Below, in pieces: positions 1-64,000 of a stretch of 64,000 nucleotides of DNA. The translations under genes were made by a program, and so were the position numbers. Numbering within the stretch: the first letter of the stretch is position 1; each line of letters starts with the position of its first letter. The notes beneath the pieces were generated by a model. That model was given only the letters and a program-made list of their open reading frames with translations. It ran no database searches and was not told the origin of the DNA. The DNA is taken from contig NZ_CP042467.1 in assembly GCF_007993755.1 (NCBI RefSeq), positions 2,690,001 through 2,754,000 of the forward strand, given 5' to 3'. The stretch comes from Microvenator marinus. Its GTDB lineage: Bacteria; Myxococcota_A; Bradymonadia; Bradymonadales; Bradymonadaceae.

Positions 1-101
1 GCTAGCTCGGCCTGCGTGAGGCCCAACTTCTTTCGCGCTTTGCGAATGGCCAGCCCCACATCAGTCATATCCAACACCCGTATTTGCGGCTTTCTCTCCA
101 T
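1..101 (-). CDS. XRE/HipB-type helix-turn-helix regulator, N-terminal part only
   Basis: The first 33 codons of a gene that runs off the left edge of the window. The visible protein contains MTDVGLAIRKARKKLGLTQ followed by AELA, the classic opening of the XRE/HipB helix-turn-helix fold (helix 1 plus the TQxELA turn). The start is taken as the ATG at 101; an in-frame ATG at 68 would remove 11 residues. The upstream region carries two inverted operator-like arms (106-170), which fits autoregulation. It could be a HipB-like antitoxin or a solitary regulator; the partner gene lies outside the window. Confidence 0.7.
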   Translation of the reverse strand, partial: MERKPQIRVLDMTDVGLAIRKARKKLGLTQAEL

Positions 102-105
102 GCCA

Positions 106-170
106 ATTACCGTACGGGATTTTTTTGAGAAACTCAATGAATTTCGAGCATTTTATTCCCGAACGGTAAT
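106..170. promoter_or_regulatory. Paired inverted operator arms upstream of the XRE gene
   Basis: The arm ATTACCGTACGGGAT (106-120) is matched by ATTCCCGAACGGTAAT (155-170) in inverted orientation, with 34 AT-rich bases between them that would hold the promoter for the regulator gene. Two arms flanking a promoter directly upstream of an XRE gene are typical of autoregulated antitoxin-type repressors. The arms are seen directly; the regulatory role is inferred. Confidence 0.5.
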
Positions 171-188
171 CCAAGAGTCGGAACAAAC

Positions 189-1058
189 TCAGGATTCGAA
201 GACGTCTTTCGCGTCAGCAGCTGTAACAATAGCTTCAAGCCATTGTTCAAGGCGATGCTGATCATGGCAGCGTTCCAGAATCTCTAGGTGCCTTGTGCTC
301 AGCACGAGTTTCCGGGCCTTTGCGACGCGGAGAATTGAGGCTCGGAGCCCCTCTTCGATACCTTCCTCTCTACCTTCCTCTCTGGCTTCTGCCTTGAATT
401 CTTCCCAAAATGTGCGTGTTCTCATGTCTAGCTCCATAAAGTGTTGCCTGACTTCCTCAGTTACAACCTCTAGTATTGTATCAGAAATTGCGTCCATGTC
501 CCTACGTGTTAGCTTTCCCGCTTCATAGCTCTCAATGCACTCATTCATTGTCGCTCGGTAGAGCGGTTCTGCGTAGTCTTTCCGGGCGTGAACCATTGAG
601 CAGAACAAACCCCACCATGGGTTTTCTGCAAGCTGCTCGGCGGTCAACATTCGAGGCGTGGTAGAAGGCCCGATCACCGTAGGTGTCCAACTCCCGCGGC
701 TCGTGAACTGAATCGGTCTACTGGCCCATGCCTCGACTTGAGTAGAAAACGTTACCACGATGAGTTCGACGGGCATTCCCTGGCCTTTCATGAAAGCCAC
801 ATAGTCGGTCCATGCCTGAGGTTTCTCTGCGTCGACCTCTCGTTGGACCTCGGCGATGACATAGTATTCCTGTGCCGCCTGAACAAGAAACACGCAGTCT
901 GCGCGCCTTACTGAAGGTTGTGTTCTTGTAAATTCTGACTTCTTTTCTTCGACGCCGCCTCCAGGCTTGGGAGCAGGCAATCCGGTTAAACGCAACGCAG
1001 AAGCCAGACTCTTTTCCAAGAGCTTCTCCATGGCTGCGTGGGTAAATGTTAGCCCCAT
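189..1058 (-). CDS. Rpn/PD-(D/E)XK-type nuclease-fold protein, transposase-like family
   Basis: A 289-aa protein resembling the Rpn / PD-(D/E)XK 'putative transposase' group. An Asp at residue 54 is followed by a beta-strand and an E70-V-Q72 motif (D...ExQ), the usual active-site arrangement. The C-terminal half has a charged EEGREEGIEEG stretch and an LEQWLEAIVTA-like ending, both common in this family. The start has an AAGGAG ribosome-binding site 5-6 bases upstream. Family members are DNA endonucleases linked to recombination or are of unknown role. No terminal repeats are visible around it, so it is annotated as a stand-alone gene. The assignment rests on pattern resemblance only. Confidence 0.6.
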   Translation of the reverse strand: MGLTFTHAAMEKLLEKSLASALRLTGLPAPKPGGGVEEKKSEFTRTQPSVRRADCVFLVQAAQEYYVIAEVQREVDAEKPQAWTDYVAFMKGQGMPVELIVVTFSTQVEAWASRPIQFTSRGSWTPTVIGPSTTPRMLTAEQLAENPWWGLFCSMVHARKDYAEPLYRATMNECIESYEAGKLTRRDMDAISDTILEVVTEEVRQHFMELDMRTRTFWEEFKAEAREEGREEGIEEGLRASILRVAKARKLVLSTRHLEILERCHDQHRLEQWLEAIVTAADAKDVFES

Positions 1059-1076
1059 AATGTCTCCTTAGAATCG

Positions 1077-1096
1077 CGCCCGCAAAATCACGGGCG
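1077..1096 (-). promoter_or_regulatory. Hairpin in the leader of the Rpn-like gene
   Basis: CGCCCG (1077-1082) and CGGGCG (1091-1096) pair perfectly around an 8-base loop. The hairpin ends 18 bases before the ATG at 1058, just upstream of the ribosome-binding site. No T-run follows, so a leader structure is likelier than a terminator. No function is established. Confidence 0.3.
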
Positions 1097-1106
1097 TCTA
1101 TCTATA

Positions 1107-1137
1107 TTTTCGGACACTTTGGGAAAGTGTTGCAAAA
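1107..1137. repeat. 31-base intergenic motif, copy 1
   Basis: This 31-base stretch begins TTTTCGG and contains AAGTGTTGC near its end; it matches 26 of 31 positions with 22864-22894. It starts directly after the stop codon of the CrtI-like gene. Inside this copy CACTTT-GGG-AAAGTG is a perfect small palindrome, which copy 2 does not conserve. The function is unknown. Confidence 0.4.
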
Positions 1138-2598
1138 TTAGTTCGAAAAAATTTGTTTTGCAGCGGCGGTGCCCGAGAGTAGGCACATGGGAACGCCGCC
1201 ACCGGGGTGCGCGCTACCACTGGCGAGGAAGAGACCTGGCAGGTCTTTGACGCGGTTTGGTGGGCGCTGAAACGCGGAGAATTGGGAGTTTGAGGAGGCG
1301 CCATAGATGCTGCCTCGGGAGCCCGGGAACTGGGCGGCGAGGTCTTGGGGACGGCGCATCCAGACCCAGGTGTCTTCGGGGTGAATCAGGTCGAAGGCGA
1401 GCAGGCGTTGTTTGATTTGGTCGGCGACTTGGTCGGCGACTTCTTCGGCGGGTGGCGCTGAGTTTATGTCTTTGACGTAAGGGGCGTTGATCATGGCGAA
1501 GATGGGCTCATGGTCTTCCCAGCCGGGGCGCTGATGGCTCTTCTCTTGTGCGCAAAGGTAGATGGTTGGCTCCTCTGGCAGCCGCTCACGATCAAAAATA
1601 TCCACAAATTCTTGCTGATAGGGGCGAGCCGGAAAGAGTACGGTGTGGGATGGTCGCGGCACGCGACGCGCCTTAATAACGCCAGTCCAGCCAGACATGG
1701 ACGGCTCTCCGGCCTCTTTGATTGGCGAGTCTTCCAAGAGGTCATGAATGAGATGGGAGACATCGGCGTTACAAAGCACCACAGGCGCTTCGAACTTCGT
1801 GTCGCCGCACATCACGCCGCTGACCTTCTTTCCGGCTCTTAGGATGCTTGTGACGCGCGTGTTGTAGACGAACTCGGCGCCTTTCTCAGTGGCTGCCTTC
1901 TCAAGGGCCTCGGCAAGGCGGAACATACCGCCTTTGATGCCGTAACACCCAAGCCCGAGTTCAACCCAGGCGATACAATTCAAGGTGGCAGGCGCACGCC
2001 ACGGGTGACTTCCATTGTAGGTGGCGTATCTGAGAAGAAGGTCGCGCAGGTGCGGCTCAGATACTCGGGATTCGATGGCAGCGGCCATAGAGCGCATCGG
2101 ATCGATCTTCATCAATTCACGAAATTTTGTCATGCCAAGCTTGATGGCGCCGCCGAAGCTCGGGGCCTCGCCGTAGACAAAATTTGGGGCTGCCGCATTC
2201 CAGATTTCCTCGGTGTAATCCAGAAATCCCTTAAATTCTTCGGCATGTTTCGTGCCGAAAACCCTTTCAATTTCAGCGAGAGTGTCGCCTTTGGCAAAAC
2301 GGATATTCAATGCCGTCTTGTCGGGCCAAAGGTAGGAGAACCCATCGACTTCGATGAGCTCCAAGTAGTCGCGGTAGTCCAAGCCGGCGTTGCTAAACAC
2401 GGATGCTACTACATCGGTCATGGTGAACACGCTAGGGCCGGTATCGAACTCCACGCCTTCGACCTGTGCACGCCCCATCTTTCCGCCGGGATCCGGCCCC
2501 GCCTCAATCACCAGGACGCGCTTCTTTCCGGCGAGCTGCACAGCCGCGGAGAGAGCGCCAGCGCCGGCTCCGATGATGATGATATCGTATTGGCTCAT
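1138..2598 (-). CDS. CrtI/CrtD-like FAD-dependent carotenoid desaturase or isomerase family protein
   Basis: A 486-aa flavoprotein of the phytoene-desaturase family. The N-terminus carries the dinucleotide-binding motif GAGAGALSAA followed by the second FAD motif (EAGPDPGGKMG). The C-terminus has the family signature around HPGGGVPMCLLSG that closes the FAD site. Relatives desaturate, isomerise or oxidise C30-C40 polyenes at the membrane. The exact substrate cannot be read from sequence, and no phytoene synthase or other carotenoid gene lies in the window. The ATG overlaps the stop of the aldehyde dehydrogenase by 4 bp (ATGA), so the two are translationally coupled and may act on the same isoprenoid product. 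Confidence 0.8.
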   Translation of the reverse strand: MSQYDIIIIGAGAGALSAAVQLAGKKRVLVIEAGPDPGGKMGRAQVEGVEFDTGPSVFTMTDVVASVFSNAGLDYRDYLELIEVDGFSYLWPDKTALNIRFAKGDTLAEIERVFGTKHAEEFKGFLDYTEEIWNAAAPNFVYGEAPSFGGAIKLGMTKFRELMKIDPMRSMAAAIESRVSEPHLRDLLLRYATYNGSHPWRAPATLNCIAWVELGLGCYGIKGGMFRLAEALEKAATEKGAEFVYNTRVTSILRAGKKVSGVMCGDTKFEAPVVLCNADVSHLIHDLLEDSPIKEAGEPSMSGWTGVIKARRVPRPSHTVLFPARPYQQEFVDIFDRERLPEEPTIYLCAQEKSHQRPGWEDHEPIFAMINAPYVKDINSAPPAEEVADQVADQIKQRLLAFDLIHPEDTWVWMRRPQDLAAQFPGSRGSIYGASSNSQFSAFQRPPNRVKDLPGLFLASGSAHPGGGVPMCLLSGTAAAKQIFSN

Positions 2599-3953
2599 GA
2601 AAAATCGGCCACGGTTTTGGCGTTTACGAACGCATGAAGTCCCATCTCACCGAGTTCTCGCCCGTATCCGGAGTCCTTGATGCCTCCGAATGGAAGGCGT
2701 GGGTCCGACTTGACGATACCGTTGATGGCCACATGGCCTGAATCTATGGCGTCTACGAGGGGTTGAATGGTATCGGATGTTGTCCAGAGACTTGCACCGA
2801 GGCCATATTCCGTTTGGTTCGCCAACTTGATGGCGTGGTCGGTATTCTTGGCTCGAATCACGGCGGCAACAGGCCCAAATGTCTCTTCGTCAAAGACGCT
2901 CATTCCCGGGTCGACGCGCGAGATGATAGTGGGCGGATAGAACGCGGGACCAAGGCCAGAAGGCTCGCCGCCCATGAGCGCCACGGCTCCGGCGGCAATG
3001 CTGGCTTTGACTTGTTCGTGCAGTGCCTCAGCGAGGTCTACCCGGGCCTGAGGGCCAATATCTATGGACTCGTCTGTCGGATCGCCAATTTTCAGGGCAC
3101 GCATCTCTTTTCGGAAGAGGTGGATGAACTCGTCGTGGACTTCATCCACAACAATAAATCTCTTGGCGGCGATACAGCTTTGCCCCGAGTTGAGGCATCG
3201 CGCACGCGTGGCTTCTTTGGCGGCCTTCTCAAGGTTCGCGTCAGCGAGCACGATGAATGGGTCCGAGCCACCGAGCTCAAGCAATGTGGGCTTGAGCGCT
3301 TGGCCCGCCACACTTGCGACTGCTCGACCGGCACGCGTCGACCCCGTCAAACTCACCGCGTGAACGCGTCTATCTTTGATGACTTTTTCGGCCAAATCGT
3401 GGTCAATGAGCAGAGTTTGAAACACTCCATCTGGAACCTGGGCCTGCGCAAAAATCTCTTCGATGGCGAGCGCGCACCCACTGACATTTCCGGCGTGTTT
3501 TAGGAGGGCGGTATTACCCGCCATAAGGGTTGGCGCCGCAAACCTGAAGACCTGCCAGAACGGAAAGTTCCATGGCATCACGGCCAGAACGGTGCCGAGC
3601 GGCTGAAATTGAACCCATGAGTTTGTGGCATCGGTCTCTATCTTCTTCGGCTTAAGTCCTTGAGCCCCAGTCTCGGCGTAGTGCTCACACACCCACGCGC
3701 ATTTTTCGACCTCTGCCCGCGCTTCTTTGATGGGTTTTCCCATCTCCTCGGTCATGAGCCGAGCCCATTGTTCTTTCTTTTCGCGCAGAACGGCCGCGGC
3801 CTGATTCAGCATGTCGGCACGCTGGTCGAAGCTCGTCTTCGAAAAATCTCGAAACGCTCTACTGCTGCGCTCGAGCATTTCTTCCACGTCTTCGGAATTA
3901 TGATCTGGATATTCTCGAATCAGCGTTTGGGTCGCTGGGTTGATTGATTTCAT
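2595..3953 (-). CDS. NAD(P)-dependent aldehyde dehydrogenase (succinate-semialdehyde dehydrogenase-like)
   Basis: A 452-aa ALDH-superfamily enzyme oxidising an aldehyde to the acid with NAD(P)+. Visible motifs are PWNFPFWQ, the coenzyme loop LTGSTRAGR, the general base in LELGGSDPF and the catalytic cysteine in GQSCIA. The ATG at 3953 is preferred over a GTG six bases upstream because GGGAG sits 5-6 bases before it. The overall pattern resembles GabD/Sad-type semialdehyde dehydrogenases. Coupling to a CrtI-like desaturase also allows an apocarotenoid aldehyde as substrate, as for the ALDH of staphyloxanthin synthesis; that role is inference. Confidence 0.85.
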   Translation of the reverse strand: MKSINPATQTLIREYPDHNSEDVEEMLERSSRAFRDFSKTSFDQRADMLNQAAAVLREKKEQWARLMTEEMGKPIKEARAEVEKCAWVCEHYAETGAQGLKPKKIETDATNSWVQFQPLGTVLAVMPWNFPFWQVFRFAAPTLMAGNTALLKHAGNVSGCALAIEEIFAQAQVPDGVFQTLLIDHDLAEKVIKDRRVHAVSLTGSTRAGRAVASVAGQALKPTLLELGGSDPFIVLADANLEKAAKEATRARCLNSGQSCIAAKRFIVVDEVHDEFIHLFRKEMRALKIGDPTDESIDIGPQARVDLAEALHEQVKASIAAGAVALMGGEPSGLGPAFYPPTIISRVDPGMSVFDEETFGPVAAVIRAKNTDHAIKLANQTEYGLGASLWTTSDTIQPLVDAIDSGHVAINGIVKSDPRLPFGGIKDSGYGRELGEMGLHAFVNAKTVADFS

Positions 3954-3962
3954 AGACACTCC

Positions 3963-4889
3963 CTAAAGTTCTCTGATGCTCTCGAGGCTGATTTGGCGCA
4001 AAAGATCCGAGGCGCTGATATCACCAAAATCCCAACCGAGGGTGCGTATCAATTGACCGATGACCCGCTCAGGAGGCTGACTTCTATCCACTTGCGCGGC
4101 TTCATTTCGCTTGGCCATTCGCTCGCCATTCTGGTCCAGAACGAGTGGTACGTGCCAGGTCTCAAACCCCTGAAAACCCGGGTTGAATTCGGATTTCAGA
4201 ATTTCGGCGAGCCATACCTGACGTGGAGTTGAATCGAAGAGGTCTTGCCCTCTGACAATTTGAGTCACGCCCATGTCCAAGTCATCGACCACAACGGCGA
4301 GCTGGTAGGCCCAGAGGCCGTCGCTTCGAAGCAATACTTGGTCACCGACCTCAAAGACGAGGTCTTGTTCGAGCGTCCCGAGAATCTGGTCATGTACCTT
4401 GACGATGTTCGGACCACCATCTGGGCTTACGCGCAGTCTCCATGCCGGCTGCCGGTCCGGGCGCTCCTTTGCCATTTTCGCTCGACCCTCTTCGTCAAGC
4501 GCTGCGCAAGTCCCCGGGTAGACGGCGCCGCGCTCGTGGGGTGCGGACGCCTCTTGGATTTCACGGCGGGTACACCAGCATGGATAGACGAGGCCCTGCT
4601 CTTTGAGGAATTCCAAGGCGCGTTCGTAGAGGTGGGTGCGTGAGGTCTGCATCCACGGGTCGGCGGCATCCAAAGTGGTTGGGCCATGGTCCCAATCCAG
4701 GCCGAGCCACTTCAAGTCTTCCAAAATCGCCTCAGCGCTCCCAGGACGCGTCCGCGGAATATCTATGTCCTCCATTCGGATCACGAACTCCGCGCCGCTC
4801 AGGCGAGCAATCAGCCACGCCAGGAGCGCTGTTCTGAGGTTTCCGAGGTGTTGTGGGCCGGTAGGGCTCGGGGCGTAGCGGCCGCGCAT
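3963..4889 (-). CDS. gluQ: Glutamyl-Q tRNA(Asp) synthetase
   Basis: A 308-aa truncated class I glutamyl-tRNA synthetase paralogue. GluQRS activates glutamate and attaches it to queuosine at position 34 of tRNA-Asp. Signs include the start RGRYAPSPTGPQHLGNL (HIGH-type motif), the binuclear fold through MEDIDIPRTRPG, zinc ligands C104, C106, Y124 and C128, and the KMSKS counterpart GERMAKR near the C-terminus. The C-terminal anticodon-binding domain of true GltX is absent, as expected. It lies 3 bp after the AmgK-like gene and 9 bp before the aldehyde dehydrogenase, so it is part of a tight operon. In gammaproteobacteria gluQ commonly follows dksA; here dksA is far away. Confidence 0.93.
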   Translation of the reverse strand: MRGRYAPSPTGPQHLGNLRTALLAWLIARLSGAEFVIRMEDIDIPRTRPGSAEAILEDLKWLGLDWDHGPTTLDAADPWMQTSRTHLYERALEFLKEQGLVYPCWCTRREIQEASAPHERGAVYPGTCAALDEEGRAKMAKERPDRQPAWRLRVSPDGGPNIVKVHDQILGTLEQDLVFEVGDQVLLRSDGLWAYQLAVVVDDLDMGVTQIVRGQDLFDSTPRQVWLAEILKSEFNPGFQGFETWHVPLVLDQNGERMAKRNEAAQVDRSQPPERVIGQLIRTLGWDFGDISASDLLRQISLESIREL

Positions 4890-4892
4890 GGA

Positions 4893-5957
4893 CTACTCCT
4901 TGCCGAATGCGGGTTCTACTTCGCTTAGCAACTGGGCCAGCCCCGCGAACTCAAGGCGTTCCAAGGCATCTTTGACGTAGCCAATGGACGGCTCGTAATA
5001 AGGCAGAAAGTTTGGATTTCCTTTGACCTTATCGATGAAGATAAAGCGACCGGCATCTTTGAGTTTTCGCTGGACCGTTTGGAGGTAGAAAGCCTCTTTG
5101 ACCAAGGCTTCGTCCTCGCACCATGGAAGATCCTTGGCCTGACCGGCCTGAACATAATAGGCCACGAGGCGCGCCACGAGATCGGGGTCGAGCACGATAT
5201 ACGAGTCTCTTAACAAGGCCACCAAATCGTAGACAAACGGCCCCATGAGCGCGTCTTGGAAGTCGATGAGATGAAGCTTTCCGCCCTTCTCCATGATGTT
5301 TCGTGATTGGTAATCGCGAAGCACCAGCGTCTGAGGCAGGTCCAGCAGCTTGTCGACGATTTGCTGAAAATAGGCCTGAAGTTCGGCACGGTGCGTGCCT
5401 AGCGTGTCGGCGCCATAGTGCTCGTCGAGACCCCACTCGCGATAATGGTCGAGTTCCCAGAGCAGCAGTGCCTCATCAAAAGACTTTTCGTACCCGATGC
5501 AATCACACTCACCGTCATCGAGCGTGGCAACTTGGAAGTCTACTAGCAAGTCAATCGCGCGCTGGTAGTGGGCCTCTGCTTGGTCGGGTGCGTTGAGGTA
5601 GATATTCTCGAACATGGTGTTGCCGAGGTCTTCGAGAAGAAGAACCCCAAGCTCCATGTCCACGAAGTCGATGGCGCCCACGGGCAGACCGAGCCGCGCG
5701 AGATAGCGTTGCACGTTGACAAAGGGCAACTCAGCGGTTTCCGGATTCTCGCCACCCTCTTCACTCTTGCCCGGGTCAAAGTCCTCGGGAAGGACCATGG
5801 CCATCAAGGTGGACTCGCCGCGCGGGCCCGCCTCGGACAAGGTGATTCGCCAGTAAATGCGGAGCGACGCATGCCCACCCAAGTTTTCAAGCGAGGCTTT
5901 TTCAGCCACGTCTTGGTCAAACGCACGACTCAGAGTCTGGCGAATTCGGCTTTCCAT
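4893..5957 (-). CDS. AmgK-like sugar kinase / aminoglycoside phosphotransferase family protein
   Basis: A 354-aa kinase of the APH/choline-kinase fold. The catalytic loop reads LRDYQSRNIM (usual H-x-D-x-x-x-x-N, here Leu in place of His) and the metal-binding motif reads LIDFQDALMGP followed by YDLVALLRD. This combination is typical of AmgK, which phosphorylates the anomeric carbon of MurNAc/GlcNAc in peptidoglycan recycling. The N-terminal lobe includes VLLLEDLG. The usual partner nucleotidyltransferase MurU is not adjacent; gluQ follows after 3 bp and an outer-membrane gene precedes by 16 bp. The substrate is therefore uncertain. Confidence 0.7.
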   Translation of the reverse strand: MESRIRQTLSRAFDQDVAEKASLENLGGHASLRIYWRITLSEAGPRGESTLMAMVLPEDFDPGKSEEGGENPETAELPFVNVQRYLARLGLPVGAIDFVDMELGVLLLEDLGNTMFENIYLNAPDQAEAHYQRAIDLLVDFQVATLDDGECDCIGYEKSFDEALLLWELDHYREWGLDEHYGADTLGTHRAELQAYFQQIVDKLLDLPQTLVLRDYQSRNIMEKGGKLHLIDFQDALMGPFVYDLVALLRDSYIVLDPDLVARLVAYYVQAGQAKDLPWCEDEALVKEAFYLQTVQRKLKDAGRFIFIDKVKGNPNFLPYYEPSIGYVKDALERLEFAGLAQLLSEVEPAFGKE

Positions 5958-5973
5958 GTTTTGGTCTCAAGAT

Positions 5974-6825
5974 TTAGAGGTAGATTGCGAACGAACCCAT
6001 AAAAATCATGCGCTCGGTATTGGCGAGGTCGAGTTGGTAGCCAACATCAAATCCTGCTGCTTTCGAGCGCCAGCCTGCACCGAATGTGAGCATGGACGTG
6101 TCCACCGCATCTTTTCGCTCGAACCCGACACGCAGCGGCACCATGACCGCCAGGTATTCTGCGCCAAACGCGAATTCTATGGCCGTATCGTCTGTGGTGG
6201 TCAGGTCGAAGCCCACATCGCCCGCAAGCACGAGACCGAAGTTTGTGGCGAAGGATGCGCCGCCAGCAATGGTGAGAGGCGCGATAGGTGCACACTCTAT
6301 CTTATCACATTGATCGACAAGGTTTTTTCCGACCACGCCGAGGTGAAAGCCTTCGGTGACCTTAAAGATAGCACCTGCATCGAGCGTGAAGCCGTTCATG
6401 AGCTCCACGTCATTGTCTTTAACGATGAGGTAGCGGCCACCGACTCCGATTGCGACGCGGTCTGGAACAACCGGGACCGCAAGCGCGAGGCGAATATCAT
6501 GGCCATCGATGCCGTCGGCTGCGTCGCGGCCAATATGATACGAGTACCCAACGCCCGCGGCGAGATTGGGATTGGTGCGACTATCCGAGACCGAGGCGTT
6601 GAGCACGCTGCCCGTCGGATTGTATTCGAAGGTGCCATCGATGGCGTAGAGTGTGGCTCGCGCGATGCCTGCTGGATTGTGGTAAATCCCGCTCGTGCCC
6701 TCGGCGACCGCCGTGAACGCATCACCCATTCCGCCGGAGCGGACGCCGTCCGTAAATTCCTGAGCGCTCGCCAGGTTGGCCCAACTTAGAATTGCAAGAA
6801 CAATGAGTATTCGCGTGGAGTGCAT
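5974..6825 (-). CDS. PorV/FadL-like outer-membrane beta-barrel protein
   Basis: A 283-aa secreted protein with a signal peptide ending around LASAQE. The mature start GVRSGGMGDAFTAVAEGTSG followed by IYHNPAGIA matches the hallmark N-terminus of the PorV/UPF0164 and FadL-like families (G-MG-AF-A-A-D--A---NPA). The rest consists of alternating amphipathic strands. The ATG is preceded by AAGGAAGAG. Likely an outer-membrane channel or assembly factor; no substrate can be read. It is 16 bp upstream of the AmgK-like gene and probably co-transcribed with the kinase genes above it. Confidence 0.7.
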   Translation of the reverse strand: MHSTRILIVLAILSWANLASAQEFTDGVRSGGMGDAFTAVAEGTSGIYHNPAGIARATLYAIDGTFEYNPTGSVLNASVSDSRTNPNLAAGVGYSYHIGRDAADGIDGHDIRLALAVPVVPDRVAIGVGGRYLIVKDNDVELMNGFTLDAGAIFKVTEGFHLGVVGKNLVDQCDKIECAPIAPLTIAGGASFATNFGLVLAGDVGFDLTTTDDTAIEFAFGAEYLAVMVPLRVGFERKDAVDTSMLTFGAGWRSKAAGFDVGYQLDLANTERMIFMGSFAIYL

Positions 6826-6888
6826 AGTCTCTTCCTTGAGCAGAGTCGGCGAATGATTAACGGATTGGTTGGGGATGTCAATTGCGGC

Positions 6889-8826
6889 TTATGGGACAAT
6901 GCTCAACACGATGAACACGACTAAGACAAGGAGCATCAGGAGCAAAACTATTCCGATCGCGAGTCGTTTCTTGTTCAGATTATTCGACTCGGTGAGGTCT
7001 TGTGGGCGCCTTGGCTGCGGCTGGTTATCTGGAGGCCGAACCTGTTGAAGCCCTGAATTGGGCTGGTCCGGAGCCGGTTGCGGCAAGGGCTGCACGGGAC
7101 GCGACTGGGGATTTTGCCGGGGTGTCGGTAGCGGAGGGAAACCCATTTGCGAGGGCGCCACAGGTGGGACAAGCCTGGGTTTTTCTCGTGTTCTTTCCTG
7201 TGTGTCTGCGTAATTCTTGCCGAGCACCATCTTCGGGCCGGAAGGCCTTTTCACACGGGGGTGAACATCGAGCTCGAGGGCCTCAGCACTACCTGATGGG
7301 CGCGGCGGCTCGAGTGGTTTGGCTTGAACCGAAGGACGGTCCAAGACCGGCGTAGGCAAATCCTCATCCGTTCTGGGTTTGAGCTCCGGGCGCGTCATAT
7401 CCGCACTATCGACGTGGGCACTACCAGCCAGAGGATTGAGCTGCGGAATGGATGAGGCAAGCCGCTCTCGTTTGGCCGAAGGTGTGGAGGGGCGCGTGGA
7501 ATCCACCTCATCGGTCTTCGCGTCTTGGTCAGGTGCTTGAACCCGTGGGAGCTCACCCGTTCTGAGCCTCATCGGCTTGACGGGCCGAGTCTCGGCCTTT
7601 GAATCGGCGGCTTTCAGTCTCGATTGTAAGGACGGGATGTTCTCAGTCGGGGCACTTTCATCGATTTCAGGTTCACGCCCGGTGAGTTGCGCGAGCTCAG
7701 ACGCCCCGATTTGCACGGTGGGCTCGGAGTGTTTATCCGCCGCCACCGCGTATCCGGCCGATTCTGCGGCCTTCAGGAGTTGGCGCCTGTCGATCTTGAG
7801 CGTCTCCTCGATTTCCTGCGTGGGGGTATCGAGCGGCGGCTCGCTCTTGAGCGGCATCGTGGCCAATTCGAGGTCCATTTCACCGGTCAAATCTTGCGCG
7901 ACCTCATCGGCCTGCATGGCGAAGTCGAGAAGTTGAACGGAAATCCGCTCGCTGACGGTGTCTCGGATGGTCCCCTGCGAATCAATTCGCAACGAGAGCA
8001 ACGCCTGGGTGAACTCGCGGATGGACTGGAAGCGGTCATCGGGCTTCTTCTCCATGGCCTTGAGGATGATGGCCTCAAGCTCTTTGGAGAGGCCGCTTCG
8101 AAGCCGGCTCGGCGGCAGAGGCGGGGCCTCGACCTGGGCCATCATGAGCGCAAACTCGGTGGGCGCGTTGAAGGGCACCTCGCCCGTGACCAATTTGTAC
8201 ATGGTCACGCCCACGGAGTAGATATCCGCGCGGCCGTCGATGGACTTGGAGCCTACGATTTGTTCGGGGCTCATGTAGTGAAGTGTCCCGACGGTGGTCC
8301 CCGTCGCCGTTAAGTCCTGGCGGCCGCCCTTGACCTTGGCGACCCCGAAATCAACGACTTTTGGACGCCGAACGTCGGAGTCTTGGAGCAGGATGTTTGA
8401 TGGCTTGATATCTCGGTGGATGATGCCGCGGCTATGGGCAAATCCGAGCGCCGACATCACCGGAATGATGACATCGATAACCTGTTCCTGGCTGAGCGGG
8501 CCCTCGTCACCCAGGTATTCGTCAAGGGTTGGACCATCCACAAACTCCATCAGAATGGCCATCAACGGCTCGTCCAAAATCTGGAAAACCCGCACGATAT
8601 TTGGGTGTTTGAGGAGTTGTTGAATTCGCCCTTCTTCGAGGAATCGCGTCCGAATGATGGCGTTGTCCGAGTAGTACGGATAGAGAACTTTGACCGCGAT
8701 GGAGTGCGAAGTTAGCTCGTCACGCGCTGAATAGATCGATGCCATCCCCCCCTCAGCGGCGAGGTATTCGATTCTGAAGCGGTCGAGGAAACGATCACCG
8801 GGTCTGAGGTCAACGGCCATGCGCAC
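6889..8826 (-). CDS. Membrane-anchored Ser/Thr protein kinase
   Basis: A 645-aa Hanks-type kinase. The kinase domain spans about residues 14-285: Ala/Gly-rich loop AAEGGMAS, catalytic lysine K46, HRDIKPSN (138-145), DFGVAK (159-164) and the activation/P+1 segment GTLHYMSPEQ. A long Pro/Ser/Thr/Glu-rich linker (about 290-615) follows, then one transmembrane helix made of the last 25 residues (RLAIGIVLLLMLLVLVVFIV...). Kinase domain and linker are therefore cytoplasmic with a C-terminal anchor and essentially no periplasmic sensor. It lies 32 bp after the larger kinase gene and both probably share a transcript. The start could also be the ATG at 8820. Confidence 0.9.
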   Translation of the reverse strand: MRMAVDLRPGDRFLDRFRIEYLAAEGGMASIYSARDELTSHSIAVKVLYPYYSDNAIIRTRFLEEGRIQQLLKHPNIVRVFQILDEPLMAILMEFVDGPTLDEYLGDEGPLSQEQVIDVIIPVMSALGFAHSRGIIHRDIKPSNILLQDSDVRRPKVVDFGVAKVKGGRQDLTATGTTVGTLHYMSPEQIVGSKSIDGRADIYSVGVTMYKLVTGEVPFNAPTEFALMMAQVEAPPLPPSRLRSGLSKELEAIILKAMEKKPDDRFQSIREFTQALLSLRIDSQGTIRDTVSERISVQLLDFAMQADEVAQDLTGEMDLELATMPLKSEPPLDTPTQEIEETLKIDRRQLLKAAESAGYAVAADKHSEPTVQIGASELAQLTGREPEIDESAPTENIPSLQSRLKAADSKAETRPVKPMRLRTGELPRVQAPDQDAKTDEVDSTRPSTPSAKRERLASSIPQLNPLAGSAHVDSADMTRPELKPRTDEDLPTPVLDRPSVQAKPLEPPRPSGSAEALELDVHPRVKRPSGPKMVLGKNYADTQERTREKPRLVPPVAPSQMGFPPLPTPRQNPQSRPVQPLPQPAPDQPNSGLQQVRPPDNQPQPRRPQDLTESNNLNKKRLAIGIVLLLMLLVLVVFIVLSIVP

Positions 8827-8857
8827 AGTCTAGACGAACTCGGACGCTACGCAACTT

Positions 8858-11800
8858 CTAACCTGCTTTGGGGAGTCGGTCGAATCGGCGACGCCCTACT
8901 TCGGGCGGGACCATGGCGCCGAGCCCCCAACCGTTGGTGAGAGGGTCCACGGGCTGTGCCATGGCGTCCTTGACGAGGTTGAGTCGGCGCGCGATCGGAA
9001 TGAACATAGTGTAGTCGCCTACCTGAGCTGCAGAGACGTGGGCGTATCTCAGGAAGCTAAGCGCGTTTGCGTATTCGCCGCGCGCAGCGGCCACGTCGGC
9101 GCGGAAGAGGTACGTCAGAGAGGCCACGCGCGGCGAGTCTTCCTCTTTCTGAAGAAGGCCCGAGAAGGTCTCCCCGCTTGGTGGGAAGCCGTAGAGCAGA
9201 AGCTGGATGTAGATGACGTGCGACTTCACCTGCAGTTGTCCTTCGGTGTACCCGAGCTCCTCACAACGTGAGAGCGCCTTTCCAAGCGCCTTAAACACCT
9301 GTGGTTCTTCGCCTTCTTCGAGGTGGAGGTAGGCCAAACGGACCATAGCCGCGACCCAGATTCGCCTCAGACCAATCGCCTCGGCGAGCTCGAGTGTCCC
9401 GTTGTAGCTCACGCGCGCATCGGCCAGATTTCCTGCGGCAAATCGCGCGTCACCAAGGTGCAAAAGGACTTCCGTGATGCGTTGACGGTCCTGGTTTGCT
9501 CGCACCCTAGATAACACTTGTTCCAGGTGCTCGGTGGCTTCGGCCACATGGCCCTGAGCGGCATAGGCCCAGGCCAAGCCAAGGTTTGCGTCATGAAGAG
9601 AGTTATGATGGTGCGATGCAGCAAGACCGATCGCGCGCCTGAAATGGTCTTGAGCGTCGGCATAGGAAGCGTCGGCGAACTCGGCCTGACCGAGCTCGAT
9701 GAGGCATTCTACGGTGTCAGAATCGCGAGCGCGGCTCTCGAAAATACTTAGTGCGTGCTTCAGGTGTTCTCTGGCCTCGGAGAATCGACCGCGCCTTGTG
9801 AGCACACCGCCGAGTTGGCGGTTTACGCGGGCCAAAAGCAGCGGCTCTTGGAGCCTTTGCGCCATCTCGAGCGCCTGCCGAGAGAGGTCTTCGGCGAGTC
9901 CGGTTCGTCCCTGGAGCAAGGCAACGCGACCCATTTCGTTTGTGATCGCCACAAAGGGTCGATTGGAGCCCATGACGCGGTAGGCGTCGCGCGCCTTGTC
10001 GAAGAATTTAAGGGCGTTGGTGTATCGTTCTTGGTACACGGCGAGGTCGCCCAAAAGCTTGTTGGCCTTGCCCTCGGTCTCGCGGTCGTCGAGGCGCAGG
10101 GTCCGCATGGCTTTGTTCAGCGCATCTTCAGCGGCACCGTGTTCACGAAGTGCCCCGTGGACCTCACCCAATCGGAGCCAAATCTGGGCTTCTTCAAGAC
10201 CCCAGCCCGAAGGTGGCGGTGCGTCAGACTCGACGATTTTCTGGACCGAAAGATAGAACTCGCGGGCGCTGTCGAGGTCCAAACGCTGGAAAGCCATCTC
10301 GCCCTGATCCATCAGGATATTGAGGGCCTGCGCCGACTTGCCACCACGCCGATAATGCGACGCGATGAGTTTGACCTGCGTCAAGGACGGCTGGTTGTAG
10401 AATTGCTGCATGAGCTCGGCGAGCTTGAGATGCGCAGCCTTTACCCCTTCGATAGCCTCAAAACCCTGTCTTAGAGTCTCGGCAAAACCCGGCTTGGAAA
10501 AACGTATGACTTCGTCATGAACGTGCAGGATTCCGAACTTTTCGGCCTGATGAATGACCATATCTGCCACTCGAATCAGGTCCGTGGAGAGGATGCGGGC
10601 GTAGACGAGTTTCCATAGGTCTAGCGGGACTTCGTCACCGAGCTGCGCGAGATATCCCAAAATGGTGTCGAATGCACTCGAGGAGTCCTGCGGGGTCTCG
10701 TCGAGCTCAATCCGCTGCGTCAGGGGCTCATCATCAGCCTCTGAGTCACTCAGGCCGGCGCCTACGTACGAACCGTCACGCTGAACAAACTCGGGAATGG
10801 CCTGCATCCGTTGAGTGGCGAGCACCTCCTCGTCCTCGTCTTCGGTGACGAGATGCATCTGACGCGCAAAGGGGCGACCAGCCTGGAGCAGGGACTCCGT
10901 GTAACGGGCCAATCCCGTGCGCTGTCCGAGTTCATCGGGGTCGACCGTGACCACGAGCATCACAGGTTTCGGGTCCGCCTGAAGGTCCCGGAAAAATCGG
11001 TCGAGAAACGCCAGAGTCAGCGTATCAAGACGCTCCAGGTTCTCAAGGCCCCAAACGAGCGTTCGACGTTTGGCGAGCGCTCTAAAGGGCCCGGATATGC
11101 GGGCGAGCAGGCTGTCGCGCATGGAGCTGAGCGCCTGAAGTGGCCGCGAATCACGCTGAATTTGGTCCGCAGAAAACGCGAGTTCTTGATCCTCACCGTA
11201 GAGCTCCATCAGGAGGCGTTTAACCTCAACGATTCCCGAGCCCTGAAGCGCTTTGCCGGTGAGTACAGAAAGCTCGGTTTCGAGACTCGTTTCGCTGGCC
11301 TCGGCGCTCGGTCCGCGATGCAAAACAAGGGTATTATCAGCGCCGCGAGAGCGCCTGAGGAACGCACGCAGTAGGTTGGAGCGACCTGAACCCGGCACAC
11401 CACGAATCACCACGAGACGGGGCTGATTGGTGGATTGGCACTCTTTGAACGTGGCCTCGAGAGTGTCGAGCTCCCAGCGGTAAAGTTCCTCGACTTCCTT
11501 GTCGTCCAAGAGGTCTGCGGGATCCACTGCGACTGCCTGCAGGGCCTGTGTTCTTGGGCGTGACGGCTTCTCCATCGGGTCCGCGTACGCGTCGAACTCG
11601 GGGGCCATCAAGTTGTCGAGCAGCACCGACGCCGAAGGAATCCGGTAGTTCGGGTCTTTTTGAGTGCATTGGGTGATGAGCTCGGAAAACGGCGAGCCAC
11701 TCCAGGGGTCCGGAAGCGCGAGCGGCGGATCGTTGATCTGGCGCAACATCACGTCCATGGCGTTGGTGCAACGCTCGTAGGCAGCATGTCCGGTGATCAT

Positions 11801-12466
11801 CTCAAACGCGATATGACCGAGCGCGTAGACATCTACGGCAGGGGTAATCTCCTCGGCCATCGCCTGCTCGGGCGCCATGTAGAGCGGTGTTCCGAAGACG
11901 GTCCCCTCCTGCGTGAGAGGGCGCATGGTGTTTGGGCCGGCATCACCAATATTCGTAATGGCCTTTGAAACGCCGAAGTCCAGAACCTTGACGTACTCTT
12001 GCTCTTCACGCTGGGTGAGAAAGATGTTCTCGGGTTTTAGGTCGCGGTGCACAAGGCCAAGGCGATGCGCCTCCGCAAGTGAGCGACACGATTGCACCAA
12101 AATCTTCCAAACGCGCTTGAGATCCATGGGCTCGTGTCGCTGAACCACGACGGAGAGGTCGTTGCCGACCAGATACTCCATGGCGATATAACAGAGACCG
12201 GTATCGGTGTGGCCATAGTCATAGAGCGTGATGGTATTGGCGTGCGAGAGGTAGCTTGCGAAGTAGGCTTCGCGCCGAAATCGCTCCACGATCTTCGCGT
12301 CGTGAGACGCGGTAGGCTTGAGCACCTTGAGCGCCACAAACCGGTTCATATCCTCCTGGTGCGCGCGATAGACCACCGAGAAGCCACCCGAACCGATGAT
12401 CTCAACGATACGGAAACGTCCCGCAACAACATCACCGGGCTTCAAATTCGGGAGGTTAGGAGCCAT
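8858..12466 (-). CDS. Ser/Thr kinase fused to ATPase-like domain and TPR-type repeats
   Basis: A 1202-aa cytoplasmic multidomain protein. The kinase domain (about 10-285) has IGSGGFSVVYRA, K47, VHRDLKPEN (139-147), DFGVSK (163-168) and GTPLYMAPEQ. An AAA/STAND-like segment starts with GVPGSGRS (356-363), a Walker A variant with Arg where Lys is usual. The C-terminal half (about 690-1170) is a run of helical TPR-like repeats (AEDALNKAMRTL, ALKFFDKARDAY, AREHLKHALSIF). The ATG at 12466 is chosen because the domain begins soon after it. The architecture resembles myxobacterial kinase-AAA-TPR regulators that integrate protein partners; the targets are unknown. Confidence 0.88.
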   Translation of the reverse strand: MAPNLPNLKPGDVVAGRFRIVEIIGSGGFSVVYRAHQEDMNRFVALKVLKPTASHDAKIVERFRREAYFASYLSHANTITLYDYGHTDTGLCYIAMEYLVGNDLSVVVQRHEPMDLKRVWKILVQSCRSLAEAHRLGLVHRDLKPENIFLTQREEQEYVKVLDFGVSKAITNIGDAGPNTMRPLTQEGTVFGTPLYMAPEQAMAEEITPAVDVYALGHIAFEMITGHAAYERCTNAMDVMLRQINDPPLALPDPWSGSPFSELITQCTQKDPNYRIPSASVLLDNLMAPEFDAYADPMEKPSRPRTQALQAVAVDPADLLDDKEVEELYRWELDTLEATFKECQSTNQPRLVVIRGVPGSGRSNLLRAFLRRSRGADNTLVLHRGPSAEASETSLETELSVLTGKALQGSGIVEVKRLLMELYGEDQELAFSADQIQRDSRPLQALSSMRDSLLARISGPFRALAKRRTLVWGLENLERLDTLTLAFLDRFFRDLQADPKPVMLVVTVDPDELGQRTGLARYTESLLQAGRPFARQMHLVTEDEDEEVLATQRMQAIPEFVQRDGSYVGAGLSDSEADDEPLTQRIELDETPQDSSSAFDTILGYLAQLGDEVPLDLWKLVYARILSTDLIRVADMVIHQAEKFGILHVHDEVIRFSKPGFAETLRQGFEAIEGVKAAHLKLAELMQQFYNQPSLTQVKLIASHYRRGGKSAQALNILMDQGEMAFQRLDLDSAREFYLSVQKIVESDAPPPSGWGLEEAQIWLRLGEVHGALREHGAAEDALNKAMRTLRLDDRETEGKANKLLGDLAVYQERYTNALKFFDKARDAYRVMGSNRPFVAITNEMGRVALLQGRTGLAEDLSRQALEMAQRLQEPLLLARVNRQLGGVLTRRGRFSEAREHLKHALSIFESRARDSDTVECLIELGQAEFADASYADAQDHFRRAIGLAASHHHNSLHDANLGLAWAYAAQGHVAEATEHLEQVLSRVRANQDRQRITEVLLHLGDARFAAGNLADARVSYNGTLELAEAIGLRRIWVAAMVRLAYLHLEEGEEPQVFKALGKALSRCEELGYTEGQLQVKSHVIYIQLLLYGFPPSGETFSGLLQKEEDSPRVASLTYLFRADVAAARGEYANALSFLRYAHVSAAQVGDYTMFIPIARRLNLVKDAMAQPVDPLTNGWGLGAMVPPEVGRRRFDRLPKAG

Positions 12467-12550
12467 AGAGGATTGCGCCGACCAAGTAAGGAATTGACTG
12501 TCCGACGTTATATGGCTTTCAGGTCGGGATCGCAAGCACGGACCGGCCCC

Positions 12551-13744
12551 TTAGGGAAGAATCCGAACCTCAACGTCGATGGCATCGCTCCAGCTCGAAT
12601 AGTCTGGGAGGTAGATCACACGGGCGATCACTTTGTAGGGGGCATTCTCAGGCAGCTCGAAGATGAACTCGTGATCTTCGAAGCGCCTCGGCTCCAGACG
12701 AGTGTCGCTCGTGATTGCAGCTAAGTTGTTGGGATCGATCGTAGGTTTGCCTTGAGCATCTAAACCGAGACGGCCAAAAAACACGCCTTCACGCAGCTCG
12801 GACGTCTGCAAAAACTCCGGGAGCGCCGGGCCGTGAAAGGCCTTGAGCTTGGTGCCGGTCTCGAGGTTTTGCGCCTCCACCACCACGACGTAGGCGGACT
12901 TGAACCATCCACCCGGCACGCGATGTGCCGCTTCGAGGTTTTGAATTTTTGTTTGTACGTAGAGCGAGGAATCCCATTTAAAAGTCTCTACCCAGAACCC
13001 GATATTGGCCTGACGAGCTTTGAGATCCACCACAAACTCGGGCGCGCCGTGAGCCGCGTGACAATCCGTACATCCCTTTTCCAGAATATGGCGGACCTCC
13101 GGATCTGCAAACGGCCCTTGTCCGAGGCGCTCAGGGTGTCTCCAAAACTCAAGCGCCTGCATTTCAGCGGTATCGCTAAGAATGGGAAGCCCCGTGTGGT
13201 GTTCTTGGTTCCAAAGTGGCCAGAGTCCTGTGTGATCTGCTGGCAAATCAAGGGTTTGGAAGTGGCACTCCTGGCAAGACTCCTCGGAGGTTTGAAAGCG
13301 CGTCTCGTGGCGGGCCAGCTGGGCGTCCAGAGTGTCTAGGACTTCGGAAACATCCGCCAACTCCCATCGCCTGAGAAGACGGGAGACCTCATGATTTCGG
13401 GCTTCGAACTCGGGCTTTCGGACGAGCGTATCGGAGTGGTACGCCGTCAAGACCTTCCTAAGTTCGGGAATCTTATCACCGGCGATGGGACCGTTGGCCG
13501 CGAGCCTTCGAATCTGAATTTGAGGTCGAAGGTCTAGGAGTTCTTGGCGGCTCAATTCCAGATTTTGGTCGGTTTGCAAGGCGTTATCGGCGCGCGCGAT
13601 CTGGTCATCAAAAGGTGTGGTCTGAGGCTCTTCGACGCCGAACCAGCCGGAAAACCGATCAATTGCCGACTCGGGAAGAAAGTATGCGACCGCCATCAAG
13701 GCGAAAGCTATGAACCACCACTTCTTCTTCACACTCGTACTCAT
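12551..13744 (-). CDS. Membrane-anchored diheme c-type cytochrome
   Basis: A 397-aa exported protein with an N-terminal basic-hydrophobic segment (VKKKWWFIAFALMAVAYF) acting as an uncleaved anchor or signal. Two covalent heme motifs are visible: CQECH (about 157-161) and CTDCH (about 225-229), plus scattered His residues (NQEHHTG) that could be distal ligands. A helical spacer precedes the hemes and a beta-rich C-terminal domain follows. The start at 13744 avoids an upstream extension without a secretion signal. Resembles cytochrome c554/NapC-like electron carriers only in general layout; the partner enzyme is unknown. It lies 84 bp before the kinase gene. Confidence 0.8.
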   Translation of the reverse strand: MSTSVKKKWWFIAFALMAVAYFLPESAIDRFSGWFGVEEPQTTPFDDQIARADNALQTDQNLELSRQELLDLRPQIQIRRLAANGPIAGDKIPELRKVLTAYHSDTLVRKPEFEARNHEVSRLLRRWELADVSEVLDTLDAQLARHETRFQTSEESCQECHFQTLDLPADHTGLWPLWNQEHHTGLPILSDTAEMQALEFWRHPERLGQGPFADPEVRHILEKGCTDCHAAHGAPEFVVDLKARQANIGFWVETFKWDSSLYVQTKIQNLEAAHRVPGGWFKSAYVVVVEAQNLETGTKLKAFHGPALPEFLQTSELREGVFFGRLGLDAQGKPTIDPNNLAAITSDTRLEPRRFEDHEFIFELPENAPYKVIARVIYLPDYSSWSDAIDVEVRILP

Positions 13745-13821
13745 TGTCGACGAGGGCTCCGCCCTCGTCAGATGCGCCGACAGACATAGCACCAACCGTC
13801 CAACGCGCACAGAGCCCGCGT

Positions 13822-15678
13822 TTACAAGACGATCTGAATACCACGGACAACGATGCTGGCCGCGGCGGGTCCAAAGTCTTCAACGGAGAATAGAAGTGTC
13901 TCGATATCGCATGAAACCTCGGTGACCCAGATTTCAACGTCGGCCAGTGGTAGGCCAAATTCATCGAGCAAGGTGGCGGATTCTTGAACGCCCGCTGGCA
14001 GCGCCGAGGACTCGATCGTGTTGCCCCAGACCACGGCTCCGTTCTCGATAGCGCCCGTTCGCCAGCTACGAGGCTCAGCAAAGGTAGTCTGAGATTGAAC
14101 ACCCAAGACGTACTTCAGGCGCTCGAAGATCGCGTCGTAGGTGTAGTCCGAAACCCATGACGGATCGCAATAGCCCATGAAGTCTGGAGCTTGTGGGTCA
14201 ATGAGCGCGTTGTTGACCACGTCGTAGCCCCACGTGCCAATTCGGCCGCCGGCGTGCGGAAAGTCCGGGTCGGTTCCGGCAGCGCCACCACACGGTGCGT
14301 GCGGACGCCCAAGCGCATGGCCAATCTCGTGAACGAAGATGTCCTCTCCGGTGCCATCAAAGGCAATACCGATCCCAGCGCGGCTACTCACGCTGTTTGC
14401 CGGGGCGAGCGGCGCGACCCCACCTACGCAACCGCCACCGCAGAATTGTGAACGGCTAGCTGAGGGTTGAATCACGCAATAATAGTAGACGTCAGGGGCT
14501 GGATTATCCTGCTGGCGAACGCCGAGGCAGAGATTCAACATGGAGCTAAAGCCACTTCCGTTAGGGGCAAGGCCCTGGTTGGTCGCGACCGGGTCGCGCA
14601 CCGTCACCTCGAGCTGACTGACCGGATAGTTGACGAACATCTGCTGGCGCCAGCGCTCCAGGGCAGCTTGGTCAAGGTTCGGTGTGCGGCCGCTGCCATC
14701 AGCGTCGTACTGAATCGGTACGAGCACCACGCGCATAGGATTGATGGCCTCCGAGCCGAGCTCTACGGTCCCAAGTGCCGGAAATCTGGGTTGAGCCATC
14801 TCAGCTGGAGGGGCTGAACACGGATCGACCTCAAGAAGTTCTACGGAATACTCAACGTCGGCCGGCAATTCTCCCTCGTCGAACTGGAAGTTGACCGTGG
14901 ATCCGAAGTTGGTCTCGGTGGAGTTTGCCTGCGGCGTAAACGTTTGCTCTAGGACCTGGTCGCCCAAGGTGAGCCGGACGTTGAGAGGGCGTGCTTGCCA
15001 GTCGGGCTGCGGCTCAACAAAAACACGCAGCACACCTGGTCGCCCCGCAACCACCGGCGCGTTGCGCTGGGCAAGGGGTTCGCCATCAGCCGCGAGCCCA
15101 ACCTTGACGCCTTGATACATGGCGAGGCTCTTGATGCTGATGCCTCCAGCGAGGCGGTCGGTGGTGGTTGGGGTGAGTGCCGTGTCGTAGGCACAGGAGA
15201 GTGCCGAAAACTCGATTTGGTGGTCAAAACCAGCGAGCGTTCCACTCCAGGTGCCGTTTCCGGCGTTGAACGTGACGTCAAGTGTGGTGGTTTCACATAT
15301 GCCGTCCACACAATAGTCGACGAGTTGTTGTGCGCCAAGCTCCTCGGTTCTAAAGACGACCGCCCTCTCCAATCCATCGGGGGCATCAATCCGTTGTGCG
15401 TCGTCGGTGCAAGTCGACTCGAGGTCTGAAAGCACCAGATACCCAACCCGTTCGCCGTCAACACAACGTTCACCCCATGTCGCGTGTGTGAGAATTTCTG
15501 GGACGTTTTGAACGGGTGAGGTGGGGCTTGAAGGTCCCGGCTGTGGCTCCAACTCCACATTGGGGTACCCCGTGAACGGGGCGTCGGCCTCGCCGGAGCC
15601 TGCGTGCCGAACGCTGAGCATCCCTAGGTCACATGCCGGAAGAATAAGAGTGGCAAGGATAAGAGAGGTGAGCTTCAT
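13822..15678 (-). CDS. Metzincin-like zinc metallopeptidase lipoprotein
   Basis: A 618-aa lipoprotein with signal peptide and lipobox LPAC (Cys16). Residues H450-E-I-G-H454-A-L-G-R-P-H460 form the extended zinc-binding signature HExxHxxGxxH of metzincins. The preceding part (about 150-330) is beta-rich and may be an adhesion or substrate-binding module. Many Cys pairs suggest disulfides in the periplasm or on the cell surface. It lies upstream of the cytochrome gene by about 80 bp. The metallopeptidase call is solid from the motif; the substrate is unknown. Confidence 0.85.
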   Translation of the reverse strand: MKLTSLILATLILPACDLGMLSVRHAGSGEADAPFTGYPNVELEPQPGPSSPTSPVQNVPEILTHATWGERCVDGERVGYLVLSDLESTCTDDAQRIDAPDGLERAVVFRTEELGAQQLVDYCVDGICETTTLDVTFNAGNGTWSGTLAGFDHQIEFSALSCAYDTALTPTTTDRLAGGISIKSLAMYQGVKVGLAADGEPLAQRNAPVVAGRPGVLRVFVEPQPDWQARPLNVRLTLGDQVLEQTFTPQANSTETNFGSTVNFQFDEGELPADVEYSVELLEVDPCSAPPAEMAQPRFPALGTVELGSEAINPMRVVLVPIQYDADGSGRTPNLDQAALERWRQQMFVNYPVSQLEVTVRDPVATNQGLAPNGSGFSSMLNLCLGVRQQDNPAPDVYYYCVIQPSASRSQFCGGGCVGGVAPLAPANSVSSRAGIGIAFDGTGEDIFVHEIGHALGRPHAPCGGAAGTDPDFPHAGGRIGTWGYDVVNNALIDPQAPDFMGYCDPSWVSDYTYDAIFERLKYVLGVQSQTTFAEPRSWRTGAIENGAVVWGNTIESSALPAGVQESATLLDEFGLPLADVEIWVTEVSCDIETLLFSVEDFGPAAASIVVRGIQIVL

Positions 15679-15679
15679 G

Positions 15680-15705
15680 ACATGACTCCAAACGGGACGT
15701 CATGT
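15680..15705 (-). promoter_or_regulatory. Possible leader hairpin at the metallopeptidase start
   Basis: In the minus-strand transcript ACATGAC and GTCATGT (15699-15705 and 15680-15686) pair as a 7-bp stem whose 12-base loop holds most of the TTTGGAG ribosome-binding site, ending one base before the ATG at 15678. Such a fold could modulate initiation. This is inference from sequence alone. Confidence 0.3.
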
Positions 15706-15820
15706 TGAAAACGCAACTTATGTGCCACATTATCCTACATACCCCTACTCACGCGGATAAGTGACCAGAAATCGGCTTAAGGTCTTGCGACGCGATGCGA
15801 TGTGAAATAGGAGTTCAGCG

Positions 15821-16567
15821 TTGAATACTTGGAGCACTAGAATGGCTGAAGAAACCTATCGCGGCGTCATGGACGCATCTTATAATGAGGGGCGACTCTC
15901 AAAACCTCATTTGAATTTTCGCTACAAAGTGCGCGGACAAGTCGCCGTGGACGGATTCAGGCGATTCCACCCCAATGCCAAGGAGCCGAAAGTATTGGAG
16001 ATGGGGGCAGCTGACGGCCTTACCCTTCTGCATATTCGAGAGTTGTTGGGGTCCGGTGAGTTTTTGGGAGTCGAATACGCCCAAGAACTTCTCGACACCG
16101 CGCCATCTCTTCCGAGCGACACTCGCCTGATTCGGGGCGATGTCACGGCACTGCCTGACGAAGTACCTGCTGATTATTGGGACTTGGTAAGCTGCCTTGC
16201 GGTCTTGGAGCACCTGGACAACCCGCAAAAGGCTGTGGACGAGGCCTATCGAATTTTAAAGCCTGGCGGCGTTTTTGTGGCGACGTGCCCGAACCCGTTT
16301 TGGGACGACCTCGCGGGCAAGTTCGGACTAGTTCAAGACGAATTCCACGCCGTGGAAGTCACAGGAGACGTGCTCATCGACCTCGCGAAGAAGGCCGGCT
16401 TCAAATACGCGACCTTCGAGCCGTTCATGTGGGTTTTCACGGGAGCCCTTCCCTACGCGGGCTTGAGTCTCGACCCGAAACTTTCTTTGGAAATAGATTC
16501 GTACGTTCGAAGACTTAAGAAACTTGATTTCTCTTTTGTGAATCAAGCAGTCGTCGCGGTTAAATGA
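15821..16567 (+). CDS. Class I SAM-dependent methyltransferase
   Basis: A 248-aa (or 241-aa) methyltransferase of the Methyltransf_11/23 type. Motif I is VLEMGAADGLTLLHI (Gly-rich AdoMet loop). An acidic residue follows in LGVEYAQELL, then IRGDVTALPDE and motif post-I/IV SCLAVLEHLDNP, then LKPGGVFVATCPNPFW, the usual strand 5 region. Two starts are possible: TTG at 15821 with AGGAG seven bases upstream, or ATG at 15842 with TTGGAG seven bases upstream. The substrate is unknown. Its stop overlaps the next lipoprotein gene by 4 bp. Confidence 0.85.
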   Translation: MNTWSTRMAEETYRGVMDASYNEGRLSKPHLNFRYKVRGQVAVDGFRRFHPNAKEPKVLEMGAADGLTLLHIRELLGSGEFLGVEYAQELLDTAPSLPSDTRLIRGDVTALPDEVPADYWDLVSCLAVLEHLDNPQKAVDEAYRILKPGGVFVATCPNPFWDDLAGKFGLVQDEFHAVEVTGDVLIDLAKKAGFKYATFEPFMWVFTGALPYAGLSLDPKLSLEIDSYVRRLKKLDFSFVNQAVVAVK

Positions 16568-17055
16568 AGATTATACCTATCAGCATAGCTTTAGCGTTCC
16601 TCCTAGGATGCGAGTCCAAGGAGCCTTCCAAAGCAGTTCAGCGCACGGCGTTTCCGCCAGATGCCGAGGTGAAGGGGGAAGACGTACCTGAGCCTCAGGG
16701 GTCATGGGAATTTAAGATCGAAGGTGGAAAGACTTTGAGCGGGTCTACGGTTCGAGTCCGCCCCTCGGACATCGAAAGCACCATCAACCTGCAGGGCGGC
16801 ACCACCTTGATCTCCATGCGCAAACGCGGCCCGGTCAGCATCGCCTGGTCTGAAAAAGATCGCGCGGTCGTCGAGCTTCAGATGCCCGGCATGCGTTGTT
16901 TCGCGAATTCTGGCGGCGAAGGGCCCAAACCAGAGGGGCATAATTTCTCCGTTCAGTTCAAAGACACAACGTTGAGCGAGGCTGAGTTCGAGGGAGAGAT
17001 GCCGTGCATGAAAGGCCCGGAACGCATCAAGTTTAGCGGGAAATTCAAGCGCTAG
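16564..17055 (+). CDS. Small lipoprotein of unknown function
   Basis: A 163-aa protein with signal peptide and lipobox LLGC (Cys15), followed by a short charged linker. The mature part is predicted beta-rich, with a Cys pair (RCFANSG and MPCMKG) that could form a disulfide. I recognise no family. It is translationally coupled to the methyltransferase through ATGA and precedes a membrane-protein gene by 41 bp. Confidence 0.75.
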   Translation: MKIIPISIALAFLLGCESKEPSKAVQRTAFPPDAEVKGEDVPEPQGSWEFKIEGGKTLSGSTVRVRPSDIESTINLQGGTTLISMRKRGPVSIAWSEKDRAVVELQMPGMRCFANSGGEGPKPEGHNFSVQFKDTTLSEAEFEGEMPCMKGPERIKFSGKFKR

Positions 17056-17096
17056 ACCCAAAATCTTGCCTACATGCAGCGTTGGGGTAGGTTGAT

Positions 17097-17918
17097 GTGG
17101 TGCATCCACTTATTGCCAGAATTCCGCCTGCCCTCCGATGTGCCCTACTCGCCACCCTAGTGGGGAAATTTGTGCTTCTTGCACGTGGGTACAATCTGCC
17201 GGCATGGGATTGGTACGAGATCGGCTGGATTGCGGCCGAGTGGCTGCTGGCGATGGCCGGCACGTGGTCTGTCTATCATGTGATTCGCAAACAGGGGCTT
17301 CCCCAAACGGCGGAGCGCGCAGGCTGGCTCTGGGCCACGTTTCCTTTGGTGGCGCTCATGCCGGCACAGGATCTCTTCTGGGTGGTGCTGCCACTCATGG
17401 GCTTCGCGCTCGCGATGAGCCCCGCGTATCCGCTCGCGGCAATCGCGTGGGCGGGGAGCCTCTGGCATGCGCCGAATACACTGCTCATCGGGGCGATGGT
17501 GATTTGGGGCGCGAGCCAGGTCAAAGACCCGCTTAAGCGAGCCGCGTTGGTGGCCGGCCCGATATTGGCCGCTGCGGGCTTGGTCCTCTACCACGTCTTG
17601 GAAGGTAGCCTTCGTGACTTTCAGGCGTTTCAACCGCGCCAAGACTGGGATGTTCTAGCCTGGCAGGTGCCGGAATGGCTCGGAGTGATTGTCCCGCTCG
17701 CGTTTATTGGCCTCGCCCTGACATATGCTCGGCGACTCCCGACGGCTTGGACGCTAGCAAGCGTGGTCACGCTGGTTCTGGTCGCGGTACAAACAGGACC
17801 GTTCACGGCGGCGCTTGCCCTACCGGTGATTGCGGGCCATTTTGCGCTGAGTACCGAAAACCCTCAGGCCGAGCGGACCGTTATCGGGCTTCAGATCGCG
17901 AGTTTGGCACTTCTCTAG
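17097..17918 (+). CDS. Polytopic membrane protein, unknown function
   Basis: A 273-aa protein with about eight hydrophobic helices. It starts at GTG 17097 (MVHPLIARIPPALRCALLAT...). The layout, with a conserved-looking W/D-rich first periplasmic loop (LPAWDWYEIGWIAAEW) and loops rich in Pro and Trp, recalls GT-C type integral membrane glycosyltransferases such as the PIG-V group. It is shorter than those and ends abruptly in a hydrophobic stretch, so a truncated member is possible. Not assignable with confidence. Confidence 0.6.
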   Translation: MVHPLIARIPPALRCALLATLVGKFVLLARGYNLPAWDWYEIGWIAAEWLLAMAGTWSVYHVIRKQGLPQTAERAGWLWATFPLVALMPAQDLFWVVLPLMGFALAMSPAYPLAAIAWAGSLWHAPNTLLIGAMVIWGASQVKDPLKRAALVAGPILAAAGLVLYHVLEGSLRDFQAFQPRQDWDVLAWQVPEWLGVIVPLAFIGLALTYARRLPTAWTLASVVTLVLVAVQTGPFTAALALPVIAGHFALSTENPQAERTVIGLQIASLALL

Positions 17919-17947
17919 GTCAGACTTGCGAACTCTAATGAATTAAG

Positions 17948-20629
17948 GTGAACTCGCGAGCGTCTGACCGCCCGTTTCATCACTGGATCAAAAGAATGCA
18001 AGAGCAAGTTCACCAATTCGTTCGTGTCTACATGGAGCGCGTGGTTGCGCGGTACTACGGCATCATCAGCGTGCTCTCGCTGGTGGTTAGTGCGCTGGCG
18101 ATTTGGGTGATTGCCACCACGTGGAATATCAATTCAGACTTCAAAGCCCTTCTGCCGCAAACCGCACCGGCAGCGCTCGCAATGACCGAGGTCGCCGACC
18201 GCGTAGGTTCTGGGTCCGCACTTTTTGTGGTGATCGATTCACCCGACCAAGAGGCGAACCTGAAGTTTGCGGAGACATTCTCCACCGAATTGCGGTCGAT
18301 CCCGAGTGTGGCGCTCGCGCACTATCACAACGACAAGACATTCTTTGAAAAGCATCAGCTTCTCTACATGGACGTTGAGGATATCAAGACCCTTCGCGAG
18401 CGTATTGAGGCGAGCATCAAACAGAAGAAGAAGGAAGCGAATCCGCTCTTTGTGCAGCTTCGAAAGAAGAAGGATGAGGGCCCCTTAGTCCAGACCGACG
18501 ATATCGAGGAGAAGTATTCGAGCCAGACTCAGAACACCTACAAGGAATACCTCATCTCCGACGACGGCTACTCTCTGACCATTGTGGTGCGATTCGTGGA
18601 GAGCTCTACCGACCTCGTGGCCACAAACAAGCTGCTCGACCGAGTGCGAGAGATCGCGACCGAACTCAAACCCACCGAGTACCACCCGGAGATGACCGTG
18701 GAGCTCGGTGGTGGCCTTGTAAACCGACAAAAAGAATACACCTCGATTGTCTCCGACATCATCACGTCCGCCATCTTCACGATCGTGGGTCTCTTTACGG
18801 TGATCGCGCTCTATTTCCGCAGATTCCGCGGTGTGATTCTGGTGCTTGGCCCGCTGATTATGGGCATTCTCTGGACGCTCGCGGCTGCCTTTATGCTCTA
18901 TGGCGAGCTGACCACGGTCACGGTCTTCATCTTTGCGATTCTCTTGGGTCTCGGGATCGACTTCGCGGTGCACCTATTGGCCGGCTACGACCACGAACGC
19001 CTTGACGGTCACGAGCCGGTGGAAGCCCTTGTGCATTGCTTCACAGGTACGGGCAAAGCCACGGTGCTGGGCGGATTGACTACGTTTGCCACGTTTGTGG
19101 TGCTTAGTTTTGCTCAGTTCAGGGGGCTCTCACAATTCGGTACTGTGGCGAGCATGGGCATCATCTTCAGCTTGATCGCGATGTTGGTGGTCATGCCTTC
19201 TCTTCTTCTCTCACTGCAAAAGATGAAGCCGTACTCACCACATCAGCCCGGGAAAGAAGGGCCTCTCTTGGACAGGCTTATCAACGAGTCGATGGTACAG
19301 AAATGGAGCCGTCCCGCGTTGATCATAGCGTTCTTCCTCTCAGCATTTGCGGTCTACGAGTTCAAGAACGTGGAGTTTGAGGAAAATTTCCGAAAGATCG
19401 GCCAGATTGAGCCGTTCTGGGTGGATAAAGATGCCGAGCAGCGTGAGGCCGACCTCAAAGCGAGTGAGGCCGCGGCCAAGGGGCTTGCGCGTCAGGTCTT
19501 TGTGAACGCTCGTCAAATCCGGGAGTCTGTGGATCCGGAGACCTTTGTGATGGATCGCGAACAGCTTTCGGTGGGCGCGAAGTACTCGTCTGCGAACCAG
19601 GGCCAATCGTCTACACCGACGATTTTGCTTTTCGACGACGCAGAAAAGGCGAGCCATGTCTACGGCGTGATGAACCAGATGCATCGGGACGGAAAGCTTG
19701 AAACCGTGCGTTCCATCGCGTCTGTACATGCGTTCCTACCCGGCACATCTGAGGAGCAGGCTGCCCGAATGGAGGAAATCAACAAGATCAAAGAGGTCTT
19801 AGACCGTGAGGGCACTGCCTTCTTGAACGATGAGCAGAAGAAGACGGTCGAGGACCTTCAGAAGCGGCTCGACGTCTCCCCAGTTAGCGTCAAGGAGCTT
19901 CCAGACTGGACCAAACGCCTGTTCCGGGAAGCCGGTCCTGCGGCGAAGCCAGCCGCTGAAGGCGAGGAGTTCGCCTACGAGTACTTGATCTATGTCAACG
20001 AGGCCATCGACCATATGAAGGGCGAGCAGGCGCGGCAGTTCCTTGGCGAGGTGGCGAGCGTGGCCGAGGCTAGTGGACAAGAACTCCGAATCGGGAGTCA
20101 GTCGTATATCTACACAGCCATGCTCGACGAGATTAAGACGGACGGCGCTCGAATGATGGGAATCGCGCTGGTGGTTGTGGTCTTCATCCTGACGTTTGGA
20201 TACCGCTCGCCGTTTCGTGCAGCGATGGCGATGTTACCTCTTACAATCGGCGGGTTCTGGATGTTCGGGGCCATGGGTTGGTTTGGCATCAAGCTCGACT
20301 TCTTCAACGTAGTCATCATCCCCGTAGTGATCGGTATTGGCGTGGACGACGGCATCCACTTCTATCAGCGCTATTTGGACAAAGGATTTGGGTCCATCGG
20401 AGCGGTGTTCCGGCAGGTAGGCTCCGCGGTTGCCATGACCTCTGTGACCTCGATGATCGGCTTTGGTGGTTTGGCGGTAACGAATTACGCCGGGCTGCAA
20501 TCCATTGGATACGTGGCGATTACAGGAATCACCTGCGCCCTCTTCTCGACCCTGCTCTTGATGCCATCGATCCTCTGGTTCGCGGAGAAACACGGTTGGA
20601 CCTGGATCACAGCACCTAAGCAGGGCTGA
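17948..20629 (+). CDS. RND superfamily (MMPL/HpnN-like) exporter
   Basis: An 893-aa transporter with the repeated MMPL layout: TM1, a large periplasmic domain (about 60-270), a block of five TMs (about 275-425), TM7, a second periplasmic domain (about 480-720) and a final five-TM block. Intramembrane motif LGLGIDFAVHL in the first block and IGIGVDDGIHF in the second match the GxxxD proton-relay signature. Relatives export lipids such as hopanoids or lipopeptides. The N-terminal start is uncertain: GTG at 17948 lacks a clear ribosome-binding site and ATG 17996 is an alternative. The 3' end overlaps the convergent UspA gene by 14 bp. Confidence 0.9.
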   Translation: MNSRASDRPFHHWIKRMQEQVHQFVRVYMERVVARYYGIISVLSLVVSALAIWVIATTWNINSDFKALLPQTAPAALAMTEVADRVGSGSALFVVIDSPDQEANLKFAETFSTELRSIPSVALAHYHNDKTFFEKHQLLYMDVEDIKTLRERIEASIKQKKKEANPLFVQLRKKKDEGPLVQTDDIEEKYSSQTQNTYKEYLISDDGYSLTIVVRFVESSTDLVATNKLLDRVREIATELKPTEYHPEMTVELGGGLVNRQKEYTSIVSDIITSAIFTIVGLFTVIALYFRRFRGVILVLGPLIMGILWTLAAAFMLYGELTTVTVFIFAILLGLGIDFAVHLLAGYDHERLDGHEPVEALVHCFTGTGKATVLGGLTTFATFVVLSFAQFRGLSQFGTVASMGIIFSLIAMLVVMPSLLLSLQKMKPYSPHQPGKEGPLLDRLINESMVQKWSRPALIIAFFLSAFAVYEFKNVEFEENFRKIGQIEPFWVDKDAEQREADLKASEAAAKGLARQVFVNARQIRESVDPETFVMDREQLSVGAKYSSANQGQSSTPTILLFDDAEKASHVYGVMNQMHRDGKLETVRSIASVHAFLPGTSEEQAARMEEINKIKEVLDREGTAFLNDEQKKTVEDLQKRLDVSPVSVKELPDWTKRLFREAGPAAKPAAEGEEFAYEYLIYVNEAIDHMKGEQARQFLGEVASVAEASGQELRIGSQSYIYTAMLDEIKTDGARMMGIALVVVVFILTFGYRSPFRAAMAMLPLTIGGFWMFGAMGWFGIKLDFFNVVIIPVVIGIGVDDGIHFYQRYLDKGFGSIGAVFRQVGSAVAMTSVTSMIGFGGLAVTNYAGLQSIGYVAITGITCALFSTLLLMPSILWFAEKHGWTWITAPKQG

Positions 20630-21533
20630 TCAAGATATCCGAGGCGGCTTCGTTAAGCACGGCTTGCGCGACGCTTCCGATCCGGATCTTGCTCGTGTCG
20701 CCAGATTGGCGTCCAAGGACCACGAGATCGACCTCCTGAGCGCGGCTCACCACTTCCTGGCTCGGACGCCCAAAGACGATGCGTCGTTGACTCAAGAGCG
20801 CCTGAACGCGTTCCTTCTCCGGAAATGGGACCTCAACTTTCTGAAGTATGCGCTCGAATAGGGCGTCGACCTTCTCCTTGCTCTTCGAGATGATCTGTCG
20901 CTTGTCCACTCGCAGGGTTTGCTTGACCAACTCTTGGTCATCTTGAGTGAGCGGGTCCGGAATCACGTGAAGAATCTCAAGGGTCGCGTCTAGTTTGATA
21001 GCCAGCGAGGCGGCTTTTGTCAGGAGATCCGAGGTGGCGGGCGAAAGATCTACGGCCACGAGGATGGAGTTCACCTGGCGTTTGGCGCCGTAATCACGAG
21101 CGACCCAAACAGGGACTGTGGATTGTGCGACCACACCCGAGGTCACCGACCCAAGGGCTGCTGGCCGCGCGCCCCATTGGCCAAAAGCTCCGCAAATCAC
21201 AAGGTCTGCGTCGCGTTTTACGGCGTGCTCAGCGATTTGATCGGCAGGGCGTCCAAACACGATGTCCAAGCGCTCCAACTGTGCGTCTTTGAGCTTCAAA
21301 GCGTCGGCCAGGTGTTCCGCGGCAAGCCGTCTCATCTCGTCGAGGATCAGCGGTTCATCTTCACCGAGCGGTGCATAAGGGAAAAGTGCACGCCGGATAT
21401 GAGGTGCGATCTCGTCTAGGACGTGGATAAGGTGCGTGGACTGACCGTCCACGAGCGTACGGGCCACGCCGAGCGCAGCTTTACCATGATGAGTACCATC
21501 GAGAGGTACGAGCGCGGATTCGAATTTCCACAT
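20616..21533 (-). CDS. Tandem universal stress protein (UspA-UspA)
   Basis: A 305-aa cytoplasmic protein made of two UspA domains (about 1-147 and 150-305). Domain 1 carries the nucleotide-binding pattern G-2x-G-9x-GS (GAFGQWGARPAALGS). Domain 2 has a shortened variant, GRQSGDTSKIRIGS, so its nucleotide binding is less sure. Each domain begins with the typical strand (ALVPLDGT, ILVAVDLSPAT). Likely a stress or redox-responsive ATP-binding protein. Its 3' end overlaps that of the convergent exporter gene. Confidence 0.9.
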   Translation of the reverse strand: MWKFESALVPLDGTHHGKAALGVARTLVDGQSTHLIHVLDEIAPHIRRALFPYAPLGEDEPLILDEMRRLAAEHLADALKLKDAQLERLDIVFGRPADQIAEHAVKRDADLVICGAFGQWGARPAALGSVTSGVVAQSTVPVWVARDYGAKRQVNSILVAVDLSPATSDLLTKAASLAIKLDATLEILHVIPDPLTQDDQELVKQTLRVDKRQIISKSKEKVDALFERILQKVEVPFPEKERVQALLSQRRIVFGRPSQEVVSRAQEVDLVVLGRQSGDTSKIRIGSVAQAVLNEAASDILISPA

Positions 21534-21563
21534 ATATTTAGGAGCCTTGGATAGCCGGGGTAT

Positions 21564-22142
21564 TCAAAGGGTATCAAACCGGTCGGGCTGACCGTCACCG
21601 GTCTCATCCCAACCCACTCGCACCCTCTGATTATTCTCATAATACTCAAAAATATCCGCTACCCCGTTGCCATCTTCATCGCGCTCAACACGCAGCAGGG
21701 AGCCCTGCTGGTCGTAGAATTTGGTGATTGAGAACTTTCCGGAAAAATCAAGGGAGAGGTGCTTCTTGGTGGGCAAGTTATTCTGGTAGAAAACTACAAG
21801 ATCAACACGGCCATCAAGGTCCAAGTCCATCTCTTCTTCAACGATTTGGTCGCTATCTTTGGCCGGATAAGACCAGACATCGACCTTTCCGTCGAAGTTC
21901 ATATCTCGCTCAATTCGCACCGTTCTCGCACTATCTTTAACAACCCATTGATCCGGCTTTTCGTCTTGATTCAGGTCCACGGCCTCAACCGCGTACCCAT
22001 CACGCTTGAGGTCACCAGCTCTAGCTCGACCACCTTCTCCGGTGCCGAGACTAGTCACTTTGACGGCGTCCTTTTTGGCGCTTGTGTCTTCACCACAAGC
22101 GAGAGTGGAAAGCGCGAGGATCAACAAGATTGCGATTTTCAT
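21564..22142 (-). CDS. Acidic lipoprotein with repeated calcium-binding-type loops
   Basis: A 192-aa lipoprotein (lipobox STLAC). The mature part contains five short repeats with Asp/Asn at alternate positions: DLNQDEKPD, DMNFDGKVD, DLDLDGRVD, DEDGNGVAD and DETGDGQPD. These match DxDxDG EF-hand or thrombospondin type-3-like calcium loops, each followed by an aromatic/hydrophobic strand. Likely a periplasmic or surface Ca-binding protein; no partner is known. The ATG at 22142 is taken over one at 22151 because the signal peptide begins there. Confidence 0.75.
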   Translation of the reverse strand: MKIAILLILALSTLACGEDTSAKKDAVKVTSLGTGEGGRARAGDLKRDGYAVEAVDLNQDEKPDQWVVKDSARTVRIERDMNFDGKVDVWSYPAKDSDQIVEEEMDLDLDGRVDLVVFYQNNLPTKKHLSLDFSGKFSITKFYDQQGSLLRVERDEDGNGVADIFEYYENNQRVRVGWDETGDGQPDRFDTL

Positions 22143-22273
22143 GGCAAACATCGTGTAGCAAATGGTCAGCGAAAAGCCGCCGACTTAAATGATCGAATAT
22201 CATATCAAGGCCACAGAATCACCCTACTTTGTTTCCGGGTCAAAGTACTTCGATCGCGAGTACAAGAAAAAGT

Positions 22274-22297
22274 GACGGCCGGCTTTCGCCGGCCGTC
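22274..22297 (-). terminator. Intrinsic terminator of ssb
   Basis: A perfect 10-bp stem (GACGGCCGGC with GCCGGCCGTC) closed on the minus strand by a GAAA (GNRA) tetraloop and followed by CACTTTTTCTTG. This is a strong intrinsic terminator for ssb. Confidence 0.85.
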
Positions 22298-22300
22298 GAA

Positions 22301-22341
22301 CTAGGAAGCTCGAACTTGGAGGGGAACGCAGAGCTTCCTAG
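22301..22341 (-). repeat. Second hairpin between ssb stop and terminator
   Basis: CTAGGAAGCTC (22301-22311) pairs perfectly with GAGCTTCCTAG (22331-22341) around a 19-base loop, starting 4 bases after the ssb stop and lying 3 bases before the terminator stem. It may protect the 3' end of the mRNA or aid termination. Confidence 0.5.
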
Positions 22342-22345
22342 CTAA

Positions 22346-22777
22346 CTAGAACGGAATATCGTCATCATTGAACGACTGATCGAAGTTGGATTCAGGGCCG
22401 GGGCCGGGGCCGTCATCACGTCCCGATGGGCCGCCGCCACCGCCGCTCGATCCACCGTCCAAAAACTGGACGGTCTGAGCGACGACTTCGGTCGTATACC
22501 GTTTATTTCCGTCTTTATCGTCCCAACTATTGGTCTGAAGCCGTCCTTCGACGTACGCTTGCCGACCTTTCTTGAGATATTTCTCGCAGAGTTCTGCAAG
22601 TTTACCCCAAACCACGACGCGATGCCACTCAGTCCTCTCTTGGGACTGACCGTTCTTGTCGTTCCACCGCTCATTGGTGGCGAGGTTGAAGTTGGCAACA
22701 GGCTGTCCGCCTTGTGTATATCGAAGTTCCGGGTCTGAGCCGAGTCGACCGATCAACATTACTTTATTCAAACTCAT
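22346..22777 (-). CDS. ssb: Single-stranded DNA-binding protein
   Basis: A 143-aa SSB that coats ssDNA in replication and repair. The OB-fold occupies about 1-108 ([51 protein letters not shown]). A Gly/Pro-rich linker follows and the protein ends in DDDIPF, the acidic tip that recruits partner proteins. AGGAG lies six bases before the ATG. It is followed by two hairpins, the second a clear terminator. Confidence 0.97.
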
Positions 22778-22863
22778 CTGATTCTCCTATCTTTAAGAAC
22801 ACCCTTCATAATGGGCGTCTGGGTTCAAAGTCGAGGACCAAAAAAATTTTGGCCTCTACATTG

Positions 22864-22894
22864 TTTTCGGCCATTTTTGGCAAGTGTTGCGAAA
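22864..22894. repeat. 31-base intergenic motif, copy 2
   Basis: Matches 26 of 31 positions with 1107-1137, including TTTTCGG at one end and AAGTGTTGC near the other. As at copy 1 it lies just downstream of a minus-strand stop codon (the DUF2007 gene) and upstream of the next minus-strand gene (ssb). A shared promoter or terminator element is possible. Confidence 0.4.
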
Positions 22895-22908
22895 AAAGTT
22901 TATTTTTT

Positions 22909-23193
22909 TCACTCTTCTTGATGCAAAAATTGGCCTTCCCCAGTAATAGCGCCGTCTTCGATAGCTTGTTGAATTAATGCCGCAGCATCCTCAACCCGAT
23001 CAAGTTCCACGACAATGCGCACTTGGCCGTGAGATCCGACATTCATTGGGAACCCTGGAACCCCCATATCTCTGACGAAACTCGCGATATCATTCTCTGA
23101 GAGAACTTCGTGAATAAAGTTTGCTTCGAGCGGTTGGTAGAAAACGTAGAGGTCTACCAGTTCGAAATCTTCGGTTTTGTACTTGCGACTCAT
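22909..23193 (-). CDS. DUF2007-type small protein
   Basis: A 94-aa soluble protein resembling the DUF2007 'putative signal-transducing' fold: the opening strand-helix LVDLYVFYQPLEANFIHEVL, then a central SFVRDMG segment and VRIVVELDRVEDAAALIQQAI. The family pairs with diverse membrane and regulatory domains; its own function is unknown. It lies 75 bp downstream of ccoS on the same strand. Confidence 0.7.
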   Translation of the reverse strand: MSRKYKTEDFELVDLYVFYQPLEANFIHEVLSENDIASFVRDMGVPGFPMNVGSHGQVRIVVELDRVEDAAALIQQAIEDGAITGEGQFLHQEE

Positions 23194-23268
23194 GAATCAT
23201 CTCGTGGTCAAACGGTGGGCAAACGCTACATGTTTTCTTGTCGAATTGTCTAGTGTACAAGCGGGTCG

Positions 23269-23406
23269 CTAGTCTTCGTCCAAGATCCGAACGGCGGGTG
23301 AGTCCACGTCGTCGAACTGTTGGTTACGGGTGGCCCACACGAACGCCGCGACCGCTGACGCAGCCAGAATCAGCGCCAGGGGCACCAGAAGGTAAAGAAT
23401 GGACAT
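23269..23406 (-). CDS. ccoS: cbb3 oxidase maturation protein CcoS
   Basis: A 45-aa single-span membrane protein: MSILYLLVPLALILAASAVA then AFVWATRNQQFDD and an acidic tail. The N-terminal hydrophobic helix, the FxWA-x-x-QFDD block and the size match CcoS, which is needed for cofactor insertion into the cbb3 oxidase. A strong AAAGGAGGT site lies five bases upstream of the ATG, inside ccoI. The first 83 bp overlap the 3' end of ccoI in another frame. Confidence 0.9.
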   Translation of the reverse strand: MSILYLLVPLALILAASAVAAFVWATRNQQFDDVDSPAVRILDED

Positions 23407-25765
23407 CAGGGACCTCCTTTGGCTCAAAAGAGCGCTGTAGGAGCGAAGACGCTACCACAGACAACGAACTAACGGGCATCGCAATGGCGGCCACAAGAGG
23501 GTTCACAAGACCGGCAGCGGCTGCTGAAACGCCCAATACATTGTAGATGAGCGATCCGATCAGGTTGCGGCGGACCACCTTTCGAACGACCTCAGCCCCT
23601 TCAACCAAGGTCAAGACGGCGTCAAGGCCTGGTCGAGTCAAGAAGATATCAGCCGCCACAAGGTTAAGATCACTCCCGCCGTGCACGGCGACACCCACAT
23701 TCGCTTCCTGCAGCGCCGCGGCGTCGTTCACTCCGTCACCGATCATAAGTACCGGGCCGGACTCGCGAAGTCGCGCGATGAACTCTCTCTTGGACTCAGG
23801 GGTCTCGGCGCCCAAGGCCTGATCAATGCCAAGGGTCTGAGCCACGCTCTGAACGATCTCAGGGTGATCTCCCGAAAGGAGCACGGTTTTCAGGCCACGA
23901 GCTTTGAGCTGCTGAATCACGCCAAAACTCTCGGGGCGCAAGGGATCACCTAGGCCAAGCGTGCAGACCACGCGGCCGTCAAGTTCAATGGCCACCGGAC
24001 TGAGTCCCATCTTGACCATCTTCTCCACGTGCTCTGCGGGCGCACCGAGCCAATCTGGGCGTCCCACTCGCGTGAGCTTACCGGAAACTACCCCCTGAAT
24101 TCCCGACCCCGCGATCTCTTCGATCTCGGACGCCTCCAGCTCGGAATTCTCTTTTCGAAAGGCCGCAGCCAGAGGGTGGGCGCTATGTTTTTCCAAAGCC
24201 ACCGCTGCCTTGATCGCATCTGCCTGACCCGCAATCTCCACGATCCTCATTTGGTTCTGAGTCAGAGTGCCAGTTTTGTCGAAAACCACCGTCTGAACGC
24301 GATCCAATTCTTCAAGCACATCGTCGTGTTTGATGAAAATACCTCGGCGTGCGGCCCGACCTGCGCCCACCGTAAGGGCGAGCGGCGTAGCCATGCCAAG
24401 GGCGCAGGGGCAGGAGATGACGAGGAGTGCGATGGTGTGCGCCAACGCCAACTCAGGCGCCACAGACCACCAGATTCCGAAGGTGAGCGCAGCCGCGAAT
24501 AAGACGGCCAACACGAAGTACCCTGCGATCCGATCGGCCAGTTGCACAACGGGTGCACGACGCTCGGCCTCAGACTCTACCCAGTGCAATAGCTTTCCAA
24601 CGCGAGTGTCCCCGCCCGCCTTCATGGTTCGTACGCGCATCACGCTCCCAACCACCGTTTCACCGGCATTGACCAGACTTCCCGGAACCACGAGCTCAGG
24701 GCGCGATTCACCGGTGATCGCTGCGCGATTTACCACAGCGCGCCCTTCGGTCACTTCGCCATCCACAGGGACCACGTCGCCGAGGCGCACCTCGATGATA
24801 TCGCCGATGGCCAGGGTCTGCGTGTCGACTTCTTCGAGCCCCTCGGCGCCAACTCTCAGAGCTCTTGACGGGATGAGCTCAAGTAGGCGTTCAGCGGAGT
24901 CCGTGGCGCGGCGGCGGCCTCTTAGTTGCAGATATCGCGCGCTTAGGAGCGCGGCAATCAAGACGGCGATTGAGTCGAACCAAACCTCCGCAGATCCGGC
25001 AATGGTGGCCCAAGCGCTGTAGCTCCAGCCCAAAAACACACCCACGGAGATCGGTACATCGACGGAGAGCCGATGCAGACCGGCCCATGGCCACACGGAC
25101 GCCCAGGCGCGCCTGAAGAACTCTTGTCCTGCGTAGAACACTGAGATGGTGGTTAGAATCAGGCTCAACCAAAGAGCAGCCGTCCTTAGGCCTGCTTCGA
25201 GCCCCACATCCAGCCCTGAGTAGAGCGTGATGGCCAACAACATGACATTGGCCGCAAGGGCCCATGCCACGCCGAGTTTGAGCAGCAGAGCATCTTCAGC
25301 AGACGAGCGTGCGGTCTTGGAATTCAGCCTGTGTACTTGATATCCAAAGCGCGCAAGCCACCGCCCCATATCGTCTAGCTCAACCGCTTCGGGCTGCCAC
25401 CTCAAGGTGAGGCGAGCTCTCGAGAGATTGAGACGAGCGTCCACGACCCCATCGATCGCCTGCGGCATTTTCTCGACAATCCAGACGCAACCGGCGCAAT
25501 GAACACCGTCTAGGTGGAGGTCGACTTCGCACGTTCCGTCTTCGTTTTGATGAATGTCGTCGAGGAGGCCGAGGTCAACTTCATCAAACTCGACTGGGGC
25601 GGGTGGGCCTTCGGCTCCTGCCTTCAAATCGTAGAATCGAGACATCCCGGCGGAGTGAATGGCGTGATAAACCGCGCGGCAACCTACGCAGCAGAACGCG
25701 TGCCCATCGTCGTCTTTGACCACTTCTCCGAGTGGTTGCCCGCAATGGTCGCAGGCTTGTTTCAT
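23324..25765 (-). CDS. ccoI: Copper-translocating P-type ATPase CcoI
   Basis: An 813-aa P1B-type ATPase that supplies copper to the cbb3 oxidase. The N-terminal Cys-rich domain has CDHCG and CCVGC (25-29), followed by an HMA domain with HCAGC (89-93). Further motifs are TGES (351-354), the ion-site CPC (452-454), the phosphorylation site DKTGT (496-500) and GDGVND in the C-terminal hydrolase part. The CCxGC N-terminus is diagnostic of the CcoI/FixI subgroup rather than CopA. The C-terminal tail after SLLQRSF runs into ccoS. It overlaps the upstream ccoH gene by 4 bp (ATGA). Confidence 0.95.
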   Translation of the reverse strand: MKQACDHCGQPLGEVVKDDDGHAFCCVGCRAVYHAIHSAGMSRFYDLKAGAEGPPAPVEFDEVDLGLLDDIHQNEDGTCEVDLHLDGVHCAGCVWIVEKMPQAIDGVVDARLNLSRARLTLRWQPEAVELDDMGRWLARFGYQVHRLNSKTARSSAEDALLLKLGVAWALAANVMLLAITLYSGLDVGLEAGLRTAALWLSLILTTISVFYAGQEFFRRAWASVWPWAGLHRLSVDVPISVGVFLGWSYSAWATIAGSAEVWFDSIAVLIAALLSARYLQLRGRRRATDSAERLLELIPSRALRVGAEGLEEVDTQTLAIGDIIEVRLGDVVPVDGEVTEGRAVVNRAAITGESRPELVVPGSLVNAGETVVGSVMRVRTMKAGGDTRVGKLLHWVESEAERRAPVVQLADRIAGYFVLAVLFAAALTFGIWWSVAPELALAHTIALLVISCPCALGMATPLALTVGAGRAARRGIFIKHDDVLEELDRVQTVVFDKTGTLTQNQMRIVEIAGQADAIKAAVALEKHSAHPLAAAFRKENSELEASEIEEIAGSGIQGVVSGKLTRVGRPDWLGAPAEHVEKMVKMGLSPVAIELDGRVVCTLGLGDPLRPESFGVIQQLKARGLKTVLLSGDHPEIVQSVAQTLGIDQALGAETPESKREFIARLRESGPVLMIGDGVNDAAALQEANVGVAVHGGSDLNLVAADIFLTRPGLDAVLTLVEGAEVVRKVVRRNLIGSLIYNVLGVSAAAAGLVNPLVAAIAMPVSSLSVVASSLLQRSFEPKEVPDVHSLPSGAPGADSGCVSGRGVRVGHP

Positions 25766-26244
25766 TCAACGACCTCAACACGAATCACGTCGTGAAAACG
25801 CTCATTCCCACGAATGGCGAGCACCTCAACGTCGAAGACACCAAATCTTGAGAGCGGTGTTTTTGTCACGTAGCGCCCGGGGGCAGCTGGAGCCGCTGGT
25901 CCCACGAAAACGGGTATAATCTTCGCCGGATCACGAAGCGTAACGCCAACTTCCAACCCTTCGATTCCAGCGCCATCCTTCTCAAAGTTAAGATGGATAT
26001 AACCATTGTCGTCGCCCGAGGGTTCGATTCGAACCGTGGCATCCCAGCCCAAATCCGCGACCTTGGCCTCTTCGCCGCGCGCTTCGTCCCAGTGTACAGC
26101 CTTGGAATAGTAGTCCGGTACGATCTGAGGGCCGCCATCACTGGTAGCATTTACAATGAGCACCACGTTGGCGATCACGCTCATCCCTAGGATCGCGAAG
26201 ACCATACCTGGCCAGAAAATATGTGGTGGAATGCGTGCAAACAT
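25762..26244 (-). CDS. ccoH: cbb3 oxidase assembly protein CcoH/FixH
   Basis: A 160-aa protein with one N-terminal transmembrane helix (IFWPGMVFAILGMSVIANVVLIV) and a periplasmic beta-sandwich of the FixH type: YYSKAVHWDE, then repeated strands to the C-terminus. FixH/CcoH stabilises the assembling cbb3 complex. AAGGAG lies five bases before the ATG. It sits between ccoG and ccoI, the canonical position. Confidence 0.9.
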   Translation of the reverse strand: MFARIPPHIFWPGMVFAILGMSVIANVVLIVNATSDGGPQIVPDYYSKAVHWDEARGEEAKVADLGWDATVRIEPSGDDNGYIHLNFEKDGAGIEGLEVGVTLRDPAKIIPVFVGPAAPAAPGRYVTKTPLSRFGVFDVEVLAIRGNERFHDVIRVEVVE

Positions 26245-26270
26245 GGGTGCTCCTTCGGACCTCGGACGGC

Positions 26271-27683
26271 TTAAGGGCCGATCAAGGTATAGGGGAATTC
26301 AGCGACCTCTTGCCCGTTGGTCACTTGAATTCGAGTCTTCACTGAGCCTTTCTGGAAGGCTTCTTTAGGAACCAGAATAAAGGCTCCGATGCGTTCGGTT
26401 TTTCCGTCTTCGATCTGCAGGCTCGTTAGGCCCTGAAGCTTGATCTCCACGCCGGGTGGCTCAGGAATGATAAACCTGAATTCACCGTCTTGACCGGTTC
26501 TGTTTTGAACACGGAATTTGAGCTGATTCATGACCTTGTCCCCAACCATCACATAAGGGTCAGTGGCGGCTCGGGTCACATTGAGGTCAATGGGTTCGCG
26601 ATGAGTCAGAAGCCAGAAGAACGCCGAGCTCAGCAACACGAAGACCACCGCATAAAGCATAGTCCGCGGGCGGAGAATCTTAGATGGTTTGTTCTCAAGG
26701 GCGTTCTCAGACGTGTACCGGATGAGCCCCACAGGCTTTGCGATGGAGATCATGATGGCGTCGCAGGCGTCCATACACTGTGTGCAGCCCACGCACTCCA
26801 TCTGCAGCCCATCACGAATATCAATACCCGTTGGACATGTGCGCACACACGCAAAGCAATTGATACAATCGCCGAGATTGAGTTTTACGCCTTCGCGCTC
26901 TTGTGTGTACTGAGCTTTGCTCCTTTTGCCGCGCGGCTCGCCGCGATTCGGGTCGTAGCTGACGATCATCGAATCTTCGTCTTGTAGCACCGACTGAATT
27001 CGGGCGTAGGGACAGGCGATGGTGCACATCTGCTCGCGGAAATAGCCGAAATCAAAGAGGATCAGCGCACTCGTGATAGCCATCATCACGAAGAATCCCC
27101 AATGCTCTGCGGGAGGCCCTGTCATCCACTCAATGAGTGAATCCCAGCTTACGAAATAGGCCACAAAGGTGTGTGCGAGTCCCACGGAGAGGATGGAGTA
27201 GATGATAAATTTGAGCGTCTTTCGCCAGAGTTTGTCGAAGGACGAGCCCGCCTCGTCGCGCCTTCGCCTCTGGTTTTCCTTGCCTTCGATAAGCCTTTCG
27301 ATGGGCCGAAAGACAAACTCCAGGTACACGGTTTGAGGGCAGCCCCAACCGCACCAGACACGGCCGAAAACAGCTGTGACCACAATGACGGAGAAGACTC
27401 CGATGATCATGGCAAACATGTAGAGAAGCGTGTCGGTCGCGTAGAGCGTGAGTCCAAAGAAAGTGAACTCACGGTGCATGATATCCAGGAAAATGGCGGG
27501 TTTTCCGCCTATTTTCACCAGCGGCAATCCGACGAAAAACGCGATGAGCGCCCATGCCACCACAAAGCGAGCTTTCCAAAACTTCCCGTGGCTTGGGACC
27601 GGATAAAGCCATCGCCTTCGACCATCTGCATGCAAGGTCGAGAGGACTTCTTCCGGAGATTCGAGAACTCTTGGATCACTCAT
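26271..27683 (-). CDS. ccoG: cbb3 oxidase accessory protein CcoG (RdxA/FixG), 4Fe-4S membrane protein
   Basis: A 470-aa polytopic ferredoxin-like protein of the CcoG family, a cupric reductase supporting copper delivery to cbb3 oxidase. Five or so TMs are visible. GCPQTVYLEFVFRPIERLIEG and CPYARIQSVLQDEDSMIVSY are hallmark stretches. Two 4Fe-4S clusters are implied by CINCFACVRTCP and CVGCTQCMDACD. A C-terminal beta-sandwich (IgG-like) follows the last TM. It starts 3 bp after the ccoP stop. Confidence 0.95.
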   Translation of the reverse strand: MSDPRVLESPEEVLSTLHADGRRRWLYPVPSHGKFWKARFVVAWALIAFFVGLPLVKIGGKPAIFLDIMHREFTFFGLTLYATDTLLYMFAMIIGVFSVIVVTAVFGRVWCGWGCPQTVYLEFVFRPIERLIEGKENQRRRRDEAGSSFDKLWRKTLKFIIYSILSVGLAHTFVAYFVSWDSLIEWMTGPPAEHWGFFVMMAITSALILFDFGYFREQMCTIACPYARIQSVLQDEDSMIVSYDPNRGEPRGKRSKAQYTQEREGVKLNLGDCINCFACVRTCPTGIDIRDGLQMECVGCTQCMDACDAIMISIAKPVGLIRYTSENALENKPSKILRPRTMLYAVVFVLLSSAFFWLLTHREPIDLNVTRAATDPYVMVGDKVMNQLKFRVQNRTGQDGEFRFIIPEPPGVEIKLQGLTSLQIEDGKTERIGAFILVPKEAFQKGSVKTRIQVTNGQEVAEFPYTLIGP

Positions 27684-27686
27684 AGC

Positions 27687-28268
27687 TTAGTTTGGGCTGT
27701 ATTCCTCGCCCTGAGGTTCTTTGGGGTTTGCGGGGCTAGTGCCTTGCATATTCATGATGTAGGCGGTCACGTGGATGGCGTCGTCATGCGAGATGATATT
27801 CTCCCAAGCCGGCATCCCCTTGGTTGGTGCGCCCTTGGTGACCATGACGTGAATATCCGTGGGCGAGCCGCCGTGAATCCAGAACTTATCGGAGAGGTTC
27901 GGCCCGATTAAGCCTTGTCCTTCTGGGCCATGACATGAAGCGCACGTACTAGCGTACACTTTGGCGCCGTTCGCCATGGCTCCGGCATCATCTTTAGCTG
28001 CCACGAGGAGTTCTTCGGTCACCGGTGGGCGCTCTTGCTCAAGCGCTGAGCGAACACTCGCCAACTCCTGCTTGTCTTGGTCGAGGTTCGTCTCGTAGGT
28101 GTTGATCAAGCCTGTTTCCATGGCCACCACGTAGAATCCCGACCAAATGATGGTCACCACAAACGTGGCCTTCCACCAAAGCGGCATAGGATTGTCGAAC
28201 TCCTGGATGCCGTCGTAGGAGTGCGTTGTGAGCACATCTTCATAATCCAATGGTCCTTGTTCGCTCAT
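27687..28268 (-). CDS. ccoP: cbb3 oxidase subunit CcoP, monoheme form
   Basis: A 193-aa subunit. The N-terminus has the typical DGIQEFDNPMPLWW segment before one TM helix (ATFVVTIIWSGFYVV). A single cytochrome c domain follows with CASCH and a distal Met in TKGMPAW. Classical proteobacterial CcoP carries two hemes; only one CxxCH is present here. It accepts electrons from soluble cytochrome c and passes them to CcoO. AGGAGGT precedes the ATG, and the gene overlaps ccoQ by 4 bp. Confidence 0.9.
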   Translation of the reverse strand: MSEQGPLDYEDVLTTHSYDGIQEFDNPMPLWWKATFVVTIIWSGFYVVAMETGLINTYETNLDQDKQELASVRSALEQERPPVTEELLVAAKDDAGAMANGAKVYASTCASCHGPEGQGLIGPNLSDKFWIHGGSPTDIHVMVTKGAPTKGMPAWENIISHDDAIHVTAYIMNMQGTSPANPKEPQGEEYSPN

Positions 28269-28438
28269 CGTGACACCTCCTGTCCGTCATCGAGTGGAAT
28301 CTGCCCGTGGGCATCCGCTTCTTCTTTCTTCATCAGGAGAAGTCGCGCGATTACAAATAGGAAACCGAGAATGAAGAAGATCAGTCCGACTTCCGCAAAG
28401 ATTTCTAGGCCAGCGCCTTGCATGACATCGCTTCTCAT
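28265..28438 (-). CDS. ccoQ: cbb3 oxidase small subunit CcoQ
   Basis: A 57-aa protein with one transmembrane helix ([20 protein letters not shown]) and a charged C-terminal tail starting MKKEEAD, matching CcoQ/FixQ in size and layout. It carries a strong GGAGG ribosome-binding site and overlaps ccoNO upstream and ccoP downstream by 4 bp each, so the three are translationally chained. CcoQ stabilises the core complex. Confidence 0.85.
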
Positions 28439-30621
28439 TTTTCCTCCTTCTTGATGTCCACGCCGAGTCGCTGCAAATAGGCGACGAGGGCTATGATTTG
28501 CTTGTCCTCAAGGCCCTGATAGTTGGCGTCCTGAGAGGCGACCTCATCAGCGATCTCCTTGGCCTGCTTCTTCGCCAGTTCCACCGCGTTTTCAGCTTCC
28601 CAGGGCTTGTAAGGCACGCCGAGCATCATGCTGACTTCGACCTTCTTTTGGGTCTTTGAGAAGTCGACATCTTTTGTGAGTAGCCAGCCATACTTCGGCA
28701 TAATCGAGTTTGGCGTGGTCAGACGCGGATCTTCCATGTGTCTAACGTGCCAGAGGTGTGGATACTTCCCTCCGACGCGGTGCAAGTCTGGACCAGTCCG
28801 TTTGGAGCCCCACTGGAATGGGTGGTCGTAGATGAACTCGCCGGGTTTAGAGTACTCGCCATAGCGCTCGATTTCGTGGAGCATCGGGCGCACCATCTGA
28901 GAGTGGCAGTTATAGCAACCCTCGGCCACGTAGATATCGCGCCCTTCGAGCTCCAGCGGCGTGTACGGGGTCACGGTGTTGATGCGTGGCACATTGGATT
29001 TGACGATGAGCATCGGCACGATCTCAATGACCGAGCCAATCAAGATGGCAATGGTCGTCAGCACCGTGAAAATCATCGGCCAGCCTTCAAGGGCGCGGTG
29101 CCAGCCTTCTTTGAAGTCTCCATCGAGGCGACTGAGCGCCTCGTCGTAGGTCTTTGCTGCCTCCTTCTTCTTACGCCAGGTAGGTGTTGGGACGTCCACC
29201 ACGGTGTCTGGGCGAGCTCCCGCTCTGGCAGCACGAATCAGGTTGTAACCACCGATGAGCACGCCCAAGATGTAGAGCGAGCCACCGACCACGCGAACCC
29301 AGTACATGGGCACGATCTCGATGACGGTCTCCATGAAATCGGGGTACATAAGCTTGCCGGTCTCATCGAATGCGCGCCACATCAGACCCTGTGTGACACC
29401 AGCCCAGTACATGGCGAGCACGTAGAGGAGCATACCGATGGTGCCGAGCCAGAAGTGCCAGTTCGCGAGCTTCTTGCTGTAGTCGTCGACCTTCCAAAGG
29501 CGAGGAACCAACCAGTAGATCATGCCGAAGGTCATGAAGCCGTTCCAGCCGAGCGCGCCTGAGTGAACGTGGGCGATAATCCAGTCGGTGTAGTGACCGA
29601 GCGAGTTCACTGCCTTGATGGAGAGCATTGGGCCCTCGAAGGTGGACATGCCGTAGAAGGTGATGCCGACCACGAAGAACTTCAGGACGGGTTCGTCCCG
29701 AAGCTTGCCCCATGCGCCGCGCAGTGTGAGGAGACCGTTGATCATACCGCCCCAGCTCGGCATCCAGAGCATGACTGAGAACACCATACCCACGGTTGAT
29801 GCCCACTCGGGGAGCGCCGTGTAGTGAAGGTGGTGAGGTCCAGCCCAGATGTAGAGGAAGACCAGCGACCAGAAGTGGATGATCGAGAGTTTGTACGAGA
29901 AGACAGGGCGTTCTGCGGCCTTGGGCAGGAAATAGTACATTAGACCGAGGAACGGCGTGGTCAGGAAGAAGGCAACGGCATTGTGTCCGTACCACCACTG
30001 AACCATGGCATCCTGCACACCACTTAGGAGCGAATATCCTTTGAAGAGGTCTACTGGGATAATGAGGTTGTTGAAGATGTGTAGGACCGCGACGGTCACG
30101 ATACTCGCGATATAGAACCAGAGCGCCACGTAGATGTGTTTTTCGCGCCGGCGCCAGAGCGTACCGAGGAAGTTGACCGCAAAAACCACCCAGATGAAGG
30201 TGATCGCGAGGTCAATAGGCCACTCGAGCTCCGCGTATTCGCGCGACTGAGTGATGCCGAGGGGCAGTGTGATCGCGGCTGAAACGATGATCAGCTGCCA
30301 TCCCCAGAAGTGGATCCAGCTCAGTTTATCATTGAACATCCTCGCCTTGGTTAGACGCTGAGTTGAATAATAAACGGCTGTGAAAATGGCGTTACCTGCG
30401 AACGCAAAAATCACTGCATTGGTATGTAGGGGCCTCAAGCGGCCGAACGTCAAAAACTCATGGACGTTGGCCGGCCAAAAGGCCAATTGTAAGGCTAGAA
30501 TTAGCCCTACGGTCATACCGACGATGCCCCAAATCACGGTGGCAAAGGCAAATGCCCTGACCACGCGGTCATCGTAGACTACACGTTCGTAACCTTTCAG
30601 AGGTGTTTCACTATGACTCAC
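28435..30621 (-). CDS. ccoNO: Fused cbb3 oxidase subunit I/II (CcoN-CcoO)
   Basis: A 728-aa fusion. Residues about 1-470 form the 12-helix CcoN catalytic subunit ([12 protein letters not shown] with a heme b ligand, [13 protein letters not shown] for CuB/heme b3, [12 protein letters not shown]). Residues about 520-728 are CcoO: a TM anchor and one heme c site in [14 protein letters not shown]. It reduces O2 to water at high affinity and pumps protons. The start is GTG at 30621 with AAGGAG five bases upstream. First gene of the cco operon; fused CcoN-CcoO forms are known in other lineages. Confidence 0.95.
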
Positions 30622-30819
30622 GCTGTCTCCTTCAAAATTGTCGCCGCCCCTGCATTACACAAAAGTTATGCCAAAGAGGCTTAAGCGGCTAAACCATTGA
30701 AAAATAGGGCCCAGTACTGCGATTTGAGCAGCACGATAACGCATTTAATTCGCGGAACAAGGCCTTTCGCAAATTTTGCGCACATCGTCCTCGATGGCTC
30801 TCTCTGCGGCGGTTAGATT
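30622..30819. other. Leader region of the cco operon
   Basis: About 200 bases with no convincing gene. It should hold the cco promoter on the minus strand. CGCAAA-T-TTTGCG (30768-30780) is a compact inverted repeat that could be an operator. I see no FNR-type TTGAT-N4-ATCAA site, although cbb3 operons are often FNR or ANR controlled. Confidence 0.4.
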
Positions 30820-30978
30820 GTGCAGAAAAGACTCGTTAAGAAGTCCTTGATTATATTGGAATCTGGAGTTTCTCTGAGCATTCCGTTGGCGCTAGGGTTG
30901 GTCCTTGGATTCGAAGTTGCATTAGAACTCTTGTTGGTGAAGGGAGTTAGACCCGGACGTCGGAATGAACGCTTATAG
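30820..30978 (+). CDS. Possible 52-aa membrane protein
   Basis: An open frame from GTG 30820 encoding a basic N-terminus, one hydrophobic helix (VSLSIPLALGLVLGFEVAL) and a basic tail. The stop overlaps the next gene's ATG region by 14 bp, as would suit a coupled small gene. There is no clear ribosome-binding site and I recognise no family. It may equally be chance. Confidence 0.25.
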   Translation: MQKRLVKKSLIILESGVSLSIPLALGLVLGFEVALELLLVKGVRPGRRNERL

Positions 30979-31693
30979 CCAGGTAGTATCGATTGGACTC
31001 TTATGGGTCACCATACATTGCGCTGGCATGTGTGGCCCCATCATCGCGGGAGTCACCACCAGTCGGCACAAGACGGGCTCAATCTGGTCAAGGGTTCCTC
31101 GCGTACTCGCCTACCAATTGGGCCGCGCCGTGACCTATGCAGGGTTTGGTGTAGCAGCCGGGCTTTTAGGCGCTGTCTTCGAGTCTCAGATTCGTACCTT
31201 TGCGAATGCCGCGGGACTCGTGCTCTCTCTCGCCCTTATAGGCGTGGGTATCTCTCAAGTTCCTTGGGTTCGAAGGCGCTTCAAACCAGGTGGCAACTTC
31301 GGGGTGGATTTCTCGTCCAAGCTTCTCGGACTTCTGAAGGGAACGCGTGGCATGGGCGACTTCCCGAGGCTCTTTCTCACCGGCCTACTTTTGGGCTTTC
31401 TCCCCTGCATGTTGATGTTTTGGGTCTTGAGCGTCGCCGCGTCTACGGCTTCCGCGCTACACGGTGCAGGAGTCATGGTTCTGCTAGTCGTCATGACGAC
31501 CCCTGTTCTGATTTTTTCGAGTCTTATGGCTGGGCTTCCGATTCGACGTTTTGGCGAGCACCTGGTACCTGTCGCGCTGATTCTATCAGGGGTTTGGATG
31601 GGACTGGTAGCCATCGCCTCCAACGGTTGGATCGACCATATTCACCTACAATTCAAAATGTTTGGTGAAGGTTATGTCTTCATGCTCTGGTGA
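30965..31693 (+). CDS. SafE/DsbD-TM-like transporter (cytochrome biogenesis-type family)
   Basis: A 242-aa, about 6-TM protein of the sulfite exporter TauE/SafE or CcdA-related group found beside cbb3 genes. The two hallmark Cys motifs are visible: HCAGMCGPI in the first helix and GFLPCMLMF in the fourth. In related families these paired Cys/Pro motifs transfer electrons or metal across the membrane, and some copies support copper delivery to cbb3. It is divergent from ccoNO across about 340 bp. The start is ATG 30965; the ribosome-binding site is weak. Confidence 0.8.
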   Translation: MNAYSQVVSIGLLWVTIHCAGMCGPIIAGVTTSRHKTGSIWSRVPRVLAYQLGRAVTYAGFGVAAGLLGAVFESQIRTFANAAGLVLSLALIGVGISQVPWVRRRFKPGGNFGVDFSSKLLGLLKGTRGMGDFPRLFLTGLLLGFLPCMLMFWVLSVAASTASALHGAGVMVLLVVMTTPVLIFSSLMAGLPIRRFGEHLVPVALILSGVWMGLVAIASNGWIDHIHLQFKMFGEGYVFMLW

Positions 31694-32083
31694 TCAGAGG
31701 TAGTCAGCGGCGTGTCGGCGACGATAGTTTTTTTGCGGGTCGTCGATTTTGGATTGGCACGAGACACAGAACTCGACCCAAGGCATCAGTTCGAGTCGCT
31801 TTTGCCCGATCTCTTCGTCGCATTCCTGGCAGAGTCCGTATTCATCTGGCTCAAGCTCAATGCGGCGCAACGCCTTTTCGATGCCTGCGATCTCCCTTGC
31901 CCGTTCGCGGTTTCTGCGCGACGCAATCACCTGTGCGTTTTCGGTATGGGGCGCCTCGTCTTCGTCGAGTTTGGCAACCGCATCGCGTTTGGAGGGTTCG
32001 ATGAGAAAGTCGCCCTCGTCGATGAGTTCACGCCTTCTCTCAATGAGTCGATCCTGAAATGCCTTGAGTTCGTCTGCGTTCAT
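31694..32083 (-). CDS. DksA/TraR-family zinc-finger regulator
   Basis: A 129-aa protein: a helical coiled-coil hairpin with acidic tip region (KLDEDEAPHTENAQ) and a C4 zinc finger CQECDEEIGQKRLELMPW ending CVSC. Such proteins enter the RNA polymerase secondary channel with ppGpp or alone. The ATG at 32083 forms an ATGA overlap with the preceding lipoprotein gene, which fixes the start. It converges with the SafE-like gene with no gap. Confidence 0.88.
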   Translation of the reverse strand: MNADELKAFQDRLIERRRELIDEGDFLIEPSKRDAVAKLDEDEAPHTENAQVIASRRNRERAREIAGIEKALRRIELEPDEYGLCQECDEEIGQKRLELMPWVEFCVSCQSKIDDPQKNYRRRHAADYL

Positions 32084-33093
32084 TCTAAACACCTTGAGGA
32101 CGCGCAAGATCCAGCCTGACACGTTCCACTTTCGCATTCATGGTCGGCGGCGCACGGGGCCAAATCCTCTCGAAGGGCTTCACACTCTCCGCTTTCGGCT
32201 GCCATGAGCGTTGAACACGTGAGATCTGCCGCACATTGGCCTGGCCACTGACACACCGAGCCTTGTTCACCTGGACTCCGGCATGTCCCGAGCCCATCTG
32301 GGAGCGTGATATTACGGCAAAGCGACCCAAATTCACAAATGGCGAGGTCGGTATCGATGCCAAAACCACATGGCTCGCCTTCTTTGGCCACTGTCCAGGG
32401 GCGGCATTCGCCATCGAGGCATTGAGAACCTTTGACGCACGCCTTGTCCGAAGAACACTCGGCCCCAATCTCCAATGAGTTGGGCTCCACACACTTGGCG
32501 TTGGAGCACACGAGATCACCCTCACATCCACCGGTTCCGCGGCAGGTTTCGGCCAGTTTAGCGAGCTCGAAGCAAGACCCAGCGAGGCAGAATTGAGAGG
32601 CTGTGCACTGTCCATTGCACGGCATCTGGCAGGTTCCGGAGCATCCGTCATTTGTGAGCACACACTCCATCTCACCTTCGCATTCGAGGTTTGACTCGCA
32701 AGTCTGCCCAGCACCTATCTGCCCGCGAAAACTTTTCGCACAGGTTTCTGGGAGGGTGTAGATATCTCCTTCGCAGAATGCAGCGCTGAGATCGGTCAAG
32801 CAGGATGACGCGCTCGCCGAATCAAATTCAATCCGCTCCGCCTCTATGAGTTCCAGAGTGTTTGGAAGGAGACGCGCTGAGATAAAACTTGGAGGAGGCG
32901 TAGAGAGGCATTCATCTAGCGTTCGATAACGATTGATCAAGACTTCTGATGTGGGCGTTTGGCAGGATTGAGCCGCCTGGCAGAGAAGATTCCAGTACTC
33001 TTGCCGCAGATCAAAGACCTCAGTGCTCGGCTGAGGAGCAGAATCGCCGCACGCCACGAGAACAAAGAAAATGAGGGGGAATCTTAAACGCAA
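32080..33093 (-). CDS. Cys-rich lipoprotein with dickkopf/EGF-like repeats
   Basis: A 337-aa lipoprotein (lipobox LVAC). The N-terminal third (about 20-105) is helical with a few Cys. The rest is a chain of short C-x5-C-x5-C-x4-C modules such as CSSDKACVKGSQCLDGEC. These disulfide modules are typical of myxobacterial-type surface proteins. The probable start is TTG 33093 directly upstream of the signal peptide; no good ribosome-binding site is seen, and a hairpin precedes it. Unknown function, co-transcribed with the DksA-type regulator. Confidence 0.7.
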   Translation of the reverse strand: MRLRFPLIFFVLVACGDSAPQPSTEVFDLRQEYWNLLCQAAQSCQTPTSEVLINRYRTLDECLSTPPPSFISARLLPNTLELIEAERIEFDSASASSCLTDLSAAFCEGDIYTLPETCAKSFRGQIGAGQTCESNLECEGEMECVLTNDGCSGTCQMPCNGQCTASQFCLAGSCFELAKLAETCRGTGGCEGDLVCSNAKCVEPNSLEIGAECSSDKACVKGSQCLDGECRPWTVAKEGEPCGFGIDTDLAICEFGSLCRNITLPDGLGTCRSPGEQGSVCQWPGQCAADLTCSTLMAAESGECEALREDLAPCAADHECESGTCQAGSCASSRCLE

Positions 33094-33100
33094 GGAACAC

Positions 33101-33120
33101 CCGAAAGACAGTTCTTTCGG
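33101..33120 (-). terminator. Hairpin after mglA
   Basis: CCGAAAGA and TCTTTCGG form a perfect 8-bp stem around a 4-base loop, five bases after the mglA stop. Only a weak T-rich stretch follows. It may terminate mglA partly or act as an mRNA end, and it lies just before the next gene's start. Confidence 0.45.
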
Positions 33121-33125
33121 AGAGT

Positions 33126-33722
33126 TTACTTGGTTTGTTTGAGTTCGACGAGGATCATCTTGACGACAGACTTGAGTGTGTCGAAGACGCCGGGGCCGTC
33201 TGGAGCGACAGCACATGCCTCGAATTCAGGGTATTTGCCATCAGGGTTGAGGTCTGCCTGAAGCTCTTCGAGGGGCATAGCCGTAGGCAAGTCGCGTTTG
33301 TTGTACTGAATCACAAACGGGATCTTGTCGATATCGTAGCCATAGGCGACCAGGTTTTCCTTAAGGTCTTCCATGGAGATGATATTGGCTTCTTTTCGAG
33401 CACGTTGGGAGTCCGCCACAAAGACCACCCCGTCTGCTCCTTTCATGATGAGCTTACGGCTGGCCGAGTAGAAGAGCTGCCCTGGCACCGAATAGAGGTG
33501 CAAACGGGTTTTGAAGCCCTTGATGGCGGGTAGGCTGAGCGGCAGGAAGTCAAAGAAGAGCGTACGCTCTTGTTTGGTTTCCAGACTGATGAGCTTACCG
33601 CGAGCATCAGGGTTGGTACCCGAGTAAATGAACTTAATGTTCGTAGTTTTGCCACACAGACCAGGTCCGTAGTAGACAATTTTGAGAATGATTTCCCGCT
33701 GTGCGTAATTGATGAACGACAT
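33126..33722 (-). CDS. mglA: MglA-type polarity GTPase
   Basis: A 198-aa Ras-like small GTPase close to Myxococcus MglA, which controls polarity and gliding. G1 is GPGLCGKTTN, the G3 region is LYSVPGQ (usual DTPGQ has drifted, as in MglA), and G4 is NKRD. RTLFFDFLPLSLPAIKGFKT and SRKLIMKGADGVVFVADSQ are near-identical to the family. A roadblock-type gene lies upstream on the same strand, the usual mglB-mglA order but with a 267-bp gap. A promoter-like pair is seen at 33788-33815. Confidence 0.95.
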   Translation of the reverse strand: MSFINYAQREIILKIVYYGPGLCGKTTNIKFIYSGTNPDARGKLISLETKQERTLFFDFLPLSLPAIKGFKTRLHLYSVPGQLFYSASRKLIMKGADGVVFVADSQRARKEANIISMEDLKENLVAYGYDIDKIPFVIQYNKRDLPTAMPLEELQADLNPDGKYPEFEACAVAPDGPGVFDTLKSVVKMILVELKQTK

Positions 33723-33787
33723 CTATCTTCCCGTCACGGAGCAGCGGACTGTGGATGTCCCAGACATCTCGCCTGCCATTGGATCGC

Positions 33788-33815
33788 TATATAGCACGCC
33801 AGAGAACTCTGTCAC
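33788..33815 (-). promoter_or_regulatory. Candidate promoter for mglA
   Basis: On the minus strand GTGACA (33810-33815) and TATATA (33788-33793) lie 16 bases apart, matching sigma70 -35/-10 spacing. The start of transcription would fall near 33781, about 58 bases before the mglA ATG. Read by eye only. Confidence 0.35.
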
Positions 33816-33989
33816 TTTTATTTTGCCGTTTCGGCCCAAGTTTCTGGGATTCGTTGGGACGAGGTTGGAAATCATCATTGTCTCGAAAGAGAGCATATCG
33901 TTTTTCCGCGGCATGGAGACAGGATCTAGGCGCATGTTAGATCGAAAATTCTAGAGGTGACAACGCTAAACTTAGGTCAATTGACCGCT

Positions 33990-34481
33990 TTAGAACGCAT
34001 CATTAAAGAGTGAGTCGATGTCGTCGTCAGTGATTTCACCAAAGATATCCATCGCTTGATTCTGAGCTTCGGCAGATCGGCCCTTGAGAGTCTCAAGGAC
34101 TTTTTCCATATCAGCGTACGCACGTTTAACTCTCAAACGCACCAAGCCGAGGCTGGAGCGTTCATCGAAGATCACCAACAAGATGAGGAGATCACCGATC
34201 AGGGAGACGTGGAGGTGGTTCCTCGTGCCTTCATGGAAGTGAACTGGGAACTCTTCTTCACCGAGCATGAGGGCCAGACCACCGGTAGCCGCGGTTGAAC
34301 CTGCGGCGAGCGAGGCGAGTCCCGTGGTATCAATACCCGTGGTCTCGCCAGTCGCTGTGATGAGCTGACCGTCCTTATCAACGATGAAGATGGCTTTGGC
34401 GAGGGCGTCGCGCACAAGTCGCTCGCAGATCTCTGCGAACTGCTTCTGCTCCTCCTCGTAGATTGCCATCTGTCCTGCCAT
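33990..34481 (-). CDS. Roadblock/LC7 domain protein (MglB-like)
   Basis: A 163-aa protein with a roadblock/LC7 fold (about 8-125): AIFIVDKDGQLITATGE, LASLAAGSTAATGGLA, FHEGTRNHLHVSLIGDLLIL, FDERSSLGLVRLRV. In Myxococcus MglB is the GAP of MglA. This copy has a longer C-terminal tail rich in acidic residues ending DDDIDSLFNDAF. AGGAG precedes the ATG by seven bases. It sits upstream of mglA in the same orientation, which supports a partner role. Confidence 0.88.
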   Translation of the reverse strand: MAGQMAIYEEEQKQFAEICERLVRDALAKAIFIVDKDGQLITATGETTGIDTTGLASLAAGSTAATGGLALMLGEEEFPVHFHEGTRNHLHVSLIGDLLILLVIFDERSSLGLVRLRVKRAYADMEKVLETLKGRSAEAQNQAMDIFGEITDDDIDSLFNDAF

Positions 34482-34609
34482 ACCGGAACTCCTGATTCAT
34501 CCTCTCGGATGCGGGGGGATTACTTAATTTGCAAGGCTTGACTTGACGCCCATAAGCTAGCACACACGTCGAAGGTCTTGCAATCAAGTTGAGGCAGTTT
34601 GATGCAGGC

Positions 34610-35251
34610 TTAAAGAATATGCCCTGATTTATTCTTTTTGACGTTGAGATAGTGGGAATTGAAAGGGTTTGCGAGGATTCGGATAGGCTTACGCTCCGAG
34701 ATCTTGATGCCATTCTCACGAAGTCCAGAGATCTTTTTCGGGTTATTCGTGAGCAATTCGATGCTTTCCACACCCAAAATATGAAGCATTTCGGCGGCTA
34801 CTGAGTAATCGCGAAGATCGTCGTCGAAGCCGAGATGGTTGTTGGCCTCGACGGTATCCATGCCCTGATCTTGAAGGCTGTAGGCTCGGACTTTATTGGT
34901 GAGTCCAATCCCTCGCCCCTCCTGGCGCATGTAGAGAATGATCCCTTCGCCAACCTCATTGATGTGCGCGAGAGCTCGTTCGAGCTGCTCTCCGCAATCA
35001 CATTTGAGGCTTCCGAAGACATCTCCCGTGACGCACTCGGAGTGGATTCGAGTAAGGACATCGTCCTTACCCTGGACATCACCGGCCACGATAGCCACGT
35101 GCTCTTTTCCGTCACGGTTGTTCTCGAACGCCCAAATCTTGAAGTGCCCATACTTGGTGGGCAAGTTGGCCGTGGCCACGTGGCGCACTACCAGTTCGTC
35201 CTCTGCGCTTTTCAATTCTACGGCTTCTTTCATTCCAAGGCGAAAATGCAT
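34610..35251 (-). CDS. ribA: GTP cyclohydrolase II
   Basis: A 213-aa enzyme starting riboflavin synthesis by opening the imidazole ring of GTP. Zinc ligands lie in CVTGDVFGSLKCDCGEQ. The catalytic and GTP-binding parts follow: LYMRQEGRGIGLTNKVRAY, GFDDDLRDY, LLTNNPKK. A stand-alone RibA rather than the RibBA fusion. The ATG at 35251 is chosen over an upstream one because GGAGG lies seven bases before it, and the family starts here. Confidence 0.95.
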   Translation of the reverse strand: MHFRLGMKEAVELKSAEDELVVRHVATANLPTKYGHFKIWAFENNRDGKEHVAIVAGDVQGKDDVLTRIHSECVTGDVFGSLKCDCGEQLERALAHINEVGEGIILYMRQEGRGIGLTNKVRAYSLQDQGMDTVEANNHLGFDDDLRDYSVAAEMLHILGVESIELLTNNPKKISGLRENGIKISERKPIRILANPFNSHYLNVKKNKSGHIL

Positions 35252-35350
35252 CGCGTATCCTCCGGACTCGGTACACTCGTACCGATCACTATAGATTGTC
35301 AATGGAAGGAACGCGGGAGAGAGGATCTGCTGGGCGCGAACCGTCCACTC

Positions 35351-36097
35351 TTATAATGCGAGCCCGTGGCGATCAGATTCAAGATATTGTGAAGAAAATG
35401 CTTCTGCGGCGCCAATTGTGGAGGAGATGGCATCGACTAAAACCTCGACGAGGTCTGTACGATGACCATCTAGCGCGCTGAAATAGAGGGGCCGATCTTT
35501 TTGGTGAATGATTGCGGGTGGATAGCCCGCGCGAATCAGCATGTAGTTCATGAGCAGGCGCCCGACGAGACCGCTTTTTTCATCGAATGGGAAGACCTTC
35601 ATATATTCCCAGTGAACGATTGAGGCCGCGCGCACCGGATGCACGTCTTTGAAGTCATTCTCGGCCATATCTGCGACTTTGTGCAGGAAATACGAGACGC
35701 TTCCGTGTGGACAGATATTGAGGTTGTAGACCCCAGGCGAGGTATCGCGTTTGCGGTATCGGCCGGCGGTATCCGAGCCGGGGTCGCAAAGGCGAACGTG
35801 CAGCTCGCGGATAAACTCCACCGTAATCGGGACATTGTTCTGGGCGGACTCGTAGAGAAACTCAGTACAGTCCTTGAGCTTCAAGAGCGATTGCTGAACT
35901 TGTCCGTCTACCCAGTTTCTGACGGGTGCACGCTCAAGCGCGCGCATCAAGGTATCACCTGACAACACCACGCCTTCCAGCGCGTGTTCGTGATAAATCC
36001 ACCCCATCACGAGTCGGTTAAAAAACTCTCCTCGCGCCCGGTTCAAGCGGTCAAAATGAACTCGGTTATGGTCGATTTCCAAATAGGTCAGATTCAT
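35351..36097 (-). CDS. Fic-fold protein with degraded active-site motif
   Basis: A 248-aa Fic-superfamily protein. Fic enzymes transfer AMP or other nucleotide groups through HPFxxGNGRxxR. Here the corresponding stretch is VFPFDEKSGLVGRLLMN: Phe replaces the catalytic His, and Asp-Gly-Asn-Gly-Arg has become Glu-Lys-Ser-Gly-Leu. An upstream HALEGVVLS resembles the usual IEGN segment at the same distance. The protein may bind nucleotide or protein without AMPylation, or use another chemistry. GGAGG lies before the ATG. A 12-bp inverted repeat flanks its promoter (36115-36172). Confidence 0.75.
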   Translation of the reverse strand: MNLTYLEIDHNRVHFDRLNRARGEFFNRLVMGWIYHEHALEGVVLSGDTLMRALERAPVRNWVDGQVQQSLLKLKDCTEFLYESAQNNVPITVEFIRELHVRLCDPGSDTAGRYRKRDTSPGVYNLNICPHGSVSYFLHKVADMAENDFKDVHPVRAASIVHWEYMKVFPFDEKSGLVGRLLMNYMLIRAGYPPAIIHQKDRPLYFSALDGHRTDLVEVLVDAISSTIGAAEAFSSQYLESDRHGLAL

Positions 36098-36114
36098 TGG
36101 CGCCTCCGTAAGGT

Positions 36115-36172
36115 CATTTTCGGTAAGCCCAAAGGTTCCCCAACCGTTTAAAATGCGCTTTTACCGAAAATG
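36115..36172. promoter_or_regulatory. 12-bp perfect inverted repeat upstream of the Fic-fold gene
   Basis: CATTTTCGGTAA (36115-36126) and TTACCGAAAATG (36161-36172) are exact reverse complements separated by 34 bases that include an AT-rich patch (TTTAAAAT). The start of the Fic-fold gene is 18 bases away. This fits an operator pair around the promoter. No regulator gene is adjacent. Confidence 0.55.
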
Positions 36173-36267
36173 CCCAAACGAGCGGGCTATGTCTGACTTC
36201 TTAAAGGGTAGAGAAAGACCAAACACGATTCAAGAGAATGGATGTCGTTTTTTTCAATCCGAGGCGC

Positions 36268-38196
36268 TTAGAGGTCGAGCTCGTCGATTTGGTCGGCATT
36301 TTCCATGATAAAATCGAAACGCAACGACGCATCCTTACCCATCAGGCTACTGATCAAATTCTCGGTTTCGTTGGCCTCACCCAAGACCACACGTAGAAGC
36401 CTTCGTTTGGAAGGATCAAGCGTAGTATCTCTAAGCGTGTCCGCCATCATCTCGCCGAGACCTTTGAAACGCTGAATCGAGACTTTCTTGGGGTTTTTGC
36501 CCTTGGAGAACTTCTTGATCAGTCGGTCGCGTTCGGTCTCATCGAGCGCCCAATGTGTGTCGTTGCCGTGGTCTACGCGGAAAAGTGGCGGCTGGGCGAT
36601 GTAGAGATGCCCTTCTGTAATCAGCTTGGGCATGTATCGGTAGAAGAATGTGAGCAGGAGAGTCGTGATGTGGTGGCCGTCTGAATCGGCATCCATGAGG
36701 AGGATGACCTTTCCATAACGAAGTCTGCTGACATCAAAATCATCGTCGACGCCACAACCCACGGCATCGGCCACGTCTTTGAGCTCTTTGTTTCCAATCA
36801 CTTTGGACGTGGTGGCTTGTTCGGCGTTCAGAACCTTGCCGCGCAGGGGCAGAATAGCCTGAGTCCGCCTGTCTCGGCCTTGTTTTGCATTTCCGCCGGC
36901 AGAATCACCCTCGACGATAAAGAGTTCGGATTCGTCGGGGTCCGTGCTCGAACAATCGGCGAGTTTTCCGGGGAGATTGAGGCGATGGTTGACGGCGCGT
37001 TTACGACTTACTTTTTGCTGCGCGGACCGGCTGGCAAGCCTTGCTTTTGCAGCCTGCACGATGCGCTGCGCGATAGCCTGACCGGTAGACGAGTTCTTGT
37101 TCAGGTACTGTTCGAGCTCGATCCGGACGAGGTTCGAGACGACTGTCTTGACCTCATTATTGTTGAGCTTGCTCTTCGTCTGACCTTGGAACTGAGGGTC
37201 CATCATGAAGACGCTGACCACCGCCTTTAGCCCCTCCCTGATATCATCAGCGATAATAGCGAGGCTCTTCGGGGCCACGTCATGAGCCTCGAAGAAGCTT
37301 CTTACGGCCTTGAGCACCCCGTCTTTAAACCCTTGCTCGTGGGTTCCACCGTCAGGCGTAGGGATGGCGTTGGTATAGGTTCGAATGTCTTCGCGATGGT
37401 CTTCGGTCCACTGCAGTGCAACTTGAACGCGCGTGATCGTGCCTTCAGGCTCGTCGAGAAGGATAGAGATCGCGTCGGTGTGGATCGGAGGCTCTTTGCC
37501 CTCTTTTTGGATTCGGTCGAGCAAATCGCGCGTCCCGCCCTCGTGCTTGAACTCTTTGTAGGCACCGGTGCCTTTGTCTCTAAAGAGAATGCGAAGTCCA
37601 GGGATGAGGAACGTCTTAATCTCGAGACGCTCCGCGACGTGCTCCACGTCGAACATGGTGTCTTCAAAGATTTCAGGGTCGGGGCGAAAGAAGATTTCGG
37701 TGCCCGTACCTCGCGCTTGTCCGATGGTCTCTACGCCTGAATCGGGCGTCCCGCGCACGTAAGTTTGCCGGTAGGCATGACCGTCGCGCTTAACAGAGGC
37801 GATAAGCTCCGAGCTCAGGGCGTTGACCACCGAGCTACCCACGCCGTGCAATCCGCCCGAGGTGGTGTACGACGAGTTGTTGAACTTTCCGCCGGCATGC
37901 AAGGTGGTGAGAATCACCTCAAGGGCGCTTCTTTTCTCGGGATCTTGCGGGTGTGTGTCCACTGGAATTCCGCGCCCGTTGTCCACCACGGTGGCCGAGC
38001 AGCCGTCCTCGTGGATGGTGACCTCGATGGTGCTCGCGAAGCCGTTCATGGCTTCGTCAACCGAGTTGTCGACGATTTCCCAGAGGAGGTGATGGAGTCC
38101 AGCCTTACCCGTGCCTCCGATATACATCGCAGGACGTTTTCGCACGGCTTCGAGGCCCGATAAGACTGTGATATCTGTGGCTGTATAGGCAGACAT
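36268..38196 (-). CDS. Type IIA DNA topoisomerase subunit B (GyrB/ParE)
   Basis: A 642-aa ATPase subunit of a type IIA topoisomerase. The GHKL ATPase domain has EIVDNSVDEAMNG, DNGRGIPVD and GGLHGVGSSVVNALS. The TOPRIM domain has ELFIVEGDSAGG, LPLRGKVLN and LLMDADSDGHHI. The C-terminus RFKGLGEM ends without the extra insertion of E. coli GyrB. The length fits ParE or a short GyrB. No A subunit (gyrA/parC) is adjacent, so gyrase versus topo IV is unresolved. AGGAG lies six bases before the ATG; recR is upstream by 12 bp. Confidence 0.93.
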   Translation of the reverse strand: MSAYTATDITVLSGLEAVRKRPAMYIGGTGKAGLHHLLWEIVDNSVDEAMNGFASTIEVTIHEDGCSATVVDNGRGIPVDTHPQDPEKRSALEVILTTLHAGGKFNNSSYTTSGGLHGVGSSVVNALSSELIASVKRDGHAYRQTYVRGTPDSGVETIGQARGTGTEIFFRPDPEIFEDTMFDVEHVAERLEIKTFLIPGLRILFRDKGTGAYKEFKHEGGTRDLLDRIQKEGKEPPIHTDAISILLDEPEGTITRVQVALQWTEDHREDIRTYTNAIPTPDGGTHEQGFKDGVLKAVRSFFEAHDVAPKSLAIIADDIREGLKAVVSVFMMDPQFQGQTKSKLNNNEVKTVVSNLVRIELEQYLNKNSSTGQAIAQRIVQAAKARLASRSAQQKVSRKRAVNHRLNLPGKLADCSSTDPDESELFIVEGDSAGGNAKQGRDRRTQAILPLRGKVLNAEQATTSKVIGNKELKDVADAVGCGVDDDFDVSRLRYGKVILLMDADSDGHHITTLLLTFFYRYMPKLITEGHLYIAQPPLFRVDHGNDTHWALDETERDRLIKKFSKGKNPKKVSIQRFKGLGEMMADTLRDTTLDPSKRRLLRVVLGEANETENLISSLMGKDASLRFDFIMENADQIDELDL

Positions 38197-38208
38197 GTGG
38201 ACTCCTGT

Positions 38209-38808
38209 CTAAAACACGCGGCGCTGCATGATCGCCCGTGATAGCGTGACTTTATCGGCGTACTCGAGCTCGCCACCGATCGGAATTCCGGAGGCAATCC
38301 TTGAGACGTTGACGCCTAACGGCTTTAAGAGCCGAGCAAGATACAAAGCCGTTGCCTCTCCGTCCACCGACGGACTCGTGGCAAGAATGACCTCTTTGAC
38401 CTCGGAGTCGGTGCCAAAACGCGCGAGTAGTTCGCGAACTTTGAGGTCATCGGGACCGATACCTTCGAGCGGCGAGATCAGGCCATGTAAGACATGGTAT
38501 GTACCACGAAATTCGCCGGTGCGCTCAATAGCGCGAAGATCAGGTGTCGATTCAACGACACAGATCGTGGCCGGGTCGCGTTTGGTATCTTCGCAAATCT
38601 GGCAGAGCGTGCCCTTGGTGAGATTCGAACATCTCTCACAAAATCCCACTTCAACCTTAACCCGTTGGAGCGCCTCGCTGAGGTCGTCCACGAGGTCACC
38701 GGGCTGATTCATCACAAAGAACGCGAGGCGGCTGGCCGTACGCTCCCCTATACCAGGCAGTCTGGCAAAGGCGCTGATAAGATGTGTGATGGGATCGTCG
38801 GGCTTCAA
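38209..38808 (-). CDS. recR: Recombination mediator RecR
   Basis: A 199-aa protein of the RecFOR pathway that loads RecA on gapped DNA. The helix-hairpin-helix ARLPGIGERTASRLAFF opens it, a C4 zinc finger (CERCSNLTKGTLCQIC) follows, then the TOPRIM domain (ICVVESTPDLRAIERTGEFR). The TTG at 38808 gives the family's normal length and lies clear of ybaB. A GTG at 38850 would extend the protein by 14 residues and overlap ybaB by 29 bp; neither has a good ribosome-binding site. Confidence 0.92.
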   Translation of the reverse strand: MKPDDPITHLISAFARLPGIGERTASRLAFFVMNQPGDLVDDLSEALQRVKVEVGFCERCSNLTKGTLCQICEDTKRDPATICVVESTPDLRAIERTGEFRGTYHVLHGLISPLEGIGPDDLKVRELLARFGTDSEVKEVILATSPSVDGEATALYLARLLKPLGVNVSRIASGIPIGGELEYADKVTLSRAIMQRRVF

Positions 38809-38821
38809 TGGTGTTTTCGGT

Positions 38822-39130
38822 TCAGAACAAGCCAGGAATGTTGAGACCACCGGTGATTTTCTCGACTTCGGTGTTCATCATGTCCGTGGCTAGCTTAGTG
38901 GCCTGATTAACGGCGATGACGATCATCTCTTGGAGCATTTCGACATCTTCGAGGGCTTCGGGCTGGATTTTGACTTCGACGAGCTCGGAATTGCCGTTGA
39001 CCACTGCAGTCACGACACCACCACCAGCCGACGCCTCGACGCGTTTTTCGCCGATTTCTTCCTGCACTTTTTGAATTTGGCCCTGCATGCGCTGAGCCTG
39101 ACGAACGATATTGGTCATATTGTTTTTCAA
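38822..39130 (-). CDS. YbaB/EbfC nucleoid-associated protein
   Basis: A 102-aa dimeric DNA-binding protein: the helix MTNIVRQAQRMQGQIQKVQE, then EASAGGGVVTAVVNG, and PEALEDVEMLQEMIVIAVNQA. The TTG at 39130 has GGGAG seven bases upstream. It precedes recR, the standard pairing; dnaX, the usual first gene, is not upstream here. Confidence 0.92.
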   Translation of the reverse strand: MKNNMTNIVRQAQRMQGQIQKVQEEIGEKRVEASAGGGVVTAVVNGNSELVEVKIQPEALEDVEMLQEMIVIAVNQATKLATDMMNTEVEKITGGLNIPGLF

Positions 39131-39224
39131 AACAAAACTCCCGACGCATGCGCGTCAATTAAGAAGACGACGTCTTATAGTCGCAAGGGGCGCGGGCGAC
39201 AAGCACCACTCGCTACTTGGGCGA

Positions 39225-40676
39225 CTAATGGCCAGCGAGCGCCTGTGCAGGCTCTATCCGACTGGCTCGGATAGCTGGCAAAAGAGCGCCCAGCGCGCAG
39301 AAAAAGAGCGAGACGGCGAGCGCGAGTGCGAACATCCACCACTCATAGACAAAGAGGGACTCCGGCTTGTACGGGAACGGTCGGACCCATGCTCCAAGCG
39401 CGTAGTCTACAAACGCTGATACCGAGAGGCTAAGGACAATGCCCGCGAGTGCGCCAGCAAAACCAAGGAGTATCGCTTCGCCAAGGACCAATCCGCGAAT
39501 TGAAGCGCGGGTAGCGCCCACGGCTCTCATCAAAGCGAGTTCTCGCTTTCTCTCGAGAATTATCATCATGAAGGTATGCATGATGTTGATGGCTGCGATG
39601 GCCAAAAAGATGAAGCTCACGAGGTTAAAAATCAGGGTGATGAGCAAAATCAGGAGGCCTGCACGCTCAGCGTTTTGGTACTTGGAAGAGAGCGCGTAGC
39701 CCAGACCTTCGGTGACTTCGAGCGCGATGTTGGCGACTTCGTCGTTGGAGGTCGCCTCGACCAAAATCGAGTGAAATTCTTGGCTGCTTTCTTCGCCCCC
39801 GATTTCGGCATTGAGGCGCTCTACATAGCCAAGAGGCATAGTGACTCCGAGCCCGAGCGCCTTATCCGAGAACCCGACGAGTCTCATTTTTCGCGTATTG
39901 AGCTTTGCGCTTTTGGAGCTCCCGAGGAAACTTCGGCCAAACACGCCCTCCATTTGAAAGCCGATGAGCGCTGACTCCGAGAGTTTTGGTAGTTTGGAGA
40001 GTGCGCCTCGTGCGCCACCCATCGCAGTTTGAATGGACCCGTTATAGATCTCGAGCAAGGAAGGCGAAATGATGACGGGGATAGGCATGGCGCAGATTTT
40101 GGCGCTGGCCTCACAATAGGTGCCGCCCTCGCATTCGGCGTCTGAATCACACGTATTGCCCTGGCACGTCCCTTCAACACACGAATAGCTCTGAGGGCAG
40201 GCGCTATCGGCCTCGCATGAGATGGCTTCCCAGTCTTTGAACTCGTGGTCGGCACCTTCTTCGAGTGTGACGAGTTCGGCAGGGATACCGTCGGCGATGA
40301 GCTCGGTGACCATATCCTTGCCGAGTATCTCTTTGCCGCCTCGGACGCTCGACGGAAAGGTCAGGCGCATGCGGGGGTAAACGCCTGCGACGCCAGGAAT
40401 TCGCTGGAGTTGAGTCACGAGGCGGTCATTGAGCTTTTTACCACCGAAGAGGCCTTCGGTTTGAAACCCTCCGACGTCAAACGAAGGTTTGACGACCTCG
40501 ATCTGGGTGATGACAAAGATCTTCTCGAGCACGGTCGTTCGCACCCCGACACCAAGTGCGGTGAAGAAGATCAGCGTTCCGATACCGATTGCGATTCCAA
40601 TGCTGGAGAGCACAAAATCGAGACGGTTTCGACGTACGGATTGTCGCACGAGCTCTATGAGTCGGCTGGTTTTCAT
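39225..40676 (-). CDS. MacB/FtsX-like ABC transporter permease with Cys-rich periplasmic insert
   Basis: A 483-aa permease with four TM helices (about 22-48, then three in 350-480) and one large periplasmic domain, the MacB/FtsX layout. The periplasmic domain contains an unusual Cys-rich module, residues about 154-195, with eight cysteines in two C-x5-C-x5-C-type units (CEADSACPQSYSCVEGTC, CDSDAECEGGTYCEA). The C-terminal FtsX core includes ALMRAVGATRASIRGLVLGE. It overlaps the ATPase gene by 4 bp. The substrate is unknown; relatives export lipoproteins or peptides or act as mechanotransmitters. Confidence 0.88.
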   Translation of the reverse strand: MKTSRLIELVRQSVRRNRLDFVLSSIGIAIGIGTLIFFTALGVGVRTTVLEKIFVITQIEVVKPSFDVGGFQTEGLFGGKKLNDRLVTQLQRIPGVAGVYPRMRLTFPSSVRGGKEILGKDMVTELIADGIPAELVTLEEGADHEFKDWEAISCEADSACPQSYSCVEGTCQGNTCDSDAECEGGTYCEASAKICAMPIPVIISPSLLEIYNGSIQTAMGGARGALSKLPKLSESALIGFQMEGVFGRSFLGSSKSAKLNTRKMRLVGFSDKALGLGVTMPLGYVERLNAEIGGEESSQEFHSILVEATSNDEVANIALEVTEGLGYALSSKYQNAERAGLLILLITLIFNLVSFIFLAIAAINIMHTFMMIILERKRELALMRAVGATRASIRGLVLGEAILLGFAGALAGIVLSLSVSAFVDYALGAWVRPFPYKPESLFVYEWWMFALALAVSLFFCALGALLPAIRASRIEPAQALAGH

Positions 40677-41335
40677 GGTGCCGTCCCTGAGTCGGAAATC
40701 ACCTTGCCGGCCTCGAATCGAATGGTTCTTCTGGCGAGTTTGGCCACGTGTTCTTCGTGGGTCACCAGAAGCACAGTCATTCCGGATTCGTTGAGTTCTT
40801 GGAAGATACTCATGATCTGCAGGCCGGTCTCCTTGTCGAGGCTTCCAGTTGGCTCGTCGCAGAGCAGGATTGACGGACTTGAAAGCAATGCGCGGGCAAT
40901 GGCGACGCGCTGTTTTTGCCCGCCTGAGAGCTGTGGCGGCCTATCCTGCGCCTTGTCTTTGAGCCCCACCTGATCCAGGAGTTCCAACCCACGCGATTGC
41001 GGAATAGACTCAGCGGCGAAGAACGCTGGGAGCATCACATTTTCCAAGACGCTTAGATGGTCGAGCAAGTTGAATTGTTGGAACACAAACCCCAACTCGC
41101 GATTGCGTTTTTGGGCGAGCGCCTTGTCCGAGAGCCCTTCGAGCTTCTGGTCGTTGACCGTGATCTGACCCTCATACGTGCGGTCTAGCCCACCGACAAC
41201 ATTCAAGAAGGTGGTCTTGCCAGACCCAGACGCCCCCACAACCGCGACGAACTCGCCGGATTCGATTTGAATCGAAACCTGGTCGAGCACGGTATCAGGT
41301 CCGTATTTTTTCTGGAGATTCTGCGTAGAGATCAT
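40673..41335 (-). CDS. ABC transporter ATPase, MacB/LolD-type
   Basis: A 220-aa nucleotide-binding subunit. Walker A is GASGSGKTTFLNVVGGLDR, the signature LSGGQKQRVAIARAL, Walker B LLCDEPTGSLD, and the switch His is in VLLVTHEE. This matches the LolD/MacB group in length and motifs. It is coupled to the permease by ATGA overlap and lies 6 bp after the lipoprotein gene, so all three form one unit. Confidence 0.95.
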   Translation of the reverse strand: MISTQNLQKKYGPDTVLDQVSIQIESGEFVAVVGASGSGKTTFLNVVGGLDRTYEGQITVNDQKLEGLSDKALAQKRNRELGFVFQQFNLLDHLSVLENVMLPAFFAAESIPQSRGLELLDQVGLKDKAQDRPPQLSGGQKQRVAIARALLSSPSILLCDEPTGSLDKETGLQIMSIFQELNESGMTVLLVTHEEHVAKLARRTIRFEAGKVISDSGTAP

Positions 41336-41341
41336 GCCGGG

Positions 41342-43096
41342 TTAAGGAGTCCCGGGTGCTTTGGTATCATCGGCCTTTGGCGCCTCTTTCGGGTCCGCCG
41401 CAGGCGCGGCTTCTGCCGTCTGCTCGAGGTCGACCACGAACTTCATGAAGCCGCCTTTATCATCCACTCCGAAGTTCAAGGATGCTTCCTCAATGGAGTT
41501 GAGAATCTGCGCGGGCTTGAAGAGCATGAGCAGTCCACCGAGGTTATTTCGGGCGCGCGTGCCGTTGAGATAGAGACCATTAAAGGGCTCGTCGGCGCCA
41601 AATGCCTTACCTTTATCGAACTTAGAAGAATCCTTCAGACGCGCTTCGTCGCGTTGATTGTTGCCGTACTCGATGACCGATTTCTCGGCAAACGCGTGAG
41701 AGGCGAGGATGATCTTGTCTTTGTTGATGAAGAGGCGTCCTGGAATCTCTTGAGTTTTAAATTCAAGCACTCTCCAGCCTTCGACAGGCTCGTCGTTCAC
41801 CACGGCGCTTCGCAGCGTGGCCATCATGGCGAGTGGGCTCATGACTTTGGTGATCGCGTTGTTGACGGCTTCTTCGGACTCCATCTGGATAACGACCATG
41901 ATACCTGCGGAGCGGATCAGCGCCTCGGGGTTCATGCCGGCCATGCCATTTGTACTTCCGATGCCATAAAAGAAGAGACCGACGTTCCCAGTGAGCCTTT
42001 TGATCAGGTCTTCCTCGATGTCGAGGTTAATGCCGTTGCCTGCTTCTTTGAGGTCGCGGAGCATAGCGCGGCGCTGGTCATCAGGCATAGAGGCCTGTGC
42101 GGTTTGCCAGAGTTTTGGCCAATCCACAGCCACACGAAGCCCGAGCAAAACGTTCTCGGTTGCGAACCCTGTCCAGTCGATCTTTGCACCAGCTTTGGCA
42201 GCAGCCTTTGCCGCCTCGGCGAGCTCGGGCTTAAGTCCAAGCCCACCATCGAGCTCAACGGCCTTATCGGATGCCTTGAGACCGAGGCCTGCCCAAATCA
42301 AGTTCTCCTTGGCCCAGGCGATTCCAGCCTTGGCGTTCGGATCCTCTTCTGCGGCTTTGAGTACTTCTGGGTCGTCGGCATAAACACTTGGGTTTACGAA
42401 TGCGGAGAGCGGATGTGAGGAGGCAAACCGGTCATGATAACCTTTGAATGCGGTGGTCTTGGCGAGAGATTCCTCTTCTTTGACACTCGCGAGCTCAGCC
42501 AGAATGAGTGAGGCAGAGCCATCGTTGAGCGCGCCCTCGGTGCTGGTCGCAGGGAGGACCACCATGGCGAGCTTTCCTTTGTAGAGCCACGCGATTTGGA
42601 GACCCGGGTCGTCGGAAAGCACCTTCATCTGGTGGCCGCCGATGGACTGGTTCTTGGTCACGGCCTGAATTTGGAAAGCGTTCTTAGCCTTCTCGGTCAA
42701 GATGCGCTCAAATTGCTGCTTGTTCTCGACGTAGGTAAAGAAGAGCACGCGGCTTCTGTAGGCGCCGACCATGACGGAGGAATCCGGCGCGATACCTGCC
42801 TGAACCCAACTTTCACGGTCGAGTGGGTCAATCCCAAACTGCGACTGGAACTGCTTCGCATAGCCATCCACAACGGTGGTGTCTGGCAACTTGTTTTTGA
42901 CCAAGTTGAGCGCTTCACGGGTTCCCTTCAAATCCCCCATGAACATGGCGGCTTCGGCATTTTGCGGAAGCGTCGAAGCAATAGCAGTGATGCGGGCTTC
43001 AGGTGTTTCTGGGATTTTCTCCTCTTTGGATTTGCAACCATCACAGGCGCTGAGCCAAAGGGCGGCGAAGAGGAGTAGTAGAGGCAGTCGTTTCAT
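41342..43096 (-). CDS. Large lipoprotein of unknown function (DUF3352-like)
   Basis: A 584-aa lipoprotein (lipobox LSAC, Cys18). The repeated sequence style, with long helices and strands such as LPQNAEAAMFMGDLKGTREA and a central ENLIWAGLGLKASDKAVELDG, resembles DUF3352-type periplasmic proteins. An ABC ATPase and permease follow in the same unit, so it may be their substrate-binding partner or a lipoprotein they act on. The C-terminus is Ala/Pro/Asp-rich and probably disordered. Confidence 0.65.
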   Translation of the reverse strand: MKRLPLLLLFAALWLSACDGCKSKEEKIPETPEARITAIASTLPQNAEAAMFMGDLKGTREALNLVKNKLPDTTVVDGYAKQFQSQFGIDPLDRESWVQAGIAPDSSVMVGAYRSRVLFFTYVENKQQFERILTEKAKNAFQIQAVTKNQSIGGHQMKVLSDDPGLQIAWLYKGKLAMVVLPATSTEGALNDGSASLILAELASVKEEESLAKTTAFKGYHDRFASSHPLSAFVNPSVYADDPEVLKAAEEDPNAKAGIAWAKENLIWAGLGLKASDKAVELDGGLGLKPELAEAAKAAAKAGAKIDWTGFATENVLLGLRVAVDWPKLWQTAQASMPDDQRRAMLRDLKEAGNGINLDIEEDLIKRLTGNVGLFFYGIGSTNGMAGMNPEALIRSAGIMVVIQMESEEAVNNAITKVMSPLAMMATLRSAVVNDEPVEGWRVLEFKTQEIPGRLFINKDKIILASHAFAEKSVIEYGNNQRDEARLKDSSKFDKGKAFGADEPFNGLYLNGTRARNNLGGLLMLFKPAQILNSIEEASLNFGVDDKGGFMKFVVDLEQTAEAAPAADPKEAPKADDTKAPGTP

Positions 43097-43144
43097 GTCG
43101 TAGACTCGCGCGAAATCTTAGGTAAGTCGGCGTAAGAAGCCCAA

Positions 43145-43174
43145 CATAGAGCGTTAGACTCGCCGTTTTGTCAA
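43145..43174 (-). promoter_or_regulatory. Candidate promoter for the lipoprotein-ABC unit
   Basis: On the minus strand a consensus TTGACA (43169-43174) and TCTATG (43145-43150) lie 18 bases apart, about 49 bases before the lipoprotein ATG. A sigma70-type promoter is plausible. Confidence 0.4.
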
Positions 43175-43187
43175 GTCGCCACGTTCC

Positions 43188-44570
43188 CTAGAACTGAAAG
43201 GCAACCCCGCCACCGATATTCCAGGTGTCGATGGAATCGTAGGAGCCGTCGTCCACGAGGCGCCAGGTGCGGGTGTAATCGGCACGTACGTAGGCGGGTC
43301 CGAAGACGTAGTAGCGGGCCTCAGCCACAAGAAGAGCTTGGTCCAAGTCGGCGATATCGAGCGGCGAGTCCATTCCGTCTTTGGCGTAGAAGGCGCCTAG
43401 CTGAACGGGGCCAACCCGGGAGAGGTCCAAGCGCAGTCTTAGCGAGCCGTTATCTGGTCCTTCGTAATCGGCATAAGAGCCCCACACCCGGATGAAATCG
43501 AAGAAGGTAAAGCCGAGGTCGCCGTAGAGGCCGAGCACGCTGCCTTGGTCGCGATTGGCGGCAACGCGTAGCTTGGGTGCGGGCAATGGCGAGCCCCAAC
43601 CGCTGAACTGGTAGCGTTCCACCTCATAAAGGGCGCCAAAATAGTCTGCGATATAGTTCTCGCCGAGCCATCGGAACTCGAGTCTTGAATCAACGCGCAA
43701 GGTCTCAAGCGGAGAGATAGAAGCGAGCACACCGAGGTGGTATCCGGGGCTCTGACCCCAATGCACGTTAAAGTCGGTGTAAGGAGTGAGCCGGATGAGC
43801 TCGGTGTTGAGGAGACTTAGCTCAACGTCGATGCCGGTGAAGGTGGTCCATGTTTGGTCCGAGACTTCGGGCGCAACGCCCGGCTCGACCACAATCTCAC
43901 CGTTGATGTCGCGTCGCAGCTCAAGCGGAGCCGAGGCATCGGCCGCCACGGTAAAGCCCACGGCGAGTCGGTGCCAGAATGATTCTTGGTCGATGAAGCC
44001 CCACGGGCGGGCATAGATACGGGTGGCCCAGATGTTCGGGTCCACCACATCATTGAGCATGAATTGCGCACCGCCGTAGACCGTATTGACGTTGGAGTGA
44101 ATGCCCCAGCGAAACGCATCCGGTGTAATCACATTGAGGTACCCGTTGACCAGGGTTCCATGGCCCACGGTCACGGGGCCGAGCTCTCCGACGCGCGCAT
44201 GGAGAGGCTCGTTTGGGGCGCCGTACTCTACGAACCTCAAGATCTTGAAGTAATCGGCGGTTTCATCCCAATCTTCGTCTCGAAGCGTGCCCTCGTCTTC
44301 GGGAGCGTTGTCCACGACTCGCCACCTGAGTGGCACTTGGACCCCGAATTTGAGGGCGGTCATACACTCAGCAGGTGTACAATCTACGCGGGGGACAGGC
44401 AGCTGAAAGCCGAAAGTCACCCGCGTGGTTACAAACCAGTCTTCGTCGATTTGTCCCACCCCGACATCTGCCGCAACCTCCCCACCTTGTTTGACTTCGG
44501 GAGGTTTAGGCTCCTGCGCCAAACTTAGGGAGGGAGAGAGGAAGATGAGGATGAGTACAAGGTGTTTCAA
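43188..44570 (-). CDS. Outer-membrane beta-barrel protein
   Basis: A 460-aa protein with signal peptide (LSLAQE) and a mature part of alternating amphipathic strands ending in a C-terminal Phe (GGGVAFQF), the signal for BAM-dependent barrel insertion. Its start is TTG 44570, overlapping the UDP-glucose dehydrogenase stop by 4 bp. No porin family is recognised; co-expression with a sugar-nucleotide enzyme suggests a polysaccharide export or envelope role. Confidence 0.75.
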   Translation of the reverse strand: MKHLVLILIFLSPSLSLAQEPKPPEVKQGGEVAADVGVGQIDEDWFVTTRVTFGFQLPVPRVDCTPAECMTALKFGVQVPLRWRVVDNAPEDEGTLRDEDWDETADYFKILRFVEYGAPNEPLHARVGELGPVTVGHGTLVNGYLNVITPDAFRWGIHSNVNTVYGGAQFMLNDVVDPNIWATRIYARPWGFIDQESFWHRLAVGFTVAADASAPLELRRDINGEIVVEPGVAPEVSDQTWTTFTGIDVELSLLNTELIRLTPYTDFNVHWGQSPGYHLGVLASISPLETLRVDSRLEFRWLGENYIADYFGALYEVERYQFSGWGSPLPAPKLRVAANRDQGSVLGLYGDLGFTFFDFIRVWGSYADYEGPDNGSLRLRLDLSRVGPVQLGAFYAKDGMDSPLDIADLDQALLVAEARYYVFGPAYVRADYTRTWRLVDDGSYDSIDTWNIGGGVAFQF

Positions 44571-45880
44571 ACCGTCGGCCTGCCGATGCTGTCATAATGG
44601 AACCCGTACTCACGCATTTTTGCGGTGGAGTAGAGGTTACGTCCATCGAATATGACGGGAGCGGCCATGATTTCCTTCATTTTTTTGAAGTCTGGGCTGC
44701 GGAATTGATTCCACTCGGTAAAGATCAAAAGGGCGTCTGCGCCTTTGATAGTCTCGTATTCGTCCTTGTAGAAGCTCACTTTATCACCGAGGTGAGCGAG
44801 CTCTTCTTGTGCGTTTTCGAGTGCTACTGGGTCGGTTGCTCGCACGGTTGCGCCTTCGGAGACGAGGCGCTCAATTCCGACGAGCGCGGGTGCTTCGCGC
44901 ACGTCATCGGTTTTAGGCTTAAACGAGAGGCCCCAAACCGCGATTGTCTTACCTTTGAGTGACCCGAGGTGCTCTTTGAGGTCGTGCACGAGTCTGAGTT
45001 TCTGGCGATTGTTGACGTCTTCCACGGAATTCAAAAGCGCGGTCAAGAAGTCGTTTTCTGCGCCGAGTCTCGAGAGAGCACGCACGTCCTTAGGGAAGCA
45101 CGAGCCACCATAGCCCACGCCTGGGAAGATGAAGTGCGGGCCGATTCGCTCGTCGAGAGACATGCCCGCACGGACTTTCTCGACGTCGGCACCCACGCGG
45201 TCGCAAAGGTTTGCGATCTCGTTCATGAACGAAATCTTGGTGGCGAGCATGGCGTTGGACGCATACTTGGTCATCTCGGCGCTGCGGACATCCATGTAGA
45301 CGATTCGGTCACGTCTGCGCATGAACGGCTTGTAGAGCTCGCCTACGGTTTCAGCGGCATTGGAGTCTGAGGAACCGATGATGACGCGGTCTGGAGACTG
45401 AAAGTCCTGGACGGCGGAGCCTTCCTTGAGGAATTCAGGGTTCGAGATCACGTGAAATGGCGTGTCCGTGCGCTTTGCGATGGTCTCGCGAACGAGGTCG
45501 CACGTTCCAACGGGCACGGTGCTCTTGCAGATCACGATTTTCTCGGAGTTGAGATTGTCGGCGATGGTCGCAGCCACCTGAAGCACGTACTTGAGGTCTG
45601 CGGAGCCGTCGTGATCAGAAGGCGTGCCCACCGCGATGAAGATGATATCCGAATTTTGGATAGCTTCGGCCGATTCGGTAGTGAACTCGAGGCGGTTCGC
45701 CTGGACGTTTCTTTGCACGATAGGCTCGAGGCCTTCTTCGTAGATCGGAATATGGCCTTCGCGGAGCATTTGGACTTTGCGCTCATCCACGTCTACGCAG
45801 ATTACGTGGTTTCCGGCATCGGCAAGGCAAGCGCCTGTTACAAGTCCAACGTATCCCGTACCCATCACTGCAACTTTCAT
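44567..45880 (-). CDS. ugd: UDP-glucose 6-dehydrogenase
   Basis: A 437-aa enzyme oxidising UDP-glucose to UDP-glucuronate with two NAD+. The Rossmann start is MKVAVMGTGYVGLVTGACLA. Further motifs are FIAVGTP, NPEFLKEGSAVQDF, the catalytic cysteine in GYGGSCFPKD and a C-terminal WGLSFKPKTDDVREAP. The ATG at 45880 is chosen because GGAG lies six bases before it; the longer TTG alternative has none. UDP-glucuronate feeds polysaccharide or lipid A decoration. Confidence 0.95.
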   Translation of the reverse strand: MKVAVMGTGYVGLVTGACLADAGNHVICVDVDERKVQMLREGHIPIYEEGLEPIVQRNVQANRLEFTTESAEAIQNSDIIFIAVGTPSDHDGSADLKYVLQVAATIADNLNSEKIVICKSTVPVGTCDLVRETIAKRTDTPFHVISNPEFLKEGSAVQDFQSPDRVIIGSSDSNAAETVGELYKPFMRRRDRIVYMDVRSAEMTKYASNAMLATKISFMNEIANLCDRVGADVEKVRAGMSLDERIGPHFIFPGVGYGGSCFPKDVRALSRLGAENDFLTALLNSVEDVNNRQKLRLVHDLKEHLGSLKGKTIAVWGLSFKPKTDDVREAPALVGIERLVSEGATVRATDPVALENAQEELAHLGDKVSFYKDEYETIKGADALLIFTEWNQFRSPDFKKMKEIMAAPVIFDGRNLYSTAKMREYGFHYDSIGRPTV

Positions 45881-46018
45881 GTTTTTCTCCAAATTCGGAA
45901 TTTCGCCGAGCCTTTTAACCCTAAGCTTGCTTTCGAATCAACGGTATTGATCGGGGAGTACTTGACCCGAGGTTGGGTTTCGAGTTGAATAGAGACAGAA
46001 TATTGACACAGGACCAGT

Positions 46019-47170
46019 ATGCTCAGGCTGCTCATTCCCATTCTGGCGCTCGCGTTGGGTTGCGGGGACGACAAATCGTCAACCCCTCCCCCTTTCGTCC
46101 CGCCAACTAACGACATGAACCAGGACATGCCCGACCCTAATAACGTGGCGGATATGGATGTGGACCAGCCCGAGGATGATCAGGGCCCTACGAATAATCC
46201 GGGCGCAGAGTGTGACACGGTGACCTGCGAGGCGGGTGAGAAGTGTGTTCGAGGGGATTGTGTTCCTGAAGCATCAAAGCTTGCGTGTGATGAGGTCAAC
46301 GAACTCGGCGAGCTTTCGATGGACCAGACGCACACGTTGAATGGTGACACGACCGGATTCGTGGATACGTTGAGCACCACGTGCGGCATGGCCGGCGCGT
46401 TCAACGGTGCTGAAAACGCGTTTTCGTTTACGGCAGAAGGAAGCGGAACGGCGACCATGGAGTTGACCACGGACGCAGCGGTCAACTGGTTGATGGAGGT
46501 TCGACGCGGAGGATGCGAAAGCGCAGCTGACGTAGCCACGTGTAACACCTCTGAGCGCATTACGTTCCCGGTGGTCGCCGGGCAGGAGTACTTCCTCGTG
46601 GTTGAGCCAGAAGTCGGCTTTGATAAGGGTGCGTTTGAGATCGAGCTCAGCTTTACGGAATCTGAGTGCGCACCATTTGGCAGCCGCACCTGCGCAGAAG
46701 GCCATATTGAGGAATGCCGCGCGAGCGGTGTTGTAACCTTGAATTGTCCGGCGGGTTGTGAAGAAGGCGCCTGTTTGGGCGATACGTGCGATAGCGCGAT
46801 TGAGGTGACGGCGCCTGGCACTTATGCCGGGAATGTCACCGCATTGGAATCGGTCTTTAACTTCGAGGGTGAAGTGTCCTGCGGAACTACTGGTAATTCG
46901 GGATTCCGCTCGACCGGACAGGACTTGGTACTCAGGGTGCCGGGACTCACTGCCGGCCAGGTTGTGACCGTGGATGCGTCGTCCGATGCCCAAGACCAGG
47001 TGATTGCAGTGCTGAGCACGTGTGATGCGGCGGCGCCAACGTGTGTTGGGCGAAACGACCTGGGCGATGTGTTGACGTGGACGGTGGCCGAGGACGGAGA
47101 TTATTTCTTCGTGATCGATACGTCGACGCCTTCGAATGGTGATTACTCATTTACGGTGGACATCCAATGA
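46019..47170 (+). CDS. Asp/Pro-linker lipoprotein with Cys-rich module
   Basis: A 383-aa lipoprotein (lipobox ALGC) with an acidic Asn/Asp/Pro-rich linker of about 45 residues that would lift it from the membrane. A C-x4-C-x5-C-x4-C module (CDTVTCEAGEKCVRGDC) follows, then two beta-rich domains of about 110 residues. The repeated Gly/Phe pattern GDYFFVIDTSTPSNGDYSF resembles pre-peptidase C-terminal (PPC) domains. Unknown role, coupled by ATGA to the VWA protein. Confidence 0.7.
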   Translation: MLRLLIPILALALGCGDDKSSTPPPFVPPTNDMNQDMPDPNNVADMDVDQPEDDQGPTNNPGAECDTVTCEAGEKCVRGDCVPEASKLACDEVNELGELSMDQTHTLNGDTTGFVDTLSTTCGMAGAFNGAENAFSFTAEGSGTATMELTTDAAVNWLMEVRRGGCESAADVATCNTSERITFPVVAGQEYFLVVEPEVGFDKGAFEIELSFTESECAPFGSRTCAEGHIEECRASGVVTLNCPAGCEEGACLGDTCDSAIEVTAPGTYAGNVTALESVFNFEGEVSCGTTGNSGFRSTGQDLVLRVPGLTAGQVVTVDASSDAQDQVIAVLSTCDAAAPTCVGRNDLGDVLTWTVAEDGDYFFVIDTSTPSNGDYSFTVDIQ

Positions 47171-48774
47171 AAACGCTTCAATTTGCAATAGTCGCAGCGG
47201 CGATGTCCTTGAGTGCACAGGCTTCAGCCCAGTACGTATTCTCTTGTTATCCTCCCACCGAGCACGCGATTGGCCCCACGGCTCCGAACGTCTTGATGAT
47301 GCTGGATATGTCAGGCTCGATGAACCAAGATAGCGGCGAGGATATCTTGGGCGACTCCGATGAAGAGACCAAATACGAGGTTGCGCGGTTTGCTATCGGA
47401 GATGTGGCTAACAGTATCTACGATCCCGGGGCTTGTCCGGGAAATTGCGACGATGTGAGGCTTGGGCTCGCGTACTTCCCAGGCGGCAGCAATGCTCCCT
47501 TTGCCTACAGCGCGGAAACCGTAGGTGAGGATAGTGCACCCGATGTCATCACATGGTTGGCTAACAACGGTCCCAACGGTCGAACGCCCACGGGAGAGGC
47601 CGCACGGTATATTCGCGACACCAACGAGTTGCGCGATTCGAGCCGCCCGAATATCGCCATTTTGATTTCTGACGGTGAACCAAGCGACAACGGCTCAACT
47701 GCCGCGAGCAACCAGGCTCGAAATACCGTAGACTTTCTCTGTGATGCAAACCGACGGACCAATAACCCGCAAGTGACCACCTACGTGGTTGGATTTGGAG
47801 CTGGCAGTAATGAGAACATCAACTCGGCCTTCGCTGCTGCCGGCGGCACAGGCCATTGTTGTCAGGGCGCGTCTGCTCCTTGTGACCCAGCTGACCAGGT
47901 TGATATCTGCAACGTTGACGTAAGCACTTTGTTCTCAAGCACGACCACGAGCGGCTGCGGATCCAACGACTGCGTGAACGCTGTTGGAGGAGGTTTGAGT
48001 TGCACGGGGAGTATCGAGGCAAACGGCTCAGACATTAAGGATGAACTCCTCTCGATCGTGACCGGTTCGAGCTGCATCTTTGAGCTAGATATTCCGCCGG
48101 GGTATCCAAACCCTGAGGCCGACGCAGACCCTGATGCTACTGAGGTAAAAATCTTCCATTCGGTCTTTGGTGCCGAGATTCCAATTCCGCCTGTTGGGTC
48201 TGGAGACACCTTACCGGACGAGCTCGAATCGCGGGGAATGAGTGAGACTGCGGCCGATGAGTACGAGGATGAGGGATGGGAGTTTACGGGGGCCTCCAGG
48301 CGTTTCGTGAAGCTTTCGGACCGCCTCTGCGAAGACATTCAGACAAGTCAGATCACGAAGGTCACCACCGAGATTGCGTGTGCTTGCACGCTCGTCGGCC
48401 AACCATGCACCTACGACTACGAGAATGGAGCCTATACCCCTTCGCAGCTTGACCGCATGCGGTGCTCGCAAGGCGTCTATATCTGCGTGGGCTCCACCGA
48501 TGTTTGCGATCCAACGTCGGGCAAAATGCCTGAGATCTGCAACGGCCTTGACGATGATTGTGACGGGACGTCCGATAACATGAGCGATAGCTGGGATAAG
48601 GCTGAGTTCATGGGCATGAGCCTTCCACCGGAGCATGCGGGGCTCGATTGTGCTCAACGTGACGTCTGCGTATGTCCGGGTGGTGCACGTGATGACCATG
48701 AAGGCACTGACTTCGCCACGTATTTGGATGGTTGGGATCCTGCTTGCTCATGCGGTGAAGGGCTGGGCTATTGA
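47167..48774 (+). CDS. Secreted VWA-domain protein with MopE-like metal motif
   Basis: A 535-aa secreted protein (signal peptide to about ASAQ22). A von Willebrand A domain follows with MIDAS DMSGSMN (47-53), a second conserved Thr/Gly loop (GRTPTGEA) and LISDGEPSDNG. A Cys-rich part comes next, and the C-terminal region carries EICNGLDDDCDG, the MopE-like motif found in many secreted proteins of this lineage. Likely adhesion or metal-dependent ligand binding at the cell surface. It is chained by overlap to the preceding and following genes. Confidence 0.85.
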   Translation: MKTLQFAIVAAAMSLSAQASAQYVFSCYPPTEHAIGPTAPNVLMMLDMSGSMNQDSGEDILGDSDEETKYEVARFAIGDVANSIYDPGACPGNCDDVRLGLAYFPGGSNAPFAYSAETVGEDSAPDVITWLANNGPNGRTPTGEAARYIRDTNELRDSSRPNIAILISDGEPSDNGSTAASNQARNTVDFLCDANRRTNNPQVTTYVVGFGAGSNENINSAFAAAGGTGHCCQGASAPCDPADQVDICNVDVSTLFSSTTTSGCGSNDCVNAVGGGLSCTGSIEANGSDIKDELLSIVTGSSCIFELDIPPGYPNPEADADPDATEVKIFHSVFGAEIPIPPVGSGDTLPDELESRGMSETAADEYEDEGWEFTGASRRFVKLSDRLCEDIQTSQITKVTTEIACACTLVGQPCTYDYENGAYTPSQLDRMRCSQGVYICVGSTDVCDPTSGKMPEICNGLDDDCDGTSDNMSDSWDKAEFMGMSLPPEHAGLDCAQRDVCVCPGGARDDHEGTDFATYLDGWDPACSCGEGLGY

Positions 48775-49319
48775 AACTGGTCGTCACTGGCTTCGAGGCT
48801 TTTGGGGAACACACGTTCAACCCATCCTGGGAGGCTGCTAAGGGGTTCGTGGAGGAGGTAGCGCCTGACGCCGGCTTTGAGGGTGTGGAAGCGCACCTGC
48901 TCAAGGTCACGTTTGAGGACGCGCTTAAAGATGCCCAAGAGTTTGTGGGGCCGAACACAATGTTGATCTCCTTCGGTTTGGCCGCAGCTCGAGACAAGAT
49001 CGAGTTTGAGCGATTTGCGCATAATGCATTCGAGCGGGGTTATCTGGTTGAAGGGGCCCCTTGTGCTCTTGAGACTGGCCTGCCGGTCTTCGATTGGAGA
49101 GATGCCTGGAATGAGGCCAGCCCAGGGTTGGAAGCGCGCGTGTCGCGTGATGCCGGAGATTATGTGTGCAATGCGCTCTATTTCCATGCGTTGAGGCTTG
49201 GTCGCGGAGTACAGGGGTTTGATGCCGTATTCGTTCATATTCCGATGATGAGTGCGGAAAAGGCGCGTGAGCTGGGTGCGTTTTTTTCTGGTCTGATACT
49301 TGGCCGAGGTAGCCGATGA
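48771..49319 (+). CDS. Pyroglutamyl-peptidase I family cysteine peptidase
   Basis: A 182-aa enzyme of peptidase family C15, which removes N-terminal pyroglutamate. The start VTGFEAFGEHTFNPSW matches the family; the catalytic residues are E80 (IEFERFAHN), C133 (AGDYVCNALYF) and H156 (FVHIP). The TTG at 48771 is part of a TTGA overlap with the VWA gene stop and is preceded by GAAGGG. It is slightly shorter than typical Pcp (about 210). Confidence 0.85.
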   Translation: MKLVVTGFEAFGEHTFNPSWEAAKGFVEEVAPDAGFEGVEAHLLKVTFEDALKDAQEFVGPNTMLISFGLAAARDKIEFERFAHNAFERGYLVEGAPCALETGLPVFDWRDAWNEASPGLEARVSRDAGDYVCNALYFHALRLGRGVQGFDAVFVHIPMMSAEKARELGAFFSGLILGRGSR

Positions 49320-50308
49320 AGGTTTTGGTCACTGGTGGCGGTGGGTTTTTGGGGCGCGCGATCGTGGAGCAGCTCGTCGAGCGCGGCGATGATGTGAGCA
49401 TCATTGCACGCGGCGATTATCCGGAACTTCGTGCGTTAGGGGCTATGACGTTTCGTGGCGATCTTGCTGATGCAAAGGCCTGTGCGGGGGCCGTTGAGGG
49501 TCAGGATGCGGTCATCCATACGGCAGCAAAAGCGGGCGTTTGGGGAACGTATGACGACTACGTGGCGAGCAACGTGAAGGCTACTGAGAACGTGGTCGAG
49601 GCGTGTAAACTGATGGGCGTCAACAAACTTGTATTTACGAGCTCGCCGAGTGTGACTTTCGACGGTTCTGACGCCGAAGGGAGCTCCAACGATCTGCCCT
49701 ACCCTGAGCGGTTTCTCGCCTATTATCCTGAGACTAAAGCTCAGGCTGAGGCCCTCGCTCTTGCGGCGAATGATGAAAGTTTGAAAGTCACGGCGTTGCG
49801 GCCACATTTGATCTGGGGGCCTCGTGACCCGCATCTGATTCCGCGCGTGGTGGACGCCGCTAGGCAAGGCAGACTCAAGATTGTTGGCGAAGGCAAGAAC
49901 CGAGTGGACCTCACATACGTAGACAACGCCGCCGTAGCGCATGTTCAGGCCTTGGACAGACTTGAGGATTCCGACGGGCCGGCGGGCAAAGCCTACTTCA
50001 TCAGTGATGATGCGCCCGTTGTGCTCTGGGATTGGATCAACAGCTTGCTCAAGGAGCTGGACGTTCCCCCGATTACGAAGCATGTCTCCCCCAAGGCCGC
50101 CTACACAGCCGGGAGCATGCTCGAATTTGTGCATCGGACGTTCGGGCTGAAGTCGGAGCCACGCATGACTCGGTTTGTGGCTCAGCAGCTCGCGACGAGC
50201 CATTGGTACGATATGGGGCCCGCCAAACGGGACTTTGGCTACTCACCGGTTATGCAACCGGACGAGGGATTTAAGCGGCTAGTGGAGTGGCTCTCGACAC
50301 GCGCTTAG
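49316..50308 (+). CDS. NAD-dependent extended SDR (3beta-HSD/OleD-like)
   Basis: A 330-aa reductase with Rossmann start TGGGGFLGRAIVEQL and active-site pair Y137-P-E-T-K141. The TxxR motif and GEGKNRVDLTYVDN are typical of the 3beta-hydroxysteroid dehydrogenase group, including OleD, which reduces 2-alkyl-3-oxoacyl products. No oleA/B/C is in the window, so the substrate may be another long-chain or sterol-like oxo compound. It is coupled by ATGA to the peptidase gene. Confidence 0.8.
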   Translation: MKVLVTGGGGFLGRAIVEQLVERGDDVSIIARGDYPELRALGAMTFRGDLADAKACAGAVEGQDAVIHTAAKAGVWGTYDDYVASNVKATENVVEACKLMGVNKLVFTSSPSVTFDGSDAEGSSNDLPYPERFLAYYPETKAQAEALALAANDESLKVTALRPHLIWGPRDPHLIPRVVDAARQGRLKIVGEGKNRVDLTYVDNAAVAHVQALDRLEDSDGPAGKAYFISDDAPVVLWDWINSLLKELDVPPITKHVSPKAAYTAGSMLEFVHRTFGLKSEPRMTRFVAQQLATSHWYDMGPAKRDFGYSPVMQPDEGFKRLVEWLSTRA

Positions 50309-50360
50309 GCGGTGGTGTAATGTTCTGTGACGCACCGTGTCAGAGAGCTAGAGTCAATTT

Positions 50361-52004
50361 ATGGGAAAACCTCTATTTGAAGCCCCGCCAAAAACTCTGG
50401 TCCGCGATCTCAGCGAGATAGTAGGCGGTGAATTCGTACTTACGTCGGGCCCCGACAAACTCGCCTATAACAACGATTGTTGGCCTCGCGGCATCATTTT
50501 GACCCGCGGAAGGCAGCTCAAGAGGCATCAACCCGCCGCAATTGTTCAGCCGAAAAACGAGCACGAGATACTGGGCATCATCCATTGGGCCAGAAACGCG
50601 GGCACGCCTATCGTTCCTTACGGCGCGGGCAGCGGGGTTTGCGGGGGTGCCGTAGCTGATGGCAACGGCGTAGTGGTGGATTTGAAGCGGCTGCGCAAGA
50701 TTTCGACGCCGCGGCGCTCCGACATGACGGTCCACGCGCAGACGGGCGTCATCGGGATGATTCTTGAGCGCGAGCTCAACCGCCACGGCCTGACCCTTGG
50801 TCACTATCCAAGCTCGCTCTATTGCTCGTCACTCGGTGGATACCTGGCCGCACGCAGCGCCGGTCAAACCTCGAGTCGTTGGGGTAAAATCGAGGACATG
50901 GTGGTCTCGATGCGGGCGGTTACGGGCGCGGGCGAGGTCTTTGATACGGCGCCTGATCCGTATAGCGCGAGGCCGCGGCATATGGTGGCGGACTGCGGAC
51001 CGGACCCCACTCAGTTGTTTGTGGGCTCGGAGGGTACTCTAGGCATTCTCACGGACGCGACACTTCGAATCGGCCCAAGTCCGACCGAGCGCATCTACCG
51101 TGGATTTCAGTTTCCAAGTGTCGAAGACGCCTTTGTGGCGATTCGCGAGATGATGCAGCTTGGCCTTAGGCCATCTGTGGTGCGTCTCTACGACGCGTTT
51201 GACTCTCTGATCGCCAAACGCAAATCGGGCAAAGGGTCGGATTCACTGCGCGCGAAGATCCTCACGTCGAAGCTCGGGGAGATGGCGCTAGAGGTCTTGC
51301 CCTTTGATATCGACAACGAGATTCAGGGGCGTATCTCGCAGGTTTCAAAGGCTGTGCTGGGGCGTGTATTGGGGCAACCCATCGCGATCAATACTCTGAT
51401 CGACGTGCTTCCTGGCGATTGTTTGTTGGTCATTGGTTTTGAGGGCGAGGCGCTGGCCCGCGAAGAAGCCCATGCTGCGTTTGAGTTGTTGGCGCGCCAC
51501 GGCGCAGACCTTGGCGAAGGTCCAGGCAAACACTGGTTGAAGCACCGAATGGACGTCTCTTATAAGCAGTCGGCGATGTTTGATGCGGGCGCATTTGTAG
51601 ACACGATGGAGGTCTCCACCACGTGGTCAAACCTCAACCACCTGCACGCGTCGGTCCGACGGGCTCTCGCGCCGCACGTTTTGGTGATGGCGCACTTTAG
51701 TCACGTCTATCCCGAGGGTAGCTCGATCTACTTCACGTTTGCGGGATTTGGTTCGGATTTGGACAACACGCTTGAGCGTTATCAGACCACGTGGCAGACC
51801 GCGCTTGATGCGGTGGCGCGGGCGGGCGGAAGCATAGCGCACCACCACGGTGTAGGGATGTCGAAGGCGGCGTGGACCAAGCATGACCATCCGGGCGGCC
51901 AAGAGCTCTTCGACTCGCTCAAACACACGTTCGACCCAGACGGAATCATGAATCCGGGCAAGGTTTACCGCGATTCCGCGCCGTTCATTACGGGGGCGAT
52001 ATGA
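50361..52004 (+). CDS. FAD-linked oxidase, alkyl-DHAP synthase-like
   Basis: A 547-aa flavoprotein of the VAO/FAD-linked oxidase group. The FAD-binding part has PYGAGSGVCGGAV and SLYCSSLGGYLAARSAGQTSS, with GSEGTLGILTDATLRI. The C-terminal half contains TMEVSTTWSNL and HHHGVG, the hallmark of alkyl-dihydroxyacetone-phosphate synthases of ether lipid synthesis, rather than the HGIG of GlcD. Myxobacteria do make ether lipids. It is chained to a GlcE-like and a GlcF-like gene, an odd setting for AGPS, which needs no electron acceptor. Confidence 0.8.
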   Translation: MGKPLFEAPPKTLVRDLSEIVGGEFVLTSGPDKLAYNNDCWPRGIILTRGRQLKRHQPAAIVQPKNEHEILGIIHWARNAGTPIVPYGAGSGVCGGAVADGNGVVVDLKRLRKISTPRRSDMTVHAQTGVIGMILERELNRHGLTLGHYPSSLYCSSLGGYLAARSAGQTSSRWGKIEDMVVSMRAVTGAGEVFDTAPDPYSARPRHMVADCGPDPTQLFVGSEGTLGILTDATLRIGPSPTERIYRGFQFPSVEDAFVAIREMMQLGLRPSVVRLYDAFDSLIAKRKSGKGSDSLRAKILTSKLGEMALEVLPFDIDNEIQGRISQVSKAVLGRVLGQPIAINTLIDVLPGDCLLVIGFEGEALAREEAHAAFELLARHGADLGEGPGKHWLKHRMDVSYKQSAMFDAGAFVDTMEVSTTWSNLNHLHASVRRALAPHVLVMAHFSHVYPEGSSIYFTFAGFGSDLDNTLERYQTTWQTALDAVARAGGSIAHHHGVGMSKAAWTKHDHPGGQELFDSLKHTFDPDGIMNPGKVYRDSAPFITGAI

Positions 52005-53137
52005 AGTCTAAAAAACGCTTTGCAAAGACTTTCTACTCAAAACGACATCTCCCGACTCCACGCGCCGAGTACTGGCCCGAGAACGCGGGTGAGCTAAGAG
52101 ATGCTTTCAGGGAGTCCAAGGACGCACCGCTCTTATTAGTGGGTGATGGCCAGCACTTGAGACCGTCGGTGATTGGGGAGCGCTCGTTTGATGTGGTTCG
52201 TACCGAAAATATCGCGGATGTGATTTCGGTGGACCGTGAGAGCAAGCTCATCCGGGTTGAGTGTGGAATTCGATGGCAGGCCTTACAGAGCGCCGCGGAG
52301 GAACGCGGTTTGAGCATGGAGCGCACACGGCTCTACCCAAGCACATCGACGATTGGCGGGCTCTTGGCTCGGCATGAGGCGTGCCATAAAGAGCTCTGGG
52401 ACGGCGACCTTCGGGGATTCATGGTGGCCCTAACTTCAGTGAGTCCGGGGCAGCGTGATTACCAGTATTTGGCGGCACCACGAAAGGCTAGCGGGCCAGA
52501 TTTTCGTTGGTTGTATGCGGGTTCGGAAGGGTTGGTCGGGGCGATTGTAGACGCGAGTTTTGTGGCTTGGAAGCCGAGTGACGCGCGCCTTTGGCGGTTC
52601 GAAAATGTGGACGCTGAGCAAATGCTCGATATTTGGCGGCAGCTCTTGGATGCCGGGCTACGCGTCTCGTGGGCGCATTGGGATGGTACGCTAAGCATCA
52701 GCGCCCACGGCTTGGAGCGTGTGCTCAAGGTTTGTGATTCGCTCGTCGAGTCACTTGGCGGGCGCGCCGATGGAGGTGCCGAGGAAGTGCGGCAGGTGCG
52801 GGCAGAGCTCGAAGCGAATCATCCAGAGAGGCGCGAGTGCCCGAGCGCTACTCGCACGGTCAAGATCACGACGTCTTTGCAACATCTCTCTATGGTATGC
52901 GACGAAGTTGGCCCAGAGGCTGAGAGCCTTCAGATTATGGATTTGACGCGGCATCGGGGCTCGGTGTTCGTCACGTACCCCAAAGGGCATGTTGGAGCCG
53001 AGCTTCCGAGCGCGATTGCCAATTTGGTACTGGACGCACACGTTGTAGCCAATGATGAGGCTGTACACTGGCCGCATTGGGCGCAACATTTAAAGCACGA
53101 ACTCGACCCGAAACGCATTCTTGCGATGGGCCCTTGA
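52001..53137 (+). CDS. GlcE-like FAD-binding subunit
   Basis: A 378-aa protein with the N-terminal FAD-binding domain of GlcE/FAD-linked oxidases (LLLVGDGQHLRP, VECGIRWQALQSAAEERG, YPSTSTIGGLLAR). The C-terminal half is shorter and more diverged. The ATGA overlap couples it to the AGPS-like gene, and the CCG Fe-S gene follows with a 22-bp gap. It resembles the GlcE accessory subunit of glycolate oxidase. Confidence 0.75.
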   Translation: MKSKKRFAKTFYSKRHLPTPRAEYWPENAGELRDAFRESKDAPLLLVGDGQHLRPSVIGERSFDVVRTENIADVISVDRESKLIRVECGIRWQALQSAAEERGLSMERTRLYPSTSTIGGLLARHEACHKELWDGDLRGFMVALTSVSPGQRDYQYLAAPRKASGPDFRWLYAGSEGLVGAIVDASFVAWKPSDARLWRFENVDAEQMLDIWRQLLDAGLRVSWAHWDGTLSISAHGLERVLKVCDSLVESLGGRADGGAEEVRQVRAELEANHPERRECPSATRTVKITTSLQHLSMVCDEVGPEAESLQIMDLTRHRGSVFVTYPKGHVGAELPSAIANLVLDAHVVANDEAVHWPHWAQHLKHELDPKRILAMGP

Positions 53138-53159
53138 GAATTCACGAGCAGGACGCAGT

Positions 53160-54293
53160 ATGAAGACATTTGGAGCAGCCACAGATCGCGCCACTGCGTA
53201 TTGTACGTATTGCCCAAAACTCTGCAGGTTTTCGTGCCCGGCGGCTGAAGCTGAGAACCGCGAAACCGTGACGCCATGGGCCCTGATGCGGCTTTTGGAG
53301 AACGCGCGTCATGACGCGGTTGAACTCAACGAAGAGGTTGCTGAGACGTTTTATCACTGCATGCTCTGCAAGCGTTGTGAGACATGGTGCAAACACGATA
53401 ACGACGTGCCGAAAGCCATGCTACAGGCGCGGGAATGGGCGCGTGATGAGGGTTTTGTGCCCGAGGTCTTGGATGGATTTGTGGACTTCTTTGCGGAAGC
53501 TAATTCTCCGCATCCTGAGTCGCGAAATCTGGACGAATTCCCCGAGATTGGGTCGGTCCACGAAATTTTCGATTATCGCTCTCGGACCGTATACATGCCC
53601 GACTGCGAAACCCGACACCATTACCCACAGCTGGTCTTGAGGGTTGGTAAACTCTTGCATAAATTGCTCGGCTATCGAGTTCGACTCTTCACTCGCGATC
53701 AAGGAGAGGGCTTTGCGTGCTGCGGATTTCCGCTCCTTGCGGCGGGTGCAAAGCGCGAATACGACGCGCATCGTACCAATATGCTGGACGCCCTTGGTCC
53801 CGCCGACCTTCTGATCACCGACTGTGCGGCTTCGGTGGCAATGACACGCAATGACGGGTCGCTCGGCCAGGGGGCTCAGGGTCCGAAAACTCGGCATATG
53901 CTGGAGCTTTTGGCGGATCTTGTGGAGGACCTTCCGGTTATGGAGAAGGTGAGCGGCGACGGCGTCTTTCTTCACGATTCGTGCTTCGTGGGTCGCCATT
54001 TGAACCTCTATGACGAGACTCGGGTCGTGGCCGCCGCGGTCTTGGATGGTTTCCAAGAATTTCAGTTCAATCGAGAAGACGCGCCGTGTTGTGGCGGGCC
54101 CGCGCACTATCACGTGGTGGCTCCTGCGGCGAGCGAGCGTGCGGCTCGTGAGCGAGTTGACCAGCTCGAGCGCGAAGGCGGCACCCGCGTGGTTTGTGGC
54201 TCGGCCACCTGCAAGAAATCGTTTCGGCGTGCAAAGGATAACAAAGCCGCCAGCGACCTACTCGAAATCATCTGTGAAGCCTGTGGCGTCTGA
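53160..54293 (+). CDS. GlcF-like Fe-S protein with two CCG domains
   Basis: A 377-aa protein with two ferredoxin-type clusters (CTYCPKLCRFSCP and CMLCKRCETWCKHD) and two CCG domains (CCGFPLLAAG and CCGGPAHYH) that bind a further cluster in the GlcF/HdrB/GlpC fold. Such subunits carry electrons from a flavin partner to quinone. The ATG at 53160 has AGGAC upstream; a longer GTG start is possible. It completes a GlcD-GlcE-GlcF-like triad. Confidence 0.85.
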   Translation: MKTFGAATDRATAYCTYCPKLCRFSCPAAEAENRETVTPWALMRLLENARHDAVELNEEVAETFYHCMLCKRCETWCKHDNDVPKAMLQAREWARDEGFVPEVLDGFVDFFAEANSPHPESRNLDEFPEIGSVHEIFDYRSRTVYMPDCETRHHYPQLVLRVGKLLHKLLGYRVRLFTRDQGEGFACCGFPLLAAGAKREYDAHRTNMLDALGPADLLITDCAASVAMTRNDGSLGQGAQGPKTRHMLELLADLVEDLPVMEKVSGDGVFLHDSCFVGRHLNLYDETRVVAAAVLDGFQEFQFNREDAPCCGGPAHYHVVAPAASERAARERVDQLEREGGTRVVCGSATCKKSFRRAKDNKAASDLLEIICEACGV

Positions 54294-54310
54294 TGTCATG
54301 AGGAGTTTTG

Positions 54311-55309
54311 ATGCCTAGTTTTCGTACCTTCGTTATCGCGAATCCCCAGAGTGGGGCTGGTTCCGTAAAGCGCGAATGGGAGCCGGTGGAGCGGCTCTTG
54401 AGAGCACAGATCGAGACCCTGGACATCGCCTTTACGGAGGGTCCTGGGCACGCCACGTTATTGGCGCGTGAAGCGCTCAAAGCGGGTTGGGAAATGGTGG
54501 TTGCGGTAGGTGGCGACGGCACGATCAATGAGGTTGTAAACGGGTTCTTTGAGAAGACCGACACCAAAGAGAACTTCACGCTCGAAGACGGGTTTATCCG
54601 CCGCCAGGATAAGTATCTTCCCACACCAATCAATCCCGACGCCGTGTTTGGGTTCGTACCGATGGGCACAGGGGGGGACTTCCGGCGCACGGTCGGTGCC
54701 ATGGGCGGTGTGAACGAAACCATCAAGCTTTTGGGCGGTACGAATTTTCGGCAGATCGACCTCGGACATAGCGTCTATGTGAGCGAGCGCGGCCCACTCG
54801 AGTTCAGAACCTTTGTGAACGTGGCCAGCGGCGGAATTGGTGGTCTTGTAGACCGAATGACCAACTCGATGTGGAAGGGCTTGGGCGGTAAACTGAGCTT
54901 CGGTCTGGCCTCGAGCGTGACGTGGTTCAAGTATCAAAACCGTCCGCTTACGGTTCGGATCGACGACCTGGAAGAGCTCCAAGACCGGTTCTTCAACGTG
55001 GTGATCGCGAACGGCGAGTATTTCGGTGGTGGTATGTGGGTCGCGCCGGGCGCCCAGCTCGATGATGGGAAGTTCCAGGTCGTGATTTTCTCAGACTTGC
55101 CGAGAAAAGAATCGGCAACGTTGATCCGCAAAATCTACAAGGCTGAACACCTCGGGATTGAAGGCGTCTCAAGGCGCAATGCCACTACTGTGGCGATTCG
55201 TCCTGAGTCGAATTCCACGCTCTTCCTTGATTTGGATGGTGAGTCGCCTGGTCAGGCCCCTGCGACATTCTTCATGCACCCGAAGGCAATTCGTCTGAAG
55301 ACCGCGTAA
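54311..55309 (+). CDS. Diacylglycerol/lipid kinase (DAGK catalytic family)
   Basis: A 332-aa kinase of the DgkB/YegS group. Visible are NPQSGAGS, VVAVGGDGTINEVVNG and the second motif GFVPMGTGGDFRRT. Relatives phosphorylate diacylglycerol or related lipids. AGGAG lies five bases before the ATG at 54311, 17 bp after the Fe-S gene, so it belongs to the same unit. With the flavoproteins it points to a lipid substrate. Confidence 0.9.
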   Translation: MPSFRTFVIANPQSGAGSVKREWEPVERLLRAQIETLDIAFTEGPGHATLLAREALKAGWEMVVAVGGDGTINEVVNGFFEKTDTKENFTLEDGFIRRQDKYLPTPINPDAVFGFVPMGTGGDFRRTVGAMGGVNETIKLLGGTNFRQIDLGHSVYVSERGPLEFRTFVNVASGGIGGLVDRMTNSMWKGLGGKLSFGLASSVTWFKYQNRPLTVRIDDLEELQDRFFNVVIANGEYFGGGMWVAPGAQLDDGKFQVVIFSDLPRKESATLIRKIYKAEHLGIEGVSRRNATTVAIRPESNSTLFLDLDGESPGQAPATFFMHPKAIRLKTA

Positions 55310-55456
55310 GTTGTTGCCTAGTTCGTGGCGATCCGGTAACTTCGAGTTCAGTAGAGAATAAATTTTGGGCGGCCTGAAGTATCCGGGTCAAAGACTAGGC
55401 AGTTGAATTGCCTTTGAGTTTTGACCGCGACGCTGCCCTTTTCCCCGGAGGGGCGT

Positions 55457-55921
55457 GTGTCCACTGCAAAATTCGTAATTTTCTCAATTCTTTTCGGCGT
55501 CCTGGCTGGACTTGTTGCAGGGTTTAGGACGCCTATTGAGCAACAAATACCTGGGCTTGGAAACCTGTGCTGCTGTCTGCCATCGATTATTTTTGGAGGG
55601 GCCTCAGTCAGCGCCACTCTATTCTTAGAGAAGGAGAGTAAGGCGCGGCAGGTACAGGCTGCGATGGTTGGCTTCTTGTCAGGAATTGTCTCTATCCCAA
55701 TGTACTACCTTTCAGCGGTTGGAATTCAGTGGCTTTCCGCCCTCTTCATTGTGGTGAAGCTCGAGTCGGACTCCCCGATTGCGGGTGCAACAGCTCTTTC
55801 AAGCATGTCATTCTTTAGCCAAATCATGAACACACTTGGCTTTGCACCATTTGCGCTTGTTTTTAGTACGCTTGGAGGAGTTCTATTCTTGAACGTGTTC
55901 CACAGGTCTAGAATCCAGTAG
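55457..55921 (+). CDS. Small polytopic membrane protein, unknown
   Basis: A 154-aa protein with about four hydrophobic segments. A CCCLP patch lies at the end of the first loop. The GTG at 55457 has GGAGG five bases upstream and is preferred to an ATG-less extension. The 3' end abuts the convergent alpha-2-macroglobulin gene. No family recognised. Confidence 0.6.
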   Translation: MSTAKFVIFSILFGVLAGLVAGFRTPIEQQIPGLGNLCCCLPSIIFGGASVSATLFLEKESKARQVQAAMVGFLSGIVSIPMYYLSAVGIQWLSALFIVVKLESDSPIAGATALSSMSFFSQIMNTLGFAPFALVFSTLGGVLFLNVFHRSRIQ

Positions 55922-55923
55922 GT

Positions 55924-58900
55924 CTACTTGACCACTACGCGGGCACTCGCACTGCGACCAAAGGTTTCAGGTGAATACATCTCCTCGGCTTTGGTAGGCG
56001 GCACCACAAACTCGCCGGGCGTAGTTGCGCGCGCGTAGTAGGTGTATTCGTGCACACCGCCCCAGAGTAGCGAGGTATAGGCCTCAGTGCGCTCATCTCG
56101 CATATTCTGGTGCTCAAACCACGGCCGACTCCACCACCACCAATGGAAGCCTCCACGACCCGAGTTCATCGCCTGATCCTGAGGCAGATCTTCAGTAGTG
56201 GCCAACGCGGGGTTTAGCGTTTCAAAGCCGGCTGGAATCGGGTCAACAAGGGCGACATGGTAGCGTCTGGTCTCAGCCACCATGGTGAGCTTGATTTTCA
56301 CACGCGCACCCGCCCTGACCTCCCAAACGCCGTCTGGCCGAAGTTTGACGTCGTGTGGGCTGTCCATGCCTTCATAGGTTCTCTCCACGGTGAAGCCGTG
56401 ATCGGCCGCGTCCACAAAGAGGGACTTAGGCGCGTAGTTCATACCGATGCGGTAGTAGAGACGACCCTTTCCGTCTTTTTGCAGATAGAGATTTGTGGTG
56501 TCTTTGACGTGCTCCGCCACAAAGCTCATCGGAATGTCGATCTCATGCTGCTCGGTGGTTCTGCCTTTGAATTTATGCTCACCGGCAAACTGGTCACCGA
56601 GCCACACGCGAGCCACAAAGTCGGGTGTCTCTTTCTCATAGATATTGAAGTACTTATCCAGGGCGAGGAGCACGAAGGCGTTCTCCTGGGTATTACCCCA
56701 GCGGCCTTTCTTGCGGTGCGCCATGAGGCCCTTGACGATCTTCGGTACCAGGTCGGTCTTCGGCTGGTCGTCCATCAGCGCCTCAAGGATCACACCGTCT
56801 GCACGGCGGTCGGAGTGAAGAATGAGGTGGTGGCCGTCGTTCATCGCTGCCGCAAAGTGAGCGTTACCGGCGGTTTCTGTGACGCGGTTGTTGAGGAACC
56901 GACGAATCTCAGCCACCTCTGGTGCGCCCTTTTCTTTGTTGGCGAAGACACCGAGCAACCAACCCACAGATTCAAACGAGAGGTCTTCGAGCTTGCCAGC
57001 TCTTCGCATTACCTCACGCGCTTTTGCCGTATCGTACTCACCCATCAGGCCGCGCACGTAGAGTGAGTAGGAAATGATATGCAGTCGAGTCCACTCCCCG
57101 TAATAATGCGGGATGTAGTTCTCGATATTTTGAAGGTGATTCTTCGCACGCTGCAGAGCCTGGTCTGGAACGGCGTAGCCCTTCATCTTGGCGCGCTGCA
57201 GCGCATGAGCGGCATGCAGGCTTACGTACGGCCACGAAGGCTGCCCGCGGCGCCAGAATCCGAATCCACCATCGTAGTTTTGTCGGTCGACCAACTCTTC
57301 GATATCGCGGCTCATCGACTTCTGAACTTCTGCTGCCGACGGCATACCCTCAGCCTTGAACGCTGTGAGCACGTCGCGTAGCGCCGCCACCGAGATCATG
57401 CGCGAGGAGATCTGCTCTGCACACTCATAGTCGTAGTGGTAGAGATAGAGGAAGGCGTCTGTGAGCGACTGCAAGGCTGTGGACGAGGTCGTGACCTCGA
57501 GCTCGCCAAATTGCGGCCAGACTTCTTCTGGGAATTTTACGGGTTGAGCAATGGCCCCCTTGTCGATCTCGCCGTAGGTTGCGAATGCTTCGCTCGTAGC
57601 GGGTGTCCAGACGGGCAGTGCGATCTCGGCTGCGTCGGAAAAGTTTCCAACTTTGGTATCTGCCGAAACTCCGACCTGGAACCGGGCGGTGCCGGCTTCC
57701 TGAGTGGTTGCCGGAAAGCGAACTTCCACACGCTCGTTAGCCGGTACTTGAACGCTAAGCCCCTGCCCTGCTGTGTAGGTCAGGTTCGAGGCGCGGGTTG
57801 CCACGAAGACCGTCATCGGGTCGTCCGTCTGGTTCTGAACCACGATGGGAAGCTCGAATTTGTCCCCGAAGTTCAGGAAGCGAGGCGCACTTGGGCGCAC
57901 CATGACAGGGAGACGCGCCGTGACATTGCTCTCGGATGTGCCGAATTTGTTCGCGCCTTGAACCGCGACGGCCATGATTCGGTAACGCGTTAGGTTGTCC
58001 GGCATCTGGATGTCCACGGAGATTCTACCGGATGCATCGGTGCGTTTGGCCGGGGCGAAGAGTGCCAATGGGTTGAAGTTTGTTCGAGCGGCGATGGGTG
58101 CGTCGGAGGCACCACCCACGTCGACGGGAGCTCCTTCGTCCATCTCCATCTCGGAATCAGCCATGGCCATGGCCATGGGTGCTGGCGCAGCAGCTTCCTC
58201 CATCGGAGCCTCAGCGCGTGCGCGCCTCGGAGCGGACTTCTTCATCATCTCTCGGGAGCCTTTGTCGGCGCTCGAGCCCATCGGTGCTTCCTCAACGGGC
58301 TGAAGTGCCGCTGGGTCCACGAGCTCCACGTAGGGGCGTTGATGCAAGGCTTGCATTCCATCCGCGCGGTCGGCGTAGAAGATGGCCATCGGATCTTGCA
58401 TGGCGTAGCTGCTCAGGGCGAGCACCGCCTCGTCTACGACTACAATAGCAACTTCGGCGTCTTTGACGGGGTTTCCATTGGCGTCCTTGACCTCAAGCGC
58501 AACGCTTGTTTTGGTGCCTGGTGCCACGCGGGTAGCCGATGGCTTGATCTGAACATCGAGGATTCGCTCGGTCGGTGGAACTTTGATGGCGAGCATCCCC
58601 GAGGCAATTGCCGGCCGTTTGGGGAGCTTTGTATCTGGTTCGCCCCGGGCGTCGAGACGTGGTGCGGCTCCAACGAGGTCCACGCCAACAAAGACATTCG
58701 GGATGTACGCGCTCTTGAGCGGCACGTTGAGCACCGTTGTAGACTCGGTCATGGTGAACCGTTTCTGCTCCACGATACCCTGGCGTCTGATCGTCATGAT
58801 GCCTTCAGCAGGCACAAACGGGCTTTGCACCAAGATTTCTGCGGTATCACCTACGGCGTAGACTTCCTTATCAGGAATGAGTGTCGCCTCTTCCATAGTC

Positions 58901-61900
58901 ACCTTGCGGGAAAGAGGGACTTTGCCGCCAGAGACCCAGCGCGTGATTTCGGTGTAATTTGGGCGGCCGTAGTCGTCCACGGTGGTCGCCGCGATCTTGT
59001 AGGTTCCGCCAACATCGGACTTAAACGTGCAGGTATGCTCAGCCTCGGACGAGGTGAAATCACATTCCTGGGTGTCCGCCAGTTCTTCGACATATTCGCC
59101 GTTCTTCCACGAGTATTTCACGCGGGAGGCGCGGACTTTCACTGGACGATTCGCGGTCAGGTTGCCATCGATATCACTGACGACCAGCTTGACTTCAAGA
59201 GGTTCGCCCTGCTCAACGAAGTATCGCTCGGAGCGCATACCTACGTAGAAGAGGCTCGGGTGGACCAAGAGATTCGTTGCAGAAGTCCATGCCTGACGGT
59301 TGACGTCCATCACGGTGGCCGACGCCTTCACACTCATCGGCTTTGGAGGAAGCTTCTTGCCGAATTTCAATTGCACGGTGTGCTCGCCTGCCGCGTCTGT
59401 CTTAGCGCTCAGACTTTGATACGTGGTGTTGCCGCCAGACTGATTGTAGGCGCGCCACCAAGGGGTCCACATGCCGAAGCTGTACTTGGACTGATTGGGC
59501 GGCGTGTAAGAGGATTCAGTGGCCTGAATGGACCAGTTGACCTCGGCGTTGGTGAGTGCCCCACCCGCATAATAATTAGCGGAGACGGTTGCACTCGCCT
59601 CAGCGTCCATAAGGTGCGGGCCTTCGGGTGCGCGAGCGCTGACCTCAAACTCGGGGGTGCGGAACTCCTGAATCTGGAAGGAGTGGGTATGGTAGCCGTA
59701 ATTCCTAAACTCAATCCGTGCGTAGCCAAGATTTGGGGTGTCCGGGAGCTTAAACTTGAGGTCGAAGCCTCCAAGCGCAGTGGTTTCGGTTTGTCCCTTG
59801 GCGAGCTCGACGTTTTGGGCGTCGTAGACGGTCCAATCGAACTTGGGAGAGCCAGACACGAGGCTCATATCGCCGCCTTTCTCCATCTCAATGTTTCGGA
59901 CAAATCCTTTGATATGAACTTCTTCGCTGGGCTTGTACATGCCACGATCGTCGAAGACCATCCAACGCATCTGCGAGCCGTAGTTCTTTTTGTAGAATTG
60001 CGAAGTACCCCGTGAATAGAAGACTTCTGGTAGGAAGCTCGTGTCGTCACCTTTGGTTCCTACCATGATGCCGGTTAGTTCGGACGACGCGGCGGGAAGG
60101 GCGAAAGTAACGGTACCATTGGCACCTGTAACACCCTTGGCGTTTGAGCCCGGCAAAGAGATCGTGACCCCTTGAAGCGGTTTACCAGTGGTCAGATCGG
60201 TGGCCCAACCCGTGAATTCCTCGTTGTCCATAAAGGCGTCAAGACCAATATTGGTGCGGTGAATCCAGGTTCTGAATTCGGGTTGGTAGCGGTTATGGAC
60301 AGCCTCGGCGCTCTTGTCGGGGTCGCCTGGCAAGATCTCTACGACCAGGTGGCGACCCTTTCCAAATTGTTTGGTCAGGTCGATATCGGTCTGAACGAGT
60401 TCGTCGGCTTTGAAGTTGAGCTTGATTGCACCGTCAAACACGAGGCGGCCCGGGGGTTTGACGGACTTTTTGCCCCAATGTCTCCAGTCTTCGGCGTAGA
60501 GCAGATAGTCTCTCCAATCGGATTCGGTGACCTGCCATGCTTTGAGCCGAACGTTCTTATAGTTTGTGGAGAAGACCGTGTATTTTGGGCCCGCTGCGGG
60601 GTCGAGCACCACAAACTGCCCGGAGGTCGCGGTGAGTGCGGGAAGTGCCGCACCGACATCGAACGTGTAAGTGCGCTCACCCTCAAGCTTTTGACCGAAC
60701 TCGTCTTCGACATCGGCGGAGAACGTGACGGTGTACTTTCTTCGGCCCGGTTTCATGCCCCCGATCGAGATCCAGTTGCCATTTTGATGCACCACCATAT
60801 CGGGGTAGCTCGGCTCGACTTTGACCATCGAATCGTCCCATTTTTCGGGATCGAGTTGGTTGCTCAGTCGGAAAGAGAAGGTGTCATGTGGACGACACCC
60901 CTGCCAGCCGCATCGGTGCTCGGTAATCCTTAACGGGCCATAGGTTTGAAAGGCGGTTTGTTGGGTCGATGTGGTGCGCTTGGGGCCTTCGGCGCTCGGG
61001 GCGCCAACCTTTAGCGTTGTCTGCACGGTGGTGTTGTAAGGGTAAGGCTCGGTGGGCTCGATGATGAGCCAACGGTTCTCGGGCACATCTTTCCCAAGAT
61101 TCTCGAACTCTGGGAAAGCCTCGAGGGATTTGGCTGTCGCGAGCCTCATCGGGATGATTTTTGCGCCCGCACGGACCTCGATATGCTCGAGGATATCCGT
61201 GCGATTGATGGCTTGATCGAATTGCAAGAAGACCGGCTGTTCGAGCGCGTAGGTCCCGTATTCTGGATAGAAAGACTCCACGGTTACAGGTGGCGTGCTG
61301 AAGGTGAACGTGGTCTCTTTGTCGAGGGCGTTCCCCGTCATGGCCTTAGTATCTGCGGGGATGGTCACCTTGTAGTCGGTTGCCATGGGCATGCGCTCGC
61401 CGAAGCTCTCAAAGAGTAAGGTCTTGGCGCCGACCCAGCGCCATTGACCTTCGGGCATCGGGTCCATCTTCACCGGCACGCCGTCTTTGACCGTGTCTGT
61501 GTGCGAGGTCACGGCCACCATTGGAAGATTGAACGTGACCGATACCTTTGGGGCAATCGGGATATCGCCTTCGGGTTGGTATCTGAGAACCTTGAGCGGC
61601 TCGTCTTTGTCTACCTCGACGTCGGTCGGGCGCTCGCGGTCGGATGCGGGCGGAAACTCGCCTACAACGGTTGTTCCGGTTTTTGGAGGAGGGGTAGAGG
61701 CAGGGCGTTTTGCAAAGGCTTTCTTGTCCGCAAGTTCAGACTTGAGATCTGGCAGCCTCTTGAAGAGAGCCTGGATCTGGGACTCATTCAGAGGCTTCGT
61801 TTCAGGAGTTGGGAGCGCCTCGATGTTCTCGCCCGGAGGTCTGCCATCCTCGGCCGTGAATTCCAGGGGAACATCTTCTCGCGTGTCGACGGGCTCAAAA

Positions 61901-62040
61901 CTATCCAAAGTAGCTAAAGGGGGGGCGTCAGCGGGTCTTTCTCCCATAGTTTGCTCCGTTGGTGTGTTTGAGCGTTCGGGTTGTTTACACGCGAAAGCGA
62001 TCAGGACAAGAGTGGGCATAAGCCATCGAAATTGGCGCAT
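55924..62040 (-). CDS. Bacterial alpha-2-macroglobulin family lipoprotein
   Basis: A 2038-aa lipoprotein (lipobox FAC, Cys18), about the size of large bacterial alpha-2-macroglobulins that trap attacking proteases. After an acidic linker come repeated MG beta-sandwich domains, a bait-like insert rich in Met, Ala and Glu (about 1250-1320; APMAMAMADSEMEMDE), and the thioester motif C1540-A-E-Q1543 in YECAEQISS, which can cross-link a protease. The C-terminal TED/receptor-type domains follow. It is often next to pbpC; no such gene is in the window. The ATG has GAGAG upstream. Confidence 0.92.
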   Translation of the reverse strand: MRQFRWLMPTLVLIAFACKQPERSNTPTEQTMGERPADAPPLATLDSFEPVDTREDVPLEFTAEDGRPPGENIEALPTPETKPLNESQIQALFKRLPDLKSELADKKAFAKRPASTPPPKTGTTVVGEFPPASDRERPTDVEVDKDEPLKVLRYQPEGDIPIAPKVSVTFNLPMVAVTSHTDTVKDGVPVKMDPMPEGQWRWVGAKTLLFESFGERMPMATDYKVTIPADTKAMTGNALDKETTFTFSTPPVTVESFYPEYGTYALEQPVFLQFDQAINRTDILEHIEVRAGAKIIPMRLATAKSLEAFPEFENLGKDVPENRWLIIEPTEPYPYNTTVQTTLKVGAPSAEGPKRTTSTQQTAFQTYGPLRITEHRCGWQGCRPHDTFSFRLSNQLDPEKWDDSMVKVEPSYPDMVVHQNGNWISIGGMKPGRRKYTVTFSADVEDEFGQKLEGERTYTFDVGAALPALTATSGQFVVLDPAAGPKYTVFSTNYKNVRLKAWQVTESDWRDYLLYAEDWRHWGKKSVKPPGRLVFDGAIKLNFKADELVQTDIDLTKQFGKGRHLVVEILPGDPDKSAEAVHNRYQPEFRTWIHRTNIGLDAFMDNEEFTGWATDLTTGKPLQGVTISLPGSNAKGVTGANGTVTFALPAASSELTGIMVGTKGDDTSFLPEVFYSRGTSQFYKKNYGSQMRWMVFDDRGMYKPSEEVHIKGFVRNIEMEKGGDMSLVSGSPKFDWTVYDAQNVELAKGQTETTALGGFDLKFKLPDTPNLGYARIEFRNYGYHTHSFQIQEFRTPEFEVSARAPEGPHLMDAEASATVSANYYAGGALTNAEVNWSIQATESSYTPPNQSKYSFGMWTPWWRAYNQSGGNTTYQSLSAKTDAAGEHTVQLKFGKKLPPKPMSVKASATVMDVNRQAWTSATNLLVHPSLFYVGMRSERYFVEQGEPLEVKLVVSDIDGNLTANRPVKVRASRVKYSWKNGEYVEELADTQECDFTSSEAEHTCTFKSDVGGTYKIAATTVDDYGRPNYTEITRWVSGGKVPLSRKVTMEEATLIPDKEVYAVGDTAEILVQSPFVPAEGIMTIRRQGIVEQKRFTMTESTTVLNVPLKSAYIPNVFVGVDLVGAAPRLDARGEPDTKLPKRPAIASGMLAIKVPPTERILDVQIKPSATRVAPGTKTSVALEVKDANGNPVKDAEVAIVVVDEAVLALSSYAMQDPMAIFYADRADGMQALHQRPYVELVDPAALQPVEEAPMGSSADKGSREMMKKSAPRRARAEAPMEEAAAPAPMAMAMADSEMEMDEGAPVDVGGASDAPIAARTNFNPLALFAPAKRTDASGRISVDIQMPDNLTRYRIMAVAVQGANKFGTSESNVTARLPVMVRPSAPRFLNFGDKFELPIVVQNQTDDPMTVFVATRASNLTYTAGQGLSVQVPANERVEVRFPATTQEAGTARFQVGVSADTKVGNFSDAAEIALPVWTPATSEAFATYGEIDKGAIAQPVKFPEEVWPQFGELEVTTSSTALQSLTDAFLYLYHYDYECAEQISSRMISVAALRDVLTAFKAEGMPSAAEVQKSMSRDIEELVDRQNYDGGFGFWRRGQPSWPYVSLHAAHALQRAKMKGYAVPDQALQRAKNHLQNIENYIPHYYGEWTRLHIISYSLYVRGLMGEYDTAKAREVMRRAGKLEDLSFESVGWLLGVFANKEKGAPEVAEIRRFLNNRVTETAGNAHFAAAMNDGHHLILHSDRRADGVILEALMDDQPKTDLVPKIVKGLMAHRKKGRWGNTQENAFVLLALDKYFNIYEKETPDFVARVWLGDQFAGEHKFKGRTTEQHEIDIPMSFVAEHVKDTTNLYLQKDGKGRLYYRIGMNYAPKSLFVDAADHGFTVERTYEGMDSPHDVKLRPDGVWEVRAGARVKIKLTMVAETRRYHVALVDPIPAGFETLNPALATTEDLPQDQAMNSGRGGFHWWWWSRPWFEHQNMRDERTEAYTSLLWGGVHEYTYYARATTPGEFVVPPTKAEEMYSPETFGRSASARVVVK

Positions 62041-62143
62041 TTTTTTCTCTCTTCAGATTGCACACAGGTCCGCAGAATCCTACGAACTTGGATGTCTTGC
62101 AACGGCCGAGTTGAGGGGAGGATCTAAATTTGGGTCTCAGAAC

Positions 62144-63646
62144 TCAGAATGCGGTCGGGAAAATATAGGTGGGCACGCGGCGATCCGTGGTGGAGCCGTC
62201 TCCGACCTGCCCGTTTTGGTTTTCTCCCCAACAGAAGAGGTCACCTGTTTGCGAGATGCCACAACAATGTGCGCGCCCACAATCTATCGGGAAGAGCCCG
62301 GTACCGCCCACGGCTGGGGCCGCAGTAGGCCTTGAGGTGGTGGTTTGGTCACCGAGTTGCCCGCTCGAATTTTCTCCCCAACAAATCACGTTATCGTCCA
62401 CCACAACACATCCAAAGTCGGCGCCCACGGCCAAATCGCGCAATGCTCCGGCCGGAATATCTACGGCAACGGGAGTCTCGGACTGAGTCACGCCGGCTTC
62501 GCCAAAGCCTCCGCTGGATTCACCCCAGCATTCGAGCCCAACGATAGGGGAATAGGCGCATGTATAGTCGTCATAAGCGGAGATGGAGATGTAGTTGCCG
62601 GTGTTGAGTGGAATGGGACTGTGCGACCCTTCGTCTGGGCCCATGGGGCCAAGCTGGCCGGCCGAGTTATCTCCCCAACACAGGACGCGGAATTCAGGCG
62701 TGATGCCGCACATATGAGCACGCCCTGCGGCGATTTCTATGAACTCTTGGCCTTCTTGCGTAATCACGGGTGAACGGATGGTTTGCACAGACGAGCTTTC
62801 AACGATTTGATTTCGATTATCGCCAACGCATCGCAACGTATCGTCCTGAAGTTTTAGGCAGGTGAAACCGTCACCTAGCGCGGCCTCGCGAACGGCGGTC
62901 GCGAAGCTGAGCGAGGTGGTTGCAGATGGTCGGCTACCTCCCTCATCGTCCCCAAGTTCTCCATTGGCATTGTTTCCCCAACAACGCGCGACGCCGCTCG
63001 TTTGCACCACACACGAGTGAAACGCGCCGGCAAAGACGTCGATGCCGGGTGCTTCTCCGGCCACTTGCACTTCCTCAGGAACCAAGTTCGCCTCATCAGT
63101 GGCCCCAGCTTGTGCAAAATCATTTGCACCCCAACACACCACGCGTCCGTCGGCTTTGGTCGCGCATGAGTGCTCTTCCCCGAGGGCCAGGGAGTCGTAA
63201 AGCGTGTACACGGTCACGCCGATTGTTGCCGTATACACCTGATTGGCGGTCACCTGAATGATGGCATCACCAGGGGCGAGAGCAAAGATAAGGCCCCCAT
63301 CGTCCACAGAAGCAATTTCAGGATTGAGGGAGGTAAACTCGATGGTTTCGATCTCCAACTCTCCGCCTTCGTCATCTACCAGCGCCGCGGTGATCCGAGC
63401 TTGTTCCTGCCTGGCAAGCAGCAAAGGGCGAGGCTGAAGGACGAGCCGAAACTCGGGCTCTGCTTCGGGGATATCTTGAGATGCGTCCTCGCCGGTATCA
63501 GAGTCGGTGCCATCCGAGCCCATATCCTGCGTGTTGGACCCCATATCAGGTAGGACCGTGATTCCATTATCATTAGGCCCCGCCTCTTCTTCACCGCACG
63601 CTCCAAAAACCAGAACAAACCCCACGACCACCATTATTTGGCGCAT
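62144..63646 (-). CDS. RCC1-repeat lipoprotein with Big2-like domain
   Basis: A 500-aa lipoprotein (lipobox GAC). An acidic Asp/Ser/Asn linker leads to a Big2-like Ig domain (about 80-160), then about six RCC1/beta-propeller repeats with the pattern CWGxNxxGQLG (CWGANDFAQAG, CWGNNANGELG, CWGDNSAGQLG, CWGENSSGQLG, CWGENQNGQVG). In secreted bacterial proteins these propellers mediate binding. The ATG at 63646 is taken because GGAAGG sits seven bases upstream; two nearer ATGs are too close. Confidence 0.85.
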   Translation of the reverse strand: MRQIMVVVGFVLVFGACGEEEAGPNDNGITVLPDMGSNTQDMGSDGTDSDTGEDASQDIPEAEPEFRLVLQPRPLLLARQEQARITAALVDDEGGELEIETIEFTSLNPEIASVDDGGLIFALAPGDAIIQVTANQVYTATIGVTVYTLYDSLALGEEHSCATKADGRVVCWGANDFAQAGATDEANLVPEEVQVAGEAPGIDVFAGAFHSCVVQTSGVARCWGNNANGELGDDEGGSRPSATTSLSFATAVREAALGDGFTCLKLQDDTLRCVGDNRNQIVESSSVQTIRSPVITQEGQEFIEIAAGRAHMCGITPEFRVLCWGDNSAGQLGPMGPDEGSHSPIPLNTGNYISISAYDDYTCAYSPIVGLECWGESSGGFGEAGVTQSETPVAVDIPAGALRDLAVGADFGCVVVDDNVICWGENSSGQLGDQTTTSRPTAAPAVGGTGLFPIDCGRAHCCGISQTGDLFCWGENQNGQVGDGSTTDRRVPTYIFPTAF

Positions 63647-63886
63647 CATCATACCTTCCAATCGATTTGCTCCGAGTTTACGTGGAAGTCGGGAGGTACG
63701 CAAACGGCCTACTCTGCGATTTTGTTGGTTATTGGACCAATCACGAATCCTCCAAGCCGTTTGATTTTGGCACAAATTCCGGCTACTGTTTGGTTAGTAA
63801 ACGAGACAACCACTTTGATTAAGTAGACTGCACGCTCTGTGCAATCTCAAGACGTGATGGAACACGGTTTTCATCCGAGGCTACAC

Positions 63887-64000
63887 ATGCTTCCAAGTTG
63901 TGTTTTTCGCATCTTCCCTGCGTTTCTTGTCCTGTTGATTTTGGGTTGGTCGGGGAGTGCTTTCGGGCAGGCTTGTTCGGTAGTTTGTCCTTTCGTGGTC
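63887..64000 (+). CDS. Secreted protein, N-terminal part only
   Basis: The first 38 codons of a gene running off the right edge. MLPSCVFRIFPAFLVLLILG then WSGSAFGQACS is a clear signal peptide with a cleavage site after AFG-Q. An in-frame ATG at 63857 would add ten residues. Cysteines follow (CSVVCPF), so a disulfide-rich secreted product is likely. No family can be named. Confidence 0.6.
   Translation, partial: MLPSCVFRIFPAFLVLLILGWSGSAFGQACSVVCPFVV

Follow-up and report, generated by a model that had tools for sequence, protein, structure and literature searches.

A conserved four-gene unit of Myxococcota joins a sister lineage of alkyl-DHAP synthase with GlcE- and GlcF-like genes and a lipid kinase

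The four genes and their products

The window, the whole 64,000-nucleotide stretch of Microvenator marinus DNA analysed here, carries four co-directional genes on the + strand at 50361–55309, with neighbours within 20-odd bases in the list of open reading frames. In particular, the genes encode an FAD protein of 547 aa similar to alkyl-DHAP synthase (AGPS), the catalytic flavoprotein, in the GlcD position (50361–52004; identified from Pfam, a PDB search, trees, and an AF2 model); a GlcE-like FAD_binding_4 protein of 378 aa (52001–53137; Pfam, alignment, and fusions); a GlcF/HdrD/EtfD-like Fe-S protein (53121–54293; Pfam, alignment, an AF2 model, and fold comparison); and a YegS/BmrU-family lipid kinase (54308–55309; Pfam and a kinase tree). 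An earlier, sequence-only reading had described these four genes, and all four open reading frames are present at the positions it gave, on the + strand. An ATGA overlap joins the AGPS-like gene, ending at 52004, to the GlcE-like gene, beginning at 52001; ATG codons at 53160 and 54311 are the likelier starts of the GlcF-like and kinase genes. An OleD-like gene (49316–50308) and a C15-peptidase-like gene (48771–49319) lie upstream; they were considered as members of the unit and rejected, since neither was found in the related loci compared, and both are therefore probably outside it.

The GlcE-like protein matches FAD_binding_4 in Pfam (1e-11). In 11 of 62 loci the AGPS-like and GlcE-like proteins make up a single polypeptide, a state that changed at least six times on the tree, and as judged from these sequences the two therefore very likely form one complex. 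The D-, E-, and F-type genes adjoin one another in GlcDEF order.

The GlcF-like protein matches CCG and Fer4_8 in Pfam. Specifically, alignment places a first [4Fe-4S] motif, C28-x2-C31-x3-C35-x3-C39-P, at 53202–53237 and a second, C80-x2-C83-x2-C86-x3-C90, at 53358–53390; a first CCG domain, unseen by Pfam and located from its cysteines (PDC..CCG..DC) and the AF2 model (pLDDT 91), spans residues about 154–260 (53580–53900); and a second CCG domain (PF02754), detected by Pfam, spans residues 283–368 (53967–54224). All the signatures of a GlcF/HdrD-type subunit are there: both [4Fe-4S] motifs, intact, and both CCG domains. The two CCG domains of the sequence-only reading are borne out by cysteines and model, and Pfam detects just one of them. 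A phmmer search against the PDB gave no match, but fold comparison did: model residues 154–390 match the two-CCG proteins HdrB and LutA (Z 18.8–21.5), and the whole length matches mycobacterial EtfD (9ojn; Z 23.4, 356 residues, 2.8 Å). The subunit shares the CCG Fe-S fold with EtfD, HdrB/HdrD, and LutA (Z 18.8–23.4), which have other partners and 16–19% sequence identity to it. The first CCG domain is eroded in two relatives (L118 and L133).

A sister lineage of AGPS with a replaced catalytic arginine

The AGPS-like protein matches FAD_binding_4 (3.8e-34) and FAD-oxidase_C (6.4e-38) in Pfam and has a VAO-type fold, as does AGPS (ADPS; EC 2.5.1.26). The closest solved sequence is Dictyostelium AGPS (215 bits, 1.4e-62, 30% identity), versus 120 bits for D-lactate dehydrogenase (D-LDH); identity to the mammalian enzyme is 25.5%. 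The top NCBIfam match is GlcD, at 159.6 bits far below the cut-off of 567.9. Comparison of the AF2 model (pLDDT 86) gives Z 39.2 to AGPS 5ae3 and 39.7 to D-LDH, a tie that does not discriminate; the model superposes on AGPS over 460 residues at 2.3 Å and on D-LDH over 443 residues at 2.8 Å.

A tree, suggested as a check in the sequence-only reading, reveals that the window-type flavoproteins are the sister clade of AGPS proper (96/89 versus 97/92) and that the window protein is not inside AGPS proper. The superclade of the two has 100/100 support and leaves GlcD, D-LDH, and LctD outside, so the flavoprotein is not nested within GlcD or the D-lactate dehydrogenases.

Alignment reveals which AGPS residues are kept. 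In particular, the AGPS hallmark HHHGVG, already noted in the earlier reading, is at residues 494–499 (51840–51857), where GlcD and D-LDH have GEHG[IV]G; Arg275 (51183–51185) is equivalent to Arg419 of guinea pig AGPS and Arg352 of Dictyostelium AGPS, the latter studied by mutagenesis (PMC3509576); and Tyr457 (51729–51731) is equivalent to Tyr578 (Tyr508 in Dictyostelium), at or near the column of the GlcD/D-LDH metal-ligand His. Lys402-Gln403 (51564–51569) replace x-Arg515 of AGPS proper (Arg447 in Dictyostelium), the catalytic Arg, which is missing across nearly all of the window-type family. The WNGWG N-terminal region, found in the Dictyostelium and guinea pig enzymes and in L162 and L196, is absent from the window flavoprotein, as are the metal and acid-binding motifs HxGDGNxH and GEHG of GlcD/D-LDH. 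Lack of Arg515 coincides with a GlcF partner mostly clade by clade (67+22 versus 17+1 rows), and independent pairs on the tree are too few to test the association. Three Archangium/Myxococcus rows (L042, L044, and L045) retain the operon and have lost the Arg419 and Tyr578 equivalents, and the GlcE FAD loop is lost in Archangium/Myxococcus rows; the chemistry may therefore vary.

Conservation of the unit and the clade of its kinase

The order AGPS-like, GlcE-like, GlcF-like, kinase is conserved through the class of the window and into Myxococcaceae/Archangium, and it recurs in tens of genomes, hence not by chance. The co-occurrence survey proposed earlier thus finds the gene set conserved in relatives across Myxococcota; the kinase was not detected in four AGPS-like/GlcE/GlcF loci (L185, L187, L188, and L193). 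Neither of the two outcomes that the sequence-only reading named as refuting it, nesting in GlcD or D-lactate dehydrogenases and lack of conservation, was observed. A sister clade in Lentisphaerota/Verrucomicrobiota likewise combines AGPS-like, GlcF-like, and kinase genes, the kinase there being of the FGGY family, and this counts in favour of the dehydrogenase reading given below. The literature searched, mainly freely accessible, held no report of the four-gene unit.

The kinase has the DAGK_cat and YegS_C domains and the GGDGT motif of the YegS/DAGK family, in agreement with the lipid kinase of the sequence-only reading. Its tree groups the kinases of window-type operons with those of AGPS-GlpD-DAGK operons of other Myxococcota (L195, L196, L201, and L202) in one clade (99/98), separate from the DAGK paralogues of six genomes, and one kinase of this clade was seen per genome. 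The link that this tree draws between the window unit and AGPS was unexpected. The AGPS-GlpD-DAGK operons have an orthologous lipid kinase and an AGPS-family flavoprotein, as in the window, but their flavoprotein is AGPS proper, with Arg515 and a WNGWG-type N terminus, and their redox partner is a GlpD-type glycerol-3-phosphate dehydrogenase; the window-type flavoprotein was not seen in these four genomes. Thus, the same kinase serves AGPS and a glycerol-3-phosphate dehydrogenase, or the flavoprotein and GlcE/GlcF, depending on the genome. A literature look-up of the mycobacterial Rv2251-Rv2252 pairing gave no usable description.

A GlpD is encoded elsewhere in the host genome, as in most relatives, and plain glycerol-3-phosphate oxidation is therefore not missing. 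Replacement of GlpD by the Fe-S module at the level of the genome was rejected on this ground, and the idea is retained for the operon only, where the complex would fill the redox role that a GlpD-type dehydrogenase has in those operons of other Myxococcota that combine AGPS with this kinase.

Possible function and competing readings

AGPS is a textbook flavoenzyme that works without net redox change. We infer, with a probability of about one half, that the unit is a quinone-linked dehydrogenase complex, derived from AGPS stock, for a glycerophospholipid made by the kinase, such as 1-alkyl- or 1-acyl-glycerol-3-phosphate. In this reading, three subunits would make up a flavin/Fe-S dehydrogenase on the GlcDEF plan, with a catalytic flavoprotein from a redox branch of the AGPS family. 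The kinase would phosphorylate a glycerol lipid (mono- or diacylglycerol, or 1-O-alkylglycerol); the AGPS-type pocket would bind the resulting 1-alkyl- or 1-acyl-glycerol-3-phosphate; the AGPS-like subunit would take a hydride, most simply at the C2 alcohol, yielding the DHAP form; and electrons would reach quinone by way of the GlcE-like FAD protein, which is often fused to the AGPS-like subunit, and then of the GlcF-like subunit with its pair of [4Fe-4S] clusters and its CCG domains. More tentatively, and at somewhat less than even odds, the redox branch of the AGPS family as such may be a kinase-coupled, quinone-linked flavin/Fe-S complex oxidising glycerophospholipids, for example 1-alkyl-glycerol-3-phosphate to alkyl-DHAP. 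Of the two options in the sequence-only reading, an undescribed membrane lipid dehydrogenase or an ether-lipid route, the lipid dehydrogenase is the better supported; nothing directly backs its "membrane", as neither the family matches nor the models of the unit point to a membrane anchor.

It is unlikely that the substrate is not a lipid but a phosphorylated polyol or a sugar acid, soluble in water, the unit then being a general polyol-phosphate dehydrogenase and the kinase having shifted specificity. The sister clade in Lentisphaerota/Verrucomicrobiota lends this some weight: there, the AGPS-like/GlcF-like pair lies between an FGGY-family kinase (xylulokinase-like) and a class II aldolase, in sugar-type clusters that also hold an IolB homologue and a sulfoquinovose-isomerase-like gene, and FGGY kinases also adjoin AGPS and GlpD in other bacteria. 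The Myxococcota kinase, however, is a lipid kinase of the DAGK/YegS family and an orthologue of the one in the AGPS-GlpD-DAGK operons, and seven loci have downstream what appears from sequence to be an apolipoprotein N-acyltransferase-like gene.

It is improbable that the flavoprotein is a working AGPS, making alkyl-DHAP without net redox, with GlcE/GlcF confined to re-oxidation of the flavin or a scaffold role. The absence of Arg515/Arg447 and of the WNGWG region, the persistence of the operon in rows that lack Arg419 and Tyr578, and the coupling to GlcE/GlcF of an enzyme type that catalyses an overall redox-neutral reaction (PMC3509576) weigh more than the kept HHH, Arg419, and Tyr578 equivalents, the nearest solved sequence, and the longer, tighter superposition on AGPS at tied Z.

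Breakdown of ether lipids is slightly less probable still: the kinase would make 1-alkyl-glycerol-3-phosphate from alkylglycerol, the complex would oxidise this product to alkyl-DHAP, and a paralogue of AGPS would swap alkyl for acyl, freeing fatty alcohol. Kinase, dehydrogenase, and AGPS functions do occur together in the AGPS-GlpD-DAGK operons, and another AGPS-family gene is present in the host (L145, at 4.285 Mb), followed by an alpha/beta hydrolase gene, but this paralogue also lacks Arg515.

Least probable is an ordinary GlcDEF-type D-2-hydroxyacid (glycolate or lactate) oxidase beside an unrelated kinase, which would account for the shared subunit order and types (FAD catalytic subunit, FAD_binding_4 partner, and ferredoxin/CCG protein), the top NCBIfam match, and the D-LDH Z score, but not for a catalytic subunit from the AGPS side of the tree, the missing 2-hydroxyacid metal motifs, or a kinase conserved alongside the flavoprotein across the phylum.

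The lipid-dehydrogenase reading, if true, would add a lipid-metabolic system to Myxococcota, in the form of an undescribed route for the turnover of membrane lipids or ether lipids, and would suggest that true dehydrogenases are either the background from which AGPS emerged or its descendants. An AGPS sister lineage that is large, found across the phylum, and apparently wired to electron transfer and a dedicated lipid kinase would relate AGPS chemistry to that of ordinary dehydrogenases. The ether-lipid steps of Myxococcota are mostly unassigned, and in M. xanthus the AGPS gene, MXAN_1676, shares a different operon with FAR/GNPAT-like genes (PMC9131029). Published agps screens used a 30% identity cut-off (PMC11868695); the MXAN_1676-like proteins L239 and L241 share 25.5% identity with the window protein, whose family was therefore probably not counted. 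AGPS-like matches in bacterial genomes should not be equated with ether-lipid synthesis; at least three branches of the AGPS family have different partners.

Composition of the four-gene unit and its catalytic residues

The unit is real and widely conserved, and is a fresh combination of known parts: an AGPS-family flavoprotein, a GlcE/GlcF-type module, and a YegS-type kinase. Its genes run in one direction and are tightly packed in the window sequence. Pfam identifies FAD_binding_4 and FAD-oxidase_C in the AGPS-like flavoprotein (50361–52004), FAD_binding_4 in the GlcE-like protein (52001–53137), CCG and Fer4_8 in the GlcF-like protein (53121–54293), and DAGK_cat and YegS_C in the DAGK kinase (54308–55309). 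None of the four proteins exceeds the cut-off of a curated NCBIfam model apart from the kinase, which does so for the broad YegS/BmrU subfamily. The GlcF-like protein has one CCG domain by Pfam and two by its cysteines and AlphaFold2 model (pLDDT 91), the fold matches of which are EtfD, LutA, and HdrB.

Among solved structures, the closest sequence to the window flavoprotein is Dictyostelium AGPS, in which mutagenesis identified R352, R447, and Y508 as catalytic (PMC3509576). The equivalent guinea-pig residues are R419, R515, and Y578. The window protein retains R275 and Y457 (R419 and Y578 equivalents) and has K402-Q403 at the R515 site; the alignment reveals that R515 is absent from nearly the whole window family. 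In three Archangium/Myxococcus loci (L042, L044, and L045), R419 and Y578 are also substituted, by His and by Asp or Ser, respectively, with the four-gene unit still present; R419H is among the solved and studied mammalian AGPS mutants (4bc7). The GlcD/D-LDH metal-site motifs GEHG and HxGDGNxH, which align with the HHH and Tyr578 regions, are missing from the window protein, which, through known D-LDH chemistry, would make a 2-hydroxyacid substrate unlikely.

Phylogenetic placement and conservation

Our careful flavoprotein tree (52 rows, mixture model) places all HHH-type proteins in one superclade (100/100), apart from GlcD, D-LDH, D-2-HGDH, and LctD, and a larger quick tree concurs. The superclade comprises three branches: AGPS proper, which contains both solved AGPS enzymes and has core support of 97/92; the window family, supported at 96/89; and a branch from Lentisphaerota/Verrucomicrobiota, supported at 100/100. 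The unit should be filed under neither AGPS nor GlcD, because testing showed that it lacks features that define each.

M. xanthus has a true AGPS, MXAN_1676, which is distinct from the window flavoprotein, is ~42% identical to human AGPS, and shares its operon with FAR/GNPAT-like genes (PMC9131029). Related bacterial AGPS proteins in Myxococcota genomes (L239 and L241) are 46–48% identical to mammalian AGPS, versus 25.5% for the window protein. The literature searched contained no description of the unit.

A strong flavoprotein match is present in 35 of 57 relatives. Longer loci repeat the gene order AGPS-like/GlcE-like/GlcF-like/DAGK within the family, order, and class to which the window belongs, and also in MAGs named Archangium/Myxococcaceae. 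Of 284 genomes drawn from across the phylum, 248 match the AGPS-superclade profile, a count that pools branches. Fusion of the AGPS-like and GlcE-like proteins into a single polypeptide is frequent in 40 further loci; counting L127 (1009 aa, two Pfam FAD_binding_4 stretches), it occurs in 11 of 62 loci, and the fusion state changes at least six times on the tree. These fusions are the strongest indication of a physical complex.

Partner genes and the operon kinase

AGPS-superclade flavoproteins are repeatedly accompanied by a kinase and a flavin-linked dehydrogenase, as partners across the branches reveal. Specifically, the window family has GlcF-like and GlcE-like partners and usually DAGK; Lentisphaerota/Verrucomicrobiota loci have an FGGY kinase, AGPS-like, and GlcF-like genes; and AGPS proper occurs with glycerol-3-phosphate (G3P) dehydrogenase, GlpD, plus either an FGGY kinase (L064, L068, L071, and L200, plus L073 from a more remote branch) or DAGK (L195, L196, L201, and L202). 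GlpD and the GlcF module almost always occur one or the other, with both in L167.

The AGPS proteins of the four GlpD–DAGK loci retain Arg515; the N terminus is of WNGWG/WKGWG type in L196 and L201, and a GntR-family regulator-like ORF lies immediately upstream of the operon in L201 and L202. L047 (5227–13294) and similar Lentisphaerota/Verrucomicrobiota loci have, within a sugar-catabolic cluster, an AGPS-like protein with NEHHGVG and a reduced GlcF-like protein; in L047, the cluster includes an IolB homologue, a sulfoquinovose-isomerase-like gene, a class II aldolase, a ribokinase-type kinase, and the FGGY kinase.

In a careful DAGK tree of kinases gathered through AGPS loci with the window-family profile, 41 operon kinases, from AGPS–GlpD–DAGK and AGPS-like–GlcE–GlcF–DAGK operons, form one clade (99/98), apart from the other DAGKs of six of the genomes, each of which has one operon-type kinase. 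No window-type flavoprotein was seen in four GlpD-type genomes, where two partial matches at contig ends are unclassified. The single clade, the single such kinase per genome, and this absence make the two operon types look like alternatives around one lipid kinase.

Proposed reaction and neighbouring genes

We propose that the kinase would produce a glycerol-3-phosphate lipid, that the AGPS-like subunit would oxidise it, and that electrons would pass to quinone through the GlcE-like and GlcF-like subunits. A separate GlpD in the host genome speaks against plain G3P as the substrate. In the Myxococcaceae branch, function may have drifted, since the GlcE FAD loop is lost in the alignment and some members have lost two flavoprotein catalytic residues.

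The host has a second AGPS-family gene at 4.285 Mb (L145, 6778–8406), with THHHAVG and Gln at the Arg515 site, followed by an alpha/beta hydrolase gene; genes of this type also occur in Myxococcus/Archangium relatives (L158–L160). Upstream, the unit adjoins a gene (49316–50308) for an SDR protein near OleD (2-alkyl-3-oxoalkanoate reductase; 417.6 bits, cut-off 580); neither this nor the upstream C15-peptidase-like gene was found again in related loci. Downstream, 55924–62040 (minus strand) encodes a protein of 2038 aa; it begins like a lipoprotein and, judged by its sequence, appears to resemble bacterial alpha-2-macroglobulin. In seven loci (L127, L130, L133, L135, L141, L142, and L143), a putative apolipoprotein N-acyltransferase-like gene, assigned by reading the sequence, follows the unit.
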